Positions 1 to 64,000 of a stretch of 64,000 bases of DNA are shown piece after piece. The number at the start of each line of letters is the position of its first letter. Position 1 is the first letter of the stretch. Origin of the DNA: Bacillaceae bacterium IKA-2 (GTDB lineage Bacteria > Bacillota > Bacilli > Bacillales > Anaerobacillaceae); NCBI GenBank assembly GCA_031761875.1, contig CP134492.1, forward strand, positions 682,001-746,000. The letters are read 5' to 3'. The notes beneath the pieces were generated by a model. It saw nothing but the letters and a program-made list of their open reading frames with translations. It made no database searches and had not been told where the DNA came from. The translations under genes were made by a program, and so were the position numbers.

Positions 1-50
1 TAGTGATGCAGTTTATGGTAGGGTTCTCGCTATAAAGCAAGCACAAAGGA

Positions 51-1742
51 GTGTTTTTTATCTTAAGGAGAAGGATTAGACATATACAACGTTACAAAGA
101 AATTGTAACAGCTTTTACCCGCAATGGTTTCGGTTTTGTCATGAAGGAACTAGGTTTACTCCAACTAGTTAGTATGCCAAAAAGGCTATTCATTGAAGGA
201 AATAAAGAAACGCGAACAAAAACAGTTGGTGAACGCTTCAGGGTATTTTTTGAAGAAATGGGGCCAACTTTTATAAAAATTGGGCAATTAGCTAGTACGA
301 GGTCTGACTTTATCCCAGCAGATATTATTAAAGAGCTAGAGAAACTACAAGATGATGTTCCAGCTTTTTCGTATGAAGATGTTGAGAGCATTTTGGTGAA
401 AGAGCTTGAAGTTAAGATGGCAGATATTTTTAAGGAATTCAATGAAATACCCATTGCAGCGGCATCAATTGGACAAGTGCATTTTGCGATTTTGAAAACA
501 GGTCAACAGGTTGCGGTTAAAATTCAACGACCCAATATTAGGCAAGTAATAGAGACTGACTTAGAAATATTACGAGATATTGCAGCGCTTGCCGAACGAA
601 GGTTAGAATGGGCAGCGAAGTATCAACTTGTTGATATAGTTGACGAGTTTGCAAAGTCACTCTGGGCTGAAGTCGATTATACAATTGAAGCTCGAAATGC
701 TGAAAAAATTTCAAAACAGTTTCTAAATGATCCGAAAATCAAGATTCCAGAGATTTATTGGGAATTTTCAAGCAAAAAAGTATTGACGATGGAATATGTA
801 GAAGGAACAAAATTAAATGAAATCGATAAAATCGAAAAAAAAGGATATAGTCGCAAAGCCACTGCAGAGCGAGTAATAAATTCGATTTTTAAGCAAATTT
901 TTGTACATGGATTTTTTCATGCCGATCCCCATCCTGGCAATATATTAGTGGTGGCAGATGAAAAGATAATTTTTATGGATTTCGGAATGGTCGGACGTCT
1001 CACTCCAGAAATGAGAGATCATTTTGCATCATTTATTATTGCGATGATGCTGCAAAGTACAGGCGGTGTTATCAAAGCAATTTTTCAAATGGGCCTTGTA
1101 CCTGACGATGTGAATAGCGTCTTATTACATTCAGATGTTGATATGCTCCGGGAAAAATATTACGATGTTCCTATTAGTCAGCTAAGTTTAGGTGAAGCCG
1201 TAAATGATTTGTTTTCGGTTGCCTCGAAGCATGGGATTCGAATTCCAACGGATTTAACGCTAGTCGGAAAAAGCTTATTGACGCTGGAAGGGTTGATTGA
1301 AAAACTAGATCCTTCGATAAGTATTGTGAAAATTGCCGAACCATTTGGCCGTCAGCTGCTCAAAGAACGTTATCTACCGAAGAACTTCTTGGGGAGAGTT
1401 TGGAATAATATTATTGAGTATAGTGAAGTTGTTACTGATTTCCCTAAAAGTTTAAAAGATTTTTCTTCTATTATGAAGCAAGGAAAACTAAGGGTAGAGG
1501 TTTCTATTTCCGATCTTGACCAGTTATTAATGAGGTTAGAACGAGTCAGTAATCGGATTTCCTTTAGTATTGTTTTACTTTCTTTTAGCATTATTATGGT
1601 TGGACTTATTATGGGTACATCACTAGCAGGAACAACATCAACACTGATTTGGAGATTACCTACTGTTGAGATTGGCTTTGGAGTAGCACTAATTATGGTT
1701 CTCTGGTTACTTTTTTCAATTTTAAAGTCAGGAAGATTTTGA
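51..1742 (+). CDS. AarF/UbiB (ABC1) family atypical protein kinase-like protein
   Basis: The 563-residue protein has the hallmarks of the ABC1/UbiB family: the KxGQ-type motif in PTFIKIGQLASTRSDFIP, the Ala-rich loop AAASIGQVH, the lysine strand VAVKIQRP, the catalytic-loop analogue HADPHPGNIL and the metal-binding MDFGMVG. Two hydrophobic segments close the C-terminus (about residues 500-560), so it is probably membrane-anchored. The family uses ATP and supports isoprenoid quinone metabolism in many bacteria; the substrate is unknown here. The GTG start at 51 abuts AAAGGAG with almost no spacing. A second AAGGAG at 64-69 lies inside the reading frame, so the true start may be a few codons later. 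The preceding 50 bases hold no recognisable gene. Confidence 0.9.
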   Translation: MFFILRRRIRHIQRYKEIVTAFTRNGFGFVMKELGLLQLVSMPKRLFIEGNKETRTKTVGERFRVFFEEMGPTFIKIGQLASTRSDFIPADIIKELEKLQDDVPAFSYEDVESILVKELEVKMADIFKEFNEIPIAAASIGQVHFAILKTGQQVAVKIQRPNIRQVIETDLEILRDIAALAERRLEWAAKYQLVDIVDEFAKSLWAEVDYTIEARNAEKISKQFLNDPKIKIPEIYWEFSSKKVLTMEYVEGTKLNEIDKIEKKGYSRKATAERVINSIFKQIFVHGFFHADPHPGNILVVADEKIIFMDFGMVGRLTPEMRDHFASFIIAMMLQSTGGVIKAIFQMGLVPDDVNSVLLHSDVDMLREKYYDVPISQLSLGEAVNDLFSVASKHGIRIPTDLTLVGKSLLTLEGLIEKLDPSISIVKIAEPFGRQLLKERYLPKNFLGRVWNNIIEYSEVVTDFPKSLKDFSSIMKQGKLRVEVSISDLDQLLMRLERVSNRISFSIVLLSFSIIMVGLIMGTSLAGTTSTLIWRLPTVEIGFGVALIMVLWLLFSILKSGRF

Positions 1743-1761
1743 GGTTTGTCCATTAACTAAG

Positions 1762-1803
1762 AAAAAGCTGTCTCCACGATAATGTGTGAGAAAGCTTTTT
1801 TTT
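1762..1803 (+). terminator. Intrinsic terminator after the AarF-like gene
   Basis: The arms AAAAAGCT-TCTC-CAC and GTG-GAGA-AGCTTTTT pair around a short loop and end in a T run, 20 bases after the stop codon. Confidence 0.75.
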
Positions 1804-1888
1804 GGTGTCTGACACCGATAGCCGGTCTGAGGTGTCCGCGAGCTGTGGATAATGGGGGTATTATTGTCTTTTTCTGGTGTCTGACACC
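1804..1888. repeat. Two copies of the near-palindrome GGTGTCTGACACC
   Basis: GGTGTCTGACACC occurs at 1804-1816 and again at 1876-1888 in the same orientation. Each is palindromic except for its central base. Similar GGTGnCTGACACC words are scattered between genes in Bacillus genomes (recollection of the genus, not computed here). No protein-binding role can be assigned. Confidence 0.6.
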
Positions 1889-1976
1889 CATGTGAATTTT
1901 ACATTCTTTCTTCACTCTTTCTTCATTTATTATTAATATGATGAACTTAGATAAAACAAAGGAGAGAATAATTACA

Positions 1977-2210
1977 ATGAAAAAAATGTTTACTACCTTT
2001 ATTATAGCGGGATTAATTTTTACAGGAGCAAGTCAAACGTTTGCGATGGGAGAAAAAAATCAAAACGGAACGTTTAATCTTGGTCAAAAAATCACATCAC
2101 ACGAAGATATGTCGGTTCAAGAGATCAAAAATATGTACCTAATGCACCACTACACCCTAGGAGCAGCACCTAGCAAAAACTTTCAAACACACGATGATTG
2201 CATGAACTAG
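1977..2210 (+). CDS. Small secreted protein, unknown function
   Basis: A 77-residue protein begins at the ATG at 1977, seven or so bases after AAAGGAGAG; an upstream in-frame ATG at 1938 has no ribosome-binding site. Residues 1-23 form a typical signal peptide (MKKMFTTFIIAGLIF, then ASQTFA). The mature part is about 54 residues, rich in Met, His and Asn, and ends in a His-Asp-Asp-Cys-Met segment with one cysteine. I do not recognise the family. Exported Met/His-rich peptides can bind metals, but this is only a guess. Confidence 0.65.
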   Translation: MKKMFTTFIIAGLIFTGASQTFAMGEKNQNGTFNLGQKITSHEDMSVQEIKNMYLMHHYTLGAAPSKNFQTHDDCMN

Positions 2211-2211
2211 T

Positions 2212-2242
2212 AAAAAGAGCGAAGTGATTCGCTCTTTTTTTT
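2212..2242 (+). terminator. Intrinsic terminator
   Basis: AAAAAGAGCGAA pairs with TTCGCTCTTTTT around GTGA and is followed by T residues, directly after the secreted-peptide gene. Confidence 0.85.
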
Positions 2243-2321
2243 GTTTTAAAAAAATTAAAAATCATACTATAATGACAAGAAAAGACATAAGAAAAGTGAT
2301 GACACTCCTGTTTATTAAGTA

Positions 2322-3026
2322 TTATTTTCCGCGCCTATAATTAAGGTCATTAAATAGCTGATTGAGCTCCTCTTTTGTGAGGTCACGCCAATGTCCAACG
2401 CTTAAACTATCTATATGAATGTTCATCACGCGAATGCGTTGTAGCTTTTGAACTTGGTAATCAAGAGCTGAGCACATCCGGCGAATTTGACGATTTAAAC
2501 CTTGGGTTAAAATGATTCGAAACGTATATTTTGATATTTTCGTTACTTTACAAGGAAGTGTTTTCGTATCTAATATTTCTACTCCGTCTGAAATTTCACT
2601 TAAAAATGCAGCGGTAATTGGCTTATCGACACTAACAATATATTCTTTTTCATGTTTATTTTCAGCTCGCAAAATTTCGTTAACGATATCACCGTCATTT
2701 GTAAGCAAAATTAAGCCTTCTGAATCTTTATCGAGCCGACCAATGTGAAAAATTCGTTTCGGGTGATTAACAAAATCAACAATATTTCCTTTTATATTTC
2801 TATCGGTTGTACTTGTTATTCCAACTGGTTTGTTTAAAACTATGTAGACATTTTCCTGCTCGACGACAATTGGCTTATTATCAGCACGAACATCATCGCC
2901 TGGATCTACCTTGCTACCTAACTCTGCTATCGCACCATTTATTGTGACTCTCCCCGCGGCAATCCATTTATCAGCCTCGCGTCTTGAAGTTATTCCTGAT
3001 TCACTAATAAATTTATTGATTCGCAA
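2322..3026 (-). CDS. rluF: 23S rRNA pseudouridine synthase, RluF type
   Basis: The protein has 234 residues. An N-terminal S4 RNA-binding domain (MRINKFISESGITSRREADKWI, about residues 1-60) precedes an RsuA/RluB/E/F catalytic domain with the motif GRLDKDSEGL that carries the catalytic aspartate. The family isomerises a specific uridine in rRNA to pseudouridine; RluF acts on U2604 of 23S rRNA in E. coli. The start is TTG at 3026, with the G-rich AGGGTGGGG upstream. It is divergent from the ABC exporter operon. Assignment to RluF rather than RluB or RsuA rests on overall length and N-terminal resemblance. Confidence 0.88.
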   Translation of the reverse strand: MRINKFISESGITSRREADKWIAAGRVTINGAIAELGSKVDPGDDVRADNKPIVVEQENVYIVLNKPVGITSTTDRNIKGNIVDFVNHPKRIFHIGRLDKDSEGLILLTNDGDIVNEILRAENKHEKEYIVSVDKPITAAFLSEISDGVEILDTKTLPCKVTKISKYTFRIILTQGLNRQIRRMCSALDYQVQKLQRIRVMNIHIDSLSVGHWRDLTKEELNQLFNDLNYRRGK

Positions 3027-3104
3027 ATGAACCCCACCCTAACAAAAAATATTTACCTTCCTAATTTAACGCAAGTTACCCCTGATATACAAGGGGAGTG
3101 GTAC

Positions 3105-3182
3105 AATGAATTTCATAATACAATTATATTAGCCACATCAAGCTACCTAGTGTTGTTGAATATGCATTATTTAATTCATTTA
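3105..3182 (-). repeat. Dispersed inverted-terminus repeat, family 1, truncated copy
   Basis: It starts AATGAATTTCATAATAC and contains TTAGCCACATCAAGCTAC, both shared with the reverse complement of the copy at 37813-37929. It ends with TTAATTCATTTA, a degenerate opposite terminus. The middle is shortened and diverged. Confidence 0.6.
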
Positions 3183-3280
3183 TCTCAGTTACTTTTAAGA
3201 AATCACACTAAAATTTTTAGTTATATCAAATACTAAATTGAAGTTCAAAGTTAATACCTTAAATAGGAGATTCGTATTTT

Positions 3281-3358
3281 AAAATGATCTGGAGTGAACT
3301 CATTAGTTTATTTCCCGGTAGCTCAGCTTGTTAAAATGAGTTCATAAATCATTTTTTT
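3281..3358 (+). promoter_or_regulatory. Possible leader-peptide attenuator upstream of the ABC exporter
   Basis: AAAATGAT...TGAACTCATT (3281-3304) can pair with AATGAGTTCA...ATCATTTT (3335-3355) and is followed by a T run, giving a terminator-like hairpin 64 bases before the exporter start. Inside it, an ATG at 3284 opens a 16-codon frame, MIWSELISLFPGSSAC, that stops at 3332-3334 just before the right arm. AGGAGA at 3265-3270 could serve it, although the spacing is long. The arrangement resembles ribosome-controlled attenuators ahead of antibiotic exporters. No function is shown. Confidence 0.4.
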
Positions 3359-3422
3359 AGACTTTAAATGCTTTTACCTATAAAATAAATTCAGAAGATA
3401 GATCATTTTGGGAGTTGAAAAG

Positions 3423-4334
3423 ATGAAGATGATAAATGTAACTGATCTAAAAAAATATTATGGCTCCCTAAAAGCAGTAGATGGAGTAAGTTTAGATGTT
3501 TTGGAAGGGGAAATTTTTGGTTTACTAGGCCCAAACGGAGCTGGTAAAACGACAACGATGGAAATGATGGAAGGACTTCGTGATTTTGACTCAGGTGAAG
3601 TCACGATAAATGGCTTATCGATAACGAAGCATCGAAAAGAAATTACCTCGTTCATCGGCGTTCAGTTACAATCGACGTCAATGTTTGACCTTTTACAAGT
3701 AGAGGAAATTTTGGAGATGTACGCAAGCTTTTACAAAAAAAATGTACCAGTGGAAACAATTTTGGAACAAATGAATTTAATCGAAAAGCGACGCGATCGT
3801 ATTAAAGGTTTGTCAGGCGGTCAAAAACAACGGCTTGCAATAGGCTTGGCGCTAATTCATGACCCAAAAGTAATTTTTTTAGACGAACCTACTACTGGGT
3901 TAGATCCGCAAGCACGTCGGTCGTTATGGGACATCATTTTGGAATTAAAAAAGCAAGGTAAAACGATCATATTGTCGTCTCATTATATGGAGGAGGCCTA
4001 TGTGTTATGTGATCGCTTAGCGATTATGGACAGGGGAAAAATCATTGCCTTAGATACTCCAGACCGATTAATTGCTTCTCTTGAAATGGAGTCAGCTATT
4101 CAGTTTCATTGGGATGAAGATTTAACGGAGTTAGAAACAATAAAGGGCGTGACTAAAGTGACAATACTAAAGGATCAAACTGTCATCTATACATCCAATT
4201 TACAGGAAAGTTTAATTGCGTTAATTAAATTGACGGAGAAAAAGGGTATTCAATTACAAGACTTGCAAACGAGAAGTGCCAGCTTAGAGGACGTCTTCCT
4301 GCAGTTAACAGGAAGGAGTTTGAGAGAAGAATGA
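3423..4334 (+). CDS. ABC exporter ATP-binding subunit (DrrA/CcmA-like)
   Basis: This 303-residue nucleotide-binding subunit has Walker A GPNGAGKTT (about residues 35-43), the signature LSGGQKQRLAIG, Walker B VIFLDEPTTGLDP and the H-loop SSHYMEEA. It powers the ABC-2 permease encoded next, with which it overlaps by four bases (ATGA). The C-terminal extension (about 215-303) is typical of drug or lipid exporters of this type. I chose ATG 3423 because GGGAG sits eight bases upstream; an in-frame TTG at 3408 lacks such a site. The substrate is unknown. Confidence 0.92.
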   Translation: MKMINVTDLKKYYGSLKAVDGVSLDVLEGEIFGLLGPNGAGKTTTMEMMEGLRDFDSGEVTINGLSITKHRKEITSFIGVQLQSTSMFDLLQVEEILEMYASFYKKNVPVETILEQMNLIEKRRDRIKGLSGGQKQRLAIGLALIHDPKVIFLDEPTTGLDPQARRSLWDIILELKKQGKTIILSSHYMEEAYVLCDRLAIMDRGKIIALDTPDRLIASLEMESAIQFHWDEDLTELETIKGVTKVTILKDQTVIYTSNLQESLIALIKLTEKKGIQLQDLQTRSASLEDVFLQLTGRSLREE

Positions 4335-5422
4335 AAGCATATAAACAATTAACAATCGCTCAATTAAAGCTATTTGCACGAAATAAGGCAGTGATTTTTT
4401 GGACAACTTTTTTCCCATTATTTCTAATGATTGTTTTAGGTACATTTTTAGGTGGAGGCACGGACACAACTATTAAAGTGGCTTGGGTAGATCATGATCA
4501 AAGTGAATATTCTCTCGTTATGAAGGAGACTTTCTTGGAGACGCAAGCAATTATCTTAACCGAGTGGGAGGATGTAGATACAGCAAAAGCGGAAATAGAA
4601 GAAGGTAATGCTGCTTTTGTCATTGAAATTAAATCAGGTTTTGCTGATTTAATTGAAGAAGGCGGACAAGTTCCAACATTCTCGGTCTTTTATGATGAAA
4701 CTAATCAAGCAATTACTCAACTTGGTTTTGCGATTATCGATCAAGCAGTTGATCAATTAAATAAAGAACTGATTGATTATCAAGAAACAGTATTTATAGA
4801 AAAGCAAGGCATTAAATCGTTAGATCTTACATATCTAGACTTTTTAGTACCTGGTATAGCAGCACTAATGATTCTTTCTAGTAATTTGAACGGTGTAGCG
4901 GCACAAATTGCATCATGGCGTGAGCGTGGTGTATTGCGACGTATGAAATTAACGGGTCTGCCAGCAAGTACATTTATTGCTGCGCAAATTACCGCAAGAA
5001 CAATATTGAATATTACACAATCAACTTTAGTCTTAGGTGTCGGGATATTCTTCTTAGGTGCCCAGATGAACGGCAATTGGTTTTTACTTTTATTCTATTT
5101 AATATTAGGAATTTTAGTGTTTATGTCACTTGGATTTATTATTGCCAATATGGCGAAAACACCAGAACACGCATCGCCAATCGCTGGTTTTATTTCTTTT
5201 CCAATGTTATTTTTAGGGGGGATATTCTTTCCGATTACGAATATGCCAGAACTTTTACAGCCGATCGTTATGGCGCTTCCAATCGCTCATCTTGCAAATG
5301 TATTACGAGATGTGATGAATGTCGGGGCGACAATGGGAGACCTGATCATACCAACAGCTATTTTAGTTACGTGGTTTATCGTATGCTTCAGCATAGCTTC
5401 AAAAACATTTAAGTGGGAATAA
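4331..5422 (+). CDS. ABC-2 type exporter permease
   Basis: The 363-residue membrane subunit belongs to the ABC-2 family. One membrane segment lies near residues 20-45, then a large extracytoplasmic loop (about 50-170), then five or so hydrophobic segments to the C-terminus. The GFISFPMLFLGGIFFP stretch is typical of ABC2_membrane proteins. It is translationally coupled to the ATPase upstream (ATGA overlap), and together they would form a four-domain exporter from two half pairs. Confidence 0.9.
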   Translation: MKAYKQLTIAQLKLFARNKAVIFWTTFFPLFLMIVLGTFLGGGTDTTIKVAWVDHDQSEYSLVMKETFLETQAIILTEWEDVDTAKAEIEEGNAAFVIEIKSGFADLIEEGGQVPTFSVFYDETNQAITQLGFAIIDQAVDQLNKELIDYQETVFIEKQGIKSLDLTYLDFLVPGIAALMILSSNLNGVAAQIASWRERGVLRRMKLTGLPASTFIAAQITARTILNITQSTLVLGVGIFFLGAQMNGNWFLLLFYLILGILVFMSLGFIIANMAKTPEHASPIAGFISFPMLFLGGIFFPITNMPELLQPIVMALPIAHLANVLRDVMNVGATMGDLIIPTAILVTWFIVCFSIASKTFKWE

Positions 5423-5515
5423 GGCATCCATAAGAAAATAATGGATCAGTGTGATCAATTTCATTCGATTGTCTATTTTCTTTACAATGCCTAAAACGAA
5501 AGGTGGATCACCCAA

Positions 5516-6187
5516 ATGGATAATCAATTAGATGCTGTCATCTTTGATTTAGATGGCGTCATAACAGATACAGCAGAATATCATTATTTAGCTTGGAAAA
5601 ACTTAGCTAATTCCTTGGGAATTGATTTTGATAAAAAATCCAATGAACAATTAAAAGGTATTAGCCGAATGGAATCCCTAGAAATGATATTAAAATTCGA
5701 CAAAAAAGAAGCATTGTTTAGTGACGCTGAAAAGCTAGAATTTGCAACAAAAAAGAATCAATATTATCAAGTCTTAATTAAAGATATTTCAAAAAAGGAT
5801 ATTTTACCTGGCATTGTAGAATTGCTGGAAAAATTAAAAGCTAACAATATAAAGATTGCTTTAGCTTCTGCAAGTAAAAATGCAAAAGTAATTATTGAAG
5901 GGCTAGGGCTTCGTAGTCATTTTGATGTAATTGTTGATGTTGAAAAAATCAAAAAAGGTAAACCCGATCCAGAGATTTTTTTGAAGGGAGCTGATCTCTT
6001 GGGAGTCCCAATTGACAGGTGCATAGGCATTGAGGATGCTCAAGCTGGAGTTGAAGCGATCAAAGCGGCTAACATGTTTGCTGTTGGAGTAGGCTCTAAG
6101 GATGCACTTAAAAGAGCGGATTATATTGTAGAAACAACTAATCAGTTAGTATTTGAAGAGATCAAAAAAAGATTTTTAGAAAGTTAA
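5516..6187 (+). CDS. pgmB: Beta-phosphoglucomutase (HAD superfamily)
   Basis: The 223-residue HAD enzyme has the nucleophile motif AVIFDLDGVITD (Asp11 is the phosphorylated residue and Asp13 the general acid/base). It has the cap-domain loop FDKKSNEQLKGISRMES, the motif II LASASKN, the lysine of KKGKPDPEIF and the metal site GIEDAQAGVEAIKAA. These match beta-PGM, which interconverts beta-glucose 1-phosphate and glucose 6-phosphate during maltose or trehalose phosphorolysis. No maltose phosphorylase gene is adjacent, so its feeding pathway must lie elsewhere. The site GAAAGGTGG precedes ATG 5516. Confidence 0.87.
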   Translation: MDNQLDAVIFDLDGVITDTAEYHYLAWKNLANSLGIDFDKKSNEQLKGISRMESLEMILKFDKKEALFSDAEKLEFATKKNQYYQVLIKDISKKDILPGIVELLEKLKANNIKIALASASKNAKVIIEGLGLRSHFDVIVDVEKIKKGKPDPEIFLKGADLLGVPIDRCIGIEDAQAGVEAIKAANMFAVGVGSKDALKRADYIVETTNQLVFEEIKKRFLES

Positions 6188-6272
6188 TATTCCCCATATA
6201 GATAACTAGATTATGTCGATTTTACTCGATAGTTATTTGGAAAAAAGGGTTTCTTTTTAAAAAAAATGGTGC

Positions 6273-6278
6273 TATACT
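6273..6278 (+). promoter_or_regulatory. Candidate -10 box for the cold-shock gene
   Basis: TATACT lies 130 bases before the start codon, with a poor TTTCTT at the -35 position 17 bases upstream. A long untranslated leader would fit cold-shock genes, whose leaders control translation at low temperature. Confidence 0.4.
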
Positions 6279-6407
6279 GAGGTTAATTATTTTTGATCGT
6301 TTACAGATATTGCAAGGATTTCTTAATAGTTTTCCTCTGAAATGTTATAAATGAACAAGGATAGTAAATACAAGGTGTGGATTTCACACAAACAGGAGGA
6401 AAACAAT

Positions 6408-6608
6408 ATGTTAGAAGGAACAGTTAAGTGGTTTAATGCAGAAAAAGGATTCGGATTTATCGAGCGTGAAGAAGGGGACGATGTATTCGTACATTTCTCA
6501 GCTATCCAAGGAGACGGCTTCAAGTCTTTAGAAGAAGGCCAAAAAGTAACATTCGAAATCGTCGAAGGTAACCGTGGAGCACAAGCTGCTAACGTTAATA
6601 AAGCATAA
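6408..6608 (+). CDS. csp: Cold-shock protein, CspB type
   Basis: The 66-residue single cold-shock domain has RNP1 KGFGFIE and RNP2 VFVHF, with the [13 protein letters not shown] opening typical of Bacillus CspB/CspD. It binds single-stranded RNA and DNA and acts as an RNA chaperone. The start is ATG 6408 after AGGAGG; an upstream in-frame ATG at 6351 would lie in the leader and is not supported. About 130 bases separate the likely promoter from the start codon. Confidence 0.95.
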
Positions 6609-6630
6609 TTAAACTTAAATTTAAACTTTT

Positions 6631-6659
6631 AAAGGTATCCTTTCGGGGATACCTTTTTG
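6631..6659 (+). terminator. Intrinsic terminator of the cold-shock gene
   Basis: AAAGGTATCC pairs with GGATACCTTT around TTTCGG and runs into T residues. Confidence 0.88.
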
Positions 6660-6703
6660 CTTATGTTTCAACATCATCCAAGTGAACGATTAGGACTAAT
6701 TGG

Positions 6704-7558
6704 TTATTCACGCAATATCGGTAGTGTACAACAGCGGAACGAGCCACCGGATTTTATAATCTCTGTAATATCAACCTCAATAACATCATAACCCCTTTTT
6801 CTGAGATCGCCATTAACACCTTTATTTACGGGAAGACTAAAAATTTTCTTATTTCCAATCGAAAGGACATTGGTTGCTAATGAAAACTGTTCCTCAGGTG
6901 ATACATATATTAAATCATATTTGGAACGAAGTAATTCTTCATCCTGCTTATCAATAACGCCAGGAAAGATGATTGCTTCAGTTGGAGAGATTACGTTAAA
7001 AACACAATCTAAATGTAAGTATTGAGGATGGAATCGAACTGAAGTAACAGTAAATGTAGGTAACAGACTTTTTAAATGATTAAAAGCAGCTTCATTAGTT
7101 CGATCACTGATACCTACATAAATTGTGTTGCCGTCGATAATAATATCTCCGCCTTCAATTGAGTCGCCGATGATATTGAAGTAAGAAAGTTCCTCACCTT
7201 TGAGCCAGTTTTTTAAAATTTCTTCTTCACCGTTGCGAATTGGGACAGCCATATCTGAAACGAAAATTGTCTGGCCGAGTGTGAACCCAATGTCACGAGT
7301 AAACACTTGCTCAGGGAATTTTTTTGCTGGTGGCAATAAGATTACATCGATTCCGTTCGCCTTTAAAATTTGCACAAACTGAGCATGTTGTTCCATTGCT
7401 TTTTGAATATGAATTCCTTCATTTTGAAAATGTTTTTGAGTATCATTAATGATATCTCGAATTGTCATATGCTTTGGTTCACAAACGATTACGCGTTTCA
7501 AAAGCCCATATTCATTTATGCAAAATGATTTTTCAATCAATACTTCAGTTAAATTCAT
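6704..7558 (-). CDS. DDAH/arginine deiminase-like amidinohydrolase
   Basis: This 284-residue member of the guanidino-group-modifying superfamily has FTRDIGF, the substrate-carboxylate motif EGGDIII, the catalytic His in YLHLDCVFNVI and the C-terminal catalytic Cys in GGSFRCCTLP. Such enzymes hydrolyse arginine or methylarginines to citrulline plus ammonia or an amine. It resembles the Bacillus YkgA-type dimethylarginine dimethylaminohydrolase group more than long arginine deiminases of about 410 residues. The start at 7558 follows GGAGGG by six bases; an earlier in-frame ATG at 7582 has no site. Substrate identity is uncertain. Confidence 0.82.
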   Translation of the reverse strand: MNLTEVLIEKSFCINEYGLLKRVIVCEPKHMTIRDIINDTQKHFQNEGIHIQKAMEQHAQFVQILKANGIDVILLPPAKKFPEQVFTRDIGFTLGQTIFVSDMAVPIRNGEEEILKNWLKGEELSYFNIIGDSIEGGDIIIDGNTIYVGISDRTNEAAFNHLKSLLPTFTVTSVRFHPQYLHLDCVFNVISPTEAIIFPGVIDKQDEELLRSKYDLIYVSPEEQFSLATNVLSIGNKKIFSLPVNKGVNGDLRKRGYDVIEVDITEIIKSGGSFRCCTLPILRE

Positions 7559-7616
7559 TGTTATTCCCTCCAGTCTAGTCATTTTAATAGCTTCTCCTTT
7601 ATATTTACCAATATGT

Positions 7617-7791
7617 AAATGAATTTTATAATAAAGCTTCTGCCACTAGGTAACTTGTTAGTAATTCAAGTTACTTGGTATTTTGTTACTGATTGAAAAT
7701 TCTTGGATACTACATCTAGTCAAATTGAAACTTCAACTCGATGTCGCTTAATGTGACTAGTTTATTGGTATTATGAAATTTACTGATGTAA
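7617..7791 (+). repeat. Dispersed inverted-terminus repeat, family 1, enlarged copy
   Basis: The left end AAATGAATTTTATAAT and the following GCTTCTGCCACTAGG match the family. An extra stretch of about 50 bases (roughly 7651-7703, itself with AACTTG/CAAGTT arms) then intervenes before GGATACTACATCTAGT resumes the consensus. The right end is ATTATGAAATTTA. Confidence 0.65.
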
Positions 7792-7794
7792 AAA

Positions 7795-7827
7795 TAAAAA
7801 AACAATACTCAATAAATAAGTATTGTC
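7795..7827 (-). terminator. Intrinsic terminator (minus strand)
   Basis: ACAATACT pairs with AGTATTGT, followed on the minus strand by a run of T, just beyond the stop of the small basic protein gene. Confidence 0.7.
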
Positions 7828-7852
7828 AGAAAAATATGAAGTGATGAAACTT

Positions 7853-8032
7853 TTATACACCTTGTCGTTTACGCTGGTTATTGTTTTTTTTCGATTGCTG
7901 ACTTTTCATTGTTTGGTTTTTAGAACTATTCCAACCACTAGTCGCGTTACCTTCTTCTTGCTGCGCCTTTTTATTTGAAAGCTGCTGCTTTATCGCTTCT
8001 TGTAAAGATATTTTTTTCTTTTCAGTAGACAT
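7853..8032 (-). CDS. Small basic hypothetical protein
   Basis: A 59-residue frame starts at ATG 8032 after TAAAGGAG at good spacing and ends before a terminator. The protein begins MSTEKKKISLQEAIKQQL and ends NNNQRKRQGV. It is rich in Lys, Gln, Asn and Ser, has no hydrophobic segment, and is probably soluble and nucleic-acid-like in charge. I do not recognise a named family, though short K/Q/N-rich proteins of this form occur in other Bacillus genomes. The good ribosome-binding site and own terminator support a real gene. Confidence 0.65.
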   Translation of the reverse strand: MSTEKKKISLQEAIKQQLSNKKAQQEEGNATSGWNSSKNQTMKSQQSKKNNNQRKRQGV

Positions 8033-8173
8033 GTCCTTTTCTCCTTTAGACTAACATTAATTTATAACTATTAATGAGTGTATCTATTTATGCGATAAAA
8101 GTAAACATATTTCATTTAATAGGAATAAATGTTAGACTAAACTTACAATATCGAACGATAAAGGATTGATAAT

Positions 8174-8479
8174 TTGTCACTAATTTTTGAGCAGCCATTT
8201 ATAAAGGTAGAACGAGAAATTGATGGGATAGAACAAAAGTACATCGAAAAAAAGTATTTTTTGTATTTATACGAGACAGAGCTTGTTACGCCGTTTCAAA
8301 TTTTCCAATTAAAGGATATTGCTGACGTGTCTTTTCGTAAAACAAAAGCTAACATATATGGAACCCTTTATTTACATGTAGGTCAAAGTGTATTTCCATA
8401 TTATATTTATAATGATCCAGAACCTTTTATAAACGCCGTAAAACAGCTTTTCGAAAATAAAAAAACGAGCTTGAGGTGA
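8174..8479 (+). CDS. Conserved hypothetical protein, possible PH-like fold
   Basis: This 101-residue protein starts at TTG 8174 after AAAGGA (spacing nine). Its alternating beta-strand pattern (KKYFLYLYETELVTPF, ADVSFRKT, TLYLHVGQSVFPYYI), followed by a C-terminal helix PEPFINAVKQLFE, resembles bacterial PH-like proteins that respond to membrane or stress signals. No catalytic motif is visible. The stop codon sits inside the left arm of a terminator. Confidence 0.65.
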   Translation: MSLIFEQPFIKVEREIDGIEQKYIEKKYFLYLYETELVTPFQIFQLKDIADVSFRKTKANIYGTLYLHVGQSVFPYYIYNDPEPFINAVKQLFENKKTSLR

Positions 8480-8501
8480 TTAATTCACACAAGCTCGTTT
8501 T
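8459..8501. terminator. Bidirectional terminator between convergent genes
   Basis: AAAAACGAGCTTG pairs with CAAGCTCGTTTTT across a 15-base loop, with A and T runs on both sides. It serves the hypothetical gene (+) and degV (-). Confidence 0.88.
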
Positions 8502-8512
8502 TAGTAGATAAT

Positions 8513-9370
8513 TTATTTCTGTTCATTTTGCCAAATCAACGCTACAGTACCTTCTCCAGCATGAGCAGCAATTGTTGAACTAATTTCACCTACAACTACG
8601 CCGATATCAGGAAATTGTTTTTCAATTCTCACCTTTAACTCTAAAGCTTTAGCTAAGACGTTTCCATGCATAATTTGAACTTCGGTAACGCTATTTTTTT
8701 CAAGTGCGCTAGCTAAAAATTCTAGTAACCGATTTACAGCTTTTTTCTCAGAGCGTACTTTTTGGAATAAATCGAATTTACCTGTTGTTCTAATTGTTAT
8801 AATCGGCTTAATTTGCAAAAGATTACCTAGTAAAAACTGTGTTTTTGACATTCGGCCGCCTTTATGAAATTGATCTAAACTGCCTAATAAAATATACTTT
8901 TCGGAATTTAAAGCTTCTTCACGAAGTTTAGCAGCAATTTCTTTATGGTCATCAATGGTTTTAGCTAGTTCTATTCCTTTATAAAGTAAAGTTGTAATTG
9001 AATAAGACATCGATTTTGAATCGACAATTTCTCCATTAAAGTCTGCCATTTCCAAACCGGCTCTTGAGCTTTCAACCGTCCCACTTAATTCCCCAGATAC
9101 GTGAACAGCAATTACTTGTTCATATTCGGCTTTAAGCTTTTCAAAAAGTTCAGCAAACTTTCCAACAGAAGGTTGTGAAGTTTTTGGTACTTCTTTTGAA
9201 TTATTTATCTTCTCATAAAGTTCTTCAGTTGTTAAATCAATGCCATCTTGATAAGACTGCCCAGAAAAGATAATTATTAAAGGCATTATGTAAACATCAG
9301 GATTTTCACGTAATTCTTTTGTTATAAAAGCTGTGCTATCAGTGACCCAAGCTATCTTTTTTTTACTCAT
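8513..9370 (-). CDS. DegV family fatty-acid-binding protein
   Basis: The 285-residue protein has the DegV opening KIAWVTDSTAFI, the TSQPSVG segment and the ligand-contact region VHVSGELSGTVESSRAG. DegV/FakB proteins bind a fatty acid and present it to a FakA kinase for phosphorylation. No fakA is in the window, so the partner must lie elsewhere. The ATG start at 9370 follows AAAAGGAATTGAGCGC. Several paralogues are usual in Bacillaceae and this sequence alone does not say which it is. Confidence 0.9.
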   Translation of the reverse strand: MSKKKIAWVTDSTAFITKELRENPDVYIMPLIIIFSGQSYQDGIDLTTEELYEKINNSKEVPKTSQPSVGKFAELFEKLKAEYEQVIAVHVSGELSGTVESSRAGLEMADFNGEIVDSKSMSYSITTLLYKGIELAKTIDDHKEIAAKLREEALNSEKYILLGSLDQFHKGGRMSKTQFLLGNLLQIKPIITIRTTGKFDLFQKVRSEKKAVNRLLEFLASALEKNSVTEVQIMHGNVLAKALELKVRIEKQFPDIGVVVGEISSTIAAHAGEGTVALIWQNEQK

Positions 9371-9729
9371 GCGCTCAATTCCTTTTTAATAGATTTTTTA
9401 AAATGTAGTCTAATTATACAATGAGAAACAGTTTATCACCAACTATTCGAAGTAGTAATAATTAGATCAAGTATATTCTTCTTATATTGTATCGATAATG
9501 TTAGCGCTTGCATAGTATTCCTTTCTATTCCGACAAATTTCTTTGAAGTGGAATAAACTTTTGTGGCGAGTATAAAAGCAGAATGTCGAAAAAAGATGTT
9601 TGAAGAAGCGCTAATAAGGTAATCTTAAAATAGTAGCAGAACTATATTATATTATATTAATTATTATTTGATATTAAATATAATCTATGTTATGCTAAAA
9701 TTATTAAAAATTTAAGGAGTGTTTTAAAC
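9371..9729. other. Intergenic region upstream of dps
   Basis: The 359 bases between divergent degV and dps are AT-rich and hold no ORF worth calling. AT-rich dyads near 9643-9690 resemble a PerR-type box (12 of 15 matches at best), but base composition makes that weak. TATGCTAAAAT near 9690 may be the dps -10 region. Confidence 0.4.
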
Positions 9730-10170
9730 ATGTCAAATGAAAACTTAATCAAATCCTTGAACTCTCATCTAGCAGATTGGAGTGTCTTATTTACTAAGTT
9801 GCACAATTATCACTGGTACGTGAAAGGACCTGAATTCTTTACATTACATGTAAAATTTGAAGAGTATTATACAGAGGCAGCAACATATATTGACACGATA
9901 GCAGAGCGGATTTTAACAATCGAAGGTAAACCACTTGCAACATTAAAAGAGTTTTTAGAAGTCTCCTCAATTGAAGAAGCATCGAGCAAAGAAGTTTCAA
10001 AAGAAATGGTGGCAATCTTAACAGCAGATTTTGAAAAAGTAATTGCAAACTCAAATGAAACAATTGAGCTTGCCGAAGCTGATGGAGATGAATCTACTGC
10101 TGATATGTTTATTGGTATCAAAACTTCATTAGAGCAACATGTGTGGATGCTAAAAGCATACTTAGGTTAA
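9730..10170 (+). CDS. dps: Dps-family DNA-protecting ferritin-like protein
   Basis: This 146-residue protein carries the Dps ferroxidase ligands at the expected spacing: His28, His40, Glu44, Asp55 and Glu59 (NYHWYVKG, FTLHVKFEEYY, YIDTIAERI). Dps assembles into dodecamers that oxidise and store iron using peroxide, which protects DNA. The start ATG 9730 follows TAAGGAG. It stands alone with its own terminator. In Bacillus, dps-type genes are controlled by PerR or SigB, and either is possible here. Confidence 0.93.
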   Translation: MSNENLIKSLNSHLADWSVLFTKLHNYHWYVKGPEFFTLHVKFEEYYTEAATYIDTIAERILTIEGKPLATLKEFLEVSSIEEASSKEVSKEMVAILTADFEKVIANSNETIELAEADGDESTADMFIGIKTSLEQHVWMLKAYLG

Positions 10171-10183
10171 TAATAAATGAGCA

Positions 10184-10216
10184 AACTGGTATTCCGAAAT
10201 GGAGTACCAGTTTTTT
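10184..10216 (+). terminator. Intrinsic terminator of dps
   Basis: AACTGGTA-TCC pairs with GGA-TACCAGTT, followed by six T residues. Confidence 0.85.
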
Positions 10217-10583
10217 AATGCCGTTTTCCGTTTTTGATTGATGCTGACCAGGTAGTTATTAAGGCTTTTGAAGTATATAATCCTTTTAAGCATTGCTGCT
10301 TTTAGGATTGCCCATTCATGTTTGATGATGAAATATAATAATTAGCGATAAAACGAGTTAAGCACCCTTGCTAAGCTTTTTTTATTGATCATTTTTATTT
10401 CTTCTTTGAGAGATCGCAGACATATCAACGATTTTGCTAGTAATTATTTTAAAATATAAATCCATCCGTAAAACTTCACAAATTCTCCTAATAATTCACA
10501 ATTTATTCACCATATTACCTATTACAATGTTACTAAAGTTATATAAATTATTATTGAACAATAGAAAAATGGAGGGGAACTCA
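10217..10583 (+). promoter_or_regulatory. cydA upstream region with three direct TTCAC half-sites
   Basis: TTCACAA occurs at 10475-10481 and 10495-10501, and TTCACC at 10506-10511, all in one direction. On the other strand they read TTTGTGAAG, ATTGTGAAT and ATGGTGAAT, close to the ResD consensus TTTGTGAAT. ResD and Rex both control cydABCD in B. subtilis. No full Rex palindrome is visible. A further hairpin (AATCCT...AGCA/TGCT...AGGATT) lies at 10280-10311 and has no T run. Confidence 0.4.
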
Positions 10584-11957
10584 ATGTTAGAATTTTTAGA
10601 CCTTGTCATGTTGTCAAGATTGCAATTTATGTTTACTATTATTGTTCATTATTTTTTCGTACCGTTAACAATTGGTTTAGCGTCCATCCTTGCCTTTATC
10701 GAATTTAGGTATTGGCGCACGAAGGATCCTTTGTACGATAAAATGTCGCGCTTTTGGATGAAATTATTTCTAGTTAATTTCGGGGTTGGTCTTGCGACAG
10801 GAATTACGATGGAGTTCCAGTTTGGAATGAATTGGGCTGGTTATTCGCGTTTTGTAGGCGATATTTTTGGTGCGCCACTAGCTGCAGAAGGTATTTTTGC
10901 TTTTTTTCTAGAGTCAACATTTATTGGATTACTAGTTTTTGGCCGAGATAAAATTTCAAAGGGGATGCGTTTTTTCTCGGCTGCAATGATTGCATTAGGA
11001 ACTACAATGTCAGCATTTTGGATTTTGGCAGCCAATTCATGGCAGCACACGCCGGCTGGATTTATTATTAATGAAGAACTAAATCGTGCTGAAATGACAA
11101 ACTTTGCTGAAGTAATATTTAATCCATCAACTGTAATCCGGTTTTCCCATGTGATGCTAGGAGCATATGTTTTAACAGCATTTTTTGTGATTGCGATTAG
11201 TGCTTATTATTTATTAAAGAATAAGAATATTCCACTTGCAAAAAAATCAATAAAAATAGCGGTTACTCTTGGGCTTCTTGCGTCTTTTACTCAAGTATTT
11301 ACAGGTCATGCTTCTTCTGTGAGAGTAGCAGAAACTCAACCAGCAAAATTAGCAGCTTATGAAGCACATTGGGAAACAGAGGCAAATGCACCGTTATTAT
11401 TATTTGCGATACCAGATTATGAAAATGAAACGAATAAATTTGAAATTGGAATTCCAGGGTTATTGAGTTATTTAACTTATGGAGATCGCAATGAGCCGGT
11501 TCAGGGCTTGAAGGAAACTCCCAAAGAAGACCGTCCGACAATTCTCGGTAATTTCATTGCCTTTCGAGTCATGATCGCGCTTGGCATTTTGTTTATCCTT
11601 TGGACAACTTATCTTGCTTATCAGATTATAAGAGGAACACTTTGGGATAATCATTTTGCTCTAAAAACATCATTAATATTATTACCAGCACCATATATTG
11701 CTAACTCCTTAGGATGGATTGTAACAGAATGGGGAAGGCAGCCTTGGATTGTTTATGGTTTGTTGAGAACAACTGATGGTGTTTCCCAATTAAGTAGAGT
11801 TGAATTATTCCTTTCACTAGGTTTTTTCATCGGAATTTACACTTTCCTTTGTTATTTACTGATCTATTTAATGGTAAAAGAAGTTAAGAAGTTTGATATG
11901 GAAACAGCCTTCGATATAGGGCAAGATGATCGTGATAAGAAGGAGGCGACAGTATAA
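10584..11957 (+). CDS. cydA: Cytochrome bd quinol oxidase subunit I
   Basis: This 457-residue integral membrane subunit contains the conserved opening SRLQFMFTIIVHYFFVPLTIG (His22 corresponds to the N-terminal heme ligand), GMEFQ-type TGITMEFQFGMNW, the glutamate-rich ESTFIGLLVFG, the second heme histidine in RFSHVMLG and the GWIVTEWGRQPW motif. It oxidises quinol and, with CydB, reduces oxygen to water at high affinity. The Q-loop (about residues 250-320) is short, as in other Firmicutes. ATG 10584 follows GGAGGGG. It overlaps cydB by one base. Confidence 0.96.
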   Translation: MLEFLDLVMLSRLQFMFTIIVHYFFVPLTIGLASILAFIEFRYWRTKDPLYDKMSRFWMKLFLVNFGVGLATGITMEFQFGMNWAGYSRFVGDIFGAPLAAEGIFAFFLESTFIGLLVFGRDKISKGMRFFSAAMIALGTTMSAFWILAANSWQHTPAGFIINEELNRAEMTNFAEVIFNPSTVIRFSHVMLGAYVLTAFFVIAISAYYLLKNKNIPLAKKSIKIAVTLGLLASFTQVFTGHASSVRVAETQPAKLAAYEAHWETEANAPLLLFAIPDYENETNKFEIGIPGLLSYLTYGDRNEPVQGLKETPKEDRPTILGNFIAFRVMIALGILFILWTTYLAYQIIRGTLWDNHFALKTSLILLPAPYIANSLGWIVTEWGRQPWIVYGLLRTTDGVSQLSRVELFLSLGFFIGIYTFLCYLLIYLMVKEVKKFDMETAFDIGQDDRDKKEATV

Positions 11958-12976
11958 TGGATTTAAATATCATTTGGTTCATAGTACTAGGGGTATTAGT
12001 TATTGGCTATGCAGTTTTAGATGGTTTTGATTTAGGAGTCGGATCGTTATTTTATATACTTGGAAAAACAGATAAAGAAAAGAAAACTTTGATTAATGCC
12101 ATTGGTCCTGTCTGGGATGGAAATGAAGTCTGGTTATTAACAGCGGGGGGAGCCCTTTTTGCAGCATTTCCCTTTGTTTACGCAACTGTTTTTAGTGGTT
12201 TTTATTTAGCGATGCTTCTTGTTTTATTTGGTTTAATTTTCAGAGCAGTAGGGATTGAATATTATTTTAAAACTCTTGACGATCCTGGTATGAATAAGTT
12301 GATGGGTAAACTATTTTTCATTGGTAGTTTTTTGCCAGCACTTTTATTCGGAGTCGCGATGGGGAATTTAGCTGTAGGAATACCAATGGATAGCTTAGGT
12401 AATTATACGGGAAGTTTCTTCGGTTTATTGAATCCATACGCGCTCCTATTTGGTATTATTGGATTAATAAGTTTTTTACTACAAGGAGTTACGTACACAA
12501 TTATAAAAACGGAAGGAATTGTTCAAAAACGTGCCATTCGTTTAACAAATATTTTCTGCGTTTCAATGCTTATTACTTGGTTAATAGGAACGTTCACGAC
12601 ACAACTATTTGCATCGCATATGTATACAAACTTTTTTAATAATCCAATTTGGTTTATTGTTCCATTTCTTACGTTGGCTAGCTTACTTGCAATTCCAATA
12701 CTTCTTAAAATGAAGTATTATGGAAAGCTGTTTATTGCAAGCTCCTTAGTTATTGTAAGTCAAGTAGGGACGTTTGCAGTAGCGATGTTTCCAAACTTTG
12801 TAATTTCAACAAATTCAGCAGCGAACTTGACGATCTATAATGCAGCATCTACTGATTTAACGCTAAAAACAATGCTCATTATCGCGCTAATAGGTATGCC
12901 TATCGTGTTGACTTATACGATTTACGTCTATTACGTATTTCGAGGTAAGGCATCTTCAGAGCGCCACGGGTATTAA
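11957..12976 (+). CDS. cydB: Cytochrome bd quinol oxidase subunit II
   Basis: The 339-residue protein has eight or nine predicted membrane segments and the CydB signatures YAVLDGFDLGVG and GPVWDGNEVWLLTAGGALFAAFP near the N-terminus. It forms the bd oxidase heterodimer with CydA. The ATG shares one base with the cydA stop codon, so translation is coupled. It is followed closely by cydD and cydC, giving the usual cydABCD operon. Confidence 0.96.
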   Translation: MDLNIIWFIVLGVLVIGYAVLDGFDLGVGSLFYILGKTDKEKKTLINAIGPVWDGNEVWLLTAGGALFAAFPFVYATVFSGFYLAMLLVLFGLIFRAVGIEYYFKTLDDPGMNKLMGKLFFIGSFLPALLFGVAMGNLAVGIPMDSLGNYTGSFFGLLNPYALLFGIIGLISFLLQGVTYTIIKTEGIVQKRAIRLTNIFCVSMLITWLIGTFTTQLFASHMYTNFFNNPIWFIVPFLTLASLLAIPILLKMKYYGKLFIASSLVIVSQVGTFAVAMFPNFVISTNSAANLTIYNAASTDLTLKTMLIIALIGMPIVLTYTIYVYYVFRGKASSERHGY

Positions 12977-12979
12977 AAA

Positions 12980-14707
12980 ATGATGAATAAAAGATTAAAT
13001 GGAGAGGTAAAAGTCAAAGGAAGGACTTTTACCTTTCTCCTTTTTTTTGCTACTCTTGGTGGACTAATGGCAATTGGACAGGCATACTTTATTGCCACTA
13101 TTGTCGATCAAGTATTTTTAAAAGAAAAAGGCTTAGAAGAGGTCTGGGTATTATTTATTTTTTTACTGTTTATATTTGCGTCTAGAAGTTTACTGTCATA
13201 TTTTACGACAAGGTATGGTGTGAAAGTAGCGAGTTATGTGAAAAACAAACTAAGAAAAAAGCTGTTGAATAAACTTACCAAGTCAGAGGCGAGTCAATTA
13301 TATAAACAAAAGACAGGTCAACGAATTAGTGTACTCACTGATTCTGTCGATCAACTAGATTCTTACTATACTAGCTTTTTGCCCCAACTAATCCAAGCAG
13401 GGGTAATTCCTATAATGATTTTAGTTGTTGTTTCTACACAAAATATTTATTCGGGATTAATTATGTTAGTAACTGCTCCATTAATTCCAGTTTTTATGAT
13501 TATTATTGGTGGTATGACAGAGAAAAAGTCACGGCAACAGCTTGACAGTATGAACAAGTTTTCAGGTCACTTTTTAGATGTGATTCAAGGATTACCGACG
13601 TTAAAAATATTTGGACAAAGTAAGCGTCAACGAAGTGAAATTGAGAAGATGAGTAATCACTTTCGTGATACGACGATGATTGTTTTAAAAGTTGCCTTTT
13701 TATCGGCGTTAATGTTAGAAATACTCGCGACGATTTCAACAGCAATGATCGCTGTTGAAGTTGGTTTGCGACTTGTTTATGGTCATTTAACGTTTCATAC
13801 AGCATTTTTTGTGCTCTTACTTGCTCCTGAACTATATATGCCGTTAAAAAATTTAGGAAGCGGCTTCCACTCAGGAAAAAATAGTATTGCTGCAGCTGAA
13901 ATGATTTGGGAAGTTTTGGATAAGGAAGAAAAAAGCCCGATTTGGGGCAGTAAAGTACTTACTAATTCGATACAACTAGAAATAGAAGTAGCAAATATTT
14001 CATTTCAATATGATGAAAATAAACCAATATTAAAAAATATCAATTTAAAAATTGAACCTAGGAAACGTCTAGCCTTTGTAGGGAAAAGTGGTTCTGGAAA
14101 AACGACTTTATTAAAACTGCTATTAGGGGATCTCACTCCCGAAAGTGGCAATATTTACGTCAATGGGACTTCGTTAACTGAATTACAAGAAGATGAATGG
14201 CTCAAAAATGTTGCTTATGTTTCCCAAGAACCTTATTTATTCGCTGGGACGATTAAAGAAAATATTAAGCTAGGTAGAGATATGGCAAGTGACGCTGAGG
14301 TGCTTCAAGCTGCTGAGGAATCTGGTGTTTTGCGGTTTTCGAAAGAGCTGCCAGAAGGGCTTGAATCGTTTGTAGGCGAAGCTGGCCTTGGTCTCTCAGG
14401 TGGAGAAAAGCAACGTGTCGCAGTGGCCAGGGCATTTTTAAAAAACGCTTCGATTGTTCTTTTAGATGAACCAACTGCTGGTTTAGATTTAGAAACGGAA
14501 CATTTTATTAAAAGTGCGATTGAAAAACTTAGTGAGCGGGCAACTGTCATAACTGTAGCACACCGCTTACAAACAATAGTTGAATCGGATCAGATTATTC
14601 TCTTATCAGAAGGTAAGATAGAGGCCTCCGGAACCCATGATGAACTAGTAAAAACATCAAGTTTATACAAAAAAATTGTCTCTCTTTATGGAGGTGAAGC
14701 TAAGTGA
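12980..14707 (+). CDS. cydD: Cytochrome bd assembly ABC transporter, CydD
   Basis: This 575-residue half-transporter has six membrane segments (about 15-300) and a C-terminal ATPase with Walker A GKSGSGKTT, signature LSGGEKQRVAVARAF, Walker B VLLDEPTAGLD and H-loop VAHRL. CydDC exports thiols such as cysteine and glutathione and binds heme, and is needed for bd oxidase assembly. It begins three bases after cydB with tandem ATGs and no strong ribosome-binding site, implying coupling. It overlaps cydC by four bases. Confidence 0.93.
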   Translation: MMNKRLNGEVKVKGRTFTFLLFFATLGGLMAIGQAYFIATIVDQVFLKEKGLEEVWVLFIFLLFIFASRSLLSYFTTRYGVKVASYVKNKLRKKLLNKLTKSEASQLYKQKTGQRISVLTDSVDQLDSYYTSFLPQLIQAGVIPIMILVVVSTQNIYSGLIMLVTAPLIPVFMIIIGGMTEKKSRQQLDSMNKFSGHFLDVIQGLPTLKIFGQSKRQRSEIEKMSNHFRDTTMIVLKVAFLSALMLEILATISTAMIAVEVGLRLVYGHLTFHTAFFVLLLAPELYMPLKNLGSGFHSGKNSIAAAEMIWEVLDKEEKSPIWGSKVLTNSIQLEIEVANISFQYDENKPILKNINLKIEPRKRLAFVGKSGSGKTTLLKLLLGDLTPESGNIYVNGTSLTELQEDEWLKNVAYVSQEPYLFAGTIKENIKLGRDMASDAEVLQAAEESGVLRFSKELPEGLESFVGEAGLGLSGGEKQRVAVARAFLKNASIVLLDEPTAGLDLETEHFIKSAIEKLSERATVITVAHRLQTIVESDQIILLSEGKIEASGTHDELVKTSSLYKKIVSLYGGEAK

Positions 14708-16431
14708 AGGAGTTAGTAGCGTTAACAAAGGTAATGGCTGCTGAGAAAAAGGCGATTATGCTGTCAATATTACTAGGCTTTATAGCTTCAATTTCTTCAG
14801 TAGGATTATTAGGTACGGGTGGATACTTGATTTCTCAAGCAGCATTGTATCCACCTCTTTATACACTAACAATGACAATTGTTTTTGTGCGATTTTTTGG
14901 ATTGTCTCGGGCAGCTAGTCGCTATGCAGAACGTTATTTTTCCCATAAAGCAACGTTCACGATTTTAGGGAAGTTACGTGTCTATTTTTACGATAAAATC
15001 GAACCGTTGGCCCCAGCGCTATTTGCAACTTACCGAAGTGGTGATTTGCTTTCTCGTGTTGTAGCAGATGTAGACCGACTTCAATTTTTCTTTTTACGAG
15101 TCTTTTACCCACCACTTGTGATGGTAGTTGTGTTTATCACAACTGGATTAATTATTTATACGTATTCCCTTGGGATGGCTCTTGTTCTATTCGGTGGATT
15201 TCTAGTTGTTGGGTTTATCATTCCATTTATTTTCACGTTTTTAACTGGAAATATAGGCTATCAATTACGGGCAAACCGTTCACAATTATCAGTAGTAATA
15301 ACAGAATATTTATTCGGTTTCACTGATTTAAGAACGAATCAACGCTTGAAAACTAAACAAGCAGAAATCGAAACAATATCGGATCAGTTAATTGCTGATC
15401 AAGAGAAAGATGGAATACTTGCTTGTAAAGGAGAGGGGGTAAGTTTATTTGCGGCTTATCTTACAGCGTGGGTTGCTTTATTAGCGGGAGTTATTTATGT
15501 TGTGTCCGGTCAGTTAAATGGTGTCTATCTTGCAATGCTAGTATTAGTTACGTTGACAGTTTTCGAATCTGCAACACCAATGGCCGCTATACCTGGCCAT
15601 GTTGAAGAAAGTAAAGTAGCGGCAAGGCGTCTCTTCCAATTGACAAATGATCAAGGGATAGAAAGAAAATTTCTTGCTCCTGATCTGGTTGATTTTAAAA
15701 AAGTTATCAAACCTGAAAATATATCATTTCGTGATGTAAGTTTTACCTATCCAAATGTGGCACGAAAAGCACTATCGAACATTTCTTTAGAGATTAAACC
15801 GAAAAGTAAAATAGCTATCGTCGGGGCGAGTGGTTCTGGAAAATCTAGTCTTATTCAATTACTTTTAAAATTTTATAGTGAATATGAAGGAGAAGTTACA
15901 CTAGCTGATCGAACACTTGCGGATTATTCAGAGGAAGAAGCAAGAACATATTTCGGAGTCATTTTGCAAGGAAACCACTTTTTTAATGATACAGTTCGCG
16001 CGAATTTACTGATATCAAATCCCGAAGCAACGGAGCAAGAACTGAAAAATGTATTAGCCGACGTTTCTCTATCACAGCTTTGTTTAAATACTATAATGAG
16101 TGAAAAAGGGTTGTCATTATCTGGTGGAGAAAGGCAGCGGTTGGCGATTGCCAGAATGATTTTGAAAGATGCCCCAATTCAATTGTTAGACGAACCAACT
16201 ACAGGGCTTGATTCAATTACAGAGCAAGAAGTGTTATCAGTGTTATGGTCCAAATTCGAAGGAAAGACAGTTGTTTACATTACGCATCGATTAGTAGGGT
16301 TAGAAAAAATGGAGAAAATAGTCGTTTTAGATAAAGGGAGGATTATCGAGACAGGTTCATATGAAGACCTGATGAAGAATGAAGGTCATTTTTATGAATT
16401 GAAGCAAATTGAGAAAGAGAAGTTTATCTAG
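14704..16431 (+). CDS. cydC: Cytochrome bd assembly ABC transporter, CydC
   Basis: This partner half-transporter, also 575 residues, has an N-terminal membrane domain and an ATPase with GASGSGKSS, LSGGERQRLAIARM, QLLDEPTTGLD and THRL. The GTG start overlaps the cydD stop (GTGA). Together with CydD it forms the heterodimeric exporter required to mature cytochrome bd. The stop at 16431 ends the operon's recognised genes. The next gene starts 118 bases on in the same direction, without an obvious terminator between. Confidence 0.93.
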   Translation: MKELVALTKVMAAEKKAIMLSILLGFIASISSVGLLGTGGYLISQAALYPPLYTLTMTIVFVRFFGLSRAASRYAERYFSHKATFTILGKLRVYFYDKIEPLAPALFATYRSGDLLSRVVADVDRLQFFFLRVFYPPLVMVVVFITTGLIIYTYSLGMALVLFGGFLVVGFIIPFIFTFLTGNIGYQLRANRSQLSVVITEYLFGFTDLRTNQRLKTKQAEIETISDQLIADQEKDGILACKGEGVSLFAAYLTAWVALLAGVIYVVSGQLNGVYLAMLVLVTLTVFESATPMAAIPGHVEESKVAARRLFQLTNDQGIERKFLAPDLVDFKKVIKPENISFRDVSFTYPNVARKALSNISLEIKPKSKIAIVGASGSGKSSLIQLLLKFYSEYEGEVTLADRTLADYSEEEARTYFGVILQGNHFFNDTVRANLLISNPEATEQELKNVLADVSLSQLCLNTIMSEKGLSLSGGERQRLAIARMILKDAPIQLLDEPTTGLDSITEQEVLSVLWSKFEGKTVVYITHRLVGLEKMEKIVVLDKGRIIETGSYEDLMKNEGHFYELKQIEKEKFI

Positions 16432-16549
16432 CAAAAAAAGGTAATTCTATTAAATGCCACTTATCACAATAAAGCTATTAATTGAAGTGATATATCTCAC
16501 CGACGTGTGGGGGGATTTATTGTAAACTGTTAGTGTGGAGGTGATTAAT

Positions 16550-16813
16550 GTGAAGACAAAAAGTTGGTCTTGTGCATTAGAACACGGTGAATATGAAAAA
16601 AATAAAGATTTAGTCATTGAAGAAGGGTTAGAAGCAGTTTCTGAAACGGCGAAAGGATGCCACGTAAACCTAGTTACACCTTCTTCGTTTGGTAATCCTG
16701 ATGACTACTTAACACCTTTTTTAAAAGAAAAATTCGCTGATAATATCTCTGTAAAATATATTGATCAATGTGGCTGCGGTGGTTACGTACTTCGGGTTTC
16801 GATTTTATGCTGA
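16550..16813 (+). CDS. CGCGG family putative radical-SAM-modified RiPP precursor-like protein
   Basis: The 87-residue protein starts at GTG 16550 after GGAGGTGAT. It opens KTKSWSCALEHGEYEK, continues with HVNLVTPSSFGNPDDYL and ends QCGCGGYVLRVSILC, with CGCGG at residues 74-78. This layout matches my recollection of the 'CGCGG family putative rSAM-modified RiPP protein', found in haloarchaea and some Bacillaceae, where WS.xLE, H[HV]VNLVTP and QCGCGG are shared. In this window no radical SAM/SPASM gene accompanies it, so it is an orphan next to cydABCD. The leader/core boundary, if any, is unknown. It has its own terminator. Confidence 0.72.
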   Translation: MKTKSWSCALEHGEYEKNKDLVIEEGLEAVSETAKGCHVNLVTPSSFGNPDDYLTPFLKEKFADNISVKYIDQCGCGGYVLRVSILC

Positions 16814-16864
16814 AATGATATTTGGGTAGATTAATCTCGCAAAGTATAAATATTTTTTAAACAT

Positions 16865-16898
16865 CCTTAATGAAAATTATTCATTAAGGTTTTTTTTT
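16865..16898 (+). terminator. Intrinsic terminator after the CGCGG gene
   Basis: CCTTAATGA pairs with TCATTAAGG around AAAATTAT-type loop bases, followed by nine T residues. Confidence 0.88.
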
Positions 16899-16910
16899 GC
16901 ATTTACATGT

Positions 16911-17053
16911 GAATGAATTTCATAATGCAGATTCTGCACCACTAGGATACTACATCTAGTTTAATTAAAAAACTTTCAACTAGGGAGTTGAAATGAACCG
17001 TTTTCAACTTAGTAGCTTTATGTGGCTAGTTTTTGGTGTTATTAAATTCATTC
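16911..17053 (+). repeat. Dispersed inverted-terminus repeat, family 1, full copy
   Basis: This 143-base element has ends GAATGAATTTCATAAT and ATTAAATTCATTC. Inner features are GATTCTGCACCACTAGG, ATACTACATCTAGTTTAAT, TTCAACTAGGGAGTTGAA (a near-palindrome) and TATGTGGCTAGT. It is near-identical in reverse complement to 27063-27205. There is no ORF, so this resembles a MITE-like or structured intergenic repeat. Confidence 0.8.
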
Positions 17054-17197
17054 ATATTGATGAAATATTATAAATTTTCAAATAAATTGTAGCGATTAGG
17101 ATTGGGAAATATTATAATATACATTAATAGAGAAATTTTGTGAAATTTCAGTAGAAGGTAAATATTCTCTTCTTTTCAAGAGAGGAAATTTACTTTG

Positions 17198-19141
17198 ATG
17201 GGGGGGAATATTTTGTCAGAACGTAAAATTGAAAGCTTATACAGCCAAATAAATAATCATCCACTTTTTCGCGGATTGAAGGAGAAAGAATTTTTTCGTT
17301 TAATTGAAAGGTGTTCATTAAAGCATTATAAAAAAGCAAGCAAAGTTCTATACTCAAAAACCCCGCGTGAAGGATTATTGTTAATTTTAGAGGGAATGGC
17401 TGAGGTATTTGTTGAAAATGAAAATAAGCATCAAGATAAAGAAGTATTGGAAATTTTACAAACAGGAGATAGCATCGGTTTTTCTAGCTTAGCGTACTTT
17501 TTAGGAGAAAAAACAAACCATCATACAAACTACACGGTAAGCGTAGTTGCTGTAGAAGATTCGTATTGCTTACAAATACCTTTTTCAGTTCTTGAAGAAC
17601 GTTGGATCGATGATGAAGTCCGAGATTATGTGCTGAGGCAGGTTGCGGTAAGGTTAAATGATATTTATGCTTCATTGGCTGAACAAATTAAGCTGGCAAG
17701 CCAGTGGGGTGAAAGTGAGCCTTTTATACGCCGAGTTCAAGATATTATGAATCAACCAGTTATTTCGGTTAATGAAAGTGCTTCTATTCAAGATGCAGCA
17801 AAACAAATGGTCAAGTACTCAAAAAGTTCAGTGATTGTATTATCTAACGAGCGCTTAGTAGGAATAATAACGGAAAAAGATTTAGTGAGTCGCGTTATTT
17901 CAAAAGAACGACCTATGTATCATCCAGTAAAAGAAATTATGACGCCCAATCCGATCACAGTTTCGAGAGAAAGCTATTACTATGAAGCATTATCGATTTT
18001 TTTGATGAACGGAATTAAACATCTACCTGTTATGCAAGACGAAAAAGTTGTCGGTGTGATAACTTTATCAGACTTATTACGAAAGAAAAACCGTGGAACA
18101 TTAGAAATTTTACAAACGATAGAAGAATCGACGATGGAAAATTTAGCGACTGTTAAAAATGCTATTTATGAGGTTCTTGGAAATTTAATCAACGATAGAA
18201 TACCAATTTTAAATACACTTGAAGTTATTACAAAGCTGTACGATAGACTGGTCAAGCATTGTTTAGATTTAGCTGTAAAGTCACTAGATAAGAAAGGATT
18301 AGGCAAACCACCTGTCGGGTTTTGTTGGTATCAAATGGGAAGTGGTGGTAGAGGCGAACAATTTTTATTAACCGATCAGGATCATTTCCTGGTATATGAT
18401 AATGGTAATGAAAGTAATCATCCAGAAATTGAACATTATTTTGATAAACTTGGTGAAGAGATTGTGTTCTTTTTAGAAACAGCAGGCTACGAAAGATGTA
18501 TTGGAAAAATGATGTCAAATGAAGAAATGTGGCGCGGTTCGTTAAATAAGTGGAAAGACCGCCTGAAAGGCTGGGGATTACGTGCTACAAATGAAAATTT
18601 ACTTTTAGTTCAAAATTTCTTCTCGTTTAGAATGCTATATGGGGATGAGGTACTTAATGACCGTTTTAAAGATATGGTAACAAATCATGTTAAAGAGTCT
18701 GGAACGATTTTGTATCGTTTAGCCGAGTTAGAAAAAGAAGCACCTGTTCCAAATTTAGATCATCCAATTAGAGCAATGTTTCGATTAAAGCGTAATTCAA
18801 TTGATATCAAATTGGATGCGTTATTCCCTTTACACCACTCTTTACAAGCACTATCAACTTTGCACGGTATTGTTGAAGGAACCCCAGCAGATCGAATTAA
18901 TGAGTTGGTTAAAATTGGGGTTTTTAATGAACTATTTGCCGATGAGTTGAGAGACGCTTTTGAAGTCATTCTAGGCATAAGGGTTTCACAAGGGTGGTTC
19001 AAATATCATAGAGGGGAAAAAAACTCAGCTCAAGTTACTTTTACTCACATGAAGTCTCGGGATAAAGAATCATTAATAACAGCTCTAAAAACAGTTAAAG
19101 ACTTACAGCAACAGCTTTTAGGGGCATTTGGAATGCACTAA
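17198..19141 (+). CDS. cNMP-binding/CBS/DUF294 putative nucleotidyltransferase
   Basis: This protein is about 647 residues long. It has an N-terminal cyclic-nucleotide-binding fold (about 20-145), two CBS domains (about 170-295), a DUF294 nucleotidyltransferase domain with GSGGRGEQFLLTDQD (about 378-393) and a DUF294 C-terminal helical domain. The family resembles GlnD-type nucleotidyltransferases and often sits with an exonuclease gene, as here, and elsewhere with acetate/solute symporters. The target is unknown. ATG 17198 is 12 bases after GAGG; a TTG at 17213 six bases after GGGGGG is an equally plausible start. Confidence 0.82.
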   Translation: MGGNILSERKIESLYSQINNHPLFRGLKEKEFFRLIERCSLKHYKKASKVLYSKTPREGLLLILEGMAEVFVENENKHQDKEVLEILQTGDSIGFSSLAYFLGEKTNHHTNYTVSVVAVEDSYCLQIPFSVLEERWIDDEVRDYVLRQVAVRLNDIYASLAEQIKLASQWGESEPFIRRVQDIMNQPVISVNESASIQDAAKQMVKYSKSSVIVLSNERLVGIITEKDLVSRVISKERPMYHPVKEIMTPNPITVSRESYYYEALSIFLMNGIKHLPVMQDEKVVGVITLSDLLRKKNRGTLEILQTIEESTMENLATVKNAIYEVLGNLINDRIPILNTLEVITKLYDRLVKHCLDLAVKSLDKKGLGKPPVGFCWYQMGSGGRGEQFLLTDQDHFLVYDNGNESNHPEIEHYFDKLGEEIVFFLETAGYERCIGKMMSNEEMWRGSLNKWKDRLKGWGLRATNENLLLVQNFFSFRMLYGDEVLNDRFKDMVTNHVKESGTILYRLAELEKEAPVPNLDHPIRAMFRLKRNSIDIKLDALFPLHHSLQALSTLHGIVEGTPADRINELVKIGVFNELFADELRDAFEVILGIRVSQGWFKYHRGEKNSAQVTFTHMKSRDKESLITALKTVKDLQQQLLGAFGMH

Positions 19142-19166
19142 GGAATGTAGAGAGGAAGTGAAGGGA

Positions 19167-19832
19167 ATGTTCTGGAAAAAAAGAAAAATGGCATACGAAC
19201 TAGATAGAAAACCGGCACTTAATACGTCCTTAGAAGAATTGTCGTTTATTGTTTTTGATACAGAAACTACCGGGTTTGCTATTGGGTCAAAAGACAGGTT
19301 AATCGAAATTGGGGCTGTTCTTGTTGAAAATCTAACTGTAACAGATAAAACATTTCAAACCTACGTATACCCTAACCGACTTATTCCAGATGATATAGTG
19401 GAGCTGACAGCAATTGATAACGAAATGGTCAGGAATGCGCCCCAGGCATTGGAAGCGATCGAAGACTTCTTTGCTTTTATTGAAAAGTGTGGTTGTGACG
19501 GCATTGTTGGTCATTATATTAGTTTTGATTTAATGGTGTTAAAAAAGGAGTTAGCAAGAGAGAAATTCACTTACGAAACGCCACTTAATTTTGACACATT
19601 AAATTTAATTGGTTTTTTAAGCCCATCATGGGATATGAGGGATTTAGAAGATTATTCAAGAACATTTAGTACGAATATTTATCAAAGGCATTCAGCGATC
19701 GGTGATGCCTTAACAACAGCACATCTTTTCGTAGAATTATTAAGACTTATTAAAGGACGTGGCAAGAATACACTAGGTGATATAATCCAAATTTCAGAAG
19801 CGTTAGATAAGTCTAGAACCCTTCAATTTTAA
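19167..19832 (+). CDS. DnaQ-like 3'-5' exonuclease
   Basis: The 221-residue DEDD-family exonuclease has ExoI FIVFDTETTGF (Asp and Glu metal ligands), ExoII GHYISFDLMVL and ExoIII with the His-Asp pair in RHSAIGDALTTAHLF (DEDDh type). It starts at ATG 19167, with AGAGGAAG and AAGGGA upstream, 25 bases after the DUF294 gene. The two therefore form an operon, an association known for this exonuclease type. It may be a DNA or RNA nuclease; it is not the main replicative proofreader, which in Bacillus is part of PolC. Confidence 0.83.
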   Translation: MFWKKRKMAYELDRKPALNTSLEELSFIVFDTETTGFAIGSKDRLIEIGAVLVENLTVTDKTFQTYVYPNRLIPDDIVELTAIDNEMVRNAPQALEAIEDFFAFIEKCGCDGIVGHYISFDLMVLKKELAREKFTYETPLNFDTLNLIGFLSPSWDMRDLEDYSRTFSTNIYQRHSAIGDALTTAHLFVELLRLIKGRGKNTLGDIIQISEALDKSRTLQF

Positions 19833-19927
19833 TTTGTGATCGCAACTGATGTTATTTAATAAGTGGTATAAATTTCTTTTTATAATAAATACTACCTTTA
19901 TTATCTCATTTTGTAGGAGGCCAAATA

Positions 19928-20899
19928 ATGAAGCGTAGTGTTTTGTTGTTTACATGTGTTTCATTTTTATTAGTATCAATAGTAATAAGCGAACATGTTG
20001 TTGCAGCTCAAGTAAACGAAGTGGAATTACAACAATACTTAGTTAATAATAATTGGTCGAAGGAGGAGTTAATTGATTATTTACAGTTTTATGATTTTAC
20101 GTTAGCCGATTTTGACTCGTTGGTAGAACTCCAGGACTTTCTCGGTACGTCAATTACGACCGAAAATCTTAATGATTTATTAGGGAAATATCGACTTGAT
20201 CATAGCGATTTGGAAATATTGTTAGCTGAATACGGAGAAACGATAGATGATTATAAGTTTATTGAAGACCTAGATTTAGATATTGAATTCTTCCTAGCTT
20301 ATAATGATAAATTTTCGACTGTTAATGACTTTGTTTCTTTATTTGGTATTACAGAAGCTGAAATACAAAATTTATTTAACCATACTAGTGAACTAGATGA
20401 GGAACGAACTTGGGAAAAATTGAATAATATTTATGCGACGTTAGAGGCATTAAAATATGTAAGAGACAAAGACGATTTGTCAGAAGCAGAACAAGAACAG
20501 TTTTTATCACTCTGGATTGAGATGTTTGAAGCGTTGGACATTGATGCAAGATTTTTCTTAGTAAAAGAAGAGGCGATGACTCCAGTTGAATTAAAAAATA
20601 TAATTTCTGAAGAAACGTTGAATGGATCTCTTTTACAAATGTCATTACACAAATTAGCTGGTGAACATTTGGCGACACTTGTTTTTAGTGCTGAGATGTT
20701 GGATTCCGATCTTATGTATGAAGCGTTGGAACAAATAGGAGAGGTAGTGAAGCTATCAGGTGAATATCGCCAAATGTTAGAAATCGCCAAACTACCGAAA
20801 ACTGCTGGGAATTTCGTCGTAAATATTTTGGTAAGTATATTCCTAATTATAAGTGGCTTTGCAATGTTAGTAACTGTTCAAAGGAGAACTACTGTTTAA
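19928..20899 (+). CDS. Processed acidic surface protein with LPXTA sorting signal
   Basis: This 323-residue exported protein has a signal peptide (about 1-27), a very acidic helical body rich in Asp, Glu and Leu, and a C-terminal sorting signal: LPKTA at residues 289-293, then a hydrophobic span and the positively charged tail QRRTTV. LPXTA in place of LPXTG marks the family known as 'processed acidic surface protein'. The adjacent class D sortase is the expected processing enzyme, starting two bases after the stop. GTAGGAGG precedes ATG 19928. Confidence 0.85.
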   Translation: MKRSVLLFTCVSFLLVSIVISEHVVAAQVNEVELQQYLVNNNWSKEELIDYLQFYDFTLADFDSLVELQDFLGTSITTENLNDLLGKYRLDHSDLEILLAEYGETIDDYKFIEDLDLDIEFFLAYNDKFSTVNDFVSLFGITEAEIQNLFNHTSELDEERTWEKLNNIYATLEALKYVRDKDDLSEAEQEQFLSLWIEMFEALDIDARFFLVKEEAMTPVELKNIISEETLNGSLLQMSLHKLAGEHLATLVFSAEMLDSDLMYEALEQIGEVVKLSGEYRQMLEIAKLPKTAGNFVVNILVSIFLIISGFAMLVTVQRRTTV

Positions 20900-20901
20900 T
20901 T

Positions 20902-21525
20902 ATGAAAAATAAAAACGGAAGACTGGGTTTAATTTTACTAGGGGTTTTATTAATCTCATTTGGTGGCTTTGCGCTAACAATCAATGCGACGCTACTTTAT
21001 AAAGGTATTGTTGCTGTTGAGAAGACAGAGCTTCTCATGGCGAAAGACGTTGTCGGTAAAAAAGTAAGTATGGTCACTAGTAAAAGTAGATTTATAAAAA
21101 AGTATTTACCGCAAAAAGGTGACGAGTTAGGTAAGCTATATATTCCTAAATTAAAGATTTCAATACCGATTTTTCATGGAACAACCAATGGTGAACTTCA
21201 AAATGGTGTTGGTCACTTAATTGGAACAGCTTTTCCAGGAGAAAGTAATAACACTGTATTAGCAGGTCATCGGGACACAGTTTTTCGGCACTTGGATAAG
21301 TTGGCAGAAGGTGATGTTCTTAATGTTGAAAGCGGGATTGGGATCTTTATTTATAAGGTACGAAAAGTAAGAATTGTTGAAGAAGATGATTTAACTGTTG
21401 TAGTACCAAAACGAAAGGCAACGTTAACTGTTAGCACCTGTTATCCGTTTACGTTTATTGGTCCAGCTAGGCAACGTTACGTTCTTGTTGCCGATTTAAT
21501 TAGTTCGAAGTTTAAGCGAATATAA
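20902..21525 (+). CDS. Class D sortase
   Basis: This 207-residue transpeptidase has an N-terminal membrane anchor (about 8-32) and the sortase catalytic triad: His123 in LAGHRDT, Cys180 in VSTCYPF and Arg192 in ARQRYVL. It cleaves sorting signals and links the protein to peptidoglycan. B. subtilis YhcS is a class D example. Its tight linkage to the LPKTA-bearing gene makes that its substrate. It starts after GGAG-type bases in the end of the upstream gene. Confidence 0.92.
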   Translation: MKNKNGRLGLILLGVLLISFGGFALTINATLLYKGIVAVEKTELLMAKDVVGKKVSMVTSKSRFIKKYLPQKGDELGKLYIPKLKISIPIFHGTTNGELQNGVGHLIGTAFPGESNNTVLAGHRDTVFRHLDKLAEGDVLNVESGIGIFIYKVRKVRIVEEDDLTVVVPKRKATLTVSTCYPFTFIGPARQRYVLVADLISSKFKRI

Positions 21526-21550
21526 TGATAAAAAAATTCTTATAAAGTAT

Positions 21551-21583
21551 GGACCTTGTGAAAATGACAAGGTTCATTTTTCA
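21551..21583 (+). terminator. Intrinsic terminator of the sortase operon
   Basis: GACCTTGT pairs with ACAAGGTT around GAAAATG and is followed by CATTTTT. Confidence 0.78.
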
Positions 21584-21592
21584 TTCATGAGG

Positions 21593-21647
21593 GGGCGAGG
21601 GACACTCGTGACTTCAGTCGTGAGTGGAATTCGCCCAATCTTTTTTT
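21593..21647 (+). terminator. Second, GC-rich hairpin with T run
   Basis: GGGCGA pairs with TCGCCC outside, and CACTCGTGACT pairs with AGTCGTGAGTG inside (two G-U pairs), followed by TCTTTTTTT. It stands in tandem with the terminator just upstream. Confidence 0.75.
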
Positions 21648-21729
21648 GAACTAATTCTTCACACTTTCTCTATATTTTTCGGGTATTCTATGAAATAATA
21701 GGACAAATCGTTTGAAATGGGGGGATGAA

Positions 21730-22452
21730 ATGTATCAATTTTTCCAGCAAATCAGTCATTTTTTTAGTGAACCATTTATGAATGCTGCATATGGTACTGA
21801 GCATATCCCTATTTTATCAGCTTTATTATTAGGCATTGTTGGTGCGCTTGCACCTTGTCAATTCACTGGAAACTTAAGTGCAATGACGCTATATGGTAAC
21901 CATTCCTTGCAGAAAAAAGCTGCTTGGAGTGAGACTTTATTTTTTATTTTAGGAAAAATCGTTGCTTTTTCTGGTCTGGGATTAGTTGTCTGGATCTTAG
22001 GGGCAGAGTTCCAACAGTCTTTAATTACCTACTTTCCTTGGATTAGAAAGCTATTAGGACCCATGTTAATAATAATTGGATTATATTTAATTGGTTTGTT
22101 TACAATGCGCTGGACGTTGACGCTATGGAAAAGTAAATCAGAAAAACGCGGTAATATTGGTTCATTTTTACTAGGTCTTAGTTTTTCGCTTGGTTTTTGT
22201 CCGACAATGTTTATTTTATTCTTTATCGTTTTAATGCCGATGGCTTTAGCTGTTCCATATGGTGTCATCATGCCTAGCATTTTTGCAGTGGGAACCTCGA
22301 TCCCGTTAATTATTGCCGTTTTTCTGATTTGGTATTTCAGTCTCAGTGGTGCATTTATGAAAAAAGGAAGAAAGATCGGTTTTATCGTGCAAAGAATAGC
22401 AGGTATCATAATAATTTTTATTGGCATTATCGACACAATGATGTATTGGTAA
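21730..22452 (+). CDS. CcdA/DsbD-like membrane thiol transporter
   Basis: The 240-residue protein has about six membrane segments. It has the two intramembrane cysteines typical of the CcdA/DsbD fold, in GALAPCQFTGNLS (Cys43) and LGFCPTMF. Such proteins pass electrons from cytoplasmic thioredoxin to extracytoplasmic partners. This is a diverged member, unlike the classical ccdA at 62306-63037, so its partner may differ; the neighbouring sortase operon is separated by two terminators. ATG 21730 follows GGGGGGATGA. Confidence 0.72.
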   Translation: MYQFFQQISHFFSEPFMNAAYGTEHIPILSALLLGIVGALAPCQFTGNLSAMTLYGNHSLQKKAAWSETLFFILGKIVAFSGLGLVVWILGAEFQQSLITYFPWIRKLLGPMLIIIGLYLIGLFTMRWTLTLWKSKSEKRGNIGSFLLGLSFSLGFCPTMFILFFIVLMPMALAVPYGVIMPSIFAVGTSIPLIIAVFLIWYFSLSGAFMKKGRKIGFIVQRIAGIIIIFIGIIDTMMYW

Positions 22453-22469
22453 TTAAAAAATTAAATCAT

Positions 22470-22500
22470 CAGTCCTTAAATCAGCTTTCCAACTTTACTT
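22470..22500 (+). repeat. Fragment of repeat family 3
   Basis: AGTCCTTAAATCAGCTTTCC followed by AACTTTACTT matches the right half of the family seen at 56428-56560. The purine-rich left half is absent. Confidence 0.5.
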
Positions 22501-22526
22501 ATTAGACTAATTGAATGTCTTTTTTG

Positions 22527-22559
22527 TGAATATTTACTATTAAAAAATCTACATACTTA
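22527..22559 (+). promoter_or_regulatory. Candidate forespore (SigG/SigF-type) promoter
   Basis: TGAATA at 22527-22532 and CATACTTA at 22552-22559 resemble the SigG -35 and -10 boxes. The spacer of 19 is slightly long. It precedes the SASP gene, which is expected to be forespore-specific. Confidence 0.45.
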
Positions 22560-22603
22560 GACAAAATTGAAACAAAATAGTATTACAAGAGGAGGTGATT
22601 ATC

Positions 22604-22807
22604 TTGTCAAATAACAATAGCTCAAATCAATTAGTAGTACCTGGCGTACAACAAGCGCTAGACCAAATGAAATATGAAATTGCTTCAGAGTTTGGTGTAC
22701 AATTAGGTCCGGATGCAACGGCTCGTGCCAACGGTTCAGTTGGTGGAGAGATCACAAAGCGTCTAGTACAAATGGCTGAACAGCAGCTTGGTGGCGGATA
22801 TAAGTAA
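22604..22807 (+). CDS. Alpha/beta-type small acid-soluble spore protein
   Basis: This 67-residue SASP has the germination protease site EIASEFGV at residues 25-32 and the second conserved region [15 protein letters not shown]. These proteins coat forespore DNA, change it to an A-like form and protect it from UV and heat, then are degraded at germination. The start is TTG 22604 after AGAGGAGGTGAT. A candidate SigG promoter lies upstream and a terminator downstream. Confidence 0.96.
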
Positions 22808-22832
22808 TAAAAATTTAATATGATGGCTTTTA

Positions 22833-22860
22833 GGGGATGGGTTTTTCCATCTCCTTATTT
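22833..22860 (+). terminator. Intrinsic terminator of the SASP gene
   Basis: GGGGATGG pairs with CCATCTCC around GTTTTT, followed by TTATTTT. Confidence 0.72.
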
Positions 22861-22926
22861 TATCCCTAAAATCCGGCAATGTTTAAGAAATTAAAAAAAA
22901 TAAATTCTCATAAAGGAAGTAATAAG

Positions 22927-23172
22927 ATGTCAATGTGTCCGTTATGCAATGGAATGAGTTCTAGTCATAGCAACTGTATCACTTGTCATAGCCTAATGGT
23001 TGATAAAGGAAGACTTTTAGACTACCTTGATGACTACAGCGCCTATTTAGATATTGAAGAGATGAAACTGTTTGACGGAATTGAAAATGATCAAAGAAAT
23101 CACAAATGTCCACACCTTTTTAACTGCACTAATTGTCATACTGAAAAAACGATACTTATTCAAGAAATATAA
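22927..23172 (+). CDS. Small zinc-ribbon-like protein
   Basis: An 81-residue protein starts at ATG 22927 after AAAGGAAG. It has paired cysteines in MCPLCNG, NCITCHS and CPHLFNCTNCHT, spaced as in one or two Zn ribbons, with an acidic helical middle (LLDYLDDYSAYLDIEE). I do not recognise the family. The Cys pairs imply metal binding or a protein-protein role. An upstream in-frame ATG at 22879 lacks a ribosome-binding site. Confidence 0.65.
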   Translation: MSMCPLCNGMSSSHSNCITCHSLMVDKGRLLDYLDDYSAYLDIEEMKLFDGIENDQRNHKCPHLFNCTNCHTEKTILIQEI

Positions 23173-23204
23173 AACAAGCTGACCAATTAGGCCAGCTTGT
23201 TTAT
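23173..23204. terminator. Bidirectional terminator
   Basis: AAACAAGCTG-CC pairs with GG-CAGCTTGTTT between the zinc-ribbon gene (+) and the small minus-strand gene. Confidence 0.85.
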
Positions 23205-23366
23205 TTACTTCGGTGGTTCTTCTTCCTTCAAATCTTGTGCAGCTTCGATTTGAGGATGCTCATAATTTTCTGTTACCCTGCCTCCAGCCAGTCCCTCGTT
23301 TGTCATTCGATCTAGATCCAAATAGAGTTTATCTCGACCTTCATATTTCGAGTCTTTATTTTTCAA
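23205..23366 (-). CDS. Small acidic hypothetical protein
   Basis: A 53-residue frame starts at TTG 23366 with AAAGGAGG ten bases upstream. It contains KLYLDLDRMTNEGLAGG followed by HPQIEAAQDLKEEEPPK. Similar short proteins with a DxDRM.NEGLAGG core occur in Bacillus (recollection). No transmembrane segment or metal motif is seen, and no function can be assigned. Confidence 0.6.
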   Translation of the reverse strand: MKNKDSKYEGRDKLYLDLDRMTNEGLAGGRVTENYEHPQIEAAQDLKEEEPPK

Positions 23367-23441
23367 TTTGCGTACGCCTCCTTTCAATGATTATCTTTAT
23401 TTTTCCGAAAAAAAAATAAATTATTAATTTAGGACAGTGAC

Positions 23442-23493
23442 ATTCAAATAATCGTTTGAATATGGTAGTATATATTCAAATCAATATTTGAAT
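23442..23493 (+). promoter_or_regulatory. Twin ArsR/CadC-type operators around the cadCA promoter
   Basis: ATTCAAA-6-TTTGAAT occurs twice, at 23442-23461 and 23474-23493. These perfect dyads match the style of SmtB/ArsR-family operators. GTGACA at 23437-23442 could be the -35 box, with TATGGT or TATATT after it as -10, so the first dyad lies across the promoter. CadC encoded directly downstream is the likely ligand-released repressor. Confidence 0.72.
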
Positions 23494-23504
23494 GAGGTGA
23501 ATTT

Positions 23505-23855
23505 ATGAAAGAAAAAGAAATCTGTGATATTTTTCAGTATGATGAAAAAAAAGTAAAATCTGTAAAAAAGCAGTTACATGAGGTAGAAGGCTTATCGCAG
23601 ATGTTTAAGGCGCTAGCAGATGAAACACGATTAAAGGTTATTTTTGCATTAATGAAAAGCGAGCTTTGTGTTTGTGATGTTGCCACAATTATTGACAGCT
23701 CTACCGCCGCTACTTCTCATCATCTAAGAATGCTCAAAAAGCATGGCTTAGCTAAATCGCGTAAAGCAGGGAAGATGGTTTTTTATACCATTGACGATGA
23801 TCATGTGATCGAAATTTTGCAGCAGGCAATTGCACATAATAAAGAGAAAAAATAA
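23505..23855 (+). CDS. cadC: CadC-type ArsR/SmtB metal-sensing repressor
   Basis: The 116-residue winged-helix repressor has the alpha3N-type cysteines ELCVCDVA (Cys55, Cys57) plus an N-terminal Cys7 (KEICDIF), as in the Cd/Pb/Zn sensor CadC. The second N-terminal Cys (position 11 in the plasmid pI258 protein) is Gln here. The recognition helix is in SSTAATSHHLRMLKKHGL. It sits 26 bases before the metal-transporting ATPase and behind two operator dyads. Metal binding would release DNA and allow cadCA expression. Which of Cd, Pb or Zn is sensed cannot be read from sequence. Confidence 0.9.
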   Translation: MKEKEICDIFQYDEKKVKSVKKQLHEVEGLSQMFKALADETRLKVIFALMKSELCVCDVATIIDSSTAATSHHLRMLKKHGLAKSRKAGKMVFYTIDDDHVIEILQQAIAHNKEKK

Positions 23856-23881
23856 AAACGGCTATTCAAGGAGAGAGAAAT

Positions 23882-25975
23882 ATGGAACAACCACGAGTCT
23901 ATTTATTAGATGGATTAACTTGAATTGATTGTACTTCTCAGTTTGAGAAGAACCTTACTAATTTAGCGAATGTAGAAAAAGCAGAAGTGAACTTTACAGC
24001 TTCAAAATTGAAAGTGTGGGGAACAGCTTCACTAAAGGAACTACAAAAAGAAGCTAATTTTGATGATATTAGCATCCTTCATATTGGTGAAACGATTGAA
24101 AAGCGGACCTTTTGGAAAAATAAGCAAAATACTCGCATTATCATAACTGCTTTCTTACTTTTAATCGCGTTTAGTTTAGATTTTTTAAGTGATGTAAATT
24201 CTACAATCCTGTTTACATTATACTTAGCTATTTCCGTTATTGGCGGTTTTACTATCTTTAAAAAAGGTTATCGTAATTTGTTCAAGTTACAATTTGATAT
24301 GAATGTACTAATGAGTATCGCAGTTACAGGTGCATTTATGATTGGAGAGTGGCGCGAAGGTGCGTTAGTAGCTTTTTTGTTTGCTATATCTGAATGGCTC
24401 GAATCCTATTCTTTTGATAAAGCACGTCATGCAATTCGTTCGATCATGGAACTAACACCTAAAAATGCAACCGTGAAAAGAAAAGGCGTTGAGCTTATTT
24501 TAGCAGTTGATGAAATTCGTATCGGTGACATCCTGCTTGTGAAACCTGGTCAAAAAATTGCTATGGATGGCATCGTCAAAAGTGGCTACTCAACTGTTAA
24601 TGAAGCTGCAATTACTGGGGAAAGTTTTCCGGCTGAAAAGAGCGAAAGTAAACCAGTTTACGCGGGAACTTTAAATGAGCAAGGATTTTTGGAAATCTTA
24701 GTGACAAAGCTTGCTAAAGATACTACGATAGCAAAAATTATTACGCTTGTAGAAGAAGCTCAATCCCAAAAAATACCAGCTGAATCCTTTGTAGATCGCT
24801 TCGCGAAGGTGTACACTCCAGTTGTGCTAATTTTGGCACTTTTTATTGGCTTAGTGCCACCACTTTTAATGGATGGTAATTGGAATGCATCAATCTATAA
24901 TAGCTTAGCCTTGCTCGTTGTCGCTTGTCCTTGTGCGTTAGTAGTATCTACCCCAGTAGCGGTCGTGTCGGCGATTGGTAATGCGGCGAAGCAAGGTGTA
25001 ATTATAAAAGGTGGGATATATTTAGAGAAATTAGCCCATACATTTCAATTTACCTTTGATAAAACGGGGACATTAACAGAAGGGAAGCCAAAAGTTGTTG
25101 ATGTTATTTCCTATACAATCGAAAAAGAAACAATGATCATGATAGCGGCATCGATTGAAAGTAAATCAAATCATCCACTAAGTAAAGCGGTTGTAGAGTA
25201 TGGTAAAAATACGAATTTGCCTTTTTACGATGTTGTAAATTTTCAAGAAATTATCGGCAACGGGGTTAAGGGCGTCGTTAACAACAAGGAGTATTACGTT
25301 GCTAAACCTCAATTTATCGAAAAGAAACTGACTATTCCTGAAGCGGTTGCGAGTGAAATAAGCTCCTTGCAGGAACAAGGAAAAACAGTTATCTTGATCG
25401 CTAGTGAAAATGACGTAGAAGGATTGCTAGCGATTCGAGACACAGTGAGAGCAACGAGTAAACAGGCGATAAAGGACATGAAAAAAAGTGGTATAAGTGT
25501 TATTACAATGCTAACAGGTGATAATCATAAAGCAGGTCGGGCAATCGCAAATGAGGTAGGCGTGGATAACTATTTTGCCGAGCTTTTACCTAATGAAAAA
25601 GTTGATAGAGTTAAGTTTTTACAACAAAATGGTCTAACCGCAATGGTAGGAGATGGTGTCAATGATGCACCCGCATTGGCAGTAGCAGACGTTGGGATTG
25701 CAATGGGTGGTGCGGGTAGTGATAGTGCTCTAGAAACAGCGGATATTGTTCTTATGGCTGATGATTTGGAAAAACTACCGTTTACAATTCGCTTGAGTCG
25801 GAAAACATTAAAAATTATTAAACAAAACATTGCTTTTGCGATCGGTATTAAGTTTTTGGCAATTTTACTTGTGTTTCCTGGCTGGCTGACGTTATGGATT
25901 GCAATTTTTGCTGATATGGGTGCAACAATTTTGGTAACCTTAAATGGGATTCGGCTATTGCGAGTCAAAAAGTAA
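23882..25975 (+). CDS. cadA: Cd/Zn/Pb P1B-type ATPase, putative selenoprotein (in-frame TGA at 23921)
   Basis: Read through the TGA, the gene is 697 residues with AAGGAGAG seven bases before ATG 23882. The N-terminal metal-binding domain (about 1-68) reads YLLDGLT-U-IDCTSQFEKN, so the TGA replaces the first Cys of TCxxC (residue 14; Cys17 is kept). Then come TGES, the intramembrane ACPCAL, the phosphorylation site DKTGTLTEG, the SNHPL motif and GDGVNDAPALAVADVG, all intact. The CPC motif and cadC linkage point to Cd/Zn/Pb export. A hairpin follows the TGA. An ORF caller would start at GTG 23987 and lose the metal site. The alternative is a nonsense mutation removing only that domain. Confidence 0.82.
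23931..23953 (+). promoter_or_regulatory. Candidate bacterial SECIS element in cadA
   Basis: CTTCTCA (23934-23940) pairs perfectly with TGAGAAG (23944-23950) around the loop GTT, with G-C and T-A pairs continuing outside an A-A mismatch. The loop begins 17 bases after the TGA and its first base is G. This fits the published general model for bacterial SECIS elements, which places the loop about 16-37 bases after UGA with a G early in it. Confidence 0.65.
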
Positions 25976-26047
25976 GGGTTGAAATCGACTTTTTGACGAA
26001 TAAACCGCCTACTTTGACTAATAAAAGAAAGACACCTCTCAATCTAA

Positions 26048-26103
26048 AAGTACCTAGTTCCCAAATCGATCAACGTATGATCAAACTGGAGAACTAGGCA
26101 CTA
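26048..26103. terminator. Hairpin between convergent cadA and msrA
   Basis: CCTAGTTC and GATCA pair with TGATC and GAACTAGG. On the minus strand the stem is followed by TACTTTT, so it may terminate msrA. Confidence 0.6.
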
Positions 26104-26109
26104 TAACGA

Positions 26110-26760
26110 TTACCACTTCAATTTATTTAATAATGCAACGAGCTCCTTGGTCTGTTCAGGATGGAAGCCCCATTCGTTGATTTCTTCTTTAAGACTACCT
26201 AAACTCCCATGTCCTGCCACAAATCCATTTAACCTTGCCGCTATCGTGGAGTTTACGAAGTCACTATGACTGAGGAAGATACTTTTAACTTCCTCTACTG
26301 CTTTCGTATATCTTTTCAAATAATATTTTTGATGATACTCTTCCGCAGCATAAAATTTTGAAAAAGGAGCCATTTCAGTTTGAATTTCTCCGTTTAACGT
26401 TTGTTCCCATTTCCTCTTCATTTTTAAAGCCCAAGCCTCTTGGTCTTCATTTCGATGGAGGAGCAGTGACATATACTGCCTTCCTTTATAAAAAGATTCT
26501 CTAAGCGGATTATGATTCTGCCAAAAAACATCTAACAGTTCTTCATAAGAGATAAGCTCTGGATGAAAATCAATTTCAATACTTTCTGTATGATCACCCA
26601 TACTTCGATAGGTAGGGTTAGATGTAGATCCTCCTGAATAACCTACACGAGTTCGTACAACACCTGGTATATGCCCGAAATGGGCATCAGGACCCCAAAA
26701 TCAGCCCATGCCGAATGTTGCTGTTTCAATATTAGGTGCTTGCAAATTATAATTATTCAT
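26110..26760 (-). CDS. msrA: Peptide methionine sulfoxide reductase MsrA, putative selenoprotein (in-frame TGA)
   Basis: Read through a TGA (26703-26701), the frame is 216 residues with AAAGGAGG seven bases before ATG 26760. It reads ATFGMG-U-FWGPDAHFG, so the TGA is at residue 20, exactly the catalytic Cys of GCFWG. The rest is a standard MsrA: GVVRTRVGYSGGST, GDHTESIEIDFHP, VFWQNHNP and YHQKYYLK. The protein has no other cysteine, so Sec would be its only redox residue and no resolving Cys exists. Known Sec-containing MsrA proteins of clostridia are similar. MsrA reduces methionine-S-sulfoxide in proteins. A conventional call would begin at 26601 and lack the active site. Confidence 0.88.
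26663..26691 (-). promoter_or_regulatory. Candidate SECIS hairpin in msrA
   Basis: On the minus strand, CCTG-ATGCCC pairs with GGGCAT-(4-base bulge)-CAGG around the loop ATTTC, which starts 19 bases after the TGA. Distance and stem fit a bacterial SECIS, but the loop lacks a G in its first two bases, so the match is weaker than that in cadA. Confidence 0.5.
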
Positions 26761-27062
26761 CTTTCTCCTCCTTTAGATTTGAGTCTTTCTGGAAACTTGA
26801 AAGAGCACGATTAATTTTTATTATTTACGGTGTGAAAAAGACAGCTGCATAATCAACATGACCCTTTAACGGAGCCATGATTTAAACATATATGCTCTTA
26901 TACTCACTCTTCCACTCTCTTAAATAACATTTTAACATTTTTGAAAAGAATAGACGTTAATCCACACTTTAAAATTTTACCTTTCTGCAATCCTAAATCC
27001 TCAATGCTACCTTAATAAGATATAATTATGGTAAAATTGTCTCCTATAACGGTTAGCTAACA
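26761..27062. other. Intergenic region upstream of msrA
   Basis: AT-rich, with no convincing ORF. A 17-codon minus-strand frame (26827-26880, MAPLKGHVDYAAVFFTP) has no ribosome-binding site. The msrA promoter should lie here; I could not pick clear boxes. Confidence 0.4.
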
Positions 27063-27205
27063 GAATGAATTTCATAATACCAAAAACTAGCCATATAAAT
27101 CTACTAAGTTGAAAACGATTCATTTCAACTCCCTAGTTGAAAGTGTGTTAATTAAACTAGATGTAGTATCTTAGTGGCGTGGAATCTGCATTATGAAATT
27201 CATTC
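27063..27205 (-). repeat. Dispersed inverted-terminus repeat, family 1, full copy
   Basis: 143 bases, the near-identical reverse complement of the copy at 16911-17053. Ends are GAATGAATTTCATAAT and ATTATGAAATTCATTC, a better inverted pair than in the other copies. Confidence 0.82.
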
Positions 27206-27387
27206 AACGACCTTTAAAAATAGAAATATTACCAAATTACTTTTCTAACATTTCCCTGAACCTGAATTTCTAATCTTCAGAAGATGCAGGTCACGCGTTC
27301 GTACGGATTGAATTGTCTTTGTTTTCAGAATAAAGTTGACTTATCATACGAACATTTAATTGAATCCCCAGGGAAAGGAGTCTCACT

Positions 27388-28485
27388 TTGGAAAAAAGTT
27401 ATGTATCAGAAATGGATTATGAAGTTTGGTCGAAAAAAATACTCTATTTTTATTGGATTATGGTTATCATTACCTTTGTTGGACACCTTGTTGGCTTAGG
27501 TGTAACGATCTATTATTTCCCTTCAGATGTATCGGCTTTTATTATTGACACTGTGATCGTATCGACGAGTGTACAATTAATCATCGTGTTAGTGTGTGAA
27601 TATTTTATAAGAGTTAGAAAATTATATAACTCCCACCTATTGATTATTGCCGGCACTCTTCTTGCACTTGTGGTAATCGTTATCAATCCCGGTGTTCCTG
27701 GTTTACAATCAACCCTGCTATTACCGATGGCGATCTCTTTAATTTATTTTGATAAAAGAAAATTACTTTTTAGTTTTATTGTCAATGTTACTTGTCTTGC
27801 AACCGTTTACTTGTTATTTCCATCAGTTAGAATGGCAGCCACAGAGTACGAATATTTTTCTTCTTTTTTCGTTTTATTCGCCGGTTACTTTATTTATTTA
27901 TCCATCCTTCAAAGGGGAAATGAAGTTCTCAAAGATCTTCATCAAGCGTCTGAAAAAGAAAAAGAGCTTATGGTGAAAAATACGATAATGGAAAGACTTT
28001 CGAAGGTGGATCCACTGACAGGCCTCAACAATCATAAGACGTTCCACCAATATATGGATCATCTTGTTGAACAGTGTCAGACATATCAAATGCCACTTCA
28101 ACTAGCTATCATAGACATTGATAATTTTAAAAACATTAATGATCGTTTTGGACATAGTGTAGGAGATACAATCTTAAAACGAGTTGCCAGTACTATTTTT
28201 GAGACTGCGTCAGAAAATGATATTGTAGCTCGTTATGGTGGGGAGGAATTTGCAATTTTGTTTACCGATAAACATTTCGATGAATCTTACAACCTTTGTG
28301 AAAATATTAGAAAGAATATTTCAAATCTGCACCACCAAGAAACAAAAGATAACGCAGTGACGGTAAGTGTTGGATTAAAAGACTTTCATTCAAACCTAAC
28401 GAAGTATGATTTTTTTGACCAAGCTGATGCGATGCTGTATAAAGCAAAAGAGTCCGGGAAAAACAAAGTTGTCTATCAAGATTGA
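27388..28485 (+). CDS. Membrane diguanylate cyclase (GGDEF)
   Basis: The 365-residue protein has six membrane segments (about 15-180), a short linker and a GGDEF domain from about residue 205. The active-site loop reads RYGGEEFAIL, the GGEEF form competent for synthesis of c-di-GMP from two GTP. DPLTGLNNHKTF and the metal-binding DIDNFKNINDRFGH are intact. The membrane part resembles MHYT/5TM-type sensory modules without known ligand. The start is TTG 27388 after AAAGGAG. Confidence 0.9.
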   Translation: MEKSYVSEMDYEVWSKKILYFYWIMVIITFVGHLVGLGVTIYYFPSDVSAFIIDTVIVSTSVQLIIVLVCEYFIRVRKLYNSHLLIIAGTLLALVVIVINPGVPGLQSTLLLPMAISLIYFDKRKLLFSFIVNVTCLATVYLLFPSVRMAATEYEYFSSFFVLFAGYFIYLSILQRGNEVLKDLHQASEKEKELMVKNTIMERLSKVDPLTGLNNHKTFHQYMDHLVEQCQTYQMPLQLAIIDIDNFKNINDRFGHSVGDTILKRVASTIFETASENDIVARYGGEEFAILFTDKHFDESYNLCENIRKNISNLHHQETKDNAVTVSVGLKDFHSNLTKYDFFDQADAMLYKAKESGKNKVVYQD

Positions 28486-28534
28486 AAAGTGAAGGTCTCA
28501 AATTTTATAGTAAACAAGCGTTGAAAAAAAATTA

Positions 28535-28583
28535 AAAAGGTTCCTGCTCCCGATTTATTGTGAGCCAGGAGCCTTAGCTTTTG
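28535..28583 (+). terminator. Terminator after the GGDEF gene
   Basis: AAGG-TCCTG-CTC pairs with GAG-CAGGA-CCTT over a 12-base loop. T runs lie on the minus-strand side as well. Confidence 0.65.
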
Positions 28584-28644
28584 TAAACTAATGAGAAATT
28601 CTAGGGGTACAACCCAGCGCCGCGTCCTTTCGCTGATTAATTCG

Positions 28645-28692
28645 AAGTATGTACAAAAAGGTAAAAATTGGCTTCTTGTACATACTTTTTTA
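28645..28692 (+). terminator. Hairpin with T run at the 3' end of the yheCD-like cluster
   Basis: AAGTATGTACAA pairs perfectly with TTGTACATACTT, followed by T residues. It overlaps the stop codon of the convergent minus-strand gene. Confidence 0.72.
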
Positions 28693-29856
28693 AGAAAAAC
28701 CAGCATCTTTACAAAAGCAGTCGATTAACGTATCGATTGCTTTTTCTTGTATATGTGGTTCATCAAATTTCATCGGCTTTGCATTTATTTCTAGTATCCA
28801 ATAGTGATTAGCCTCATCGACACCTAAATCAATCGAAAACTCACATAAATAACCATAGCCTTTTTCTAATTCGGTTGAGACATTCTTAGCTAGTTGCTCA
28901 ATTACTTCAAAGTTTAAATCATCGCTAATGACGTCTAGAGGAATGATCTTGCCGCCATGCTTAGTATGAGTTGTGATCGCATCTTTTTTAGCCAAGCGAA
29001 CGCCTATGCCGCTCACAGTCCAATTACTTTTAACGCGTTGGACGAGAATTCGTAAATCGTAGGGACAACCCTGATATTTTTTTAAGGTGATTTTCTCTTG
29101 GATGATCATTTTGCGAGCTTTGACATTTATTTGTAGCTCTTCAAAGGCATCTTCAAAAAAAGGAAACTGTTTTTGCCAGTTATTTGTCTGGATCTTATAA
29201 AAGTTAGCCTCTTTACTAAAAACGAAAGTTCCGGCGCCACGATTACTTAGCACCGGCTTAATAAAGGTAGCTTTAACCTTATCAAGTTGACGTTTAAACT
29301 GATCTCGATTACTTAAAAATTCTGTTTCAGGTAAATATTTTGCTAAGGTTTGATTAGCATTTAGAATGCAATAGGTTTCCCATTTCTCAAAAAAATGCGG
29401 ATTATATAATGGAATTGCATTTCGGACGGCAATTTTTCGTGCTAGCTTAATTCCTTTTCCTCGTTCACCATGATAAGAACCAATTCGATTATAAATGATG
29501 TCAGGTAAAGGAAAAATGTATTTTCTCCAGATACCTTGATCAAATAGATAACCCTCTACCTTTTTTTCTTGGATTGCTTCGGGGGTAAAGACAAATGAAA
29601 TCCCGCCGCGCTCTTGTAACCGACTTTGGATTTTTTTAAAGACAGTTCGATTACCATAAAAATTGCTACTTGTTTCTTTAGTCGTTAGGATCCCAATTAG
29701 AGGTCCAACTTTGTTAGCTACTTTCATTACTGGAAAACAACAAAAGTCCCCATTCACCGTACCTTCTTTAATCGGGACAAGGTTTTTCCCGAACAATAAA
29801 GTCTCATCGCAGTTACTGTTCCAGACTTGGTTTTTATGATCGTAAAAAATGTTCAT
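28690..29856 (-). CDS. YheC/YheD family ATP-grasp protein (paralogue 4)
   Basis: This 388-residue protein of the 'endospore coat-associated' YheC/YheD family has the N-terminal segment GPLIGILTTKE, PDIIYNRIGS, the nucleotide-binding FIKPVLSNRGAGTFVF and the metal-binding WILEINAKPMK near the C-terminus. ATP-grasp enzymes ligate a carboxylate to an amine or thiol through an acylphosphate; the family's exact substrate is unsettled. It is the last of four tandem paralogues and overlaps the preceding gene by 23 bases. It has a shorter N-terminal domain than its neighbours. Confidence 0.87.
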   Translation of the reverse strand: MNIFYDHKNQVWNSNCDETLLFGKNLVPIKEGTVNGDFCCFPVMKVANKVGPLIGILTTKETSSNFYGNRTVFKKIQSRLQERGGISFVFTPEAIQEKKVEGYLFDQGIWRKYIFPLPDIIYNRIGSYHGERGKGIKLARKIAVRNAIPLYNPHFFEKWETYCILNANQTLAKYLPETEFLSNRDQFKRQLDKVKATFIKPVLSNRGAGTFVFSKEANFYKIQTNNWQKQFPFFEDAFEELQINVKARKMIIQEKITLKKYQGCPYDLRILVQRVKSNWTVSGIGVRLAKKDAITTHTKHGGKIIPLDVISDDLNFEVIEQLAKNVSTELEKGYGYLCEFSIDLGVDEANHYWILEINAKPMKFDEPHIQEKAIDTLIDCFCKDAGFS

Positions 29857-31234
29857 TTGCGTTCACGAGTTCAGGCTGTTTTTCAACAGATTGTCTAAAT
29901 AAATGAACAGCATATTGCAATGGCAGACGTCTTGACTGCAAGTCATCTACCTTTAATTTCGGGTGGGAAAATATTGTTCTTCCCGGCTTTGAATTAGCTT
30001 CGAACATCCAGATAAGCTCATTTTGATCGACACCAATATCAAAACCAATCTCGCCAACGAATCCAACCATTTTTTCATCAATTTTTTCACTTAATAAAAG
30101 TGCTGTGGCGTGGATTTTTTTTATGATTGCTGGATTTGTGCCGATATCATTAAAAATTTCTTTTGGTGTTTTTACTTCGCCACCATTTTTGACATGAGTT
30201 GTAATACTCCCCGAACCGGCAATTTTTGCGGCAATAGCACTAACACTCCAAATTCCTTTTTCGTCCTTATTTGTATGAATTCGAAAATCAATTGGATTGT
30301 TGTTCCATTTTAAGAGACGAATGCCTTGTTGAGCAATCATACCGTCAAGTCCTAATGGGAATTGGCGCTGAATGAGCCTTTTTAAGGTTGAATATCTTCT
30401 TAGACGATTTTCTTGATTATTTTGAAACCGACAATATACAAATGGTTCATCCTTCTTTTGAATAAGTTGTTGAATACCTAAACCTAGGCTCCCGTTGGCA
30501 GGCTTTATATAGACTTGTTGATATTTCTCTAGCAGGCTTTCGATTTCATTGTACGAAGGTTGAAAGAAACTTTCTGGTAAATGCTCACTGACAACTTCAT
30601 CATCAATCAGCATTTGATGGATATCCCATTTGTTGAAAAAACCAGGGTTGAACCAAGGGATATCATACTCTGTTTGTAAGCGATTTTTAACTTGTTTAGT
30701 AAATTCTAATTTCTCGACTTTGCGATTAGGGAGGCGGTCATAAACGACGTTTGGAATTGGTACTTTTATTTGTTTCCATCCTTCTGAGGTATAGAAAAAG
30801 CCATTAATAGTACCGTTTTTCCAGTCAATTTGGTGGGCACCGAATACAAAGTAAAAGGCGCCAACCTTCTTTTCAACAGAAAGTAACTTCGCAAAAAATA
30901 GCGAACGTTCTCCAATTGGGCGCAGCTGAAATTGAGTGAATCCAGCAGTGAAAATACCAACGAGTGGTCCGATGTAGACAGTTTCATCTTTTTGTAATAA
31001 ATGAATGAGCCCTTCATGGGGGATCAACAGTTCTTCCCATAAATCAGCTGATAATGAGTATTCATTTTTTTGATTAGGGTGAGGAGCAACTTCGCAAGGA
31101 ACTGTTTTGGTACCGAAAGATATCGTATTAGGAAAAGAAATCCGCTCTACATATTGTTTGAATAAAGCGATTGGGACATACAGCGTTTGATTTCGGTTGT
31201 TCATTTTTTTTAATAATAATACTTCGTTATCCAT
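29834..31234 (-). CDS. YheC/YheD family ATP-grasp protein (paralogue 3)
   Basis: The 466-residue member has an N-terminal beta-rich domain (about 1-110), then GPLVGIFTAGF, PNVVYDRLPNRK, the ATP-binding YIKPANGSLGLGI and the C-terminal metal site WMFEANSKPGR. ATG 31234 follows AAAGGAAG. It starts six bases after the stop of the upstream paralogue, so they are co-transcribed. B. subtilis has two such genes (yheC, yheD); which of the four here is orthologous needs a tree. Confidence 0.88.
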   Translation of the reverse strand: MDNEVLLLKKMNNRNQTLYVPIALFKQYVERISFPNTISFGTKTVPCEVAPHPNQKNEYSLSADLWEELLIPHEGLIHLLQKDETVYIGPLVGIFTAGFTQFQLRPIGERSLFFAKLLSVEKKVGAFYFVFGAHQIDWKNGTINGFFYTSEGWKQIKVPIPNVVYDRLPNRKVEKLEFTKQVKNRLQTEYDIPWFNPGFFNKWDIHQMLIDDEVVSEHLPESFFQPSYNEIESLLEKYQQVYIKPANGSLGLGIQQLIQKKDEPFVYCRFQNNQENRLRRYSTLKRLIQRQFPLGLDGMIAQQGIRLLKWNNNPIDFRIHTNKDEKGIWSVSAIAAKIAGSGSITTHVKNGGEVKTPKEIFNDIGTNPAIIKKIHATALLLSEKIDEKMVGFVGEIGFDIGVDQNELIWMFEANSKPGRTIFSHPKLKVDDLQSRRLPLQYAVHLFRQSVEKQPELVNANEHFLRS

Positions 31235-31240
31235 GAGGTT

Positions 31241-32317
31241 TTAACTTCCTTTCTTTATTAAAGATCTCTGCAAAAATTCACAGTACTCGATGGGAGCTTT
31301 TGCTAGTATTTCTTTTTGTGATGGAGAATGGGAAGTTACTACTTTTCGTCCTGGTTTGGAGTTTGCTTCCAATAGCCATAAGCTTCCTTGGTGATCAAAC
31401 CCGAAATCTAAACCTAATTCGAATAGTCTCTGACTGTCCGTTTCCAGTAGTTGCGGGATTCGGATACATAAGTCAGTAATATTTTTTTGGAGTTCGATTT
31501 GAGCGGCCGAAGCTAATGATTGGAACCAATCATCAAAAGAAGAGACGCTGCCACCGCTGCCTAAATTAGAAGTAAAATCACCTTTTCTACCACGACGAAT
31601 TCCCCGACCAATTTCTCGCCAAGCACCATTAGAATCTTTTTGCAAAAAAATTCGCAGGTCAAAAGGACGGTGTTGATGATCAGTTAATGATAAAAAAGGT
31701 TGGATTAAATATTGATGTTGGCTTGTGATTTTATATAAAAGATGTTTCAGCTGATTTTTGGTAAGTTGTTTGTAATACGGTTGACCTGTTTTTTTTGCAA
31801 GTAGTGAAAATCCCTCAGCTGTTTTTGTTAGTACGAAAATCCCTTTACCTTGGGAACCACTTAAAGGTTTTAAGAGGATCGCAGTTTGTTTACCAAGTAT
31901 TGAAAAAACTTGACTTGATGTTGTAAGTAACACTGTCTCAGGTAAAAAAGTTTGCATCCATGAGTCTCTATTTAAGATTTGATACACAATCCACTTATTG
32001 GGGAGTCCATGCCCTAAAAATAATATGTCAGGCTGTGATTTTAACCATGATACAATCGGAAAGTGTTTTTCATAAATTATCTGATTAGTATAGAAGCAGC
32101 GATCATAAATAAATTCTGGGAGCGAAAACACATCAGTTATCCAATTATCTGAGTCATGACAAAATCTTTTGCCTTTGGCCATTTTATGAGTGAGTTCAAT
32201 ATCATTAGGTGAAAATAGATAAAGGTTAAAATTTTTTCCGCTTGCTGATCTTGCTATCTGAGCAAAATATTCTTGTTCTTGCTGAAGGTTTGTTACTAGA
32301 ATTCCAAGGTTACTCAA
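31241..32317 (-). CDS. yheC: YheC-like ATP-grasp protein (paralogue 2)
   Basis: 358 residues, close to the 363 of B. subtilis YheC. It opens LGILVTNLQQEQEYF and has PEFIYDRCFY, the nucleotide loop LLKPLSGSQGKGIFVL and the metal motif WLLEANSKPGRK. I set the start at TTG 32317, eight bases after AAAGGAG. An upstream in-frame ATG (32377) would add residues encoded by an intergenic repeat. It lacks the extra N-terminal domain of its longer neighbours. Confidence 0.87.
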   Translation of the reverse strand: MSNLGILVTNLQQEQEYFAQIARSASGKNFNLYLFSPNDIELTHKMAKGKRFCHDSDNWITDVFSLPEFIYDRCFYTNQIIYEKHFPIVSWLKSQPDILFLGHGLPNKWIVYQILNRDSWMQTFLPETVLLTTSSQVFSILGKQTAILLKPLSGSQGKGIFVLTKTAEGFSLLAKKTGQPYYKQLTKNQLKHLLYKITSQHQYLIQPFLSLTDHQHRPFDLRIFLQKDSNGAWREIGRGIRRGRKGDFTSNLGSGGSVSSFDDWFQSLASAAQIELQKNITDLCIRIPQLLETDSQRLFELGLDFGFDHQGSLWLLEANSKPGRKVVTSHSPSQKEILAKAPIEYCEFLQRSLIKKGS

Positions 32318-32333
32318 GGCTATCGCTCCTTTA

Positions 32334-32404
32334 AAGTAGAAAGTTGGAAAGTTGGAAAGTTGGAAAGCCAAAACCAAAAGCTAAACCAACTGTCCTTTTC
32401 TTAC
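32334..32404 (-). repeat. Repeat family 3 between two ATP-grasp genes
   Basis: GAAAGTTGGAAAGTTGGAAAG is followed by CCAAAACCAAAAGCTAAACC and AACTGTCC. The purine-rich half contains three tandem GTTGGAAA units. Confidence 0.65.
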
Positions 32405-33766
32405 CTAAAGAGAAAACCCGGCTAAATAAGCTAAATAATTAATAATTGCCCGAGAAGAAGGGCGGATTTGCTTGGTAGCCAGATCAGAATCGCGTTTAGA
32501 TGGTTTTGAGTTTACTTCAATAATCCATAGCTTTCCTTGATTATCTAAGGCAATATCAACTCCTAACTCACCAAACAGACCATCCAAGTTTTCACTAATT
32601 ATTTTTGCGACTTCTAAGGCTAGTTCAGCCATTAGCTTTAAATACTGTTTCGCTAGTTTCTCGTCATAGATTTCAGTCAAAACTTCAAGAGGACGCTTTT
32701 GTTCACCACCTTGAGCCAGGTTAGAGACCATTTTTTTCTTAGCAGAAATTCGTGCCACTGACGAAACAACTTGCCACTGATTTTTAGTGTTTTTTACACA
32801 AAGTATCCGAAAATCAACTGGACATTCATTTATTTGGATAAGGTCAAGTCCTTGTTGAACGATAAAAGGTTGTGATTTCAGACGTTCTTTCAGTCGATTG
32901 TAAAGTAAGTAGCTTGATCGAAATATAGTCGAAGTTTCACTTGAAAAAGACGGATAGTAAACAGTGTATTCATTTTCTTCCTTTTCGATTCGTAAAATTT
33001 GCCGCCCTTGGCTACCGTGGATAGGTTTTATAAATATTGATTTGTAAACGGTAATTATTTCTGCAAAAGTATCGTATCCAGCAAACAAACTAGTGTTTGG
33101 TAAATAGGGATGCATTTCAGGAAAACTAGCTAAAATAACGTGTATATCCCACTTGTTAAAAAAACTGCGGTTAAAATAATTAATATTTTTTTCCTGTAAA
33201 TACAGTGAAAAATCAGTGTAAAAATTTGACATCTCAAAATCACGAGAACTTATTCGATTATAAACGGAGTTAGGCTCAGGCAATTTAAGCTTTTGCCATT
33301 CATCCTGATAAATCGTATAACCATAAAAAAGTTGTTCCCATTTTGTTAAAGGTAAAATATAAAATAAAATGTGGTTGTGTTTTGCGTATCGAGCTAATTC
33401 TTCAAAAAATGTCGTCATACTACCAAACTTCACTTTTTCATGATACATTTGGTTAGTGATGCAAGTGATCACTGGCCCTAAGCTAAGTTTATTCTCATCT
33501 TGTTTATATAGACAATGGATGGGCAATATTTCAAAAGGAATTGCTAATTTTTCAGCTAATAAAGCTGAAATTTCAATTGTTGGCACTTTATGTGCAACAG
33601 TTTCAAAAATGGTAACCGTTTCTATTGATTGACCAAATTGTAAAAAAGTAGCTACCCCAGCTTTTAATTTCCACTGTTTACATAAACCTCGTGATATTTT
33701 TATTTCTTGAGGATTTTCAAAAACAGTATTTTTCTCAACATGAATAATAATTTTTCTTAAAAACAT
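32405..33766 (-). CDS. yheD: YheD-like ATP-grasp protein (paralogue 1)
   Basis: 453 residues, the same length as B. subtilis YheD. It has an N-terminal beta-rich domain (about 1-110), GPVITCITNQM, PNSVYNRISSRD, the ATP-binding FIKPIHGSQGRQIL and the C-terminal metal-binding WIIEVNSKPSK. It is first in the minus-strand operon and divergent from yheB, as in B. subtilis. The product of this family is reported in spores. ATG 33766 has only a weak site (GAGTGG). Confidence 0.87.
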   Translation of the reverse strand: MFLRKIIIHVEKNTVFENPQEIKISRGLCKQWKLKAGVATFLQFGQSIETVTIFETVAHKVPTIEISALLAEKLAIPFEILPIHCLYKQDENKLSLGPVITCITNQMYHEKVKFGSMTTFFEELARYAKHNHILFYILPLTKWEQLFYGYTIYQDEWQKLKLPEPNSVYNRISSRDFEMSNFYTDFSLYLQEKNINYFNRSFFNKWDIHVILASFPEMHPYLPNTSLFAGYDTFAEIITVYKSIFIKPIHGSQGRQILRIEKEENEYTVYYPSFSSETSTIFRSSYLLYNRLKERLKSQPFIVQQGLDLIQINECPVDFRILCVKNTKNQWQVVSSVARISAKKKMVSNLAQGGEQKRPLEVLTEIYDEKLAKQYLKLMAELALEVAKIISENLDGLFGELGVDIALDNQGKLWIIEVNSKPSKRDSDLATKQIRPSSRAIINYLAYLAGFSL

Positions 33767-34037
33767 ATTAAACCACTCATTTTTTTAAAGATAGAAAACT
33801 GTAAAATTTCGTTGACTTTTAGCTCGAAGTTATCAAGGTACTTGAGCTTTTCTTATATAGCTCTAACTACTTTCTTGTTTCGTATCGTATTCTATGTAGT
33901 CATCTACCCAAGTGTGAAAAAAATCGTTTAAAAAGTCAGGGGAATTTAGTTTTCGAATTGATTCGTCGAAGCTGGTTATTACCCTTTTTGAACAGATGTT
34001 TTTAGTAAACAAACAGGATTGAGGAGTGAATAGTGTA

Positions 34038-35174
34038 ATGACAGCATTGTTTGTTGTACTTATAATGGTTTTAGTGGGAGCTTTAATTGGAGGGGTTACA
34101 AATTCGCTTGCGATTAAAATGTTATTTCGACCGTATCAGGCGATGTACATTGGAACTTGGCGTGTCCCATTTACCCCAGGTTTAATACCGAAACGAAGAA
34201 CTGAGTTAGCCGATCAGTTAGGTAAGCTTGTTGTAAATCACCTACTTACTGCGGATGGTTTGAAAAAAAAGCTTGAAAGCACTATTTTTATGACTGAGAT
34301 AACAGAATGGCTGAACCGAGAAGTTAAAGACATCTTAAGAAGTGATCAACATCTAGGCTCAGTTATCGAAAAATGGCTAGGAGTGACCAATGGTAAAAAG
34401 CAAATCGAACAACGGTTAGAGAATTGGTTAGCTAGAAGAAGTTCGGAACTAATGGATGAACTTCGGCCGCTACATATTAGGGATATGATCTCCGAACGAT
34501 TGAATAAGAAGTTAGACGAATATATTCCTGAAATAACTGCGGTTTTCATAGAGAAAGCCAAAGATTATTTTAATAGTGAAGAGGGAATTGGACGCTTAAG
34601 CAATATGGTCGACCGCTTTTTGGCGGAAAGAGGTACATTAGGTAATATGGTTTCAATGTTTTTAGGTAATGAACGCTTAGTAGATAAGATCCAACCAGAA
34701 ATTATCAAAATGCTCAACGATGAAGGCACACATGAGCTTCTCGAAGTCTTTATAAAAAAAGAGTGGGGAAAACTTAAACAATTAAAAGTTGAAGAAATCG
34801 AAGAACATATCGATTTAACTGTAATAATTACTTTTATTGAAGAAAAAATTAGGGATAATATCCCCCTAGATTATTTGGAAAAGCCGCTTTGTGAATGGGC
34901 AGGAGCATATGAATCAAAGATGATCGTTGATATTATTCCCAGATTTGTACAAATAATTGGACAAGCTATTTCAAATGAACTTCTCAATTTATTAAAAAAG
35001 TTAGAAATCGAAGAAATTGTAAAAACTCAAGTCGAACAATTTTCAGTGAGTCGTCTTGAAGAGATTGTCCTTTCTATTTCAAAACGGGAATTAAAGTTGA
35101 TTACTTATTTAGGAGCTTTACTAGGCGGTTTAATCGGTCTTTTTCAAGGAATTTTAATAAATTTAATAAGCTAA
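34038..35174 (+). CDS. yheB: YheB, UPF0754 (DUF445) membrane protein
   Basis: This 378-residue protein (B. subtilis YheB has 377) has an N-terminal membrane segment with GGVTNSLAIKMLFRPYQ, the DUF445 signature, then PGLIPKRRTELADQLGK, a long helical middle and a C-terminal membrane segment (LGALLGGLIGLFQGILINL). Its function is unknown; it is membrane-associated in spore formers. I chose ATG 34038; GAGGAG is 11 bases upstream, and an earlier GTG at 34026 overlaps that site. Confidence 0.93.
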   Translation: MTALFVVLIMVLVGALIGGVTNSLAIKMLFRPYQAMYIGTWRVPFTPGLIPKRRTELADQLGKLVVNHLLTADGLKKKLESTIFMTEITEWLNREVKDILRSDQHLGSVIEKWLGVTNGKKQIEQRLENWLARRSSELMDELRPLHIRDMISERLNKKLDEYIPEITAVFIEKAKDYFNSEEGIGRLSNMVDRFLAERGTLGNMVSMFLGNERLVDKIQPEIIKMLNDEGTHELLEVFIKKEWGKLKQLKVEEIEEHIDLTVIITFIEEKIRDNIPLDYLEKPLCEWAGAYESKMIVDIIPRFVQIIGQAISNELLNLLKKLEIEEIVKTQVEQFSVSRLEEIVLSISKRELKLITYLGALLGGLIGLFQGILINLIS

Positions 35175-35297
35175 TTCATTCGTATGAGATGAATTACGTT
35201 TATAAAAATGTTATAGTCGTGAATGAGTAATAATAAACAAGCCGATTACTGTTAAAAATAGCTAGTGATAGGCAAAAATTTAGGAGGTTTTTATTAG

Positions 35298-35645
35298 ATG
35301 GCAAACCCTTTTGATAAGGCGCGTGAGCTTGGTGGAGAGATAAAGGAAAGTAACGAATTCAAACAGTTAGAGGAATTGCATTTGAAGGTAAACGCAGATC
35401 CACAAGCAAAAGAAATGCTTGATAACTTTCGTGGAATTCAGATGGAGCTTCAAGAAAAGCAGATGCAGGGTATGGAGTTAACAGAAGAAGAAATTCAAAA
35501 AGCACAAAGTGTTTTTGAATTAGTGCAACAACATGAAGTCATCGCATTGCTTATGGAGTCAGAGCAAAAAATGAGCCAATTAATTGGTGATATAAACAAA
35601 ATTATCGCTGAACCATTAGAAGCACTTTACGGCCTAGGCGAATAG
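35298..35645 (+). CDS. yheA: YheA, YlbF/YmcA-family protein (UPF0342)
   Basis: This 115-residue all-helical protein has the family features ELGGEIKESNEFKQLEE and KEMLDNFRGIQMELQEKQ. The YlbF/YmcA superfamily includes subunits of the RNase Y specificity complex, while YheA itself has no proven role. TAGGAGG precedes ATG 35298. Placement directly after yheB matches B. subtilis. Confidence 0.94.
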   Translation: MANPFDKARELGGEIKESNEFKQLEELHLKVNADPQAKEMLDNFRGIQMELQEKQMQGMELTEEEIQKAQSVFELVQQHEVIALLMESEQKMSQLIGDINKIIAEPLEALYGLGE

Positions 35646-35649
35646 TTTG

Positions 35650-35688
35650 AAAAGATGATCTCTTACTAAAAGAGATCATCTTTTTTTT
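35650..35688 (+). terminator. Intrinsic terminator of yheA
   Basis: AAAAGATGATCTCT pairs perfectly with AGAGATCATCTTTT, followed by T residues. Confidence 0.9.
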
Positions 35689-35783
35689 GAAAGATAGGAA
35701 AGGGAAAAGTCGAAAGTCAAAGTCCGAACCACTAGTCCTTAAGCTTTTGATCTTTGTAACCAACTAACACCTAACCAACTTAT
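35689..35783 (+). repeat. Repeat family 3 downstream of yheA
   Basis: GAAAGATAGGAAAGGGAAAA and GTCGAAAGTCAAAGTCCGAA lead into CTAGTCCTTAAGCTTTTGA and then AACCAACTAACACCTAACC. Confidence 0.6.
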
Positions 35784-35860
35784 TTATCATTGTTCTATAT
35801 GTGTTAAATCTATCATAGGCTTATACCAAACAGTGATTGTTATCAAAAGGGGGATTAGTA

Positions 35861-36706
35861 GTGGCGTATCGTTTACTAGCACTAGATGTAGATGGGACAT
35901 TGTTGCAAGCAAACCATCGTTTAGCAAAAGAAACAAAAGCTGCAATTGAGTACGCAAAGATGAAGGGTATCTATGTTACCTTAGCGACAGGTAGAGCCTT
36001 TCCTTCAGCTCAAAAAGTAGCAAAAGCCTTAAAGTTGGAAACAGAATTAATTACTCATGACGGGGCATTTATTGGTTCTTCTCTGGAAACTCCAATCTTT
36101 GAAAATCGAATGAGCAACGAGAAAGCTTATCATATTGTCCAAGTATTAGAAAAGTATAATTGTCATATTCGAGTTATGCACGAAAAGTTCGCTATTGGAA
36201 ATAAAATTAAGCAAAAGAACTTTTTAATTGCAAAAATGACAATTGGTGTTGGTGATCCGGTTTTTTACCCAGTGACATTTGTGAATTCAATAAGCAACTA
36301 CTTGCAGGGTGATCCAATTATGCCTCCAAAAATTCATTCATATTTTTTTAATGTAGATGATCGGAATCTGGCCAAGGAGCAATTAATGAAAGAGATTCCT
36401 GGAATTCATATTACCTCTTCCTCTAAAGGTGGGTTAGATATTGTTTCTAATGGAATTTCAAAAGCAAAGGGACTACAAGTTTTAGGGGAAAAGTTAGGTA
36501 TTCGTCTAGACCAAATGGTTGCAGTCGGCTCATATGACAACGATCTAGAAATGATTACTCAAGCTGGTTTAGGTGTTGCAATGGGGAATGCCCCAAGATA
36601 CATTCGCGAACAAGCCGATTGGGTAACTCGTTCAAATGATCACCTTGGTGTTGCTTATATGATTAAGGAAGTATTTCGTAAGCAATTAAATATGCAATTT
36701 AAGTAG
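35861..36706 (+). CDS. yhaX: Cof-type HAD phosphatase, YhaX-like
   Basis: This 281-residue type IIB HAD hydrolase has motif I LLALDVDGTLLQ, motif II LATGRAF, a cap domain, KAKGLQVLGEKLG and motif IV VGSYDNDLEMI. It should dephosphorylate small phosphometabolites. Its place after yheA matches yhaX of B. subtilis. The start is GTG 35861 with AAAAGGGGG upstream. The substrate is not known. Confidence 0.85.
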   Translation: MAYRLLALDVDGTLLQANHRLAKETKAAIEYAKMKGIYVTLATGRAFPSAQKVAKALKLETELITHDGAFIGSSLETPIFENRMSNEKAYHIVQVLEKYNCHIRVMHEKFAIGNKIKQKNFLIAKMTIGVGDPVFYPVTFVNSISNYLQGDPIMPPKIHSYFFNVDDRNLAKEQLMKEIPGIHITSSSKGGLDIVSNGISKAKGLQVLGEKLGIRLDQMVAVGSYDNDLEMITQAGLGVAMGNAPRYIREQADWVTRSNDHLGVAYMIKEVFRKQLNMQFK

Positions 36707-36716
36707 TCAGTAAGTT

Positions 36717-36748
36717 AAAGGGGTTGGAAATTTATTTCCAACCCCTGT
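36717..36748 (+). terminator. Intrinsic terminator
   Basis: AGGGGTTGGAAA pairs with TTTCCAACCCCT around TTTA. Confidence 0.85.
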
Positions 36749-36763
36749 TTGATGTTAACATGC

Positions 36764-36902
36764 GGGCGCTTGCGCTTTTCTTTGTCTAGTTCCGTTGCCT
36801 AGCTTCTCGAATGTTTCAACTTAGCATGCAGAGGCAAAAGAACGCCTCTTTATGTTAAGTCTCCAACATACTCGCAGCTATCAAGGCGCTTCCGCTTTTC
36901 TT
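36764..36902. repeat. Dispersed hairpin repeat, family 2, copy 1
   Basis: It starts GGCGCTTGCGCTTTTCTTTG and ends CTATCAAGGCGCTTCCGCTTTTC, so its ends are similar direct repeats. The core folds through AACTTAGCATGCAGAGGC and GCCTCTTTATGTTAAGT. It lies between convergent genes. Confidence 0.78.
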
Positions 36903-36903
36903 A

Positions 36904-37089
36904 CTAGCGATGGAATAAGACTAATGCTCCAGATGATTTGGTAACTCTACTCGTATGATTTTGATAGTTTAATTCAGCTAGCTTCTCCTCGCCGAATTTT
37001 TTTGCCTCATCATCATTTTCCGCTTCAAATCGCTCATCAATTAAAGTTTTACCTTTATCATTAAAAGCTGTAAGAACATAATTTTTCAT
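36904..37089 (-). CDS. yhzD: YhzD-like small protein
   Basis: This 61-residue protein, MKNYVLTAFNDKGKTLIDE through SSGALVLFHR, matches the size and pattern of the YhzD-like family (PF14120). It is predicted to be a beta-alpha-beta-beta fold, cytosolic, of unknown function. AATAGGAGG lies before ATG 37089. The gene position between yhaX and yhaO agrees with the conserved block. Confidence 0.8.
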   Translation of the reverse strand: MKNYVLTAFNDKGKTLIDERFEAENDDEAKKFGEEKLAELNYQNHTSRVTKSSGALVLFHR

Positions 37090-37309
37090 AAAAAAAACCT
37101 CCTATTACTAATATTTTACTAATCTTTATCCTTTTATGACAAATAAAATGCTTGAGACCAATGCATATGTACTAAAATATATATGCGTTGGTGAAACCCT
37201 TTCTTGGGATTTTCATTAATTGGATAGAGGGGGATAGACAAAAAAAGTTATTTTTCATTCACCATTTGCCCGCCCATGAATAAGATAGGATTTGAAAGGG
37301 GTGATGGGT

Positions 37310-37681
37310 ATGCATCATCAACAAAATACGTTTGAGATCTGTAAAAATCATTTGCATCGATACGTATTAGTCCAAACAGTAGATCAACAGTCTTATGATG
37401 GTATTGTCGAAAATGTTGACGAAACGAATTTGTATTTGGCAGTCCCAGAGGGGGAAGCGTTAGAGAGGGATCATTCTAATGAAGAGCGCTTATTAGGAGG
37501 TGTAGGATTTGGTCCTGGCCTAGGATACGGTGGCGGTTTTGGTTATCCAGGTATCGGGCCCCCAGGCTATGGATATCCAGGATACGGTTATCCATATTAT
37601 CCTAGACCGCGTCGTCGATTCCGACGCTTAGTACTACCACTCGCAGCTCTAACTGCTTTGACATTGTTACCATACTATTAG
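37310..37681 (+). CDS. Lsm-like N-terminus with Gly/Tyr/Pro-rich tail, possible spore coat protein
   Basis: A 123-residue protein has two parts. Residues 1-50 (EICKNHLHRYVLVQTVDQQ, then YDGIVENVDETNLYLAVP) resemble an Sm-like beta fold. Residues 63-105 are Gly/Tyr/Pro repeats (GYPGYGYPYYPRPRRRFRR), followed by a hydrophobic tail LPLAALTALTLLPYY. Gly/Tyr-rich low-complexity tails are usual in Bacillus spore coat proteins. ATG 37310 is seven bases after AAAGGGGTG; ATG 37304 is possible. No exact family name is certain. Confidence 0.72.
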   Translation: MHHQQNTFEICKNHLHRYVLVQTVDQQSYDGIVENVDETNLYLAVPEGEALERDHSNEERLLGGVGFGPGLGYGGGFGYPGIGPPGYGYPGYGYPYYPRPRRRFRRLVLPLAALTALTLLPYY

Positions 37682-37730
37682 AAACTAGATAGAGTACTAA
37701 GTAAAAGCGGATATATTTTCTTACCTAGTT

Positions 37731-37762
37731 AAAAAGGAGTTGCTCCGTGCAACTCCTTTTAG
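37731..37762 (+). terminator. Intrinsic terminator
   Basis: AAAAAGGAGTTG pairs with CAACTCCTTTT around CTCCGTG. Confidence 0.85.
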
Positions 37763-37812
37763 TATTGAGTATAAAAACACATATTCCATAAAAATAAGAT
37801 TAATATCTAGTT

Positions 37813-37929
37813 GAACGAATTTCATAAAGCGGATTCTGCGCCACCAAGATACTACATTTAGTTGAATTAAAACATTTTCAACTAAATGTAGCTTGATGTG
37901 GCTAATATAATGGTATTATGAAATTCATT
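37813..37929 (+). repeat. Dispersed inverted-terminus repeat, family 1, short copy
   Basis: 117 bases with ends GAACGAATTTCATAAAG and ATTATGAAATTCATTT. The inner arms CTACATTTAGTTGAA and TTCAACTAAATGTAG pair perfectly, so this copy has a deleted middle compared with the 143-base copies. Confidence 0.78.
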
Positions 37930-37959
37930 TAGTTATAAGAACAAACGTTTTGTTAATAA

Positions 37960-37968
37960 TGTTATAAT
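37960..37968 (+). promoter_or_regulatory. Extended -10 promoter of yhaO
   Basis: TGTTATAAT, an extended -10 of SigA type, lies 30 bases before the yhaO start. TTTTGT upstream could be the -35 region. Confidence 0.6.
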
Positions 37969-37997
37969 AGTGGTAGAAAATTAAGTGAGGTAATGGA

Positions 37998-39236
37998 ATG
38001 AAGAAAATTCGGTTTATTCATGGAGCAGATTTGCATTTAGATAGTCCATTTCAAGGCTTAAAGGACTTGCCTGAGTCACTGTTTCAACAAGTAAGAGAAA
38101 GTACATTTGCGGCACTTCAGACAGTTATAAATCAGGCCATCAATCATAGTGTAGATTTTGTTATCTTAGCTGGCGATCTTTTTGATGGTGAAAATCGTAG
38201 TTTAAAAGCCCAAGCGAGGTTAAAAAAGGCAATGGAACAGTTAAATAGGCACGGGATTTCATGTTATATCATTCATGGTAATCACGATCACCTAAAGGGG
38301 AATTGGGTCTCTTTATCTTGGCCAAATAATGTATTTTTTTTCAAAGCCGAAGTTGATTATTATCAATTTAAGAAAAATGGAGTGACAGTCTACATATACG
38401 GGTACAGTTATCCAGAAAAATCTGTTAATGAAAATATTTCTGTTCAATATAAAAAAGTAGGAAAGGCGGATTTCCACATTGGTATCCTTCATGGAACAGC
38501 TGAAGGTCAAGAGGGACACGATCGTTATGCCCCGTTTTCAGTTAAGGAATTAATAGAGAAGGATTTTGATTATTGGGCGTTAGGTCATATTCATAAACGT
38601 CAAATATTGCATAGTGAACCTCCGATTATCTACTCAGGAAATACTCAAGGTAGGCATAGAAAGGAATTAGCAGAAAAAGGCGTATTTCTTGTTGAGATTG
38701 ATGAATCTAAAAGCTCGTTATTAACCTTTTTACCAACGTCTGAAATAGTTTGGGAAGAGCTTGTGGTATCTATTGAGGGAATGGAAGAAATAGATGAACT
38801 TAAAAGTAGTTGTGAAACTATTTTAGAAGAAGCAAAAAAAGCAGGGCATGGTTTATTTGCGATTATACGTTTTATAGGTGTTGGGCCACTTCATAATTAT
38901 CTACTTGAACAGGCGGATGAACTGATTGAAGTCTTAAATGTCGGACAAGGAGAAAAAATGAACTTTACGTTTATCGTCGATAAAAAAATTGAAACTGTTG
39001 GGCAATGGGATCGGGAAAACTTTAAAAAAGAAGGTCATCTAATCAGTGACATTGTCATTGCCGTTGACGATCTCATGACAAAAGATGAACCTTTGGCTGG
39101 TATCTTAGCAGATATTTATCGTCATCCAAAGCTAAGACGGTATCTTGCTTCGCTAAGTAAAGAAGAACAAAAGCAATTATTAAAGGAAGCTGAAAATACG
39201 ATAATTACTGGGCTAATAAAGGAGTTGGACGACTAA
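37998..39236 (+). CDS. yhaO: YhaO, SbcD-like metallophosphoesterase nuclease
   Basis: 412 residues with the calcineurin-like phosphoesterase motifs GADLHLDSPF, LAGDLFDGENR, IHGNHDHL and the later GILHGTAEG and ALGHIHKR. These bind two metal ions in Mre11/SbcD-like nucleases. It is one base from yhaN, and the pair resembles SbcCD, consistent with DNA end processing or repair. Substrate and role in Bacillus are not well defined. Confidence 0.92.
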   Translation: MKKIRFIHGADLHLDSPFQGLKDLPESLFQQVRESTFAALQTVINQAINHSVDFVILAGDLFDGENRSLKAQARLKKAMEQLNRHGISCYIIHGNHDHLKGNWVSLSWPNNVFFFKAEVDYYQFKKNGVTVYIYGYSYPEKSVNENISVQYKKVGKADFHIGILHGTAEGQEGHDRYAPFSVKELIEKDFDYWALGHIHKRQILHSEPPIIYSGNTQGRHRKELAEKGVFLVEIDESKSSLLTFLPTSEIVWEELVVSIEGMEEIDELKSSCETILEEAKKAGHGLFAIIRFIGVGPLHNYLLEQADELIEVLNVGQGEKMNFTFIVDKKIETVGQWDRENFKKEGHLISDIVIAVDDLMTKDEPLAGILADIYRHPKLRRYLASLSKEEQKQLLKEAENTIITGLIKELDD

Positions 39237-39237
39237 T

Positions 39238-42237
39238 ATGAAACTAACAAAGCTCCATATTTATGGTTTTGGCCGCTTTCAAGATTATCAGATTAAGTTG
39301 TCAGAACAACCAATTCATGTTTTTTTAGGTGAAAATGAATCTGGAAAATCAACGATCATGGCATTTATTCGTTGTATTTTATTTGGGTTCCCAACAAAAC
39401 AACAAAGTGAACTCCGCTATGAACCGAGACTAGGTGGTCGTTACGGGGGAAGCATTACAGTCGAAACGATTGAATATAAAGAGGTGAAAGTTGAGCGAGT
39501 TGGAGGGAAAGCTACTGGTGATGTGAAAGTCTATTTTTCGGATGGGGCTATTGGTGGTGAAGCGGAACTAAAGCTTATTTTAGGATCACTCGATCGCACA
39601 ATATTTTCAGGGATTTATTCATTTGGAATTTTAGACTTACAAACTGTCGAACAATTAAAATCTGAAGAGTTAAATCGTTTTATGTATGGTGTCGGAATTT
39701 CTGGCCGCCATAGTATATTAGAGTTTGAGAAAAAAACCGAAAAATCACTACAAATGCTCTATAAACCGATGGGTAGAAAACCAATCATTAATAAGCAGTT
39801 GAGTAAAGTATCCGACTCAGAAGAAAAGGTAATAAATTGGAAAAAGAAACTTGGTGAGCACGAGGCCCTCATAAGTGAAAAATCATTTTTAACAGAAACT
39901 CTCCAGCAGGTAAATGGTGAAAAATTAGCTCTTAATCAAAGATATCGTCATTATGAAAAACTTAAAACAATCGCACCGATTGTTTTTGAAAAAATAAGCT
40001 ATCAAAGTCAGTTGCAGCAGCTGACTGAATTCGAACCTTTTCCTGAAGATGGCATTTTTCGTTTTGAAAAATTACAAAACAACTGTGTATCAGTTGAAGC
40101 TGATTTAACTGATATTGAGGAAAAGCTTCAAAAAATTGATGCCGATAAAGTGAAGCTATCCTTTCATGAACAGTTGCCTGAGCTAGAAGAAAAGGTTGCT
40201 GAAGTTCGAGAAATGGGAAAAATTTATCAGAGTAAGCAAGAAGAAAAGGGGTTACTGGGGCAACAAATTCAGTTTGAGCAGCAAGAATTATCTGTAGTGA
40301 AAGAAAAGTTAGGAAATAAGACTTTTGAAGAGATCGATTACGATACAAGTTTCTTAGCTGAGCAAGGCTTAGAAAAGCTAAATGAAGAAGAGATTTATTT
40401 GAAGCAACAAGAACAACTTTTACAAACTCAGTTTCAACAAGCAAAAGCTTCCACTGAACAAAAATCACTGCAAGTCGAGCAAATCAGGAAACAGCTTCTA
40501 ACCGAAGAAGTACGACATCAACTAGAGCAAGAAACAGCAAAGAATAGAACAAAGCTAGAAATGGAGCAAGAGTTAAAATATCTTGATCAGTCCCTTCAAC
40601 ACTTAGATATGCAGCAAAATGTATTTTCTGTTTCAAAAAGCATGCCCATATTAATTTTATCTGGACTGCTCAGCTTGCTTGGAGTAGTAGTTATTTATTT
40701 CGGAGCTACTTGGTATTTAGGAGCATTACTATCAGTTGCAGGCTTGACCATGTTTGTACTGACGAAACTAGAGGCGGAATTTCGTAACAAAAAAGTTATC
40801 AAAGATCTAGAAAAACAAAGAGAAAAGCTGACTAGCCAAAGGCAGGTACTTTTAAATAATTTGAATTATGATGGTGAAAGTGGAAGCGCTCATCAAGGTG
40901 AATTGCTAAAAAAAGATGATCAACTACGTGAGCAACTAAGTTTAAAGGAATTGAATTTAAATGAGGCAGAAGAAACTTACGATCACATTTGTAGACAACT
41001 AGACAAATGGGAGTGGGCTAATAGTGAATTACAAAGGGAACTAATTAATTGGGCAAAGCAGTACACTTTTCCGCTTAATCTAGAAGCTAGTAATTATTTA
41101 AAGTTGTTAAAAATAGTAGAGGAGTTAAAGAAAAAAGAGCGACAGACACTTTATCTTACTGGGAAAAAAGTTACGATTGAGGCTGAAATCACAGGGATAG
41201 AGAAGAAAGTAAACCACCTATGTCAAAGTTTCTCGATATCATATGATGTTGATAGTCATCTTCAGCAAGTTGAAAAGATATCTGAACTACTGAAAAAACA
41301 GCAACAAAATGAAAAAATCTATAACAGGCTCTTAGATCAGTATCAACAACTTAATGGAAACTGGAAAACTCTACGAATTAGGCAAAATCAATTCCAAAAA
41401 GAAATTAATAAATTGTACCAAATTGCTAATGTTGAAAATGAAGAAGCGTTTCGTCAAAAAGGTAAAGCATGGCAAGATAGCGAGCAAATAAAAGATCAAA
41501 TCCGTATTTTAACAAGCCGAATTATGCCACTTGTCGAAGGTGAAAAAGATCTAGTCCAATTAGAAAGAGATGTTATCAAAAATAAAGACGTGTTTGCAGA
41601 AAAAATAGCTAGTTTAGAAGAAAAGATAAGCGAATGTTGGGAACAAGAAAAAAAGCTTCATGAGCGCTTGGCTGCGGTTAATTTAGCGTTAGAAGAGCTT
41701 GAAGAAGGAAATAACTATTCTGTTTCATTGCATAATTTTGAAAAAGAAAAGGACATATTAAAGGAAGAGGTAAAAAAATGGGCTTTTCATCGAACTGTGC
41801 AACTATTAATAGATGAAGCAAAAGCGGTTTATGAGAGAGACCGACAACCGAAAGTAATTAAAGCAGCTACAAAGTTGTTTTCTGATATAACAAAAGGAGA
41901 ATACCAAAAACTTTTTGCGCCAATTGGTGAGCAGCGATTTATTGTAGAGAGAAATGATGGGGTGAGATTCTCACCAAATGAACTGAGTCAGGGGACGAAG
42001 GAGCAACTATACTTAGCAATCAGGTTAGCTCTTGCAACCGTTCATTCGATAGAGTCCTCATTTCCTATTTTAATTGATGATATTTTTGTTAATTTTGACG
42101 AAAAAAGACGATTGCAAGCCATGGCTGTATTAAATGAAATGTCTGAACATCATCAAATCATCTACTTTACTTGTCATCCATTTATGGCAAAGGAAATTTC
42201 ACCAAATTATTTTTTATTAGAAAATATTAGTGAGTGA
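39238..42237 (+). CDS. yhaN: YhaN, SbcC/Rad50-like ATPase
   Basis: The 999-residue SMC-like ATPase has an N-terminal Walker A (LGENESGKST, about 33-42), long coiled coils, a central hydrophobic patch (PILILSGLLSLLGVVVIYFG, about 465-510) that could insert in the membrane, and C-terminal signature SPNELSQGTKEQLYLAIRLA with Walker B FPILIDDIFVNFD. It probably works with YhaO as a DNA-repair nuclease complex. It starts one base after the yhaO stop. The membrane patch in the coiled coil is a YhaN trait not found in SbcC. Confidence 0.92.
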   Translation: MKLTKLHIYGFGRFQDYQIKLSEQPIHVFLGENESGKSTIMAFIRCILFGFPTKQQSELRYEPRLGGRYGGSITVETIEYKEVKVERVGGKATGDVKVYFSDGAIGGEAELKLILGSLDRTIFSGIYSFGILDLQTVEQLKSEELNRFMYGVGISGRHSILEFEKKTEKSLQMLYKPMGRKPIINKQLSKVSDSEEKVINWKKKLGEHEALISEKSFLTETLQQVNGEKLALNQRYRHYEKLKTIAPIVFEKISYQSQLQQLTEFEPFPEDGIFRFEKLQNNCVSVEADLTDIEEKLQKIDADKVKLSFHEQLPELEEKVAEVREMGKIYQSKQEEKGLLGQQIQFEQQELSVVKEKLGNKTFEEIDYDTSFLAEQGLEKLNEEEIYLKQQEQLLQTQFQQAKASTEQKSLQVEQIRKQLLTEEVRHQLEQETAKNRTKLEMEQELKYLDQSLQHLDMQQNVFSVSKSMPILILSGLLSLLGVVVIYFGATWYLGALLSVAGLTMFVLTKLEAEFRNKKVIKDLEKQREKLTSQRQVLLNNLNYDGESGSAHQGELLKKDDQLREQLSLKELNLNEAEETYDHICRQLDKWEWANSELQRELINWAKQYTFPLNLEASNYLKLLKIVEELKKKERQTLYLTGKKVTIEAEITGIEKKVNHLCQSFSISYDVDSHLQQVEKISELLKKQQQNEKIYNRLLDQYQQLNGNWKTLRIRQNQFQKEINKLYQIANVENEEAFRQKGKAWQDSEQIKDQIRILTSRIMPLVEGEKDLVQLERDVIKNKDVFAEKIASLEEKISECWEQEKKLHERLAAVNLALEELEEGNNYSVSLHNFEKEKDILKEEVKKWAFHRTVQLLIDEAKAVYERDRQPKVIKAATKLFSDITKGEYQKLFAPIGEQRFIVERNDGVRFSPNELSQGTKEQLYLAIRLALATVHSIESSFPILIDDIFVNFDEKRRLQAMAVLNEMSEHHQIIYFTCHPFMAKEISPNYFLLENISE

Positions 42238-42320
42238 ATGATTTGAAAGTAGAATTAGAATGTCGCTGTAATAAAAATAATTGCTGTTCATCCTCTAAAT
42301 AGCTTTTCACAGCAGGGAAG

Positions 42321-42350
42321 AACTGTTAAAATCAGTTTGAACAGTTTTTA
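42321..42350 (+). terminator. Intrinsic terminator after yhaN
   Basis: AACTGTT pairs with AACAGTT, followed by TTTTA. Confidence 0.6.
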
Positions 42351-42420
42351 TTGAATAATAACTAGTTATCATGTAGAATTTAAGATTTTTGAGCTTGCAC
42401 CTAAAGGGAACCAAAATCAT

Positions 42421-42455
42421 AAATCCTACTAAATATAAAAGGTAGGATTTTTTTG
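42421..42455 (+). terminator. Second hairpin with T run before cssR
   Basis: AAATCCTAC pairs with GTAGGATTT and runs into T residues, 24 bases before the cssR start. It could also act as an attenuator. Confidence 0.7.
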
Positions 42456-42478
42456 TATTTTCGTTAAAATAGAAATAG

Positions 42479-43186
42479 ATGATATTATCAATTAAAAAGG
42501 GTGTGTTTAAAATAGAAAAATATATTATTAACTTAGTTGAGGATGAAAAAAACTTAGCAGAAATTATTAAAGCATATATGAAACGTGAAGGATGGGATAT
42601 TCACCATTTTGCAGATGGACAAGTTGCATATGACGCAATTCCCCACGTAACACCACATTTATGGGTTTTAGACATTATGCTACCTAACATGGATGGTTAT
42701 CAATTATTAAAGGCGATAAAAGCAAAAGGCGATACACCAGTTATTTTCATTTCAGCGAGGGACAAAGATTTAGATAGGGTGTTAGGTCTAGAACTAGGTA
42801 GTGATGATTATTTAGCGAAGCCTTTTTTACCTGAAGAGTTAATTATTCGTGTAAAGCGAATTTTATCACGATCATATAGCGCTGTGGAAAAAGAAAAGAA
42901 ACAAATCGAAGTTAATGGATATAATATTGATCCAGTAACAAGAAATATTTATGATGGCAATGAACTTCTAGAAATGACTACGAAAGAGCTTGATGTAATT
43001 ATTCTCCTTACTTCAAATATAGGTAAGGCACTATCAAGAGAAGAAATTATCGAGTACGTATGGGGAACTGACTATTACGGTTCTGAGCGTGCTGTCGATG
43101 ATGTAGTTCGAAGAGTAAGAAAAAAATTAGCTCGTCTTCACGTTGAAACTCTTTACGGATTCGGATACAGGGTTTTATCTTCGTGA
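42479..43186 (+). CDS. cssR: CssR, secretion-stress response regulator
   Basis: A 235-residue OmpR-family regulator. The receiver domain has NLVEDEKN, the phospho-accepting Asp in HLWVLDIMLPNMDG and the lysine in YLAKPFLPEELI. The winged-helix domain ends VETLYGFGYRVLSS, and PVIFISARDKDLDRVLGLEL is strikingly like B. subtilis CssR. CssRS senses misfolded exported proteins and induces the HtrA/HtrB proteases. The start is uncertain: ATG 42479 lacks a clear site, and GTG 42503 is possible. It overlaps cssS by four bases. Confidence 0.85.
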   Translation: MILSIKKGVFKIEKYIINLVEDEKNLAEIIKAYMKREGWDIHHFADGQVAYDAIPHVTPHLWVLDIMLPNMDGYQLLKAIKAKGDTPVIFISARDKDLDRVLGLELGSDDYLAKPFLPEELIIRVKRILSRSYSAVEKEKKQIEVNGYNIDPVTRNIYDGNELLEMTTKELDVIILLTSNIGKALSREEIIEYVWGTDYYGSERAVDDVVRRVRKKLARLHVETLYGFGYRVLSS

Positions 43187-44523
43187 AAAGAATGAATTTA
43201 ACACAAAGGATTTGGCTTTCTTTTATTTCATTAATCTTATTAGTGGGACTTTTGTTAGTCGTTATTTATCCACTTTCACTAAAGGCGACGTTAACCGAAG
43301 AAACATATCGTATTATTGAAAGAGAGCAAGATCGTTTTCAAGGCACAAACAAGACGCATCCTTTACCACCAGAAACCCAAGTTGACTTTATTGAAAGGCG
43401 CGATGCAGAGCGTTCAGTAGGTCATTTGTTTTTAGTGGATCAATATGGGCGACTCCAAGGCGATCCTGTTCCGAATGATGTAATTGATGAGATGAGAGAG
43501 CGAGCTTTTAAGCAAAGGATAGATCGTGGTAGCTATGAACTTACTTTTAGTGGTTCAACATTATTTTATATTATTTCTAAAAATGACACTATCGTTGGAA
43601 AGGTATATCACATATCTTATATGTGGGATTCATATCGCGATCAAATGGTCAAGCAGCTCTGGGAACGACTTCTTTATCTCTTAATATTAGCTAGCGTGCT
43701 GAGCCTTTTACCAGCATTTTGGTTAAAAAATTACTTACGTCAGCCTTTTACGATATTAGGAAATCACTTTGAACAAATATCAAACCGAAATTTGAAAGAG
43801 CCTTTTGAATGGAAAGGCGATCAAGATTTTCAAAAGTTGTCTTTCCAATTTGAGCAAATGCGTCAAAACTTAATTAAGTATGACAGGTCTCAAAAAACAT
43901 TTATCCAACACGCATCACACGAACTTAAGACACCAATCATGGTAGTGAAAAGTTATGCGAAATCTGTGAAGGACGGTATCTTTCCACAAGAAAATATCGA
44001 ACAGGCGATGGACGTGATCATTGAAGAAGCGAACCGGATGGAAAAAAGAGTCAAGGATATGCTTTATTTTACAAAGTTAGATTCTATTAGAGAAGAAATT
44101 ATTCATCGCGAAGAAATCATCTTTGGTTCTATTGCTTATCAATTAGAGCAACGCTACCGCGTTCAAAGAAGTGATCTAAACTTTGTAGTAGAAGGTGCAG
44201 AGATTAAGTTTAATTGTGATCGCGAACAAATTCAAATTCTGTTAGAGAATTTAGTGGAAAATGCACTTCGATATGCGGAAACAACAATTTGGATAAAAGC
44301 AAAGATAGTAAACGAGACAATTGAAATTTCCGTTAAAAACAATGGTGAGCAAATACCTAGTAAAGAGCTTAGTCAAATATTCACACCTTTTAGAAAAGGA
44401 AATAAAGGCCAGTTTGGATTAGGTTTAGCTATTGTAAAGGGAATTGCCGAACTACATGGCGGTTATCCTACTGTGAAAAACGAAGAAGAAGGGGTAATTT
44501 TCACCATTTATCTACCACGGTAG
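43183..44523 (+). CDS. cssS: CssS, secretion-stress sensor histidine kinase
   Basis: 446 residues (B. subtilis CssS has 451). There are membrane segments at about 10-33 and 165-185 around an extracytoplasmic sensor, a HAMP linker, the HisKA box FIQHASHELKTPIMVVKSY with the phosphorylated His, and ATP-binding N, G1 and G2 boxes ENLVENALRYAE and FGLGLAIVKGIAELHGG. The GTG start overlaps the cssR stop (GTGA). The CssR/S call rests mainly on the regulator's match and the kinase architecture. Confidence 0.84.
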   Translation: MKRMNLTQRIWLSFISLILLVGLLLVVIYPLSLKATLTEETYRIIEREQDRFQGTNKTHPLPPETQVDFIERRDAERSVGHLFLVDQYGRLQGDPVPNDVIDEMRERAFKQRIDRGSYELTFSGSTLFYIISKNDTIVGKVYHISYMWDSYRDQMVKQLWERLLYLLILASVLSLLPAFWLKNYLRQPFTILGNHFEQISNRNLKEPFEWKGDQDFQKLSFQFEQMRQNLIKYDRSQKTFIQHASHELKTPIMVVKSYAKSVKDGIFPQENIEQAMDVIIEEANRMEKRVKDMLYFTKLDSIREEIIHREEIIFGSIAYQLEQRYRVQRSDLNFVVEGAEIKFNCDREQIQILLENLVENALRYAETTIWIKAKIVNETIEISVKNNGEQIPSKELSQIFTPFRKGNKGQFGLGLAIVKGIAELHGGYPTVKNEEEGVIFTIYLPR

Positions 44524-44605
44524 AAAGAAGTTCACAAATAGAATTTGAAAAAGTCTGGTAATTAATAAATAGATAACGATAAAAAATAGTTGGGGGTGTA
44601 AATAG

Positions 44606-45550
44606 ATGAGGAAAGGGATTATCGATCATCAAAAAGGGGAAAAATGGGATGGCTATTTATTAGTTAAAGCTGCTACTAAAGGGGTTGCAAGTAACGGTAA
44701 GTCTTTTTTAACTTTACAATTAGGAGATCATACGGGAGAAATAGAAGCAAAGTTGTGGGACTGTAATCAAGAAGATGAAACGACTTTCGTTAGTAGTGTT
44801 ATCGTCCATGTTACTGGAGACATTCATGAGTATCGTGGAAAACAGCAGCTGAAAATTAAGGGGATCCGCCCCACAACAGTAATCGATCATGTAAAAATTG
44901 CCGATTTTCTTCAGTGTGCACCACTTGATCCAGAGGATATGTTAGGAAAAATTACACAATACATTTTTGAGATGAAAAATGCTAATATTCAACGAATTAC
45001 TCGCCAACTCCTAAAAAAACATCGTGATGCTTTTATGGTAGTTCCAGCAGCGACGAAAAATCACCATGAATTTGTTTCAGGTTTAGCTTACCATGTTGTC
45101 TCGATGCTGGACCTAGCAAAGGAATTAGCTCACTTATATCCTTCCCTTGATACTGATTTATTGTATTCAGGTGTTATTTTACATGATTTAGGAAAAGTTA
45201 TTGAGTTATCTGGACCTGTTGCAACGACTTATACGCTAGAAGGTAAACTTCTTGGGCATATCTCAATTATTGTAAATGAAATCGGTCTGGTTGCAAAAGA
45301 GCTAGGAATTGATGGCGAAGAAGTGTTGATATTACAACATCTAGTTTTGAGCCATCACTCCAAAGGTGAATGGGGTAGCCCAAAAGCTCCGTTATTACGT
45401 GAAGCAGAAATGTTGCACATGATTGATAATATTGATGCCAAAATGAATATGCTAGATCGCGCCCTAGAAAGGGTCAAACCAGGTGAGTTTAGTGATAAAG
45501 TTTACGCCATGGATAATCGAAGTTTCTATAAACCTACCTTTTCAGTATAG
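44606..45550 (+). CDS. yhaM: YhaM, 3'-5' exoribonuclease
   Basis: 314 residues: an N-terminal OB fold ([19 protein letters not shown], about 15-95) and an HD domain with [28 protein letters not shown] and [13 protein letters not shown]. YhaM is a Mn-dependent 3'-5' exoribonuclease of Bacillus that trims short single-stranded RNA ends. TTGGGGGTG precedes ATG 44606. In B. subtilis it follows yhaN directly; here cssRS is interposed. Confidence 0.95.
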
Positions 45551-45676
45551 TACTATAATCAATGTAGATAGGTTTTGAAGTCACACCTATAACATTATCT
45601 TTTAAATGATTAATTTCCTGTGGTTTGTATTTGTCAACTCAAAAGCGGTCCACGAATCAGTTGAAAAAAGGTCCAC

Positions 45677-46423
45677 TTATTTAGTTGGTTTTAGCCATGA
45701 CATTGTCTCTTCAAATCGGTGACTTACTTCTCGTGAAATATCTAAGATATGTGATTTGTGAGCAAGTCTATCTACAATTGCACCAGTAAGCATCGGGTCT
45801 TTAAAAATCTCTTCCCAGCGATCAAAAGCCAAGTTTGTTGTTATGATTATTGATCCTTTATCGTTTCTATTTGATAATAAATTAAATAGTATTTCACAAC
45901 CAATTTTGTCAAATGATACGTATCCCAGTTCATCTAAAACGACAAGACTGTACTTTTCAAATTTGGTTTTATATTGCGATAGTTTGCTTTCACTCATTGC
46001 TTCTTTTAACTCTATTATTAAGTTAGGTACAGAGATAAACAATACACTTTTGCCTTCCAAACACGCCTTAATACCAAGCCCAATACTATAATGTGATTTC
46101 CCGCAGCCAGGAGATCCTATTAAGATTATATTTTCTTTATTTTCAATGAACTGCAACGTTTCTAGTTCTTCGAATTTCGGTATAAATTTCTTATGGTACT
46201 TACTCTTGTCGAAGTCTTCTAAGTACTTGTTAAGAGGGAATTTAGCCCTTCTGAGTCTATGTTTTAAACCATTCTCAAGCCTTAGTTCTAATTCTCTTTC
46301 GAGTAGACGACTTATCAGCTCTCGGTGGGTCATGTTTGTATGGTTTGCTTCATCAAGAAGCATTTGATAATTGGTTTTTATATAGGGTAATTTTAGTATA
46401 TGGGCCATTTCTTGTATTTGCAT
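45677..46423 (-). CDS. istB: IS21 helper ATPase IstB
   Basis: The 248-residue DnaC/DnaA-like AAA+ ATPase has Walker A IGSPGCGKSHYSIGLG, Walker B YSLVVLDELGYVSFD and sensor-1 IIITTNLAFDRWEEIF. IstB assists the IstA transposase in target capture. It appears intact. GGAGGTGG lies within the istA 3' end, and the ATG is immediately after the istA stop, so translation is coupled. Split istA means it likely has no working transposase partner here. Confidence 0.95.
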   Translation of the reverse strand: MQIQEMAHILKLPYIKTNYQMLLDEANHTNMTHRELISRLLERELELRLENGLKHRLRRAKFPLNKYLEDFDKSKYHKKFIPKFEELETLQFIENKENIILIGSPGCGKSHYSIGLGIKACLEGKSVLFISVPNLIIELKEAMSESKLSQYKTKFEKYSLVVLDELGYVSFDKIGCEILFNLLSNRNDKGSIIITTNLAFDRWEEIFKDPMLTGAIVDRLAHKSHILDISREVSHRFEETMSWLKPTK

Positions 46424-47104
46424 TTATTCCACCTCCGAGAAACATAATTCGTTATATCTAGATACTTGCCTTGTAGCGATGTTGCTAAGTGCAGTTTTAT
46501 CTATGTGCATAGATGGAATAATATCGATATGAGATTTATTGTATGTTTCTAGAATCAATAGTATTTCTTCGATTGGTTTATCATCATTTTCTTGAATGAT
46601 CTCTATGAATTTTTTCTTGTTTCTGCTAAAATTAGTATCATAGATGGCTTTTAACCTTGGTATGCTTTTTAGAGCGTGGGAGTTCTTGATTGCACCTGGT
46701 TTTTTGTTTAATGAGTTTAAGTAATGTTTAATTTTAATACTTATCTCGTTAGTACCATCTATTTTTTTGTGTTCACAAACGAGTATGTTGTTTGAATAAA
46801 AGCCTATTGTGTCGTAATATTTCTTGATTGTTATTAAGCGTCCTACAAGATACTCCGGTACTGAATAGTGGTTGTTATCAACTCGTACAAAACTATATTT
46901 ATTTGGTTTTTGCACTGTAACTGTTGCAAGATCAAGCTTTGGTTTTGTAGGTTGAAGATGTTTTATTTCTTCAGAAATAGTGCTGTCTTTATTGAGTTCT
47001 ATCAATATAGTATTCAAGTATTCACGTGCATCATCGAATGTCTTAAACTTATAAGTTAACGCAAATGCTTTGTTCCTAATTATCTTCACGCTGCCCTCCA
47101 CATG
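46424..47104 (-). pseudogene. istA: IS21 transposase IstA, C-terminal fragment
   Basis: Codes for about 226 residues starting HVEGSVKIIRNKAFAL. It joins exactly, in frame, to the N-terminal fragment at 50605 if one ACCCTTCT copy and the insert are removed, giving CFSGNEKG-HVEGSVKII and a 488-residue IstA. The catalytic Glu (HVE) is on this side, parted from the two Asp residues. The fragment has no start codon of its own other than GTG 47101. Confidence 0.93.
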
Positions 47105-47138
47105 ACCCTTCTAATGTAAAGCTTTGCATTAGAAGGGT
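47105..47138. repeat. 34-base palindrome at the left RIT junction
   Basis: ACCCTTCTAATG and CATTAGAAGGGT pair around TAAAGCTTTG, itself nearly palindromic. The first eight bases are the target-derived ACCCTTCT. It occurs only at the left end, beyond the terminal inverted repeat. Confidence 0.85.
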
Positions 47139-47218
47139 AATGAAAAGTATATGATAATGTAAAGTAAGGCTGTTAGATAACTATAAACAAAGTGATTCTA
47201 GTTGTTTTACTTTACATT
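47131..47218. repeat. Left RIT terminus: inverted repeat and palindrome
   Basis: The 45 bases from AGAAGGGTAATGAAAAGTAT to GGCTGTTA match the right end exactly in reverse complement. AATGTAAAGTAA (47156-47167) recurs inverted as TTACTTTACATT (47207-47218), so this end can fold into a roughly 65-base dyad, likely the recombinase-binding arms. Confidence 0.88.
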
Positions 47219-47227
47219 TTCAATGGC

Positions 47228-47265
47228 TATATTTAATATAGGCGAGGTCGCCTACGTTAAATATA
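47228..47265 (+). promoter_or_regulatory. Hairpin just before the first recombinase ribosome-binding site
   Basis: TATATTTA and AGGCGA pair with TCGCCT and TAAATATA around GG. The stem ends one base before GGAGG at 47266-47270. It could limit expression from read-through transcripts; that is inference. Confidence 0.6.
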
Positions 47266-47278
47266 GGAGGTTATGATT

Positions 47279-48526
47279 ATGGAACAAAAATATCAAACAT
47301 TTGAACAACTGTCCTCAGAAGTAGTTAAATCCCTTCGGGATATGTCCTATTCCGAATCAAGGATAAGCCAATATCGTTCCGCGTGGCAAAAACTGGCTAC
47401 TTTTATGGAAAACAATCAGATTGAGTATTATTCAGCGTCAGTAGGTGGAGCATTTATAGCTGACTTTATTGGTACTGGGAAATACGAGGAATTTAGCCAT
47501 TGGGAAAAGAGCATAATCCGGTGTGTGGATGTTCTAACTGAATTTCAGTCTACAGGAACGTTCCAATACAGAAGGGCAAAGAAATCCTACCAATTTTATG
47601 GTTGCATCGGTAATCCTATGGTGGATTTCCTTAATCACCGAAAATCTTTGGGTATTACAGAAAATACGCTTGGTCATTACCGATTAAATCTTCATCGCTT
47701 TCTTAGTTTTTTTAATGAAGAAGGAGTCATGGAAACCGAAGCAATTAAAAAACAACACATTTTAGGATTTGTGAATCAGCTTGGTTTTTATACACCTGCA
47801 ACGCGCCACAGCATGCTTACCACTTTACGTGGGTTTATGAGATATCTACATGACAATGGGTATACAGGGATTGACTTTTCATACCTAATTCCAAAAGACA
47901 ATTACAAGAAGCAATGTAAACTACCCACGACATATACGAAAAATGAAGTTGAATCATTAATCAATACTGTTGACAGAAGTAGCCCAAAAGGGAAGCGTGA
48001 TGCTGCTATGATACTATTGGCTGCACGATTGGGATTGAGGGCTTCTGACATCTGTCTGTTGAAGTTTGAAAACATACACTGGGAAAAGAATACAATTACA
48101 CTTGTTCAACAAAAGACTAAAAATAAGATTGAGCATCCACTTTTAATAGAAATAGGAGAGGCTATTATCGATTATCTGAAGTATGGACGGCCTAAATCTG
48201 ATCTTCCTTATGTCTTCCTACATGCAATCCCGCCATATAACTGCCTAAATAGATCGACTTTGCATAGCATTGTTACTTTTTATCTCCGTCGTGCTGGCAT
48301 TAAAAACATAACAGAAAAGAAACATGGTCCTCATGCTTTGAGGCACAGTCTTGCTGGGCAACTACTGGAACAAAAAATACCCATCCATGTTATATCAGAA
48401 GTGCTAGGTCACAAGAATACCGAAAGCACAAAAACTTATTTACGAATAGACTTAACATCTTTGAGCCAATGCGCATTAGATGTTCCACTCTTAAAAACGC
48501 CATTTTATGCCAAGGAGGTGGAATGA
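47279..48526 (+). CDS. RIT tyrosine recombinase A
   Basis: The 415-residue recombinase is the first of three. A SAM-like core-binding domain (about 100-205) precedes the catalytic domain with Arg in ARLGLRASDICLLK, HALRHSLAGQLLEQ, LGHKNTESTKTYLRID (His and nucleophile Tyr). ATG 47279 is eight bases after GGAGG; ATG 47273 is too close. It overlaps the next gene by four bases. The three proteins are diverged from one another, as is usual in RIT elements. Confidence 0.93.
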   Translation: MEQKYQTFEQLSSEVVKSLRDMSYSESRISQYRSAWQKLATFMENNQIEYYSASVGGAFIADFIGTGKYEEFSHWEKSIIRCVDVLTEFQSTGTFQYRRAKKSYQFYGCIGNPMVDFLNHRKSLGITENTLGHYRLNLHRFLSFFNEEGVMETEAIKKQHILGFVNQLGFYTPATRHSMLTTLRGFMRYLHDNGYTGIDFSYLIPKDNYKKQCKLPTTYTKNEVESLINTVDRSSPKGKRDAAMILLAARLGLRASDICLLKFENIHWEKNTITLVQQKTKNKIEHPLLIEIGEAIIDYLKYGRPKSDLPYVFLHAIPPYNCLNRSTLHSIVTFYLRRAGIKNITEKKHGPHALRHSLAGQLLEQKIPIHVISEVLGHKNTESTKTYLRIDLTSLSQCALDVPLLKTPFYAKEVE

Positions 48527-49497
48527 TGCCGAACTATTGTGGTATTTATGCTGGTTTAATCGAACAGTACATTGATTTCAAAAGAAACCTCGGTTACAAG
48601 TTTGTTGATGCCACTTACACACTTTCGTTATTTGACAGATTTACAATAGATAATGCCGTATTAAAACTCGGTCTATCAAAGGAGATTGTTGATAAATGGA
48701 GTGAGAAGCGTCCAAATGAATCAGACAAGACACGTTATGCGAGGATTCATTATATTGCAAAATTTTCCGCCTATTTAAATGATATGGGATATCCATCACA
48801 TATACCGAGATTGCCTAAAAAGTACAGCAGTACGTTTGTACCACATATTTTCTCGAAAAAGGAAGTGAATGCATTCTTCGATGCATGTGATACGCTTAAA
48901 GTTAATAGACGATTTGAAACAACTGTGTATGTACTCCCCGCTTTATTTAGAATGCTATATGGCTGTGGCATCCGTATCAGCGAAGCGTTATCCCTAACAT
49001 GTAAGGATGTTGATCTTGATGCAAAAAATATTATTGTCAGGGAAACGAAAAACGGCAAAGACCGAATACTCCCATTATCTGAAACACTAACTGAGGTGTG
49101 TATTCAATATAGGAATGTTCGTCCCGGCAAATATGAACCGAAAGGTTATTTTTTTATCAAGAACAATGGGCAAAAATGTAATGCCAAGGCAATATATGAA
49201 TGGTTCAGAAAAATACTCTGGAATGCAGGAATTCCACATGGTGGGAAGGGTTTTGGCCCAAGAATGCATGACTTTCGTCACACTTTCAGTGTACACTCTC
49301 TTGTGAAAATGTCAGAAGCTGGGCTAGATTTATACTACTCACTCCCAATATTATCAAAATATCTTGGGCATCAGTCATTAGAGGCTACAGATAAGTATGT
49401 AAGGCTAACATCTGACATGTACCCTGATTTAATTAGAGAAGTAGATAACGTTTGTGCCTATGTATTTCCGGAGGTTGACCATTATGAAGCCGACTGA
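48523..49497 (+). CDS. RIT tyrosine recombinase B
   Basis: 324 residues. It has an N-terminal core-binding domain (about 1-110), YGCGIRISEALSLT with catalytic Arg, MHDFRHTFSVHSL and LGHQSLEATDKYVRLT with the Tyr. Tandem ATGs at 48523 and 48526 overlap the stop of recombinase A, with AAGGAGG at 48512-48518. All catalytic residues are present. Confidence 0.93.
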   Translation: MMPNYCGIYAGLIEQYIDFKRNLGYKFVDATYTLSLFDRFTIDNAVLKLGLSKEIVDKWSEKRPNESDKTRYARIHYIAKFSAYLNDMGYPSHIPRLPKKYSSTFVPHIFSKKEVNAFFDACDTLKVNRRFETTVYVLPALFRMLYGCGIRISEALSLTCKDVDLDAKNIIVRETKNGKDRILPLSETLTEVCIQYRNVRPGKYEPKGYFFIKNNGQKCNAKAIYEWFRKILWNAGIPHGGKGFGPRMHDFRHTFSVHSLVKMSEAGLDLYYSLPILSKYLGHQSLEATDKYVRLTSDMYPDLIREVDNVCAYVFPEVDHYEAD

Positions 49498-50503
49498 TTT
49501 CTCTCGCTATCTGACAGGATTTCTTACAAAATACCTGCCAGGAGAAATGGGGTTCAGTATAAATACGATTGCCTCTTATAGAGACACATTTGTACTTTTC
49601 CTTACATTTATCAAGGATAAAAAAGGAATAAAAACAAATTCTCTGACGCTGGGCATGATTAATAAGGAAATGGTTATTCACTTTCTTGACTGGATAGAAA
49701 CAGAGCGTGGCTGTAGTACAGCCACAAGGAACGTCCGCCTTGCGGCATTACACTCTTTCTTCCAATATCTCCAGTATCAGAGCCCCGATAATCTTTTGGA
49801 ATGGCAGAGAATCCTTGGAATCCGGGTTAAGAAAACAGAAACAAAATCAATCAGTTACCTAACGCTTAATGGGATCAGACTACTTTTGGAAATGCCTGAT
49901 CAGTCAACTAAAATAGGACGAAGAGATCTTGCTCTTTTGTCAATTATGTATGAAAGCGGTGGAAGAGTACAGGAAATCATTGACCTCACTCCGTCACAAG
50001 TACGTTTTGACAGACCATGTACTGTAAAGTTAATTGGTAAGGGGAATAAAGCCCGGATAGTCCCTCTGATGGATGCTCCGTTAGATTTATTAAATCGATA
50101 TATGGATGAGCAGGGGCTGTTAAGTTTGTCAGCAAACATGTACCCATTGTTCTGTAACAAAAGAGGAGAAAAACTGACCCGGGCAGGGGTGAATTACATA
50201 CTAGATAAATATGCACGCAAGGCTCGTATTAAAGATCAAATATTAATCCCAGAACGATTTAGCTGTCATTGTCTGAGACATTCAAAAGCTATGCACTTAC
50301 TCCAAGCAGGAGTTAATCTCATATACATCCGTGATATACTAGGTCACCGTTCTGTCCAAACAACTGAAATTTACGCTAAGGTAGATTCAAAACAAAAAAG
50401 AGAAGCAATTGAAAAAGCATATACAGATGTTGTACCAAAAGGTGCACCTTCTTGGCAAAAAAGTGGAGATTTATTGGAATGGCTAAAAAGATTTGATAAA
50501 TAA
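49484..50503 (+). CDS. RIT tyrosine recombinase C
   Basis: 339 residues with YESGGRVQEIIDLTPSQV (Arg), HCLRHSKAMHLLQAG and LGHRSVQTTEIYAKVD (Tyr). ATG 49484 is nine bases after GGAGG and overlaps recombinase B by 14 bases, so all three are translated together. This member is closest in feel to XerC/D and Tn554 TnpB-type enzymes. The tail extends about 40 residues beyond the Tyr. Confidence 0.93.
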   Translation: MKPTDFSRYLTGFLTKYLPGEMGFSINTIASYRDTFVLFLTFIKDKKGIKTNSLTLGMINKEMVIHFLDWIETERGCSTATRNVRLAALHSFFQYLQYQSPDNLLEWQRILGIRVKKTETKSISYLTLNGIRLLLEMPDQSTKIGRRDLALLSIMYESGGRVQEIIDLTPSQVRFDRPCTVKLIGKGNKARIVPLMDAPLDLLNRYMDEQGLLSLSANMYPLFCNKRGEKLTRAGVNYILDKYARKARIKDQILIPERFSCHCLRHSKAMHLLQAGVNLIYIRDILGHRSVQTTEIYAKVDSKQKREAIEKAYTDVVPKGAPSWQKSGDLLEWLKRFDK

Positions 50504-50521
50504 AATAGTGTTTGCGTTGCA

Positions 50522-50612
50522 GATAATGTAAAGTAAAACAGCGAGGGATCCTTTACTTACGGTTATTTAACAGCCTTACTTTACATTATCATATACTTTT
50601 CATTACCCTTCT
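50522..50612. repeat. Right RIT terminus: inverted repeat and palindrome
   Basis: GATAATGTAAAGTAA (50522-50536) recurs inverted as TTACTTTACATTATC (50576-50590), forming a dyad. The terminal 45 bases (50568-50612) mirror the left end without mismatch. Confidence 0.88.
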
Positions 50613-51390
50613 CGTTTCCACTGAAACAATTAGTGACGTTGATATCGAATCCGTAGTAGAGTGACAATTTTAGCAAATTCTCATTGAGGACTTTTTCAGT
50701 TTTACCTATGAATTTTGATACTACATTTCTCATATTGTCGTACACAATCTCTGAATAAACGCCACCTAACATATCGAAGAAACGCACATGAGAATCCATA
50801 AAGACGTCTTGCTTTTGATTCTTATATAAATACGCCCATCTGAAATCAGCAGCTGGTGAAGATAGTACAGCTAGATGATAGGTATTGATCTCCCCGTTTA
50901 TTTCTAACTTCACTTCGCCAAAATCATATTCAAGTCTTTGCCCTAAATCATATGATTGTTTAATAAAGCATTCCTTAGGTTTGTTTCTTTTTTCTCTGAT
51001 TTTATTTGTAATAGTTGTATATCCAATATCAAACTTTTCATTGACTAGCATTTGGTGAATTTGCAAATTAGTCAGCTGTTGTTTATGTCGACCTAACTCT
51101 TTACACTTTTCAGATTCACTCTCTAGGATTTCGTCTAATCTGGTATCGATTTCTGCTGTGTACTTTCTTGGCTTTCTATTTTGAGCATTATACTTTGGTG
51201 CCTCGCATATTTTTTCTTGTACTTCTTGTACTTCTTTTTTATTAACGTCTAAGGCATTCAACAGAGTATTGTTCTTCTGGTACTCATTCCAATAGATTGC
51301 GACTGTTTTCCGATTGATGTTTAAAAGCTTGGCAGCTTTTCTATTGGATACACCTTGCTGCTTTAGTTTTATTATTGCATGTTTGTCCAT
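50605..51390 (-). pseudogene. istA: IS21 transposase IstA, N-terminal fragment
   Basis: 262 codons from ATG 51390. It has the helix-turn-helix KHAIIKLKQQGVSNRKAAKL followed by LLNINRKTV, and the start of the integrase core with Asp in LAVLSSPAADFRW and IVYDNMRN. The frame then enters RIT sequence and stops at 50581. The rest is at 46424-47104. The catalytic Asp pair is here, the Glu on the other side, so no complete enzyme is made. Confidence 0.92.
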
Positions 51391-51584
51391 TATCTCAATC
51401 ACTCCATCCCACCCCTTTACTGCCATCATAACAGTAAGAGATTAGTGTTAAAGTACTGGACCGTTTTTCAATTGATATTATTCTATTAATGGGCCACTTT
51501 TAGAGTATCATAAACAGTGGTTGGTATATCTAGTATTTGTGTTGAATAGACTACTAGTATTAATCAATTAATAGAGGTGATCTA

Positions 51585-51863
51585 ATGAGTGCAGTAAAGA
51601 TTGTTGGTACATTGATTGTAGGTTTTTTCGTTGTTTTTGTAGCTAGAGTTGTCTATCTATTAACGCCTATATGGGCAAAAATTCAAGTAAGTCCTTGGTG
51701 GATTTATGCGATAATTGTCGGCATCCTCATAAGCGGCTATTTGTCATTTCGATACGCAAAAGATGAAAAGGAATTAGATGAGCGCTGGATTGAACAAGAA
51801 GGAGAAACGTTCATGGAGCCGATTCGAGAAAGGCGTCAAAATAAAAAAATCACAAATTTATAA
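51585..51863 (+). CDS. yhaL: YhaL, sporulation-associated small membrane protein
   Basis: A 92-residue protein with two hydrophobic segments (about 5-27 and 38-58) and a charged tail DEKELDERWIEQEGETFMEPIRERR, the pattern of the Spore_YhaL family. B. subtilis yhaL follows yhaM; here the IS21/RIT insertion lies between. ATAGAGGTGAT precedes ATG 51585. The function is unknown beyond its sporulation link. Confidence 0.88.
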   Translation: MSAVKIVGTLIVGFFVVFVARVVYLLTPIWAKIQVSPWWIYAIIVGILISGYLSFRYAKDEKELDERWIEQEGETFMEPIRERRQNKKITNL

Positions 51864-51868
51864 AAAAA

Positions 51869-51904
51869 AAGAGAAAACGGTTCGCCGTTTTCTCTTTTTT
51901 TTTT
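51869..51904 (+). terminator. Intrinsic terminator of yhaL
   Basis: AGAGAAAACGG pairs with CCGTTTTCTCT around TTCG, followed by ten T residues. Confidence 0.93.
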
Positions 51905-51907
51905 GTT

Positions 51908-52053
51908 AGGCTATCAAGGTGCTTGCGCTTTTCATTGTCTAGCTCCAGCACCTAGCTTCTCGAATGTTTCAACTTACCATGCAGAGGCAAAAGAACGCCT
52001 CTGTATGGTAAGTATCCAACATACTCGCAGCTATCAAGGTGCTTGCGCTTTTC
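51908..52053. repeat. Dispersed hairpin repeat, family 2, copy 2
   Basis: CTATCAAGGTGCTTGCGCTTTTC occurs at both ends in direct orientation (51910-51932 and 52031-52053). Between them CTTACCAT-AGAGGC pairs with GCCTCT-ATGGTAAG, and weaker outer pairing extends the stem. It closely matches 36764-36902 and also lies between convergent genes. Confidence 0.8.
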
Positions 52054-52170
52054 TTAGTAAATGTAAGCAGCGCCTACGATAACTAATAGAATAAACAATA
52101 CAACGATTAATGTGAACCCTGCACCATACCCTGGTGTTGGCGCTGGTCCTGGGGGAATACAACCTGTCAT
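52054..52170 (-). CDS. YjcZ-family sporulation peptide
   Basis: A 38-residue frame starts at ATG 52170 after GAAAGGATGAT. It begins MTGCIPPGPAPTPGYGAGF, and a single membrane span TLIVVLFILLVIVGAAYIY follows. This is the standard form of YjcZ-type small sporulation proteins, which carry a Gly/Tyr-rich start and a LIVVLFILLIIVGA core. It is too short for most gene callers. Its stop codon abuts the family 2 repeat. Confidence 0.88.
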   Translation of the reverse strand: MTGCIPPGPAPTPGYGAGFTLIVVLFILLVIVGAAYIY

Positions 52171-52272
52171 GATTTATCATCCTTTCAAAATAATTTGAGG
52201 AATGGGTCCTCTCAATTACTGTATGTAGAGACATAGGATTTTGTACTGGGCGAAAACGGAATTATTAATTTA

Positions 52273-52313
52273 AAAAAGAAGTATGGCTCGATTATGAGCT
52301 CATACTCCTTTTA
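52273..52313 (-). terminator. Intrinsic terminator of prsA
   Basis: On the minus strand AGTATGAGCTC pairs with GAG-CATACT across a small bulge, followed by TTCTTTTTT. Confidence 0.7.
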
Positions 52314-52320
52314 GTAAGTC

Positions 52321-53190
52321 TTATTTGTTAATAAGATGTTTATAACGGTCATCTTTAATATCAATAGTTGCAGTGTCAATTAGCTGTCGTTGAACCTCAT
52401 CAAGGGGGCGTGATTGTCGTCTGCCAATTAATTCTTCTAATTCTTCTCTTACGTCTTCAAAAGTTTCTTCAAAAGGTATTCGGTCAGTCACTTTAATAAT
52501 ATGGTATCCGAATTGTGATTGAACAGGTTCACTAATTACATCAACTTCGAGAGAGAAAGCGGCTTGTTCAAATTCTGGAACCATTTGTCCCCTTTGAAAT
52601 TCACCTAAGCTTCCGCCGTCAGCGCCAGATCCAGAGTCCAATGAATATTCTTGAGCAAGCTCGCTAAAATCTTCACCTTTATTTAGCTTGTCCATGACCT
52701 CTTGAACAGTTTCTATATCTTCAACTAAGATATGACTAGCTTGAAGTTTTTCTCCAGCATCATATTCCTGCTGAACTTCTGCTTCTGTCACATCGGCTCC
52801 TTCGGAAGCAATTTTTTGAATGATTAAATGCTGTTTTATTAAATTACGAAATTCATCCTCGGTACCAATACCTTCCGAAGCTAAAAACTGAGCATACTCA
52901 TCTTCATCAGAAAGGCCATATGTTTCTTTTATATCATTAAGTTCTTCTGTAATCTCTGTCTCAGTAATGTTTAATTCTTGGGCGCGAACTTCAAAAATTG
53001 TCTGCTCAATTAATGAGGCAATCGCTACTTCACCATACTTTTCTTGTAGTTCCGCTTGTAATTGTGCTTCTGTAATGGCAACACCTTCAACTTCTGCAAT
53101 AACACGACTTTCAGTATCTGCTTGGCCGCCATTACATGCTGATAATGCAATAAGGCTCGTCAAGGCTAATGCTGTTATTAATTTCTTCAA
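52321..53190 (-). CDS. prsA: PrsA, extracytoplasmic foldase lipoprotein
   Basis: 289 residues. The signal peptide ends in the lipobox LSAC with Cys19 as lipid anchor. The N-terminal SurA-like region is followed by a parvulin PPIase domain (about 148-242: [44 protein letters not shown]) and a C-terminal helix. PrsA folds exported enzymes and penicillin-binding proteins outside the membrane. It is very acidic for PrsA. CssRS and ScoC nearby also act on secretion and exoproteins. Confidence 0.96.
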
Positions 53191-53258
53191 TTTTTACAAC
53201 TCCCCTTATTTTCTTGTAATTTACACAATCACTATAATAGCATAGAATAGTAAAAAAA

Positions 53259-53297
53259 GAAAAAACCCTCTTCTTCTTAAGTGAGGAGGATTTTTAC
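53259..53297 (-). terminator. Terminator of the small membrane protein gene
   Basis: On the minus strand CCTC pairs with GAGG over a loop and leads into GTTTTTT. It overlaps the gene's 3' end. Confidence 0.5.
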
Positions 53298-53462
53298 ATA
53301 TGAAGATGTTAATAATATCGTCATCAGTATATTTATTGTCCGAAATACTTTTGGTTGTTTTTCATCGGGGATATCCTTTTGAATGCATAAAGTATTTGTC
53401 ATTGTATTAATCATAAATAAAATAAACAACGCAAAAGGAACAGAAAGAATAAGCATAAGCAT
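53277..53462 (-). CDS. Small two-span membrane protein, unknown
   Basis: 61 residues: a first hydrophobic span (MLMLILSVPFALFILFMI), a short charged loop QKDIPDEKQPKVFR, and a second span INILMTILLTSSYVKILL. TGGAGGTAA precedes ATG 53462 at good spacing. It lies between hpr and prsA, where B. subtilis has small yha genes; I could not match it to one with confidence. Confidence 0.7.
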   Translation of the reverse strand: MLMLILSVPFALFILFMINTMTNTLCIQKDIPDEKQPKVFRTINILMTILLTSSYVKILLT

Positions 53463-53661
53463 TTGTTACCTCCATTCAGTACATTACCATCTATAACTTT
53501 ATCAAATTATCGATAAAAAAGAAAGTTTAAGTAAGAATATCTGCCCAATTTTTTTAAATGATTAACTAAAAAGTAGATCCACAAAAAAAGATAGATGCAC
53601 ATATAAAGCAAGGCACCTATCGTAAATTAATGACTGAACTTACTAAAGTTAAGCAAGAATA

Positions 53662-54240
53662 CTACTTATTTTCTGCATTAAGGCTGGCTATAGAAACTAA
53701 TTTCCCATCCTTCTCAGTAAAGTCTTGTTCTATTTTTTCTAATGTTTTATCAAATATTGACATAAAGTCAGGCCCATAGATGTGGCGAACAATGGTTATT
53801 ACTTCTGAGAACTCAGGGAATTTCCCATAAAGTTCTTTAATTGGTAATGAACCTTCGTAAATTCCATATTGCTTCGGATCGTACACTTCTAATGTTTCAA
53901 GTAGGAGCTTTTCCCCTTTTTCAGTTAAGCAAACATAAGTATTCCGCTTGTCATTTTGCTTTTTTGAAAAAGTAAGTAATTCTCTTTCCTCTAATTTTTT
54001 AGAAAAGTTAAATGCCGTTGAAACGTGCATGACTCCAAACTTGGCAACGTCAGATATTGAAGCACCTTCAAGTTGATAAGCAATTAGTAGGATATGGTGC
54101 TCGTTAATATTTAAATCGAATGGTTTTATCCAAGTTTGCCAATCCTTTTCAATAGACTTCCATAAAGCTTTACTTAGTTGAGCAACTTTATGACTAAATA
54201 TGATTGATTGTTTTATGGAGTATGGCGAATTTGTATCCAT
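53662..54240 (-). CDS. hpr: ScoC/Hpr, MarR-family transition-state regulator
   Basis: 192 residues (B. subtilis has 203). It starts [20 protein letters not shown] and has the winged-helix core [21 protein letters not shown], then [14 protein letters not shown]. ScoC represses exoprotease genes, peptide permeases and sporulation genes. ATG 54240 follows GGGGG. The C-terminus is somewhat shorter than in B. subtilis. Confidence 0.93.
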
Positions 54241-54516
54241 ATAAAACCCCCGTCTAAATTTCGAATATTCATTTATTTTTAAATAAAATGATATTTCTAT
54301 AATATCATAGAAAACAAAATCATAACAATATAAATTTTAATTTATTGTACTTTTCTGATATTTATTAATATAGGCACCTCGGAAAATATAAAAATCTTTG
54401 AAAATAACTATTTTAAAGGAGTGAATATCATATTACTAATGAATTAGCCACATCAAGCTAAACCACATTTTCAACCCTCATTAAAAGTAAAAGTTTGTTA
54501 TTATTTTTGTTTTATA
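54241..54516. other. Region between hpr and the yhaH terminator, with a repeat fragment
   Basis: AT-rich, no ORF. It contains a family 1 fragment at 54436-54475 (AATGAATTAGCCACATCAAG then CTAAACCACATTTTCAAC). Otherwise I see nothing in it apart from the expected hpr promoter. Confidence 0.45.
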
Positions 54517-54566
54517 AAAAACTAAGGCTTCCGTCGACAAATTGAAGACAGGAAGCCTTAGTTTTT
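54517..54566. terminator. Terminator of yhaH, usable in both directions
   Basis: AACTAAGGCTTCC pairs perfectly with GGAAGCCTTAGTT, flanked by A and T runs on both sides. Confidence 0.88.
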
Positions 54567-54623
54567 TCAAATTATTTCCATTCCCTTAAATTAATTAGCT
54601 ATTCTGTAAAAGTAAAGAAAAAA

Positions 54624-54989
54624 CTAATTTGATAACGGTTTTTTAATTTCTGCCTCTAATTGATCAATGGTTTCATGAAGTTCTTGAATGCTCTTTTGAA
54701 TATCTGTAATTGTTGGCTCCACATCTTTCCGCCACTCTTTAACACAGTTCTGGACATCTGATGAGACGGTTTTAATTGTAGATGCACTTTCTTTTGCAGC
54801 AGTCTCGACTTGATAGCTTAGTTGTTGAGTTTTTTCTTTAAATGTAGAAAGTGAATTTGTAAGCTCATTTACGTTATTAGTAATTACTTTTTGAATTTCA
54901 TTTCCCGACTTAGGTGTTGATAATAATGTTATTGCCCCACCGATAAGACTTCCTGTTACAAAACCATAAAATAGTGATTGTCCACTCAT
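54624..54989 (-). CDS. yhaH: YhaH, YtxH-domain protein
   Basis: 121 residues: an N-terminal hydrophobic segment with LFYGFVTGSLIGGAITLLSTPKSG, the YtxH signature, then a long helical coiled-coil region (about 30-118). YtxH-type proteins are membrane-linked and often in the general stress regulon. The order hpr-yhaH-serC fits B. subtilis. AAAGGAATGG precedes ATG 54989. Confidence 0.88.
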   Translation of the reverse strand: MSGQSLFYGFVTGSLIGGAITLLSTPKSGNEIQKVITNNVNELTNSLSTFKEKTQQLSYQVETAAKESASTIKTVSSDVQNCVKEWRKDVEPTITDIQKSIQELHETIDQLEAEIKKPLSN

Positions 54990-55231
54990 TTTTCACCATT
55001 CCTTTCCTAATTTTATAAGTATCCATTTTTCATTTAGATTATCACACTTTAAGCAATGTTTGAATATAATTATGATATTTCAATAATATTCTTTTTAGCA
55101 CGGCAATAATATTAAACTATTAACGTATATAAAGGGGGTGATTTAGTTTACAGCTTTATTTTGGTCTAAAAGAAAATATACAAGTATTGACGTGCATGCC
55201 GCTCGTGACCAAAGTGCTTACGCATTTCTAG

Positions 55232-56317
55232 TTAGTTGGTCTCTCTAAATTTTCTCATAAAGGCTTGTAACGCCTCACAGGCTTCAAATGGGACTGCGTT
55301 GTATGTAGAAGCTCTGCAGCCCCCGACTGAACGGTGACCATTTAACCCTACAAAGCCAATTTCCTTCGCTTCTTGTAAAAACTTTTTACTTAAGTCATCA
55401 GTAGGTAGTTTAAATGTAATGTTCATCAGAGAGCGGCTCTCAGCCGATGCATGACCTTGATAAAAACCGTTACTTTCATCAATAGCGTTATAAATAAGAG
55501 CAGCTTTTTCTTCATTAGCTTGAGCCACTTTTTCAACACCACCAAGACCTTTAACCCATTGCAATACATTTTTCAACATATAAATCGCAAAAGTTGGTGG
55601 TGTATTGTACAAGGAATTATTTTTCGAAAAAGTATCATATCTCAGTATAGTAGGTACATCTTTATTTTCTCTTTCAAGTAAATCCTTACGAATAATTACT
55701 AGCGTTACCCCTGATGGACCAAGATTTTTTTGAGCGCCTGCATAAATCATTGCAAACTTATCAATTGGCAAAGGCTTGCTCAAAATATCACTAGACATAT
55801 CGGCGATTAACATATTATTTTTTACGGAAGGAAATTGTTTCCACTGTGTGCCAAAAATCGTATTATTAGATGTGATGTGTAAATAGCCATCATCTGCAGA
55901 TAGATTTAATTCTGATAATTTTGGAATTCGATTGTAATTAGTTTCTTTCGAACTTGCTGCAACTGCTGTTAAGCGACCTAATATTTGTGCTTCTTTCAAT
56001 GCTTTTTCAGACCACGAACCAGTTAGTACGTAATTTCCAACTTCATTGTCACCTAAAATGTTCATTGGGATCATTGGAAATTGTAAACTAGCTCCCCCTT
56101 GTAAAAAAAGAACCTCATAGTTATCTGGAATTGCTAGAAGTTCCTTTAATAATGCTTGTGCCTCATTATGAACAGCCTCATATTCTTTACTCCGATGGCT
56201 TAGTTCCATAACTGACATGCCTGTGTCTTTAAAATTAATTAATTCTTCTTGTGCTTGTCTTAAAACTACTTCTGGCAATGCGGAAGGTCCTGCATTAAAA
56301 TTATAAGCTCTTTTCAC
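55232..56317 (-). CDS. serC: Phosphoserine aminotransferase
   Basis: 361 residues. It starts YNFNAGPSALPEVVL and has ELSHRSKEY, FLQGGASLQF and the PLP-binding lysine in YAGAQKNLGPSGVTLVII. C-terminal HRSVGGCRAS contacts phosphate. The enzyme converts 3-phosphohydroxypyruvate and glutamate to phosphoserine, and also serves pyridoxine synthesis in some bacteria. The upstream 240 bases hold a family 3 repeat and a GCGCGTTTACGCG dyad. Confidence 0.96.
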   Translation of the reverse strand: MKRAYNFNAGPSALPEVVLRQAQEELINFKDTGMSVMELSHRSKEYEAVHNEAQALLKELLAIPDNYEVLFLQGGASLQFPMIPMNILGDNEVGNYVLTGSWSEKALKEAQILGRLTAVAASSKETNYNRIPKLSELNLSADDGYLHITSNNTIFGTQWKQFPSVKNNMLIADMSSDILSKPLPIDKFAMIYAGAQKNLGPSGVTLVIIRKDLLERENKDVPTILRYDTFSKNNSLYNTPPTFAIYMLKNVLQWVKGLGGVEKVAQANEEKAALIYNAIDESNGFYQGHASAESRSLMNITFKLPTDDLSKKFLQEAKEIGFVGLNGHRSVGGCRASTYNAVPFEACEALQAFMRKFRETN

Positions 56318-56427
56318 TGTTTCCCACTCCTAACTTAACAATTTGTTTGCGCGTTTACGCGTTAAATGGTTAAAATAATAAGTATATCCTATCATGTTAG
56401 TGATAAGAATAGTATCCTTTTTAAAAA

Positions 56428-56560
56428 AGTAGAAAGTAGAAAGTTAGAAAATTGGAAAGTAGAAGCTAAATCAAAAGTACTTAAATTGTTTGAACTTCTT
56501 AACTAACCAACTGTTCAATGGCCCTTAAGGCTTTTAACTAGCTTTCCAACATTCCAACTT
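56428..56560 (-). repeat. Repeat family 3, longest copy
   Basis: AAAGTAGAAAGTAGAAAGTT then AGAAAATTGGAAAGTAG form a purine-rich half. GGCCCTTAAGGCTTTTAAC, AGCTTTCCAACATTCCAAC and TTTAC form the pyrimidine-rich half, so the two can pair. It ends at the hit stop codon. Confidence 0.68.
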
Positions 56561-56991
56561 TACTTAACTGATGCTGCAATTTCCTTAGCAATTTGTTGTA
56601 AATGTTCGTTAGTATATTGGTCACTGTGATCTTTCCAAACTGCTCCAAATCCATCCCCTTTTCCATATCTAGGAATAAGGTGGAGATGATAATGAAAAAC
56701 AGCTTGTCCTGCTGGTTTTCCGTTATTATTTAAAATATTTAAACCAACAGGAGCGTATGTTTCTTTTATAGCATTTGCAATTTTAGGTACAACGCTAAAT
56801 AGTTCTTTAGCTGTATCGGGTTTTAATTCAAAAATGTCTTGTTGATGTAATTTCGGGATAACAAGAGTATGCCCCTTAGTTACTTGACTTATATCTAAAA
56901 AAGCTAAGACATGTTCATTTTCAAATACTTGTGCAGCTGGTATATCGCCATTAATAATTTTACAAAAAATACAGTTTTCATGAGTTGTCAT
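56560..56991 (-). CDS. hit: HIT-family nucleotide hydrolase/transferase (Hit)
   Basis: 143 residues with CIFCKIINGDIPAAQVFE and the histidine triad HYHLHLIPRY near residue 103. The two Cys before it resemble the zinc site of some HIT proteins. It likely cleaves adenosine-nucleotide phosphoramidates. Position next to the ecs operon matches B. subtilis hit, where it is divergent from ecsA; here an acyl-CoA ligase gene is interposed. Confidence 0.95.
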   Translation of the reverse strand: MTTHENCIFCKIINGDIPAAQVFENEHVLAFLDISQVTKGHTLVIPKLHQQDIFELKPDTAKELFSVVPKIANAIKETYAPVGLNILNNNGKPAGQAVFHYHLHLIPRYGKGDGFGAVWKDHSDQYTNEHLQQIAKEIAASVK

Positions 56992-57180
56992 TTTTTAACA
57001 ATCCTTTCTGAATTTTTTTAGAAAAGGGTTAATTGGTTAGACTAAATTTAGCCAAATTTTATCATAAATAGACAGCAAATGCTAATACACATTGACTATG
57101 TCTATAGTATATCGAATTCACTTAAAAAATTAGAAGTTCACGTTATTTTCAAAAATATGTATAACCTTTGTGTTTTGCTG

Positions 57181-57189
57181 TGTTATAAT
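57181..57189 (+). promoter_or_regulatory. Extended -10 promoter of the acyl-CoA ligase gene
   Basis: TGTTATAAT lies 46 bases before the start codon and is an extended -10 (TGnTATAAT). No good -35 hexamer is visible. Confidence 0.6.
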
Positions 57190-57234
57190 TTAGAAAATTA
57201 TAAATATTCACTGAGCAAAAGAGAGGGTGCTTTT

Positions 57235-58818
57235 ATGCATGTACCATTATTAGTTACAGACTTTTTAGACCGAGCGGTCACTCTGTATGGTGAAAAGGTT
57301 GCTGTCATTGATGATCATAAAACAATTACTTATTATCAACTTAATGAACGAGTAAATCAACTTAGCAAAGGCTTAACTGATTTAGGAGTCCAAAAAGGCG
57401 AAAAAGTTGCTTATCTGGCACCTAATACTCTAGAAATGCTAGAAGGTTTTTATGGAGTTTTTCAATTAGGCGCAATAATGGTTCCACTCAATATTCGACT
57501 TCAACCCCATGATTATTCATTTATTTTAAATCATAGTGAAAGTAAAGTTTTACTAGTTGATCAGGAACTTCTCCATTTAGTTGAACCGATTATTAAAGAA
57601 TTAAAAACAGTAGAAAAAATAATTATCCATAACTGTACAGAGGATGATAATCGTTTTATAAATTATGATACATGGTTAACTCAATTTGATTCAACTGAAT
57701 ATCAGCGTCCCGCTCTAGAAGAAGCGGATGTCGCAAGTCTACTTTATACAAGTGGTACAACAGGAAGCCCTAAAGGAGTTATGTTAACGCATCGTAACAA
57801 CTATTTACATGCATTATCGACGATGCATCATCTTTGCATTACTGATCAAGATACATTGCTACATGTTTTACCAATGTTTCACGTAAATGGTTGGGGGTCA
57901 CCATTTAGTTATACAGCTAATGGTGCGACGCAAGTGATGCTCCGTAAAGCATTACCAGAAGTCATTTTCGATAAAATTCAAAAATATGGTGTGACAGTAG
58001 CACATATGGCACCAACGATTTTAAATTCGTTACTAGAATACTATGGTCGATTCCAACCAAAAATCGAGCAAAATATGCGTGTTGTTATTGCAGGTTCTGC
58101 ACCACCACCGGCTTTTGTTCGTCGAGTTGAAGAAGATTTAGGGTGGGAGTTCCTACAAGTATATGGAATGACAGAAACAACGCCGTTAATAACAACTTCA
58201 AGAATTCGTTCAGAGCAAACTGCACTACCGAAAGAGGAACAATATCGATTAAAGGCGAAAGCTGGATATGCGATGATTGGTGTTCAAGTCAAGGTAGTGA
58301 ATGATGATGGAAACGAAGTTGCTCCGGGAGCTAATGAAATTGGTGAAATTATCACTCGTTCCAATGGTGTTATGAAGGGTTATTGGAAAAATGATGAAGC
58401 GACAATGGATACAATTAGAAATGGCTGGCTTCATACTGGGGACATGGCCATTGTTGATGAACATGGTCATATTGATATTGTTGATCGCAAAAAGGATGTT
58501 ATTATAAGTGGTGGTGAAAACATCTCGTCAATTGAGGTTGAAGGTGTCTTGTATGAACATCCAGCCGTACTAGAAGCAGCAGTAGTTTCCATTCCTCATG
58601 AAAAGTGGGGCGAGGTTCCTCATGCCGTGATCGTCATACGTGAAGGACAAACTGCTACTGAAGAAGAGATCATTAAGTTTTCGCGAGAAAAACTTGCGCA
58701 CTTTAAAGCTCCAAAATCAATTTCCTTTGCAGATGAACTACCAAAGACAGCTTCTGGAAAAATTCAAAAAGTCCAAATCCGCAAGCAGTTTTGGGATTCA
58801 GATCGGTTAGTAAATTAA
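57235..58818 (+). CDS. Acyl-CoA synthetase (AMP-dependent, FadD-like)
   Basis: 527 residues of the ANL adenylating superfamily. The P-loop is LLYTSGTTGSPKGVMLTH, then VYGMTETTPL, GWLHTGDMAIVDEHGHIDI, the hinge DRKKDVIISGGENIS and the C-terminal catalytic Lys in LPKTASGKIQKVQIR. It converts a carboxylate and CoA to acyl-CoA through acyl-AMP; the substrate is probably a medium- or long-chain fatty acid. ATG 57235 follows GAGAGGGTG; an in-frame ATG at 57079 precedes the promoter and is rejected. Confidence 0.92.
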   Translation: MHVPLLVTDFLDRAVTLYGEKVAVIDDHKTITYYQLNERVNQLSKGLTDLGVQKGEKVAYLAPNTLEMLEGFYGVFQLGAIMVPLNIRLQPHDYSFILNHSESKVLLVDQELLHLVEPIIKELKTVEKIIIHNCTEDDNRFINYDTWLTQFDSTEYQRPALEEADVASLLYTSGTTGSPKGVMLTHRNNYLHALSTMHHLCITDQDTLLHVLPMFHVNGWGSPFSYTANGATQVMLRKALPEVIFDKIQKYGVTVAHMAPTILNSLLEYYGRFQPKIEQNMRVVIAGSAPPPAFVRRVEEDLGWEFLQVYGMTETTPLITTSRIRSEQTALPKEEQYRLKAKAGYAMIGVQVKVVNDDGNEVAPGANEIGEIITRSNGVMKGYWKNDEATMDTIRNGWLHTGDMAIVDEHGHIDIVDRKKDVIISGGENISSIEVEGVLYEHPAVLEAAVVSIPHEKWGEVPHAVIVIREGQTATEEEIIKFSREKLAHFKAPKSISFADELPKTASGKIQKVQIRKQFWDSDRLVN

Positions 58819-58826
58819 TAATTAAT

Positions 58827-58861
58827 AAAAGGATGGCTCATTAAGAGTCGTCCTTTTATTT
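58827..58861 (+). terminator. Intrinsic terminator of the acyl-CoA ligase gene
   Basis: AAAAGGA-G-CTC pairs with GAG-C-TCCTTTT around ATTAA. Confidence 0.85.
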
Positions 58862-58951
58862 GGCAAGTGTAAGCGCGCTTACGCATTTCTTTTCCCTTGA
58901 AAATTTGATACTATAACTTTAGTGAAACTTTTCTTTATTAAGGAGCTTAAA

Positions 58952-59692
58952 ATGATTAAATTATTGCAGTTAGATCATGTCTATGGTGGCTATCATCAAG
59001 GGAAGCCGGTATTACACGATATATCTTTTTCTGTTAATAAAGGAGAGATTGTCGGCTTAATCGGCTTAAATGGTGCAGGTAAAAGTACAGCAATTAAACA
59101 TGTGTTAGGGTTAATGGAGGCACAAAAAGGTGAAATTCGTATTAATGGTAAGAGGTTTTTAGAAGATCCTAACGAATACCGACGCTCTTATTCATTCATA
59201 CCAGAAACGCCTATTTTATATGAAGACTTAACATTACAAGAACATTTACATGTAACCGCGATGGCCTATGGTCTTCATTCAGAAGAGCTAGCAGAGAGGA
59301 GTGCCCTATTATTAAAAGAATTTCGGATGGAGAAAATGCTTCATTGGTTTCCAGGTCATTTCTCAAAGGGGATGCGGCAAAAAGTAATGATTATGTGTGC
59401 TTTTTTACTTTATCCACCCCTTTATATTGTTGATGAACCTTTTATTGGTTTAGATCCAATTGCGATTAAATCATTATTAAACCATTTTGTCGATATGAAA
59501 GAAAAAGGAGCGGGTATTTTGATGTCTACTCACATTCTTTCGACTGCTGAGCGTTATTGTGACCGATTTATTATGCTCCATCACGGTAAGATTATCGTTG
59601 AAGGTACATTAGACGAACTAAGAGAAAAAACAGGTATGGCTGCTAGTGCCCCTCTCGATGATATCTACATTGAAATAACGAAGGAAGATTAA
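58952..59692 (+). CDS. ecsA: EcsA, ABC transporter ATPase
   Basis: 246 residues (B. subtilis 247). Walker A GLIGLNGAGKST, signature FSKGMRQKVMIM, Walker B LYIVDEPFIGLDP, H-loop STHIL. EcsAB affects exoprotein secretion, sporulation, competence and regulated proteolysis by RasP. ATG 58952 follows TAAGGAG; an in-frame GTG at 58922 has none. One base separates it from ecsB. Confidence 0.93.
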   Translation: MIKLLQLDHVYGGYHQGKPVLHDISFSVNKGEIVGLIGLNGAGKSTAIKHVLGLMEAQKGEIRINGKRFLEDPNEYRRSYSFIPETPILYEDLTLQEHLHVTAMAYGLHSEELAERSALLLKEFRMEKMLHWFPGHFSKGMRQKVMIMCAFLLYPPLYIVDEPFIGLDPIAIKSLLNHFVDMKEKGAGILMSTHILSTAERYCDRFIMLHHGKIIVEGTLDELREKTGMAASAPLDDIYIEITKED

Positions 59693-59693
59693 T

Positions 59694-60917
59694 ATGAATA
59701 CTATTCATGAACTTTGGAGCAAACGAGTAAAAGATTACTGGAATATGGCGATACGCTATTTACGCTTAATAGGTAACAGTGGGTTTTTATTTACAATTTA
59801 TATTGCCATTATCGCGGGGAGTTACTATTATAGCGAATTAATAAAGTGGTTACCTGAAACGTTTCCAGCGCCATTATTTTTAGCGTTAATAACAGCTTTT
59901 CTTTTAACAAAAAGTCCGCTCCGGACATTTGTGAAAGAAGGCGATCTCGTTTTTTTATCCCCGTTGGAAGGAAAGCTAGCGGCTTACTTTCGCTCTTCAC
60001 TATATTATTCTTTTCTGATCCAAAGCTTTGTAATCATCTTAGTGATTGTTCTTTTAACTCCTTTATACCGAAATTTTCTTGTTGATGATCCTAGAAGTCT
60101 TTTACTGATCATTGTTGTTTTACTTGTTAGTAAAGCCTGGAACTTAGCGGCACAGTCGGAAGAAGGTAGACTATTATTTACAGCTCAGCGAACTAGTCAT
60201 AAAGTAGGTCGTTTTTTTATTAATATTTGTTTAACATATTTCTTATTTGCCCAAGCGACCCTATGGTTTATTTTAGCTTTACTGTTTATAAAAGGCCTGC
60301 TATTTTTCTTTTATTATCAACACCTTAAAAAACAGCATAGTTTAAAATGGGAATATTTAATTGAAACGGAAGAACAAATGCTAATGTTTTTTTATCGTAT
60401 TGCTAATGCCTTTACAGATGTGCCAAAATTAAGCACAAAAGTAAAAGCACGTCGAATGTTCAGTTGGATCCCAAACTTGCTTCCGTTTAAACAAGCAACA
60501 ACGTTTCATTATTTGTATGTAAAATCATTCACTCGTGCAAATGATTATTTTGGAGTTTATCTGCGGTTATTAATGATTGGGGTTCTTTTATTATTTTATA
60601 TTCAAATTGATTTTGGGGCGGTTTTCATCTCGCTGTTGATCATCTATATGTCAGCACTTCAGTTATCGACGCTATGGAATCATCACAGTTTAAAGATTTG
60701 GATCGATTTGTACCCGATTAATGGTCAAGTACGTAAAAAATCATTTAGTAACGTCGTATTATCGTTGCTGATCATAAAAACATTTGTATTCGCCTTAGCC
60801 ACATTTATAGCAACAGCTAATTTTATTGAAACGGGTCTCGTATTAATTATAGGTAGCGCTGTTAGTTATCTGTATGCCAACTTTTTATTACATAAAAGAG
60901 CTGAAGCTAGAGGTTGA
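59694..60917 (+). CDS. ecsB: EcsB, ABC transporter membrane protein
   Basis: 407 residues (B. subtilis 408) with about nine hydrophobic segments and the EcsB-family opening ELWSKRVKDYWNMAIRYLRLI. It is the membrane partner of EcsA. The start is one base after the ecsA stop. ecsC does not follow; yhaA comes next in the opposite direction. Confidence 0.93.
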   Translation: MNTIHELWSKRVKDYWNMAIRYLRLIGNSGFLFTIYIAIIAGSYYYSELIKWLPETFPAPLFLALITAFLLTKSPLRTFVKEGDLVFLSPLEGKLAAYFRSSLYYSFLIQSFVIILVIVLLTPLYRNFLVDDPRSLLLIIVVLLVSKAWNLAAQSEEGRLLFTAQRTSHKVGRFFINICLTYFLFAQATLWFILALLFIKGLLFFFYYQHLKKQHSLKWEYLIETEEQMLMFFYRIANAFTDVPKLSTKVKARRMFSWIPNLLPFKQATTFHYLYVKSFTRANDYFGVYLRLLMIGVLLLFYIQIDFGAVFISLLIIYMSALQLSTLWNHHSLKIWIDLYPINGQVRKKSFSNVVLSLLIIKTFVFALATFIATANFIETGLVLIIGSAVSYLYANFLLHKRAEARG

Positions 60918-60940
60918 TCCCTCTGCTATCAGCTCTTTTG
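60896..60940. terminator. Terminator overlapping the ecsB stop
   Basis: AAAGAGCTGA-GC pairs with GC-TCAGCTCTTT, with A/T-rich flanks, between convergent ecsB and yhaA. Confidence 0.85.
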
Positions 60941-60987
60941 GCTTGATTAAGATGTTCAAAATGGTGATACGGCTAACATAAGTGTGC

Positions 60988-62166
60988 TTAAGTTTCCTCA
61001 GAATAGTGTAAAGCTAGATTACCAAGTAGCTTTGCTGATATCAACATTGCTTTTTCATCAAAATCGAATTTCGGATGGTGGTGTGGGTATGCATGATCCC
61101 AAATTGGATTCTTAGCTCCCGTAAAGAAAAATGCTCCTTTGACGTGATGGAGGTAGTATGAAAAATCTTCGCCACCCATTTGTGCCACCATATTTTCAAT
61201 TTCGGTAATTTCAGGAATTTCTTTAGCTGAAAGGGCTACTTGAAGCGCTTCTTCATGATGATTAACTAGTGCAGGGTAACCTCGTTGATAAAGTAAGTGA
61301 CCAGTAACATCTCCAGATAAACAAATTCCGTCTACAACTCTTTGGATTTCTTTTTCTAACAGTACTTGAACGTCTTCACTAAAAGAACGGGCAGTACCGA
61401 TAATTTTGGCTGAATCCGCGATAACGTTAAAGGCGTTTAAAGCTTCAAAGGAACCGATAGAAATAACTGCCGCATCCATTGGATTAATCCTCCGACTGAC
61501 AATTTGTTGAAGTGCCAACACAAGCTGGGCGCCAATAACGATTGAGTCTTTTGTTTCATGGGGCTTTGCACCGTGTCCGCCCTGGCCTTTAATGGTTATT
61601 TCAAAGCGATCGGCTGCTGCCATTATTGGACCTGATTTATATTGAATTTTTCCAGTTGGCTCTGTTGCCCATAGGTGTGTCCCAAAAATATAGTCAACGC
61701 CTTCCAAACAGCCGTCTTTAATCATCGCGACGGCGCCACCGGGTGCTTCCTCTTCAGCATGTTGATGAATAAATACAATCGTTCCACTTAATTTGTCTTT
61801 CATACCATTAAGTGCCTTTGCTAAACCAAGTAAACTAGCTGTGTGCCCGTCATGACCACATGCATGCATGACGCCAGTTTTTTTTGATTTATAAGGAACA
61901 TCTTTTTGATCTTCAATTGGCAAAGCATCAAAATCTGCTCGCAAAGCGATGGTTTTCCCGGGCTTTGCACCTTTTAGGGTAGCAACTACTCCGCGCTCAC
62001 CAACATTTTCTAAAACTTCATGTCCTAGATTACGATGAAATTCTGCGATAAGCTTCGGTGTCTCTACTTCTTGATGTGATAATTCTGGATTCTCGTGTAA
62101 ATGGCGCCGTAATGAGATCATTTCGTCGTACTGCTGATCAATCAAAGCAAATAGAATTTCTTTCAT
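60988..62166 (-). CDS. yhaA: YhaA, M20-family N-acyl amino acid amidohydrolase
   Basis: 392 residues (B. subtilis YhaA 396). Metal-binding motifs HACGHDGHTA, HQHAEEEAPGG and the C-terminal QMGGEDFSYYLH, plus the dimerisation-domain motif GHGAKPHETKDSI, are all present. The family removes acyl groups from amino acids or aminoacyl conjugates using two metal ions. ATG 62166 is five bases after GGAGG. Confidence 0.92.
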   Translation of the reverse strand: MKEILFALIDQQYDEMISLRRHLHENPELSHQEVETPKLIAEFHRNLGHEVLENVGERGVVATLKGAKPGKTIALRADFDALPIEDQKDVPYKSKKTGVMHACGHDGHTASLLGLAKALNGMKDKLSGTIVFIHQHAEEEAPGGAVAMIKDGCLEGVDYIFGTHLWATEPTGKIQYKSGPIMAAADRFEITIKGQGGHGAKPHETKDSIVIGAQLVLALQQIVSRRINPMDAAVISIGSFEALNAFNVIADSAKIIGTARSFSEDVQVLLEKEIQRVVDGICLSGDVTGHLLYQRGYPALVNHHEEALQVALSAKEIPEITEIENMVAQMGGEDFSYYLHHVKGAFFFTGAKNPIWDHAYPHHHPKFDFDEKAMLISAKLLGNLALHYSEET

Positions 62167-62210
62167 AGGGGCCTCCATCTTAATTTAAGATTTTTTTGAA
62201 AAATATAATG

Positions 62211-62290
62211 TTGAAAGTGGCAAGAAAAAGCTAAACCAATAGCTCTTAGAGTTATGGGATATACCAAATCAACTAACGACTAACCGACAA
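62211..62290 (-). repeat. Repeat family 3 between yhaA and ccdA
   Basis: GTTGAAAGTGGCAAGAAAAA then GCTAAACCAATAGCTCTTAG and later CAACTAACGACTAACCGACAA. A diverged copy. Confidence 0.55.
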
Positions 62291-62305
62291 TTTCACTTCG
62301 GCCAC

Positions 62306-63037
62306 TCAAATTGTTATTGGAATAAATTGAGCTAACCAGCCTGATATACGAGCAAAAAGACCAGTGTATAATAGGATACCTAAGATGATCATAATGATCC
62401 CGCTACCCTTTTGAATGAGAGGGAGATACTTACTGATTTTTTTAATTTTATTTAATGATTTCGAGAACAATAGAGCAACAATTAGAAAGGGAATTCCTAA
62501 ACCAATTGAATAAACAAATAGTAAAAACATACCTGAAGCCATAGACCCGCTTTGAGCTGCCAATATCAAGATTGAAGAAAGCACTAATCCGATACAAGGC
62601 GACCAACCCGCTCCGAAGATAAGACCGAATCCAACAGACCCAAAGAAACTTGTCGATTTTTTTGGTTTAGACTGAAGGCGCTTTTCACTCATTAACATTT
62701 TAAATGAAAATACTCCATACATCTGTAACCCCAAGACGACAATAACGATGCCACCTAGTTTTTCTAGTAGTTCGCGATTTTTCATAAATAATTGTCCAAA
62801 CGCCGTACTAGATGCCCCTAATAACATGAAGATAATCGTGAAGCCAATAATGAAACCAATACTTCTTGAGATAATGATTTTTCTGTCTGCATTAAGCTGG
62901 TTGTTTGATATTGATGTTCCAGTTAATTGTGCTAGATAAGCAGGAACTAACGGAAATATACAAGGGGATAAAAATGAAACAATCCCAGCAAACAATGCAA
63001 GTCCAATTGCTAAAAAGGAAAATTCTTCAATGACCAA
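62306..63037 (-). CDS. ccdA: CcdA, thiol-disulfide membrane transporter
   Basis: 243 residues with six membrane segments and the pair of functional cysteines in FLSPCIFPLVPAYLAQL and GAGWSPCIGLVL. CcdA carries reducing power from cytoplasmic thioredoxin to extracytoplasmic thiol proteins used in cytochrome c maturation and spore synthesis. The start is TTG 63037, five bases after AGAAGGTG. GTG 63046 overlaps that site. Its typical B. subtilis neighbours differ. Confidence 0.9.
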   Translation of the reverse strand: MVIEEFSFLAIGLALFAGIVSFLSPCIFPLVPAYLAQLTGTSISNNQLNADRKIIISRSIGFIIGFTIIFMLLGASSTAFGQLFMKNRELLEKLGGIVIVVLGLQMYGVFSFKMLMSEKRLQSKPKKSTSFFGSVGFGLIFGAGWSPCIGLVLSSILILAAQSGSMASGMFLLFVYSIGLGIPFLIVALLFSKSLNKIKKISKYLPLIQKGSGIIMIILGILLYTGLFARISGWLAQFIPITI

Positions 63038-63339
63038 ATTAAACACCTTCTAACTGTAATTTTGAATGATGAATCAGTAAAGAAAGAATTATCAATGAAT
63101 TTATTAAGGAAATTCAACACTCGTAATTCTATTTTACCATGTACAATTGTTAACAACTTGAAAACAATCTTGTAACTTTATGATACCGCGCTTCGTAAAT
63201 AAAATAAAGTCGTATAATTTCAGTATTAGTCGAAGATACGCTAAAATAGCGTAAAGATGAATGTTACGTAATAATTGGCACCGGCATTTAAGTTAAAAAA
63301 ATTTTACTTTCTTACCTTACATGAAAGGGGGGGCGATTG
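63038..63339. other. Intergenic region between ccdA and pbpF
   Basis: Divergent promoter region. TATAAT occurs at 63213-63218 without a good -35. A small dyad ACGCTA-AAA-TAGCGT lies at 63238-63252. Nothing else is supportable. Confidence 0.4.
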
Positions 63340-64000
63340 GTGCGAAAAAAATTAATCATTGGCACCCTACTATTTTCAATAATATCAGTATTAAGTGTTT
63401 CTATTTATATAAGTATTATTTTTGCTGGAAACTATGCAATTGATAATAAAAAGCTTGTCATGGATGCAACGACTACATTAGTTGATGGAGATGGGGAAGT
63501 AATTACAAAACTGTTTGTTGAAAATCGACAAATTGTCGCGATTTCCGCTGTACCTACTCACGTTCAGGATGCTTTTGTGGCCGTAGAGGACGCCCGGTTT
63601 TATGGTCATCGCGGCATCGATTTCCGATCAATAGGTCGAGCTCTTTATAAAGATATAATCGCTCGGGCAAAGGTCGAAGGTGGAAGTACAATTACTCAGC
63701 AATTAGTGAAAAATACGTTTTTATCTAATGAAAAGACATGGATGCGAAAAACCAAAGAAGTTTTGATCGCAATTAACCTTGAACGTCGTTATAGTAAGCA
63801 GGAAATTCTTGAAATGTATTTAAATCGGATCTATTTTGGTCACGGGGCATATGGAATTCAAGCTGCTTCTGGACTTTATTTTAATAAAGACATTGCGGAG
63901 TTAACAATTGATGAAGGGGCCTTATTGGCTAGTTTACCAAAAGCACCAAATACATTTTCGCCGTTTAATAATCCTGAATTAAGCAAACAACGAAGAGACC
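63340..64000 (+). CDS. pbpF: Class A penicillin-binding protein, PbpF-like (partial, runs off the window)
   Basis: 220 codons from GTG 63340 after GAAAGGGGGGG; the frame is still open at the window end. An N-terminal membrane anchor (about 5-30) is followed by the glycosyltransferase family 51 domain: catalytic Glu in AVEDARFYGHRGID, GGSTITQQLVKNTF, and KQEILEMYLNRIYFGHGAYGIQAAS. It polymerises lipid II glycan strands; the transpeptidase domain would follow. Placement after yhaA matches B. subtilis pbpF, a forespore PBP. Confidence 0.9.
   Translation, partial: MRKKLIIGTLLFSIISVLSVSIYISIIFAGNYAIDNKKLVMDATTTLVDGDGEVITKLFVENRQIVAISAVPTHVQDAFVAVEDARFYGHRGIDFRSIGRALYKDIIARAKVEGGSTITQQLVKNTFLSNEKTWMRKTKEVLIAINLERRYSKQEILEMYLNRIYFGHGAYGIQAASGLYFNKDIAELTIDEGALLASLPKAPNTFSPFNNPELSKQRRD

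Follow-up and report, generated by a model that had tools for sequence, protein, structure and literature searches.

A probable selenoprotein MsrA of the CoMsrA type in Bacillales, with a changed loop in its SECIS-like hairpin

MsrA proteins that carry Sec form an established selenoprotein family (PMC13188914, PMC9312934). Their best comparison for the present locus is CoMsrA of Clostridium oremlandii, whose full-length protein is the solved structure 4LWJ (PMC4333827). CoMsrA carries Sec as its catalytic residue and contains no Cys, its Sec form is 20-fold more active than the Cys form, and its reductant is glutaredoxin, not thioredoxin (PMC4479559). The bacterial SECIS model describes a hairpin with a stem of 4-16 bp and a loop of 3-9 nt, lying 16-37 nt after the UGA with an energy of at most -7.5 kcal/mol; the loop has a G at its first or second position, usually as N-G-[G/U]-N-N' with paired outer bases (PMC13188914). 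According to the same review, some selenoprotein genes deviate from this model.

For Bacillales, a survey of 2006 gives 3 selenoproteins, belonging to 3 families (PMC1794560), and two surveys disagree on Sec use in aerobes (PMC13188914, PMC5029168). Titles and abstract openings of the literature searched, mostly without subscription papers, mention no Bacillales Sec-MsrA, and we claim no priority. Here we describe such a candidate gene in a 64,000-nucleotide stretch of DNA, called the window below, and we follow its UGA codon and the adjoining hairpin across the order.

The msrA reading frame

The gene, its start signal and its domains lie on the minus strand:

26110..26760, minus strand: probable Sec-MsrA gene, ATG 26758-26760, 216 codons with UGA read as Sec, TAA 26110-26112
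26767..26774, minus strand: ribosome-binding site AAAGGAGG, read upstream of ATG 26758-26760
26701..26703, minus strand: in-frame UGA at the catalytic codon, residue 20; found at the matching codon in 44 of 44 TGA homologues
26308..26724, minus strand: MsrA catalytic domain (PMSR, PF01625), residues 13-151, Pfam 144.8 bits (cut-off 23.7)
26176..26253, minus strand: C-terminal selenoprotein-MsrA helical domain (PF20939), Pfam 23.8 bits, barely above the cut-off of 23.7

Around the UGA the frame reads ...TATFGMG-TGA-FWGPDAHFG..., and this TGA is the sole stop ahead of the TAA, giving a predicted product of 216 residues including Sec. Counted over the whole frame, the number of Cys codons is zero. 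An earlier note, made from the letters of the DNA, had claimed an intact minus-strand MsrA frame from ATG 26760, interrupted once, on the catalytic residue of GCFWG, and free of Cys; all of this stands. It was also right that a standard ORF call loses the active site: the mechanical ORF list has 26110-26601, from a downstream ATG at 26601. Ordinary gene calling thus turns this Sec-MsrA into a fragment that lacks its catalytic centre.

The protein also matches NCBIfam TIGR00401 (132.7 bits, cut-off 108.1) and 30 distinct sequences of solved structures, the best of them being 4LWJ (E 3.3e-61, over residues 11-215). The ORF list places no Cys-MsrA partner beside the gene. Past the stop codon, at 26050-26101 on the minus strand, one can see by eye an inverted repeat whose arms of about 11 bp enclose a loop of roughly 30 nt and behind which TTTTAG stands; the terminator scan, set to loops of 3-8, does not include it.

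Selenium genes of the genome and Sec or Cys homologues across the order

The genome searched is one contig of 4,424,890 bases. It encodes selA (558.9 bits, cut-off 267.9), selB (337.2 bits, cut-off 242.25), a selD that has its own in-frame TGA (401.0 bits, cut-off 125), a LysR regulator of selenium metabolism (296.9 bits, cut-off 250) and a tRNA-Sec with anticodon tca (58.7 bits, gathering score 47). The check on selABCD proposed earlier therefore comes out positive: selA, selB, selD and tRNA-Sec are all there, and an objection from missing Sec machinery falls away. Within the window itself, neither an Rfam scan of its whole length, run with gathering scores, nor a tRNA scan gave a match. Elsewhere in the genome, two formate dehydrogenase alpha-like matches (L219, 1348308-1350329, and L222, 3560739-3561497, both on the minus strand) contain one in-frame TGA each, each adjoining a SECIS-like hairpin with the loop GGUCU. 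Two further MsrA homologues of this genome are free of stops.

Two observations concern the neighbours of the Sec genes. At L010:14324-15394 (minus strand), the start of a GT4-type glycosyltransferase gene overlaps the end of selB. Its best match is NCBIfam NF038229 (234.5 bits, under the cut-off of 400), followed by the SenB selenosugar synthase TIGR04348 (67.9 bits, cut-off 300), and a homologue adjoins selB in 13 of 18 loci, this one included, where each locus reaches only 1.5 kb to either side of the match; the enzyme may be related to selenium. At L041, a tyrosine recombinase gene (8406-9608, minus strand) starts about 120 bases past the tRNA-Sec gene (8198-8289) and is followed by three more recombinase-like ORFs, an arrangement resembling a mobile element that has settled at the tRNA-Sec gene.

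We then looked at the order as a whole with a profile built from ten homologues, counting matches with E at most 1e-55 as full-length relatives. Such relatives occur in 52 of 397 genomes, 44 with an in-frame TGA and 8 without. The TGA falls on the catalytic codon in all 44, and that codon encodes Cys in all 8. SelA, which is present in 181 of the 397 genomes, accompanies every one of the 44 TGA homologues and none of the 8 Cys homologues (Fisher p 1.3e-9, an optimistic value because the genomes are related). Thus, with TGA homologues in 44 of 397 genomes and SelA in 181, Sec use is common in this order. Two ordinary-type MsrA matches that had been flagged with TGA (G049, G029) have Cys at GCFW.

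On a tree of 57 rows, the Sec or Cys label changes 4 times on the best tree and 3-4 times over bootstraps, with 1 change forced by well-supported branches. Independent-pair tests restricted to supported branches yield 1 pair for Sec against the hairpin and 3 pairs for column 23 against column 27, too few for significance. Within the order, this enzyme comes in a UGA and a Cys version, in genomes that have the machinery and in genomes that lack it, which offers material for studying Sec/Cys exchange.

Broken Sec-MsrA copies are found in three SelA-carrying relatives, as a frameshift (L021, G015), an extra TAA (L155, G313) and an N-terminal remnant (L035, G005), although these may be sequencing errors; taken as they stand, they indicate that Sec-MsrA can be lost while the Sec machinery stays. 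In the relatives L015 (G002), L016 (G056) and L155 (G313), the Sec-MsrA gene has an ordinary Cys MsrA homologue as a neighbour, no more than about 500 bases away.

The hairpin after the UGA and its changed loop

Directly 3' of the UGA, two nested features can be drawn:

26671..26687, minus strand: SECIS-like hairpin with a 6-bp stem and the loop AUUUC, the loop lying 19 nt downstream of the UGA; in relatives the stem has 7 bp and the loop is GUU
26663..26691, minus strand: the hairpin with a 4-bp lower stem, -12.4 kcal/mol

The 46 TGA genes aligned for the hairpin include the frameshifted L021 and the TAA-bearing L155, which are left out of the tree and of the Cys counts, and five loci (L187-L190, L192) that the motif search had missed and that are thus outside the earlier alignment and the tree. 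The 18 Cys homologues used for comparison are the 8 from the order-wide profile search and 10 named loci (L063-L070, L073, L078). The latter were picked from 21 loci (L062-L081, L098) among 80 matches: L071 gave no row, L072 and L079 were omitted because their contigs equal those of G389, already in the set, and G207 in length, and the comparison leaves aside Cys rows from archaea or other distant sources (L074-L077, L080, L081, L098).

Across the 46 TGA genes, the 7-bp stem (columns 17-23 with 27-33) is paired in 95.0% of cells, and sliding one partner lowers this to 17.1-43.5%. Changes on both sides of a pair occur in 21 cells, against 6.4 in shuffles that keep relatedness, none of 500 being as high. 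For example, pair 23-27 is G-C in 28 genes and A-U in 14, and pair 20-30 is C-G in 38, G-C in 4 and G-U in 1. In the 18 Cys homologues, the matching stem is paired in 44.4% of cells with no excess over shuffles. The lower stem behaves otherwise, being paired in 60.4% of cells in the UGA genes versus 83.3% in the Cys homologues; we discarded it as specific evidence because the Cys homologues pair it more often. RNAalifold's own consensus, in which the UGA bases pair with columns 26-28, receives no covariation support, since it shows 0 both-side changes on the enlarged alignment and shuffles equal the observed value. The 54-nt region of the window, taken by itself, is no more stable than its shuffles (z -0.43, 62 of 200 as good).

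The SECIS that the earlier note sought on minus strand 26703-26650 is thus borne out as a hairpin with covariation across relatives, but the loop of the window's copy lacks the G of the model. In fact, this copy fits the bacterial SECIS model (PMC13188914) in its stem (6 bp), loop length (5 nt), spacing (19 nt) and, with the lower stem, energy (-12.4 kcal/mol), and departs from it in having no G in the first two positions of AUUUC. The apical G is present in 45 of the 46 TGA genes and missing in the window's alone, where a U stands at 26680 and the outer pair is A.C. The window's msrA contains no other hairpin that meets the rules; the one that does carry the G has a spacing of 14 and -4.9 kcal/mol.

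The other Sec genes of this genome follow the pattern, with A-GUU-U in selD and G-GUC-U in both formate dehydrogenase genes. The start of selD could be located in 19 of the 21 SelA loci, this genome's own included, and the loop site reads AAGTTTT in 18 and AAGTATT in 1; the minimum-energy fold gives the selD loop in 9 of the 19 and another fold in 10, again including our own. A changed SelB specificity was considered and left no sign: over the last 130 columns of 18 SelB sequences, this SelB has no unique substitution at otherwise invariant columns.

How should the lost G be read? Because of it, we grade Sec insertion in the source strain, as predicted from sequence, only as likely; insertion may be weak there or recently lost. 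It is possible, and we put it forward tentatively, that this msrA is still decoded as Sec with a UUU loop instead of GUU. If so, either the SelB of this lineage tolerates a loop without G, or msrA relies on another SECIS class in a genome whose selD and two formate dehydrogenase genes retain the standard loop. The loop change offers a natural, testable variant of the SelB recognition site.

The alternative that holds up best, which we nevertheless consider rather improbable, is a Sec-MsrA by descent that was recently disabled, or nearly so: with the apical G gone, SelB would bind poorly and translation would mostly end at the UGA. A G that the model asks for (PMC13188914), missing in 1 gene of 46, speaks for this reading, as do its retention in selD and in both formate dehydrogenase genes, a SelB without any unique change at the invariant columns of its compared end and the broken copies in three relatives; the loss could also be borne, because two other stop-free MsrA homologues are encoded in the genome. 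The rest of the gene tells otherwise. No further damage is visible across 216 codons, the end branch of the protein is not long (0.32 versus a median of 0.31 on the 57-row tree), and its codon-position differences from relatives resemble those among the relatives. Judged by this normal branch and these differences, the protein appears to be without relaxed constraint and the gene to have been under selection until recently at least. In addition, some selenoprotein genes fall outside the SECIS model (PMC13188914).

A genuine stop at the UGA, with a fragment from ATG 26601 that lacks the active site as the product, agrees with the mechanical ORF call and is nonetheless very improbable: the residues before the UGA and at its motif are conserved in ten aligned homologues, and the 8 homologues of SelA-less genomes have Cys at this very codon. 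We likewise reject a chance stop in a pseudogene, since conservation extends to the UGA, the protein around it and the hairpin. That an ordinary Cys-MsrA was misread in sequencing or assembly, TGA being one base away from a Cys codon, is hardly credible given the identical TGA in 44 homologues of other genomes, the flanking protein and hairpin conserved in relatives and the Sec machinery in this genome.

Proposed function and comparison with known enzymes

Our preferred reading, which we hold to be quite probable, is that the gene codes for a selenoprotein, an MsrA of the 1-Cys/1-Sec type with a helical domain, with insertion, catalysis and electron donor proposed as follows. SelB and Sec-tRNA-Sec would decode the UGA, helped by the hairpin directly 3' of it. 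Sec20 would then attack methionine-S-sulfoxide, releasing Met and forming a selenenic acid, which a glutaredoxin-like protein, a small thiol or both would reduce. Such reduction would have to come from outside because the protein has no resolving Cys. The genome contains four PF00462 matches, one of which (L196) has a CPYC motif, and BshC, which marks bacillithiol synthesis. Bacillithiol is therefore plausible as a reductant, and it joins the glutaredoxin-like proteins as a candidate.

A Cys-type MsrA with the helical domain also exists, as in L018 (G019), Planococcus (L063) and Paenibacillus (L064). It shares the two-domain length and the conserved residues of the window's protein, and differs in that Cys replaces Sec and the hairpin is not kept. 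In five haloarchaeal Cys-type homologues (L074, L075, L076, L077, L080), the start of the helical-domain region (ARLNGF...) is common with the Sec type.

By its sequence, the window's protein is classed as a 1-Cys/1-Sec MsrA with a C-terminal helical domain, that is, of the CoMsrA type. The likeness to clostridial Sec-MsrA without a resolving Cys, drawn in the earlier note, holds at the level of sequence and against the published description of CoMsrA. Like CoMsrA (Clostridium oremlandii OhILAs, 4LWJ), the window's protein has its predicted Sec in GUFWG, lacks Cys and carries a helical domain, and the alignment extends over residues 11-215. The CoMsrA active-site residues Tyr47, Glu55, Gln89, Tyr90, His137 and Tyr140 (PMC4333827) correspond to Y51, E59, Q95, Y96, H143 and Y146 here, all invariant in the alignment of ten homologues. 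The absence of Cys is shared by 16 of the 39 intact Sec homologues, the window's included, over the part of the sequence read. Unlike CoMsrA, which has 209 residues, this protein has 216, and it comes from a different order of Bacillota. The enzyme type is already known, and the window's gene is a further Sec-MsrA of that type.
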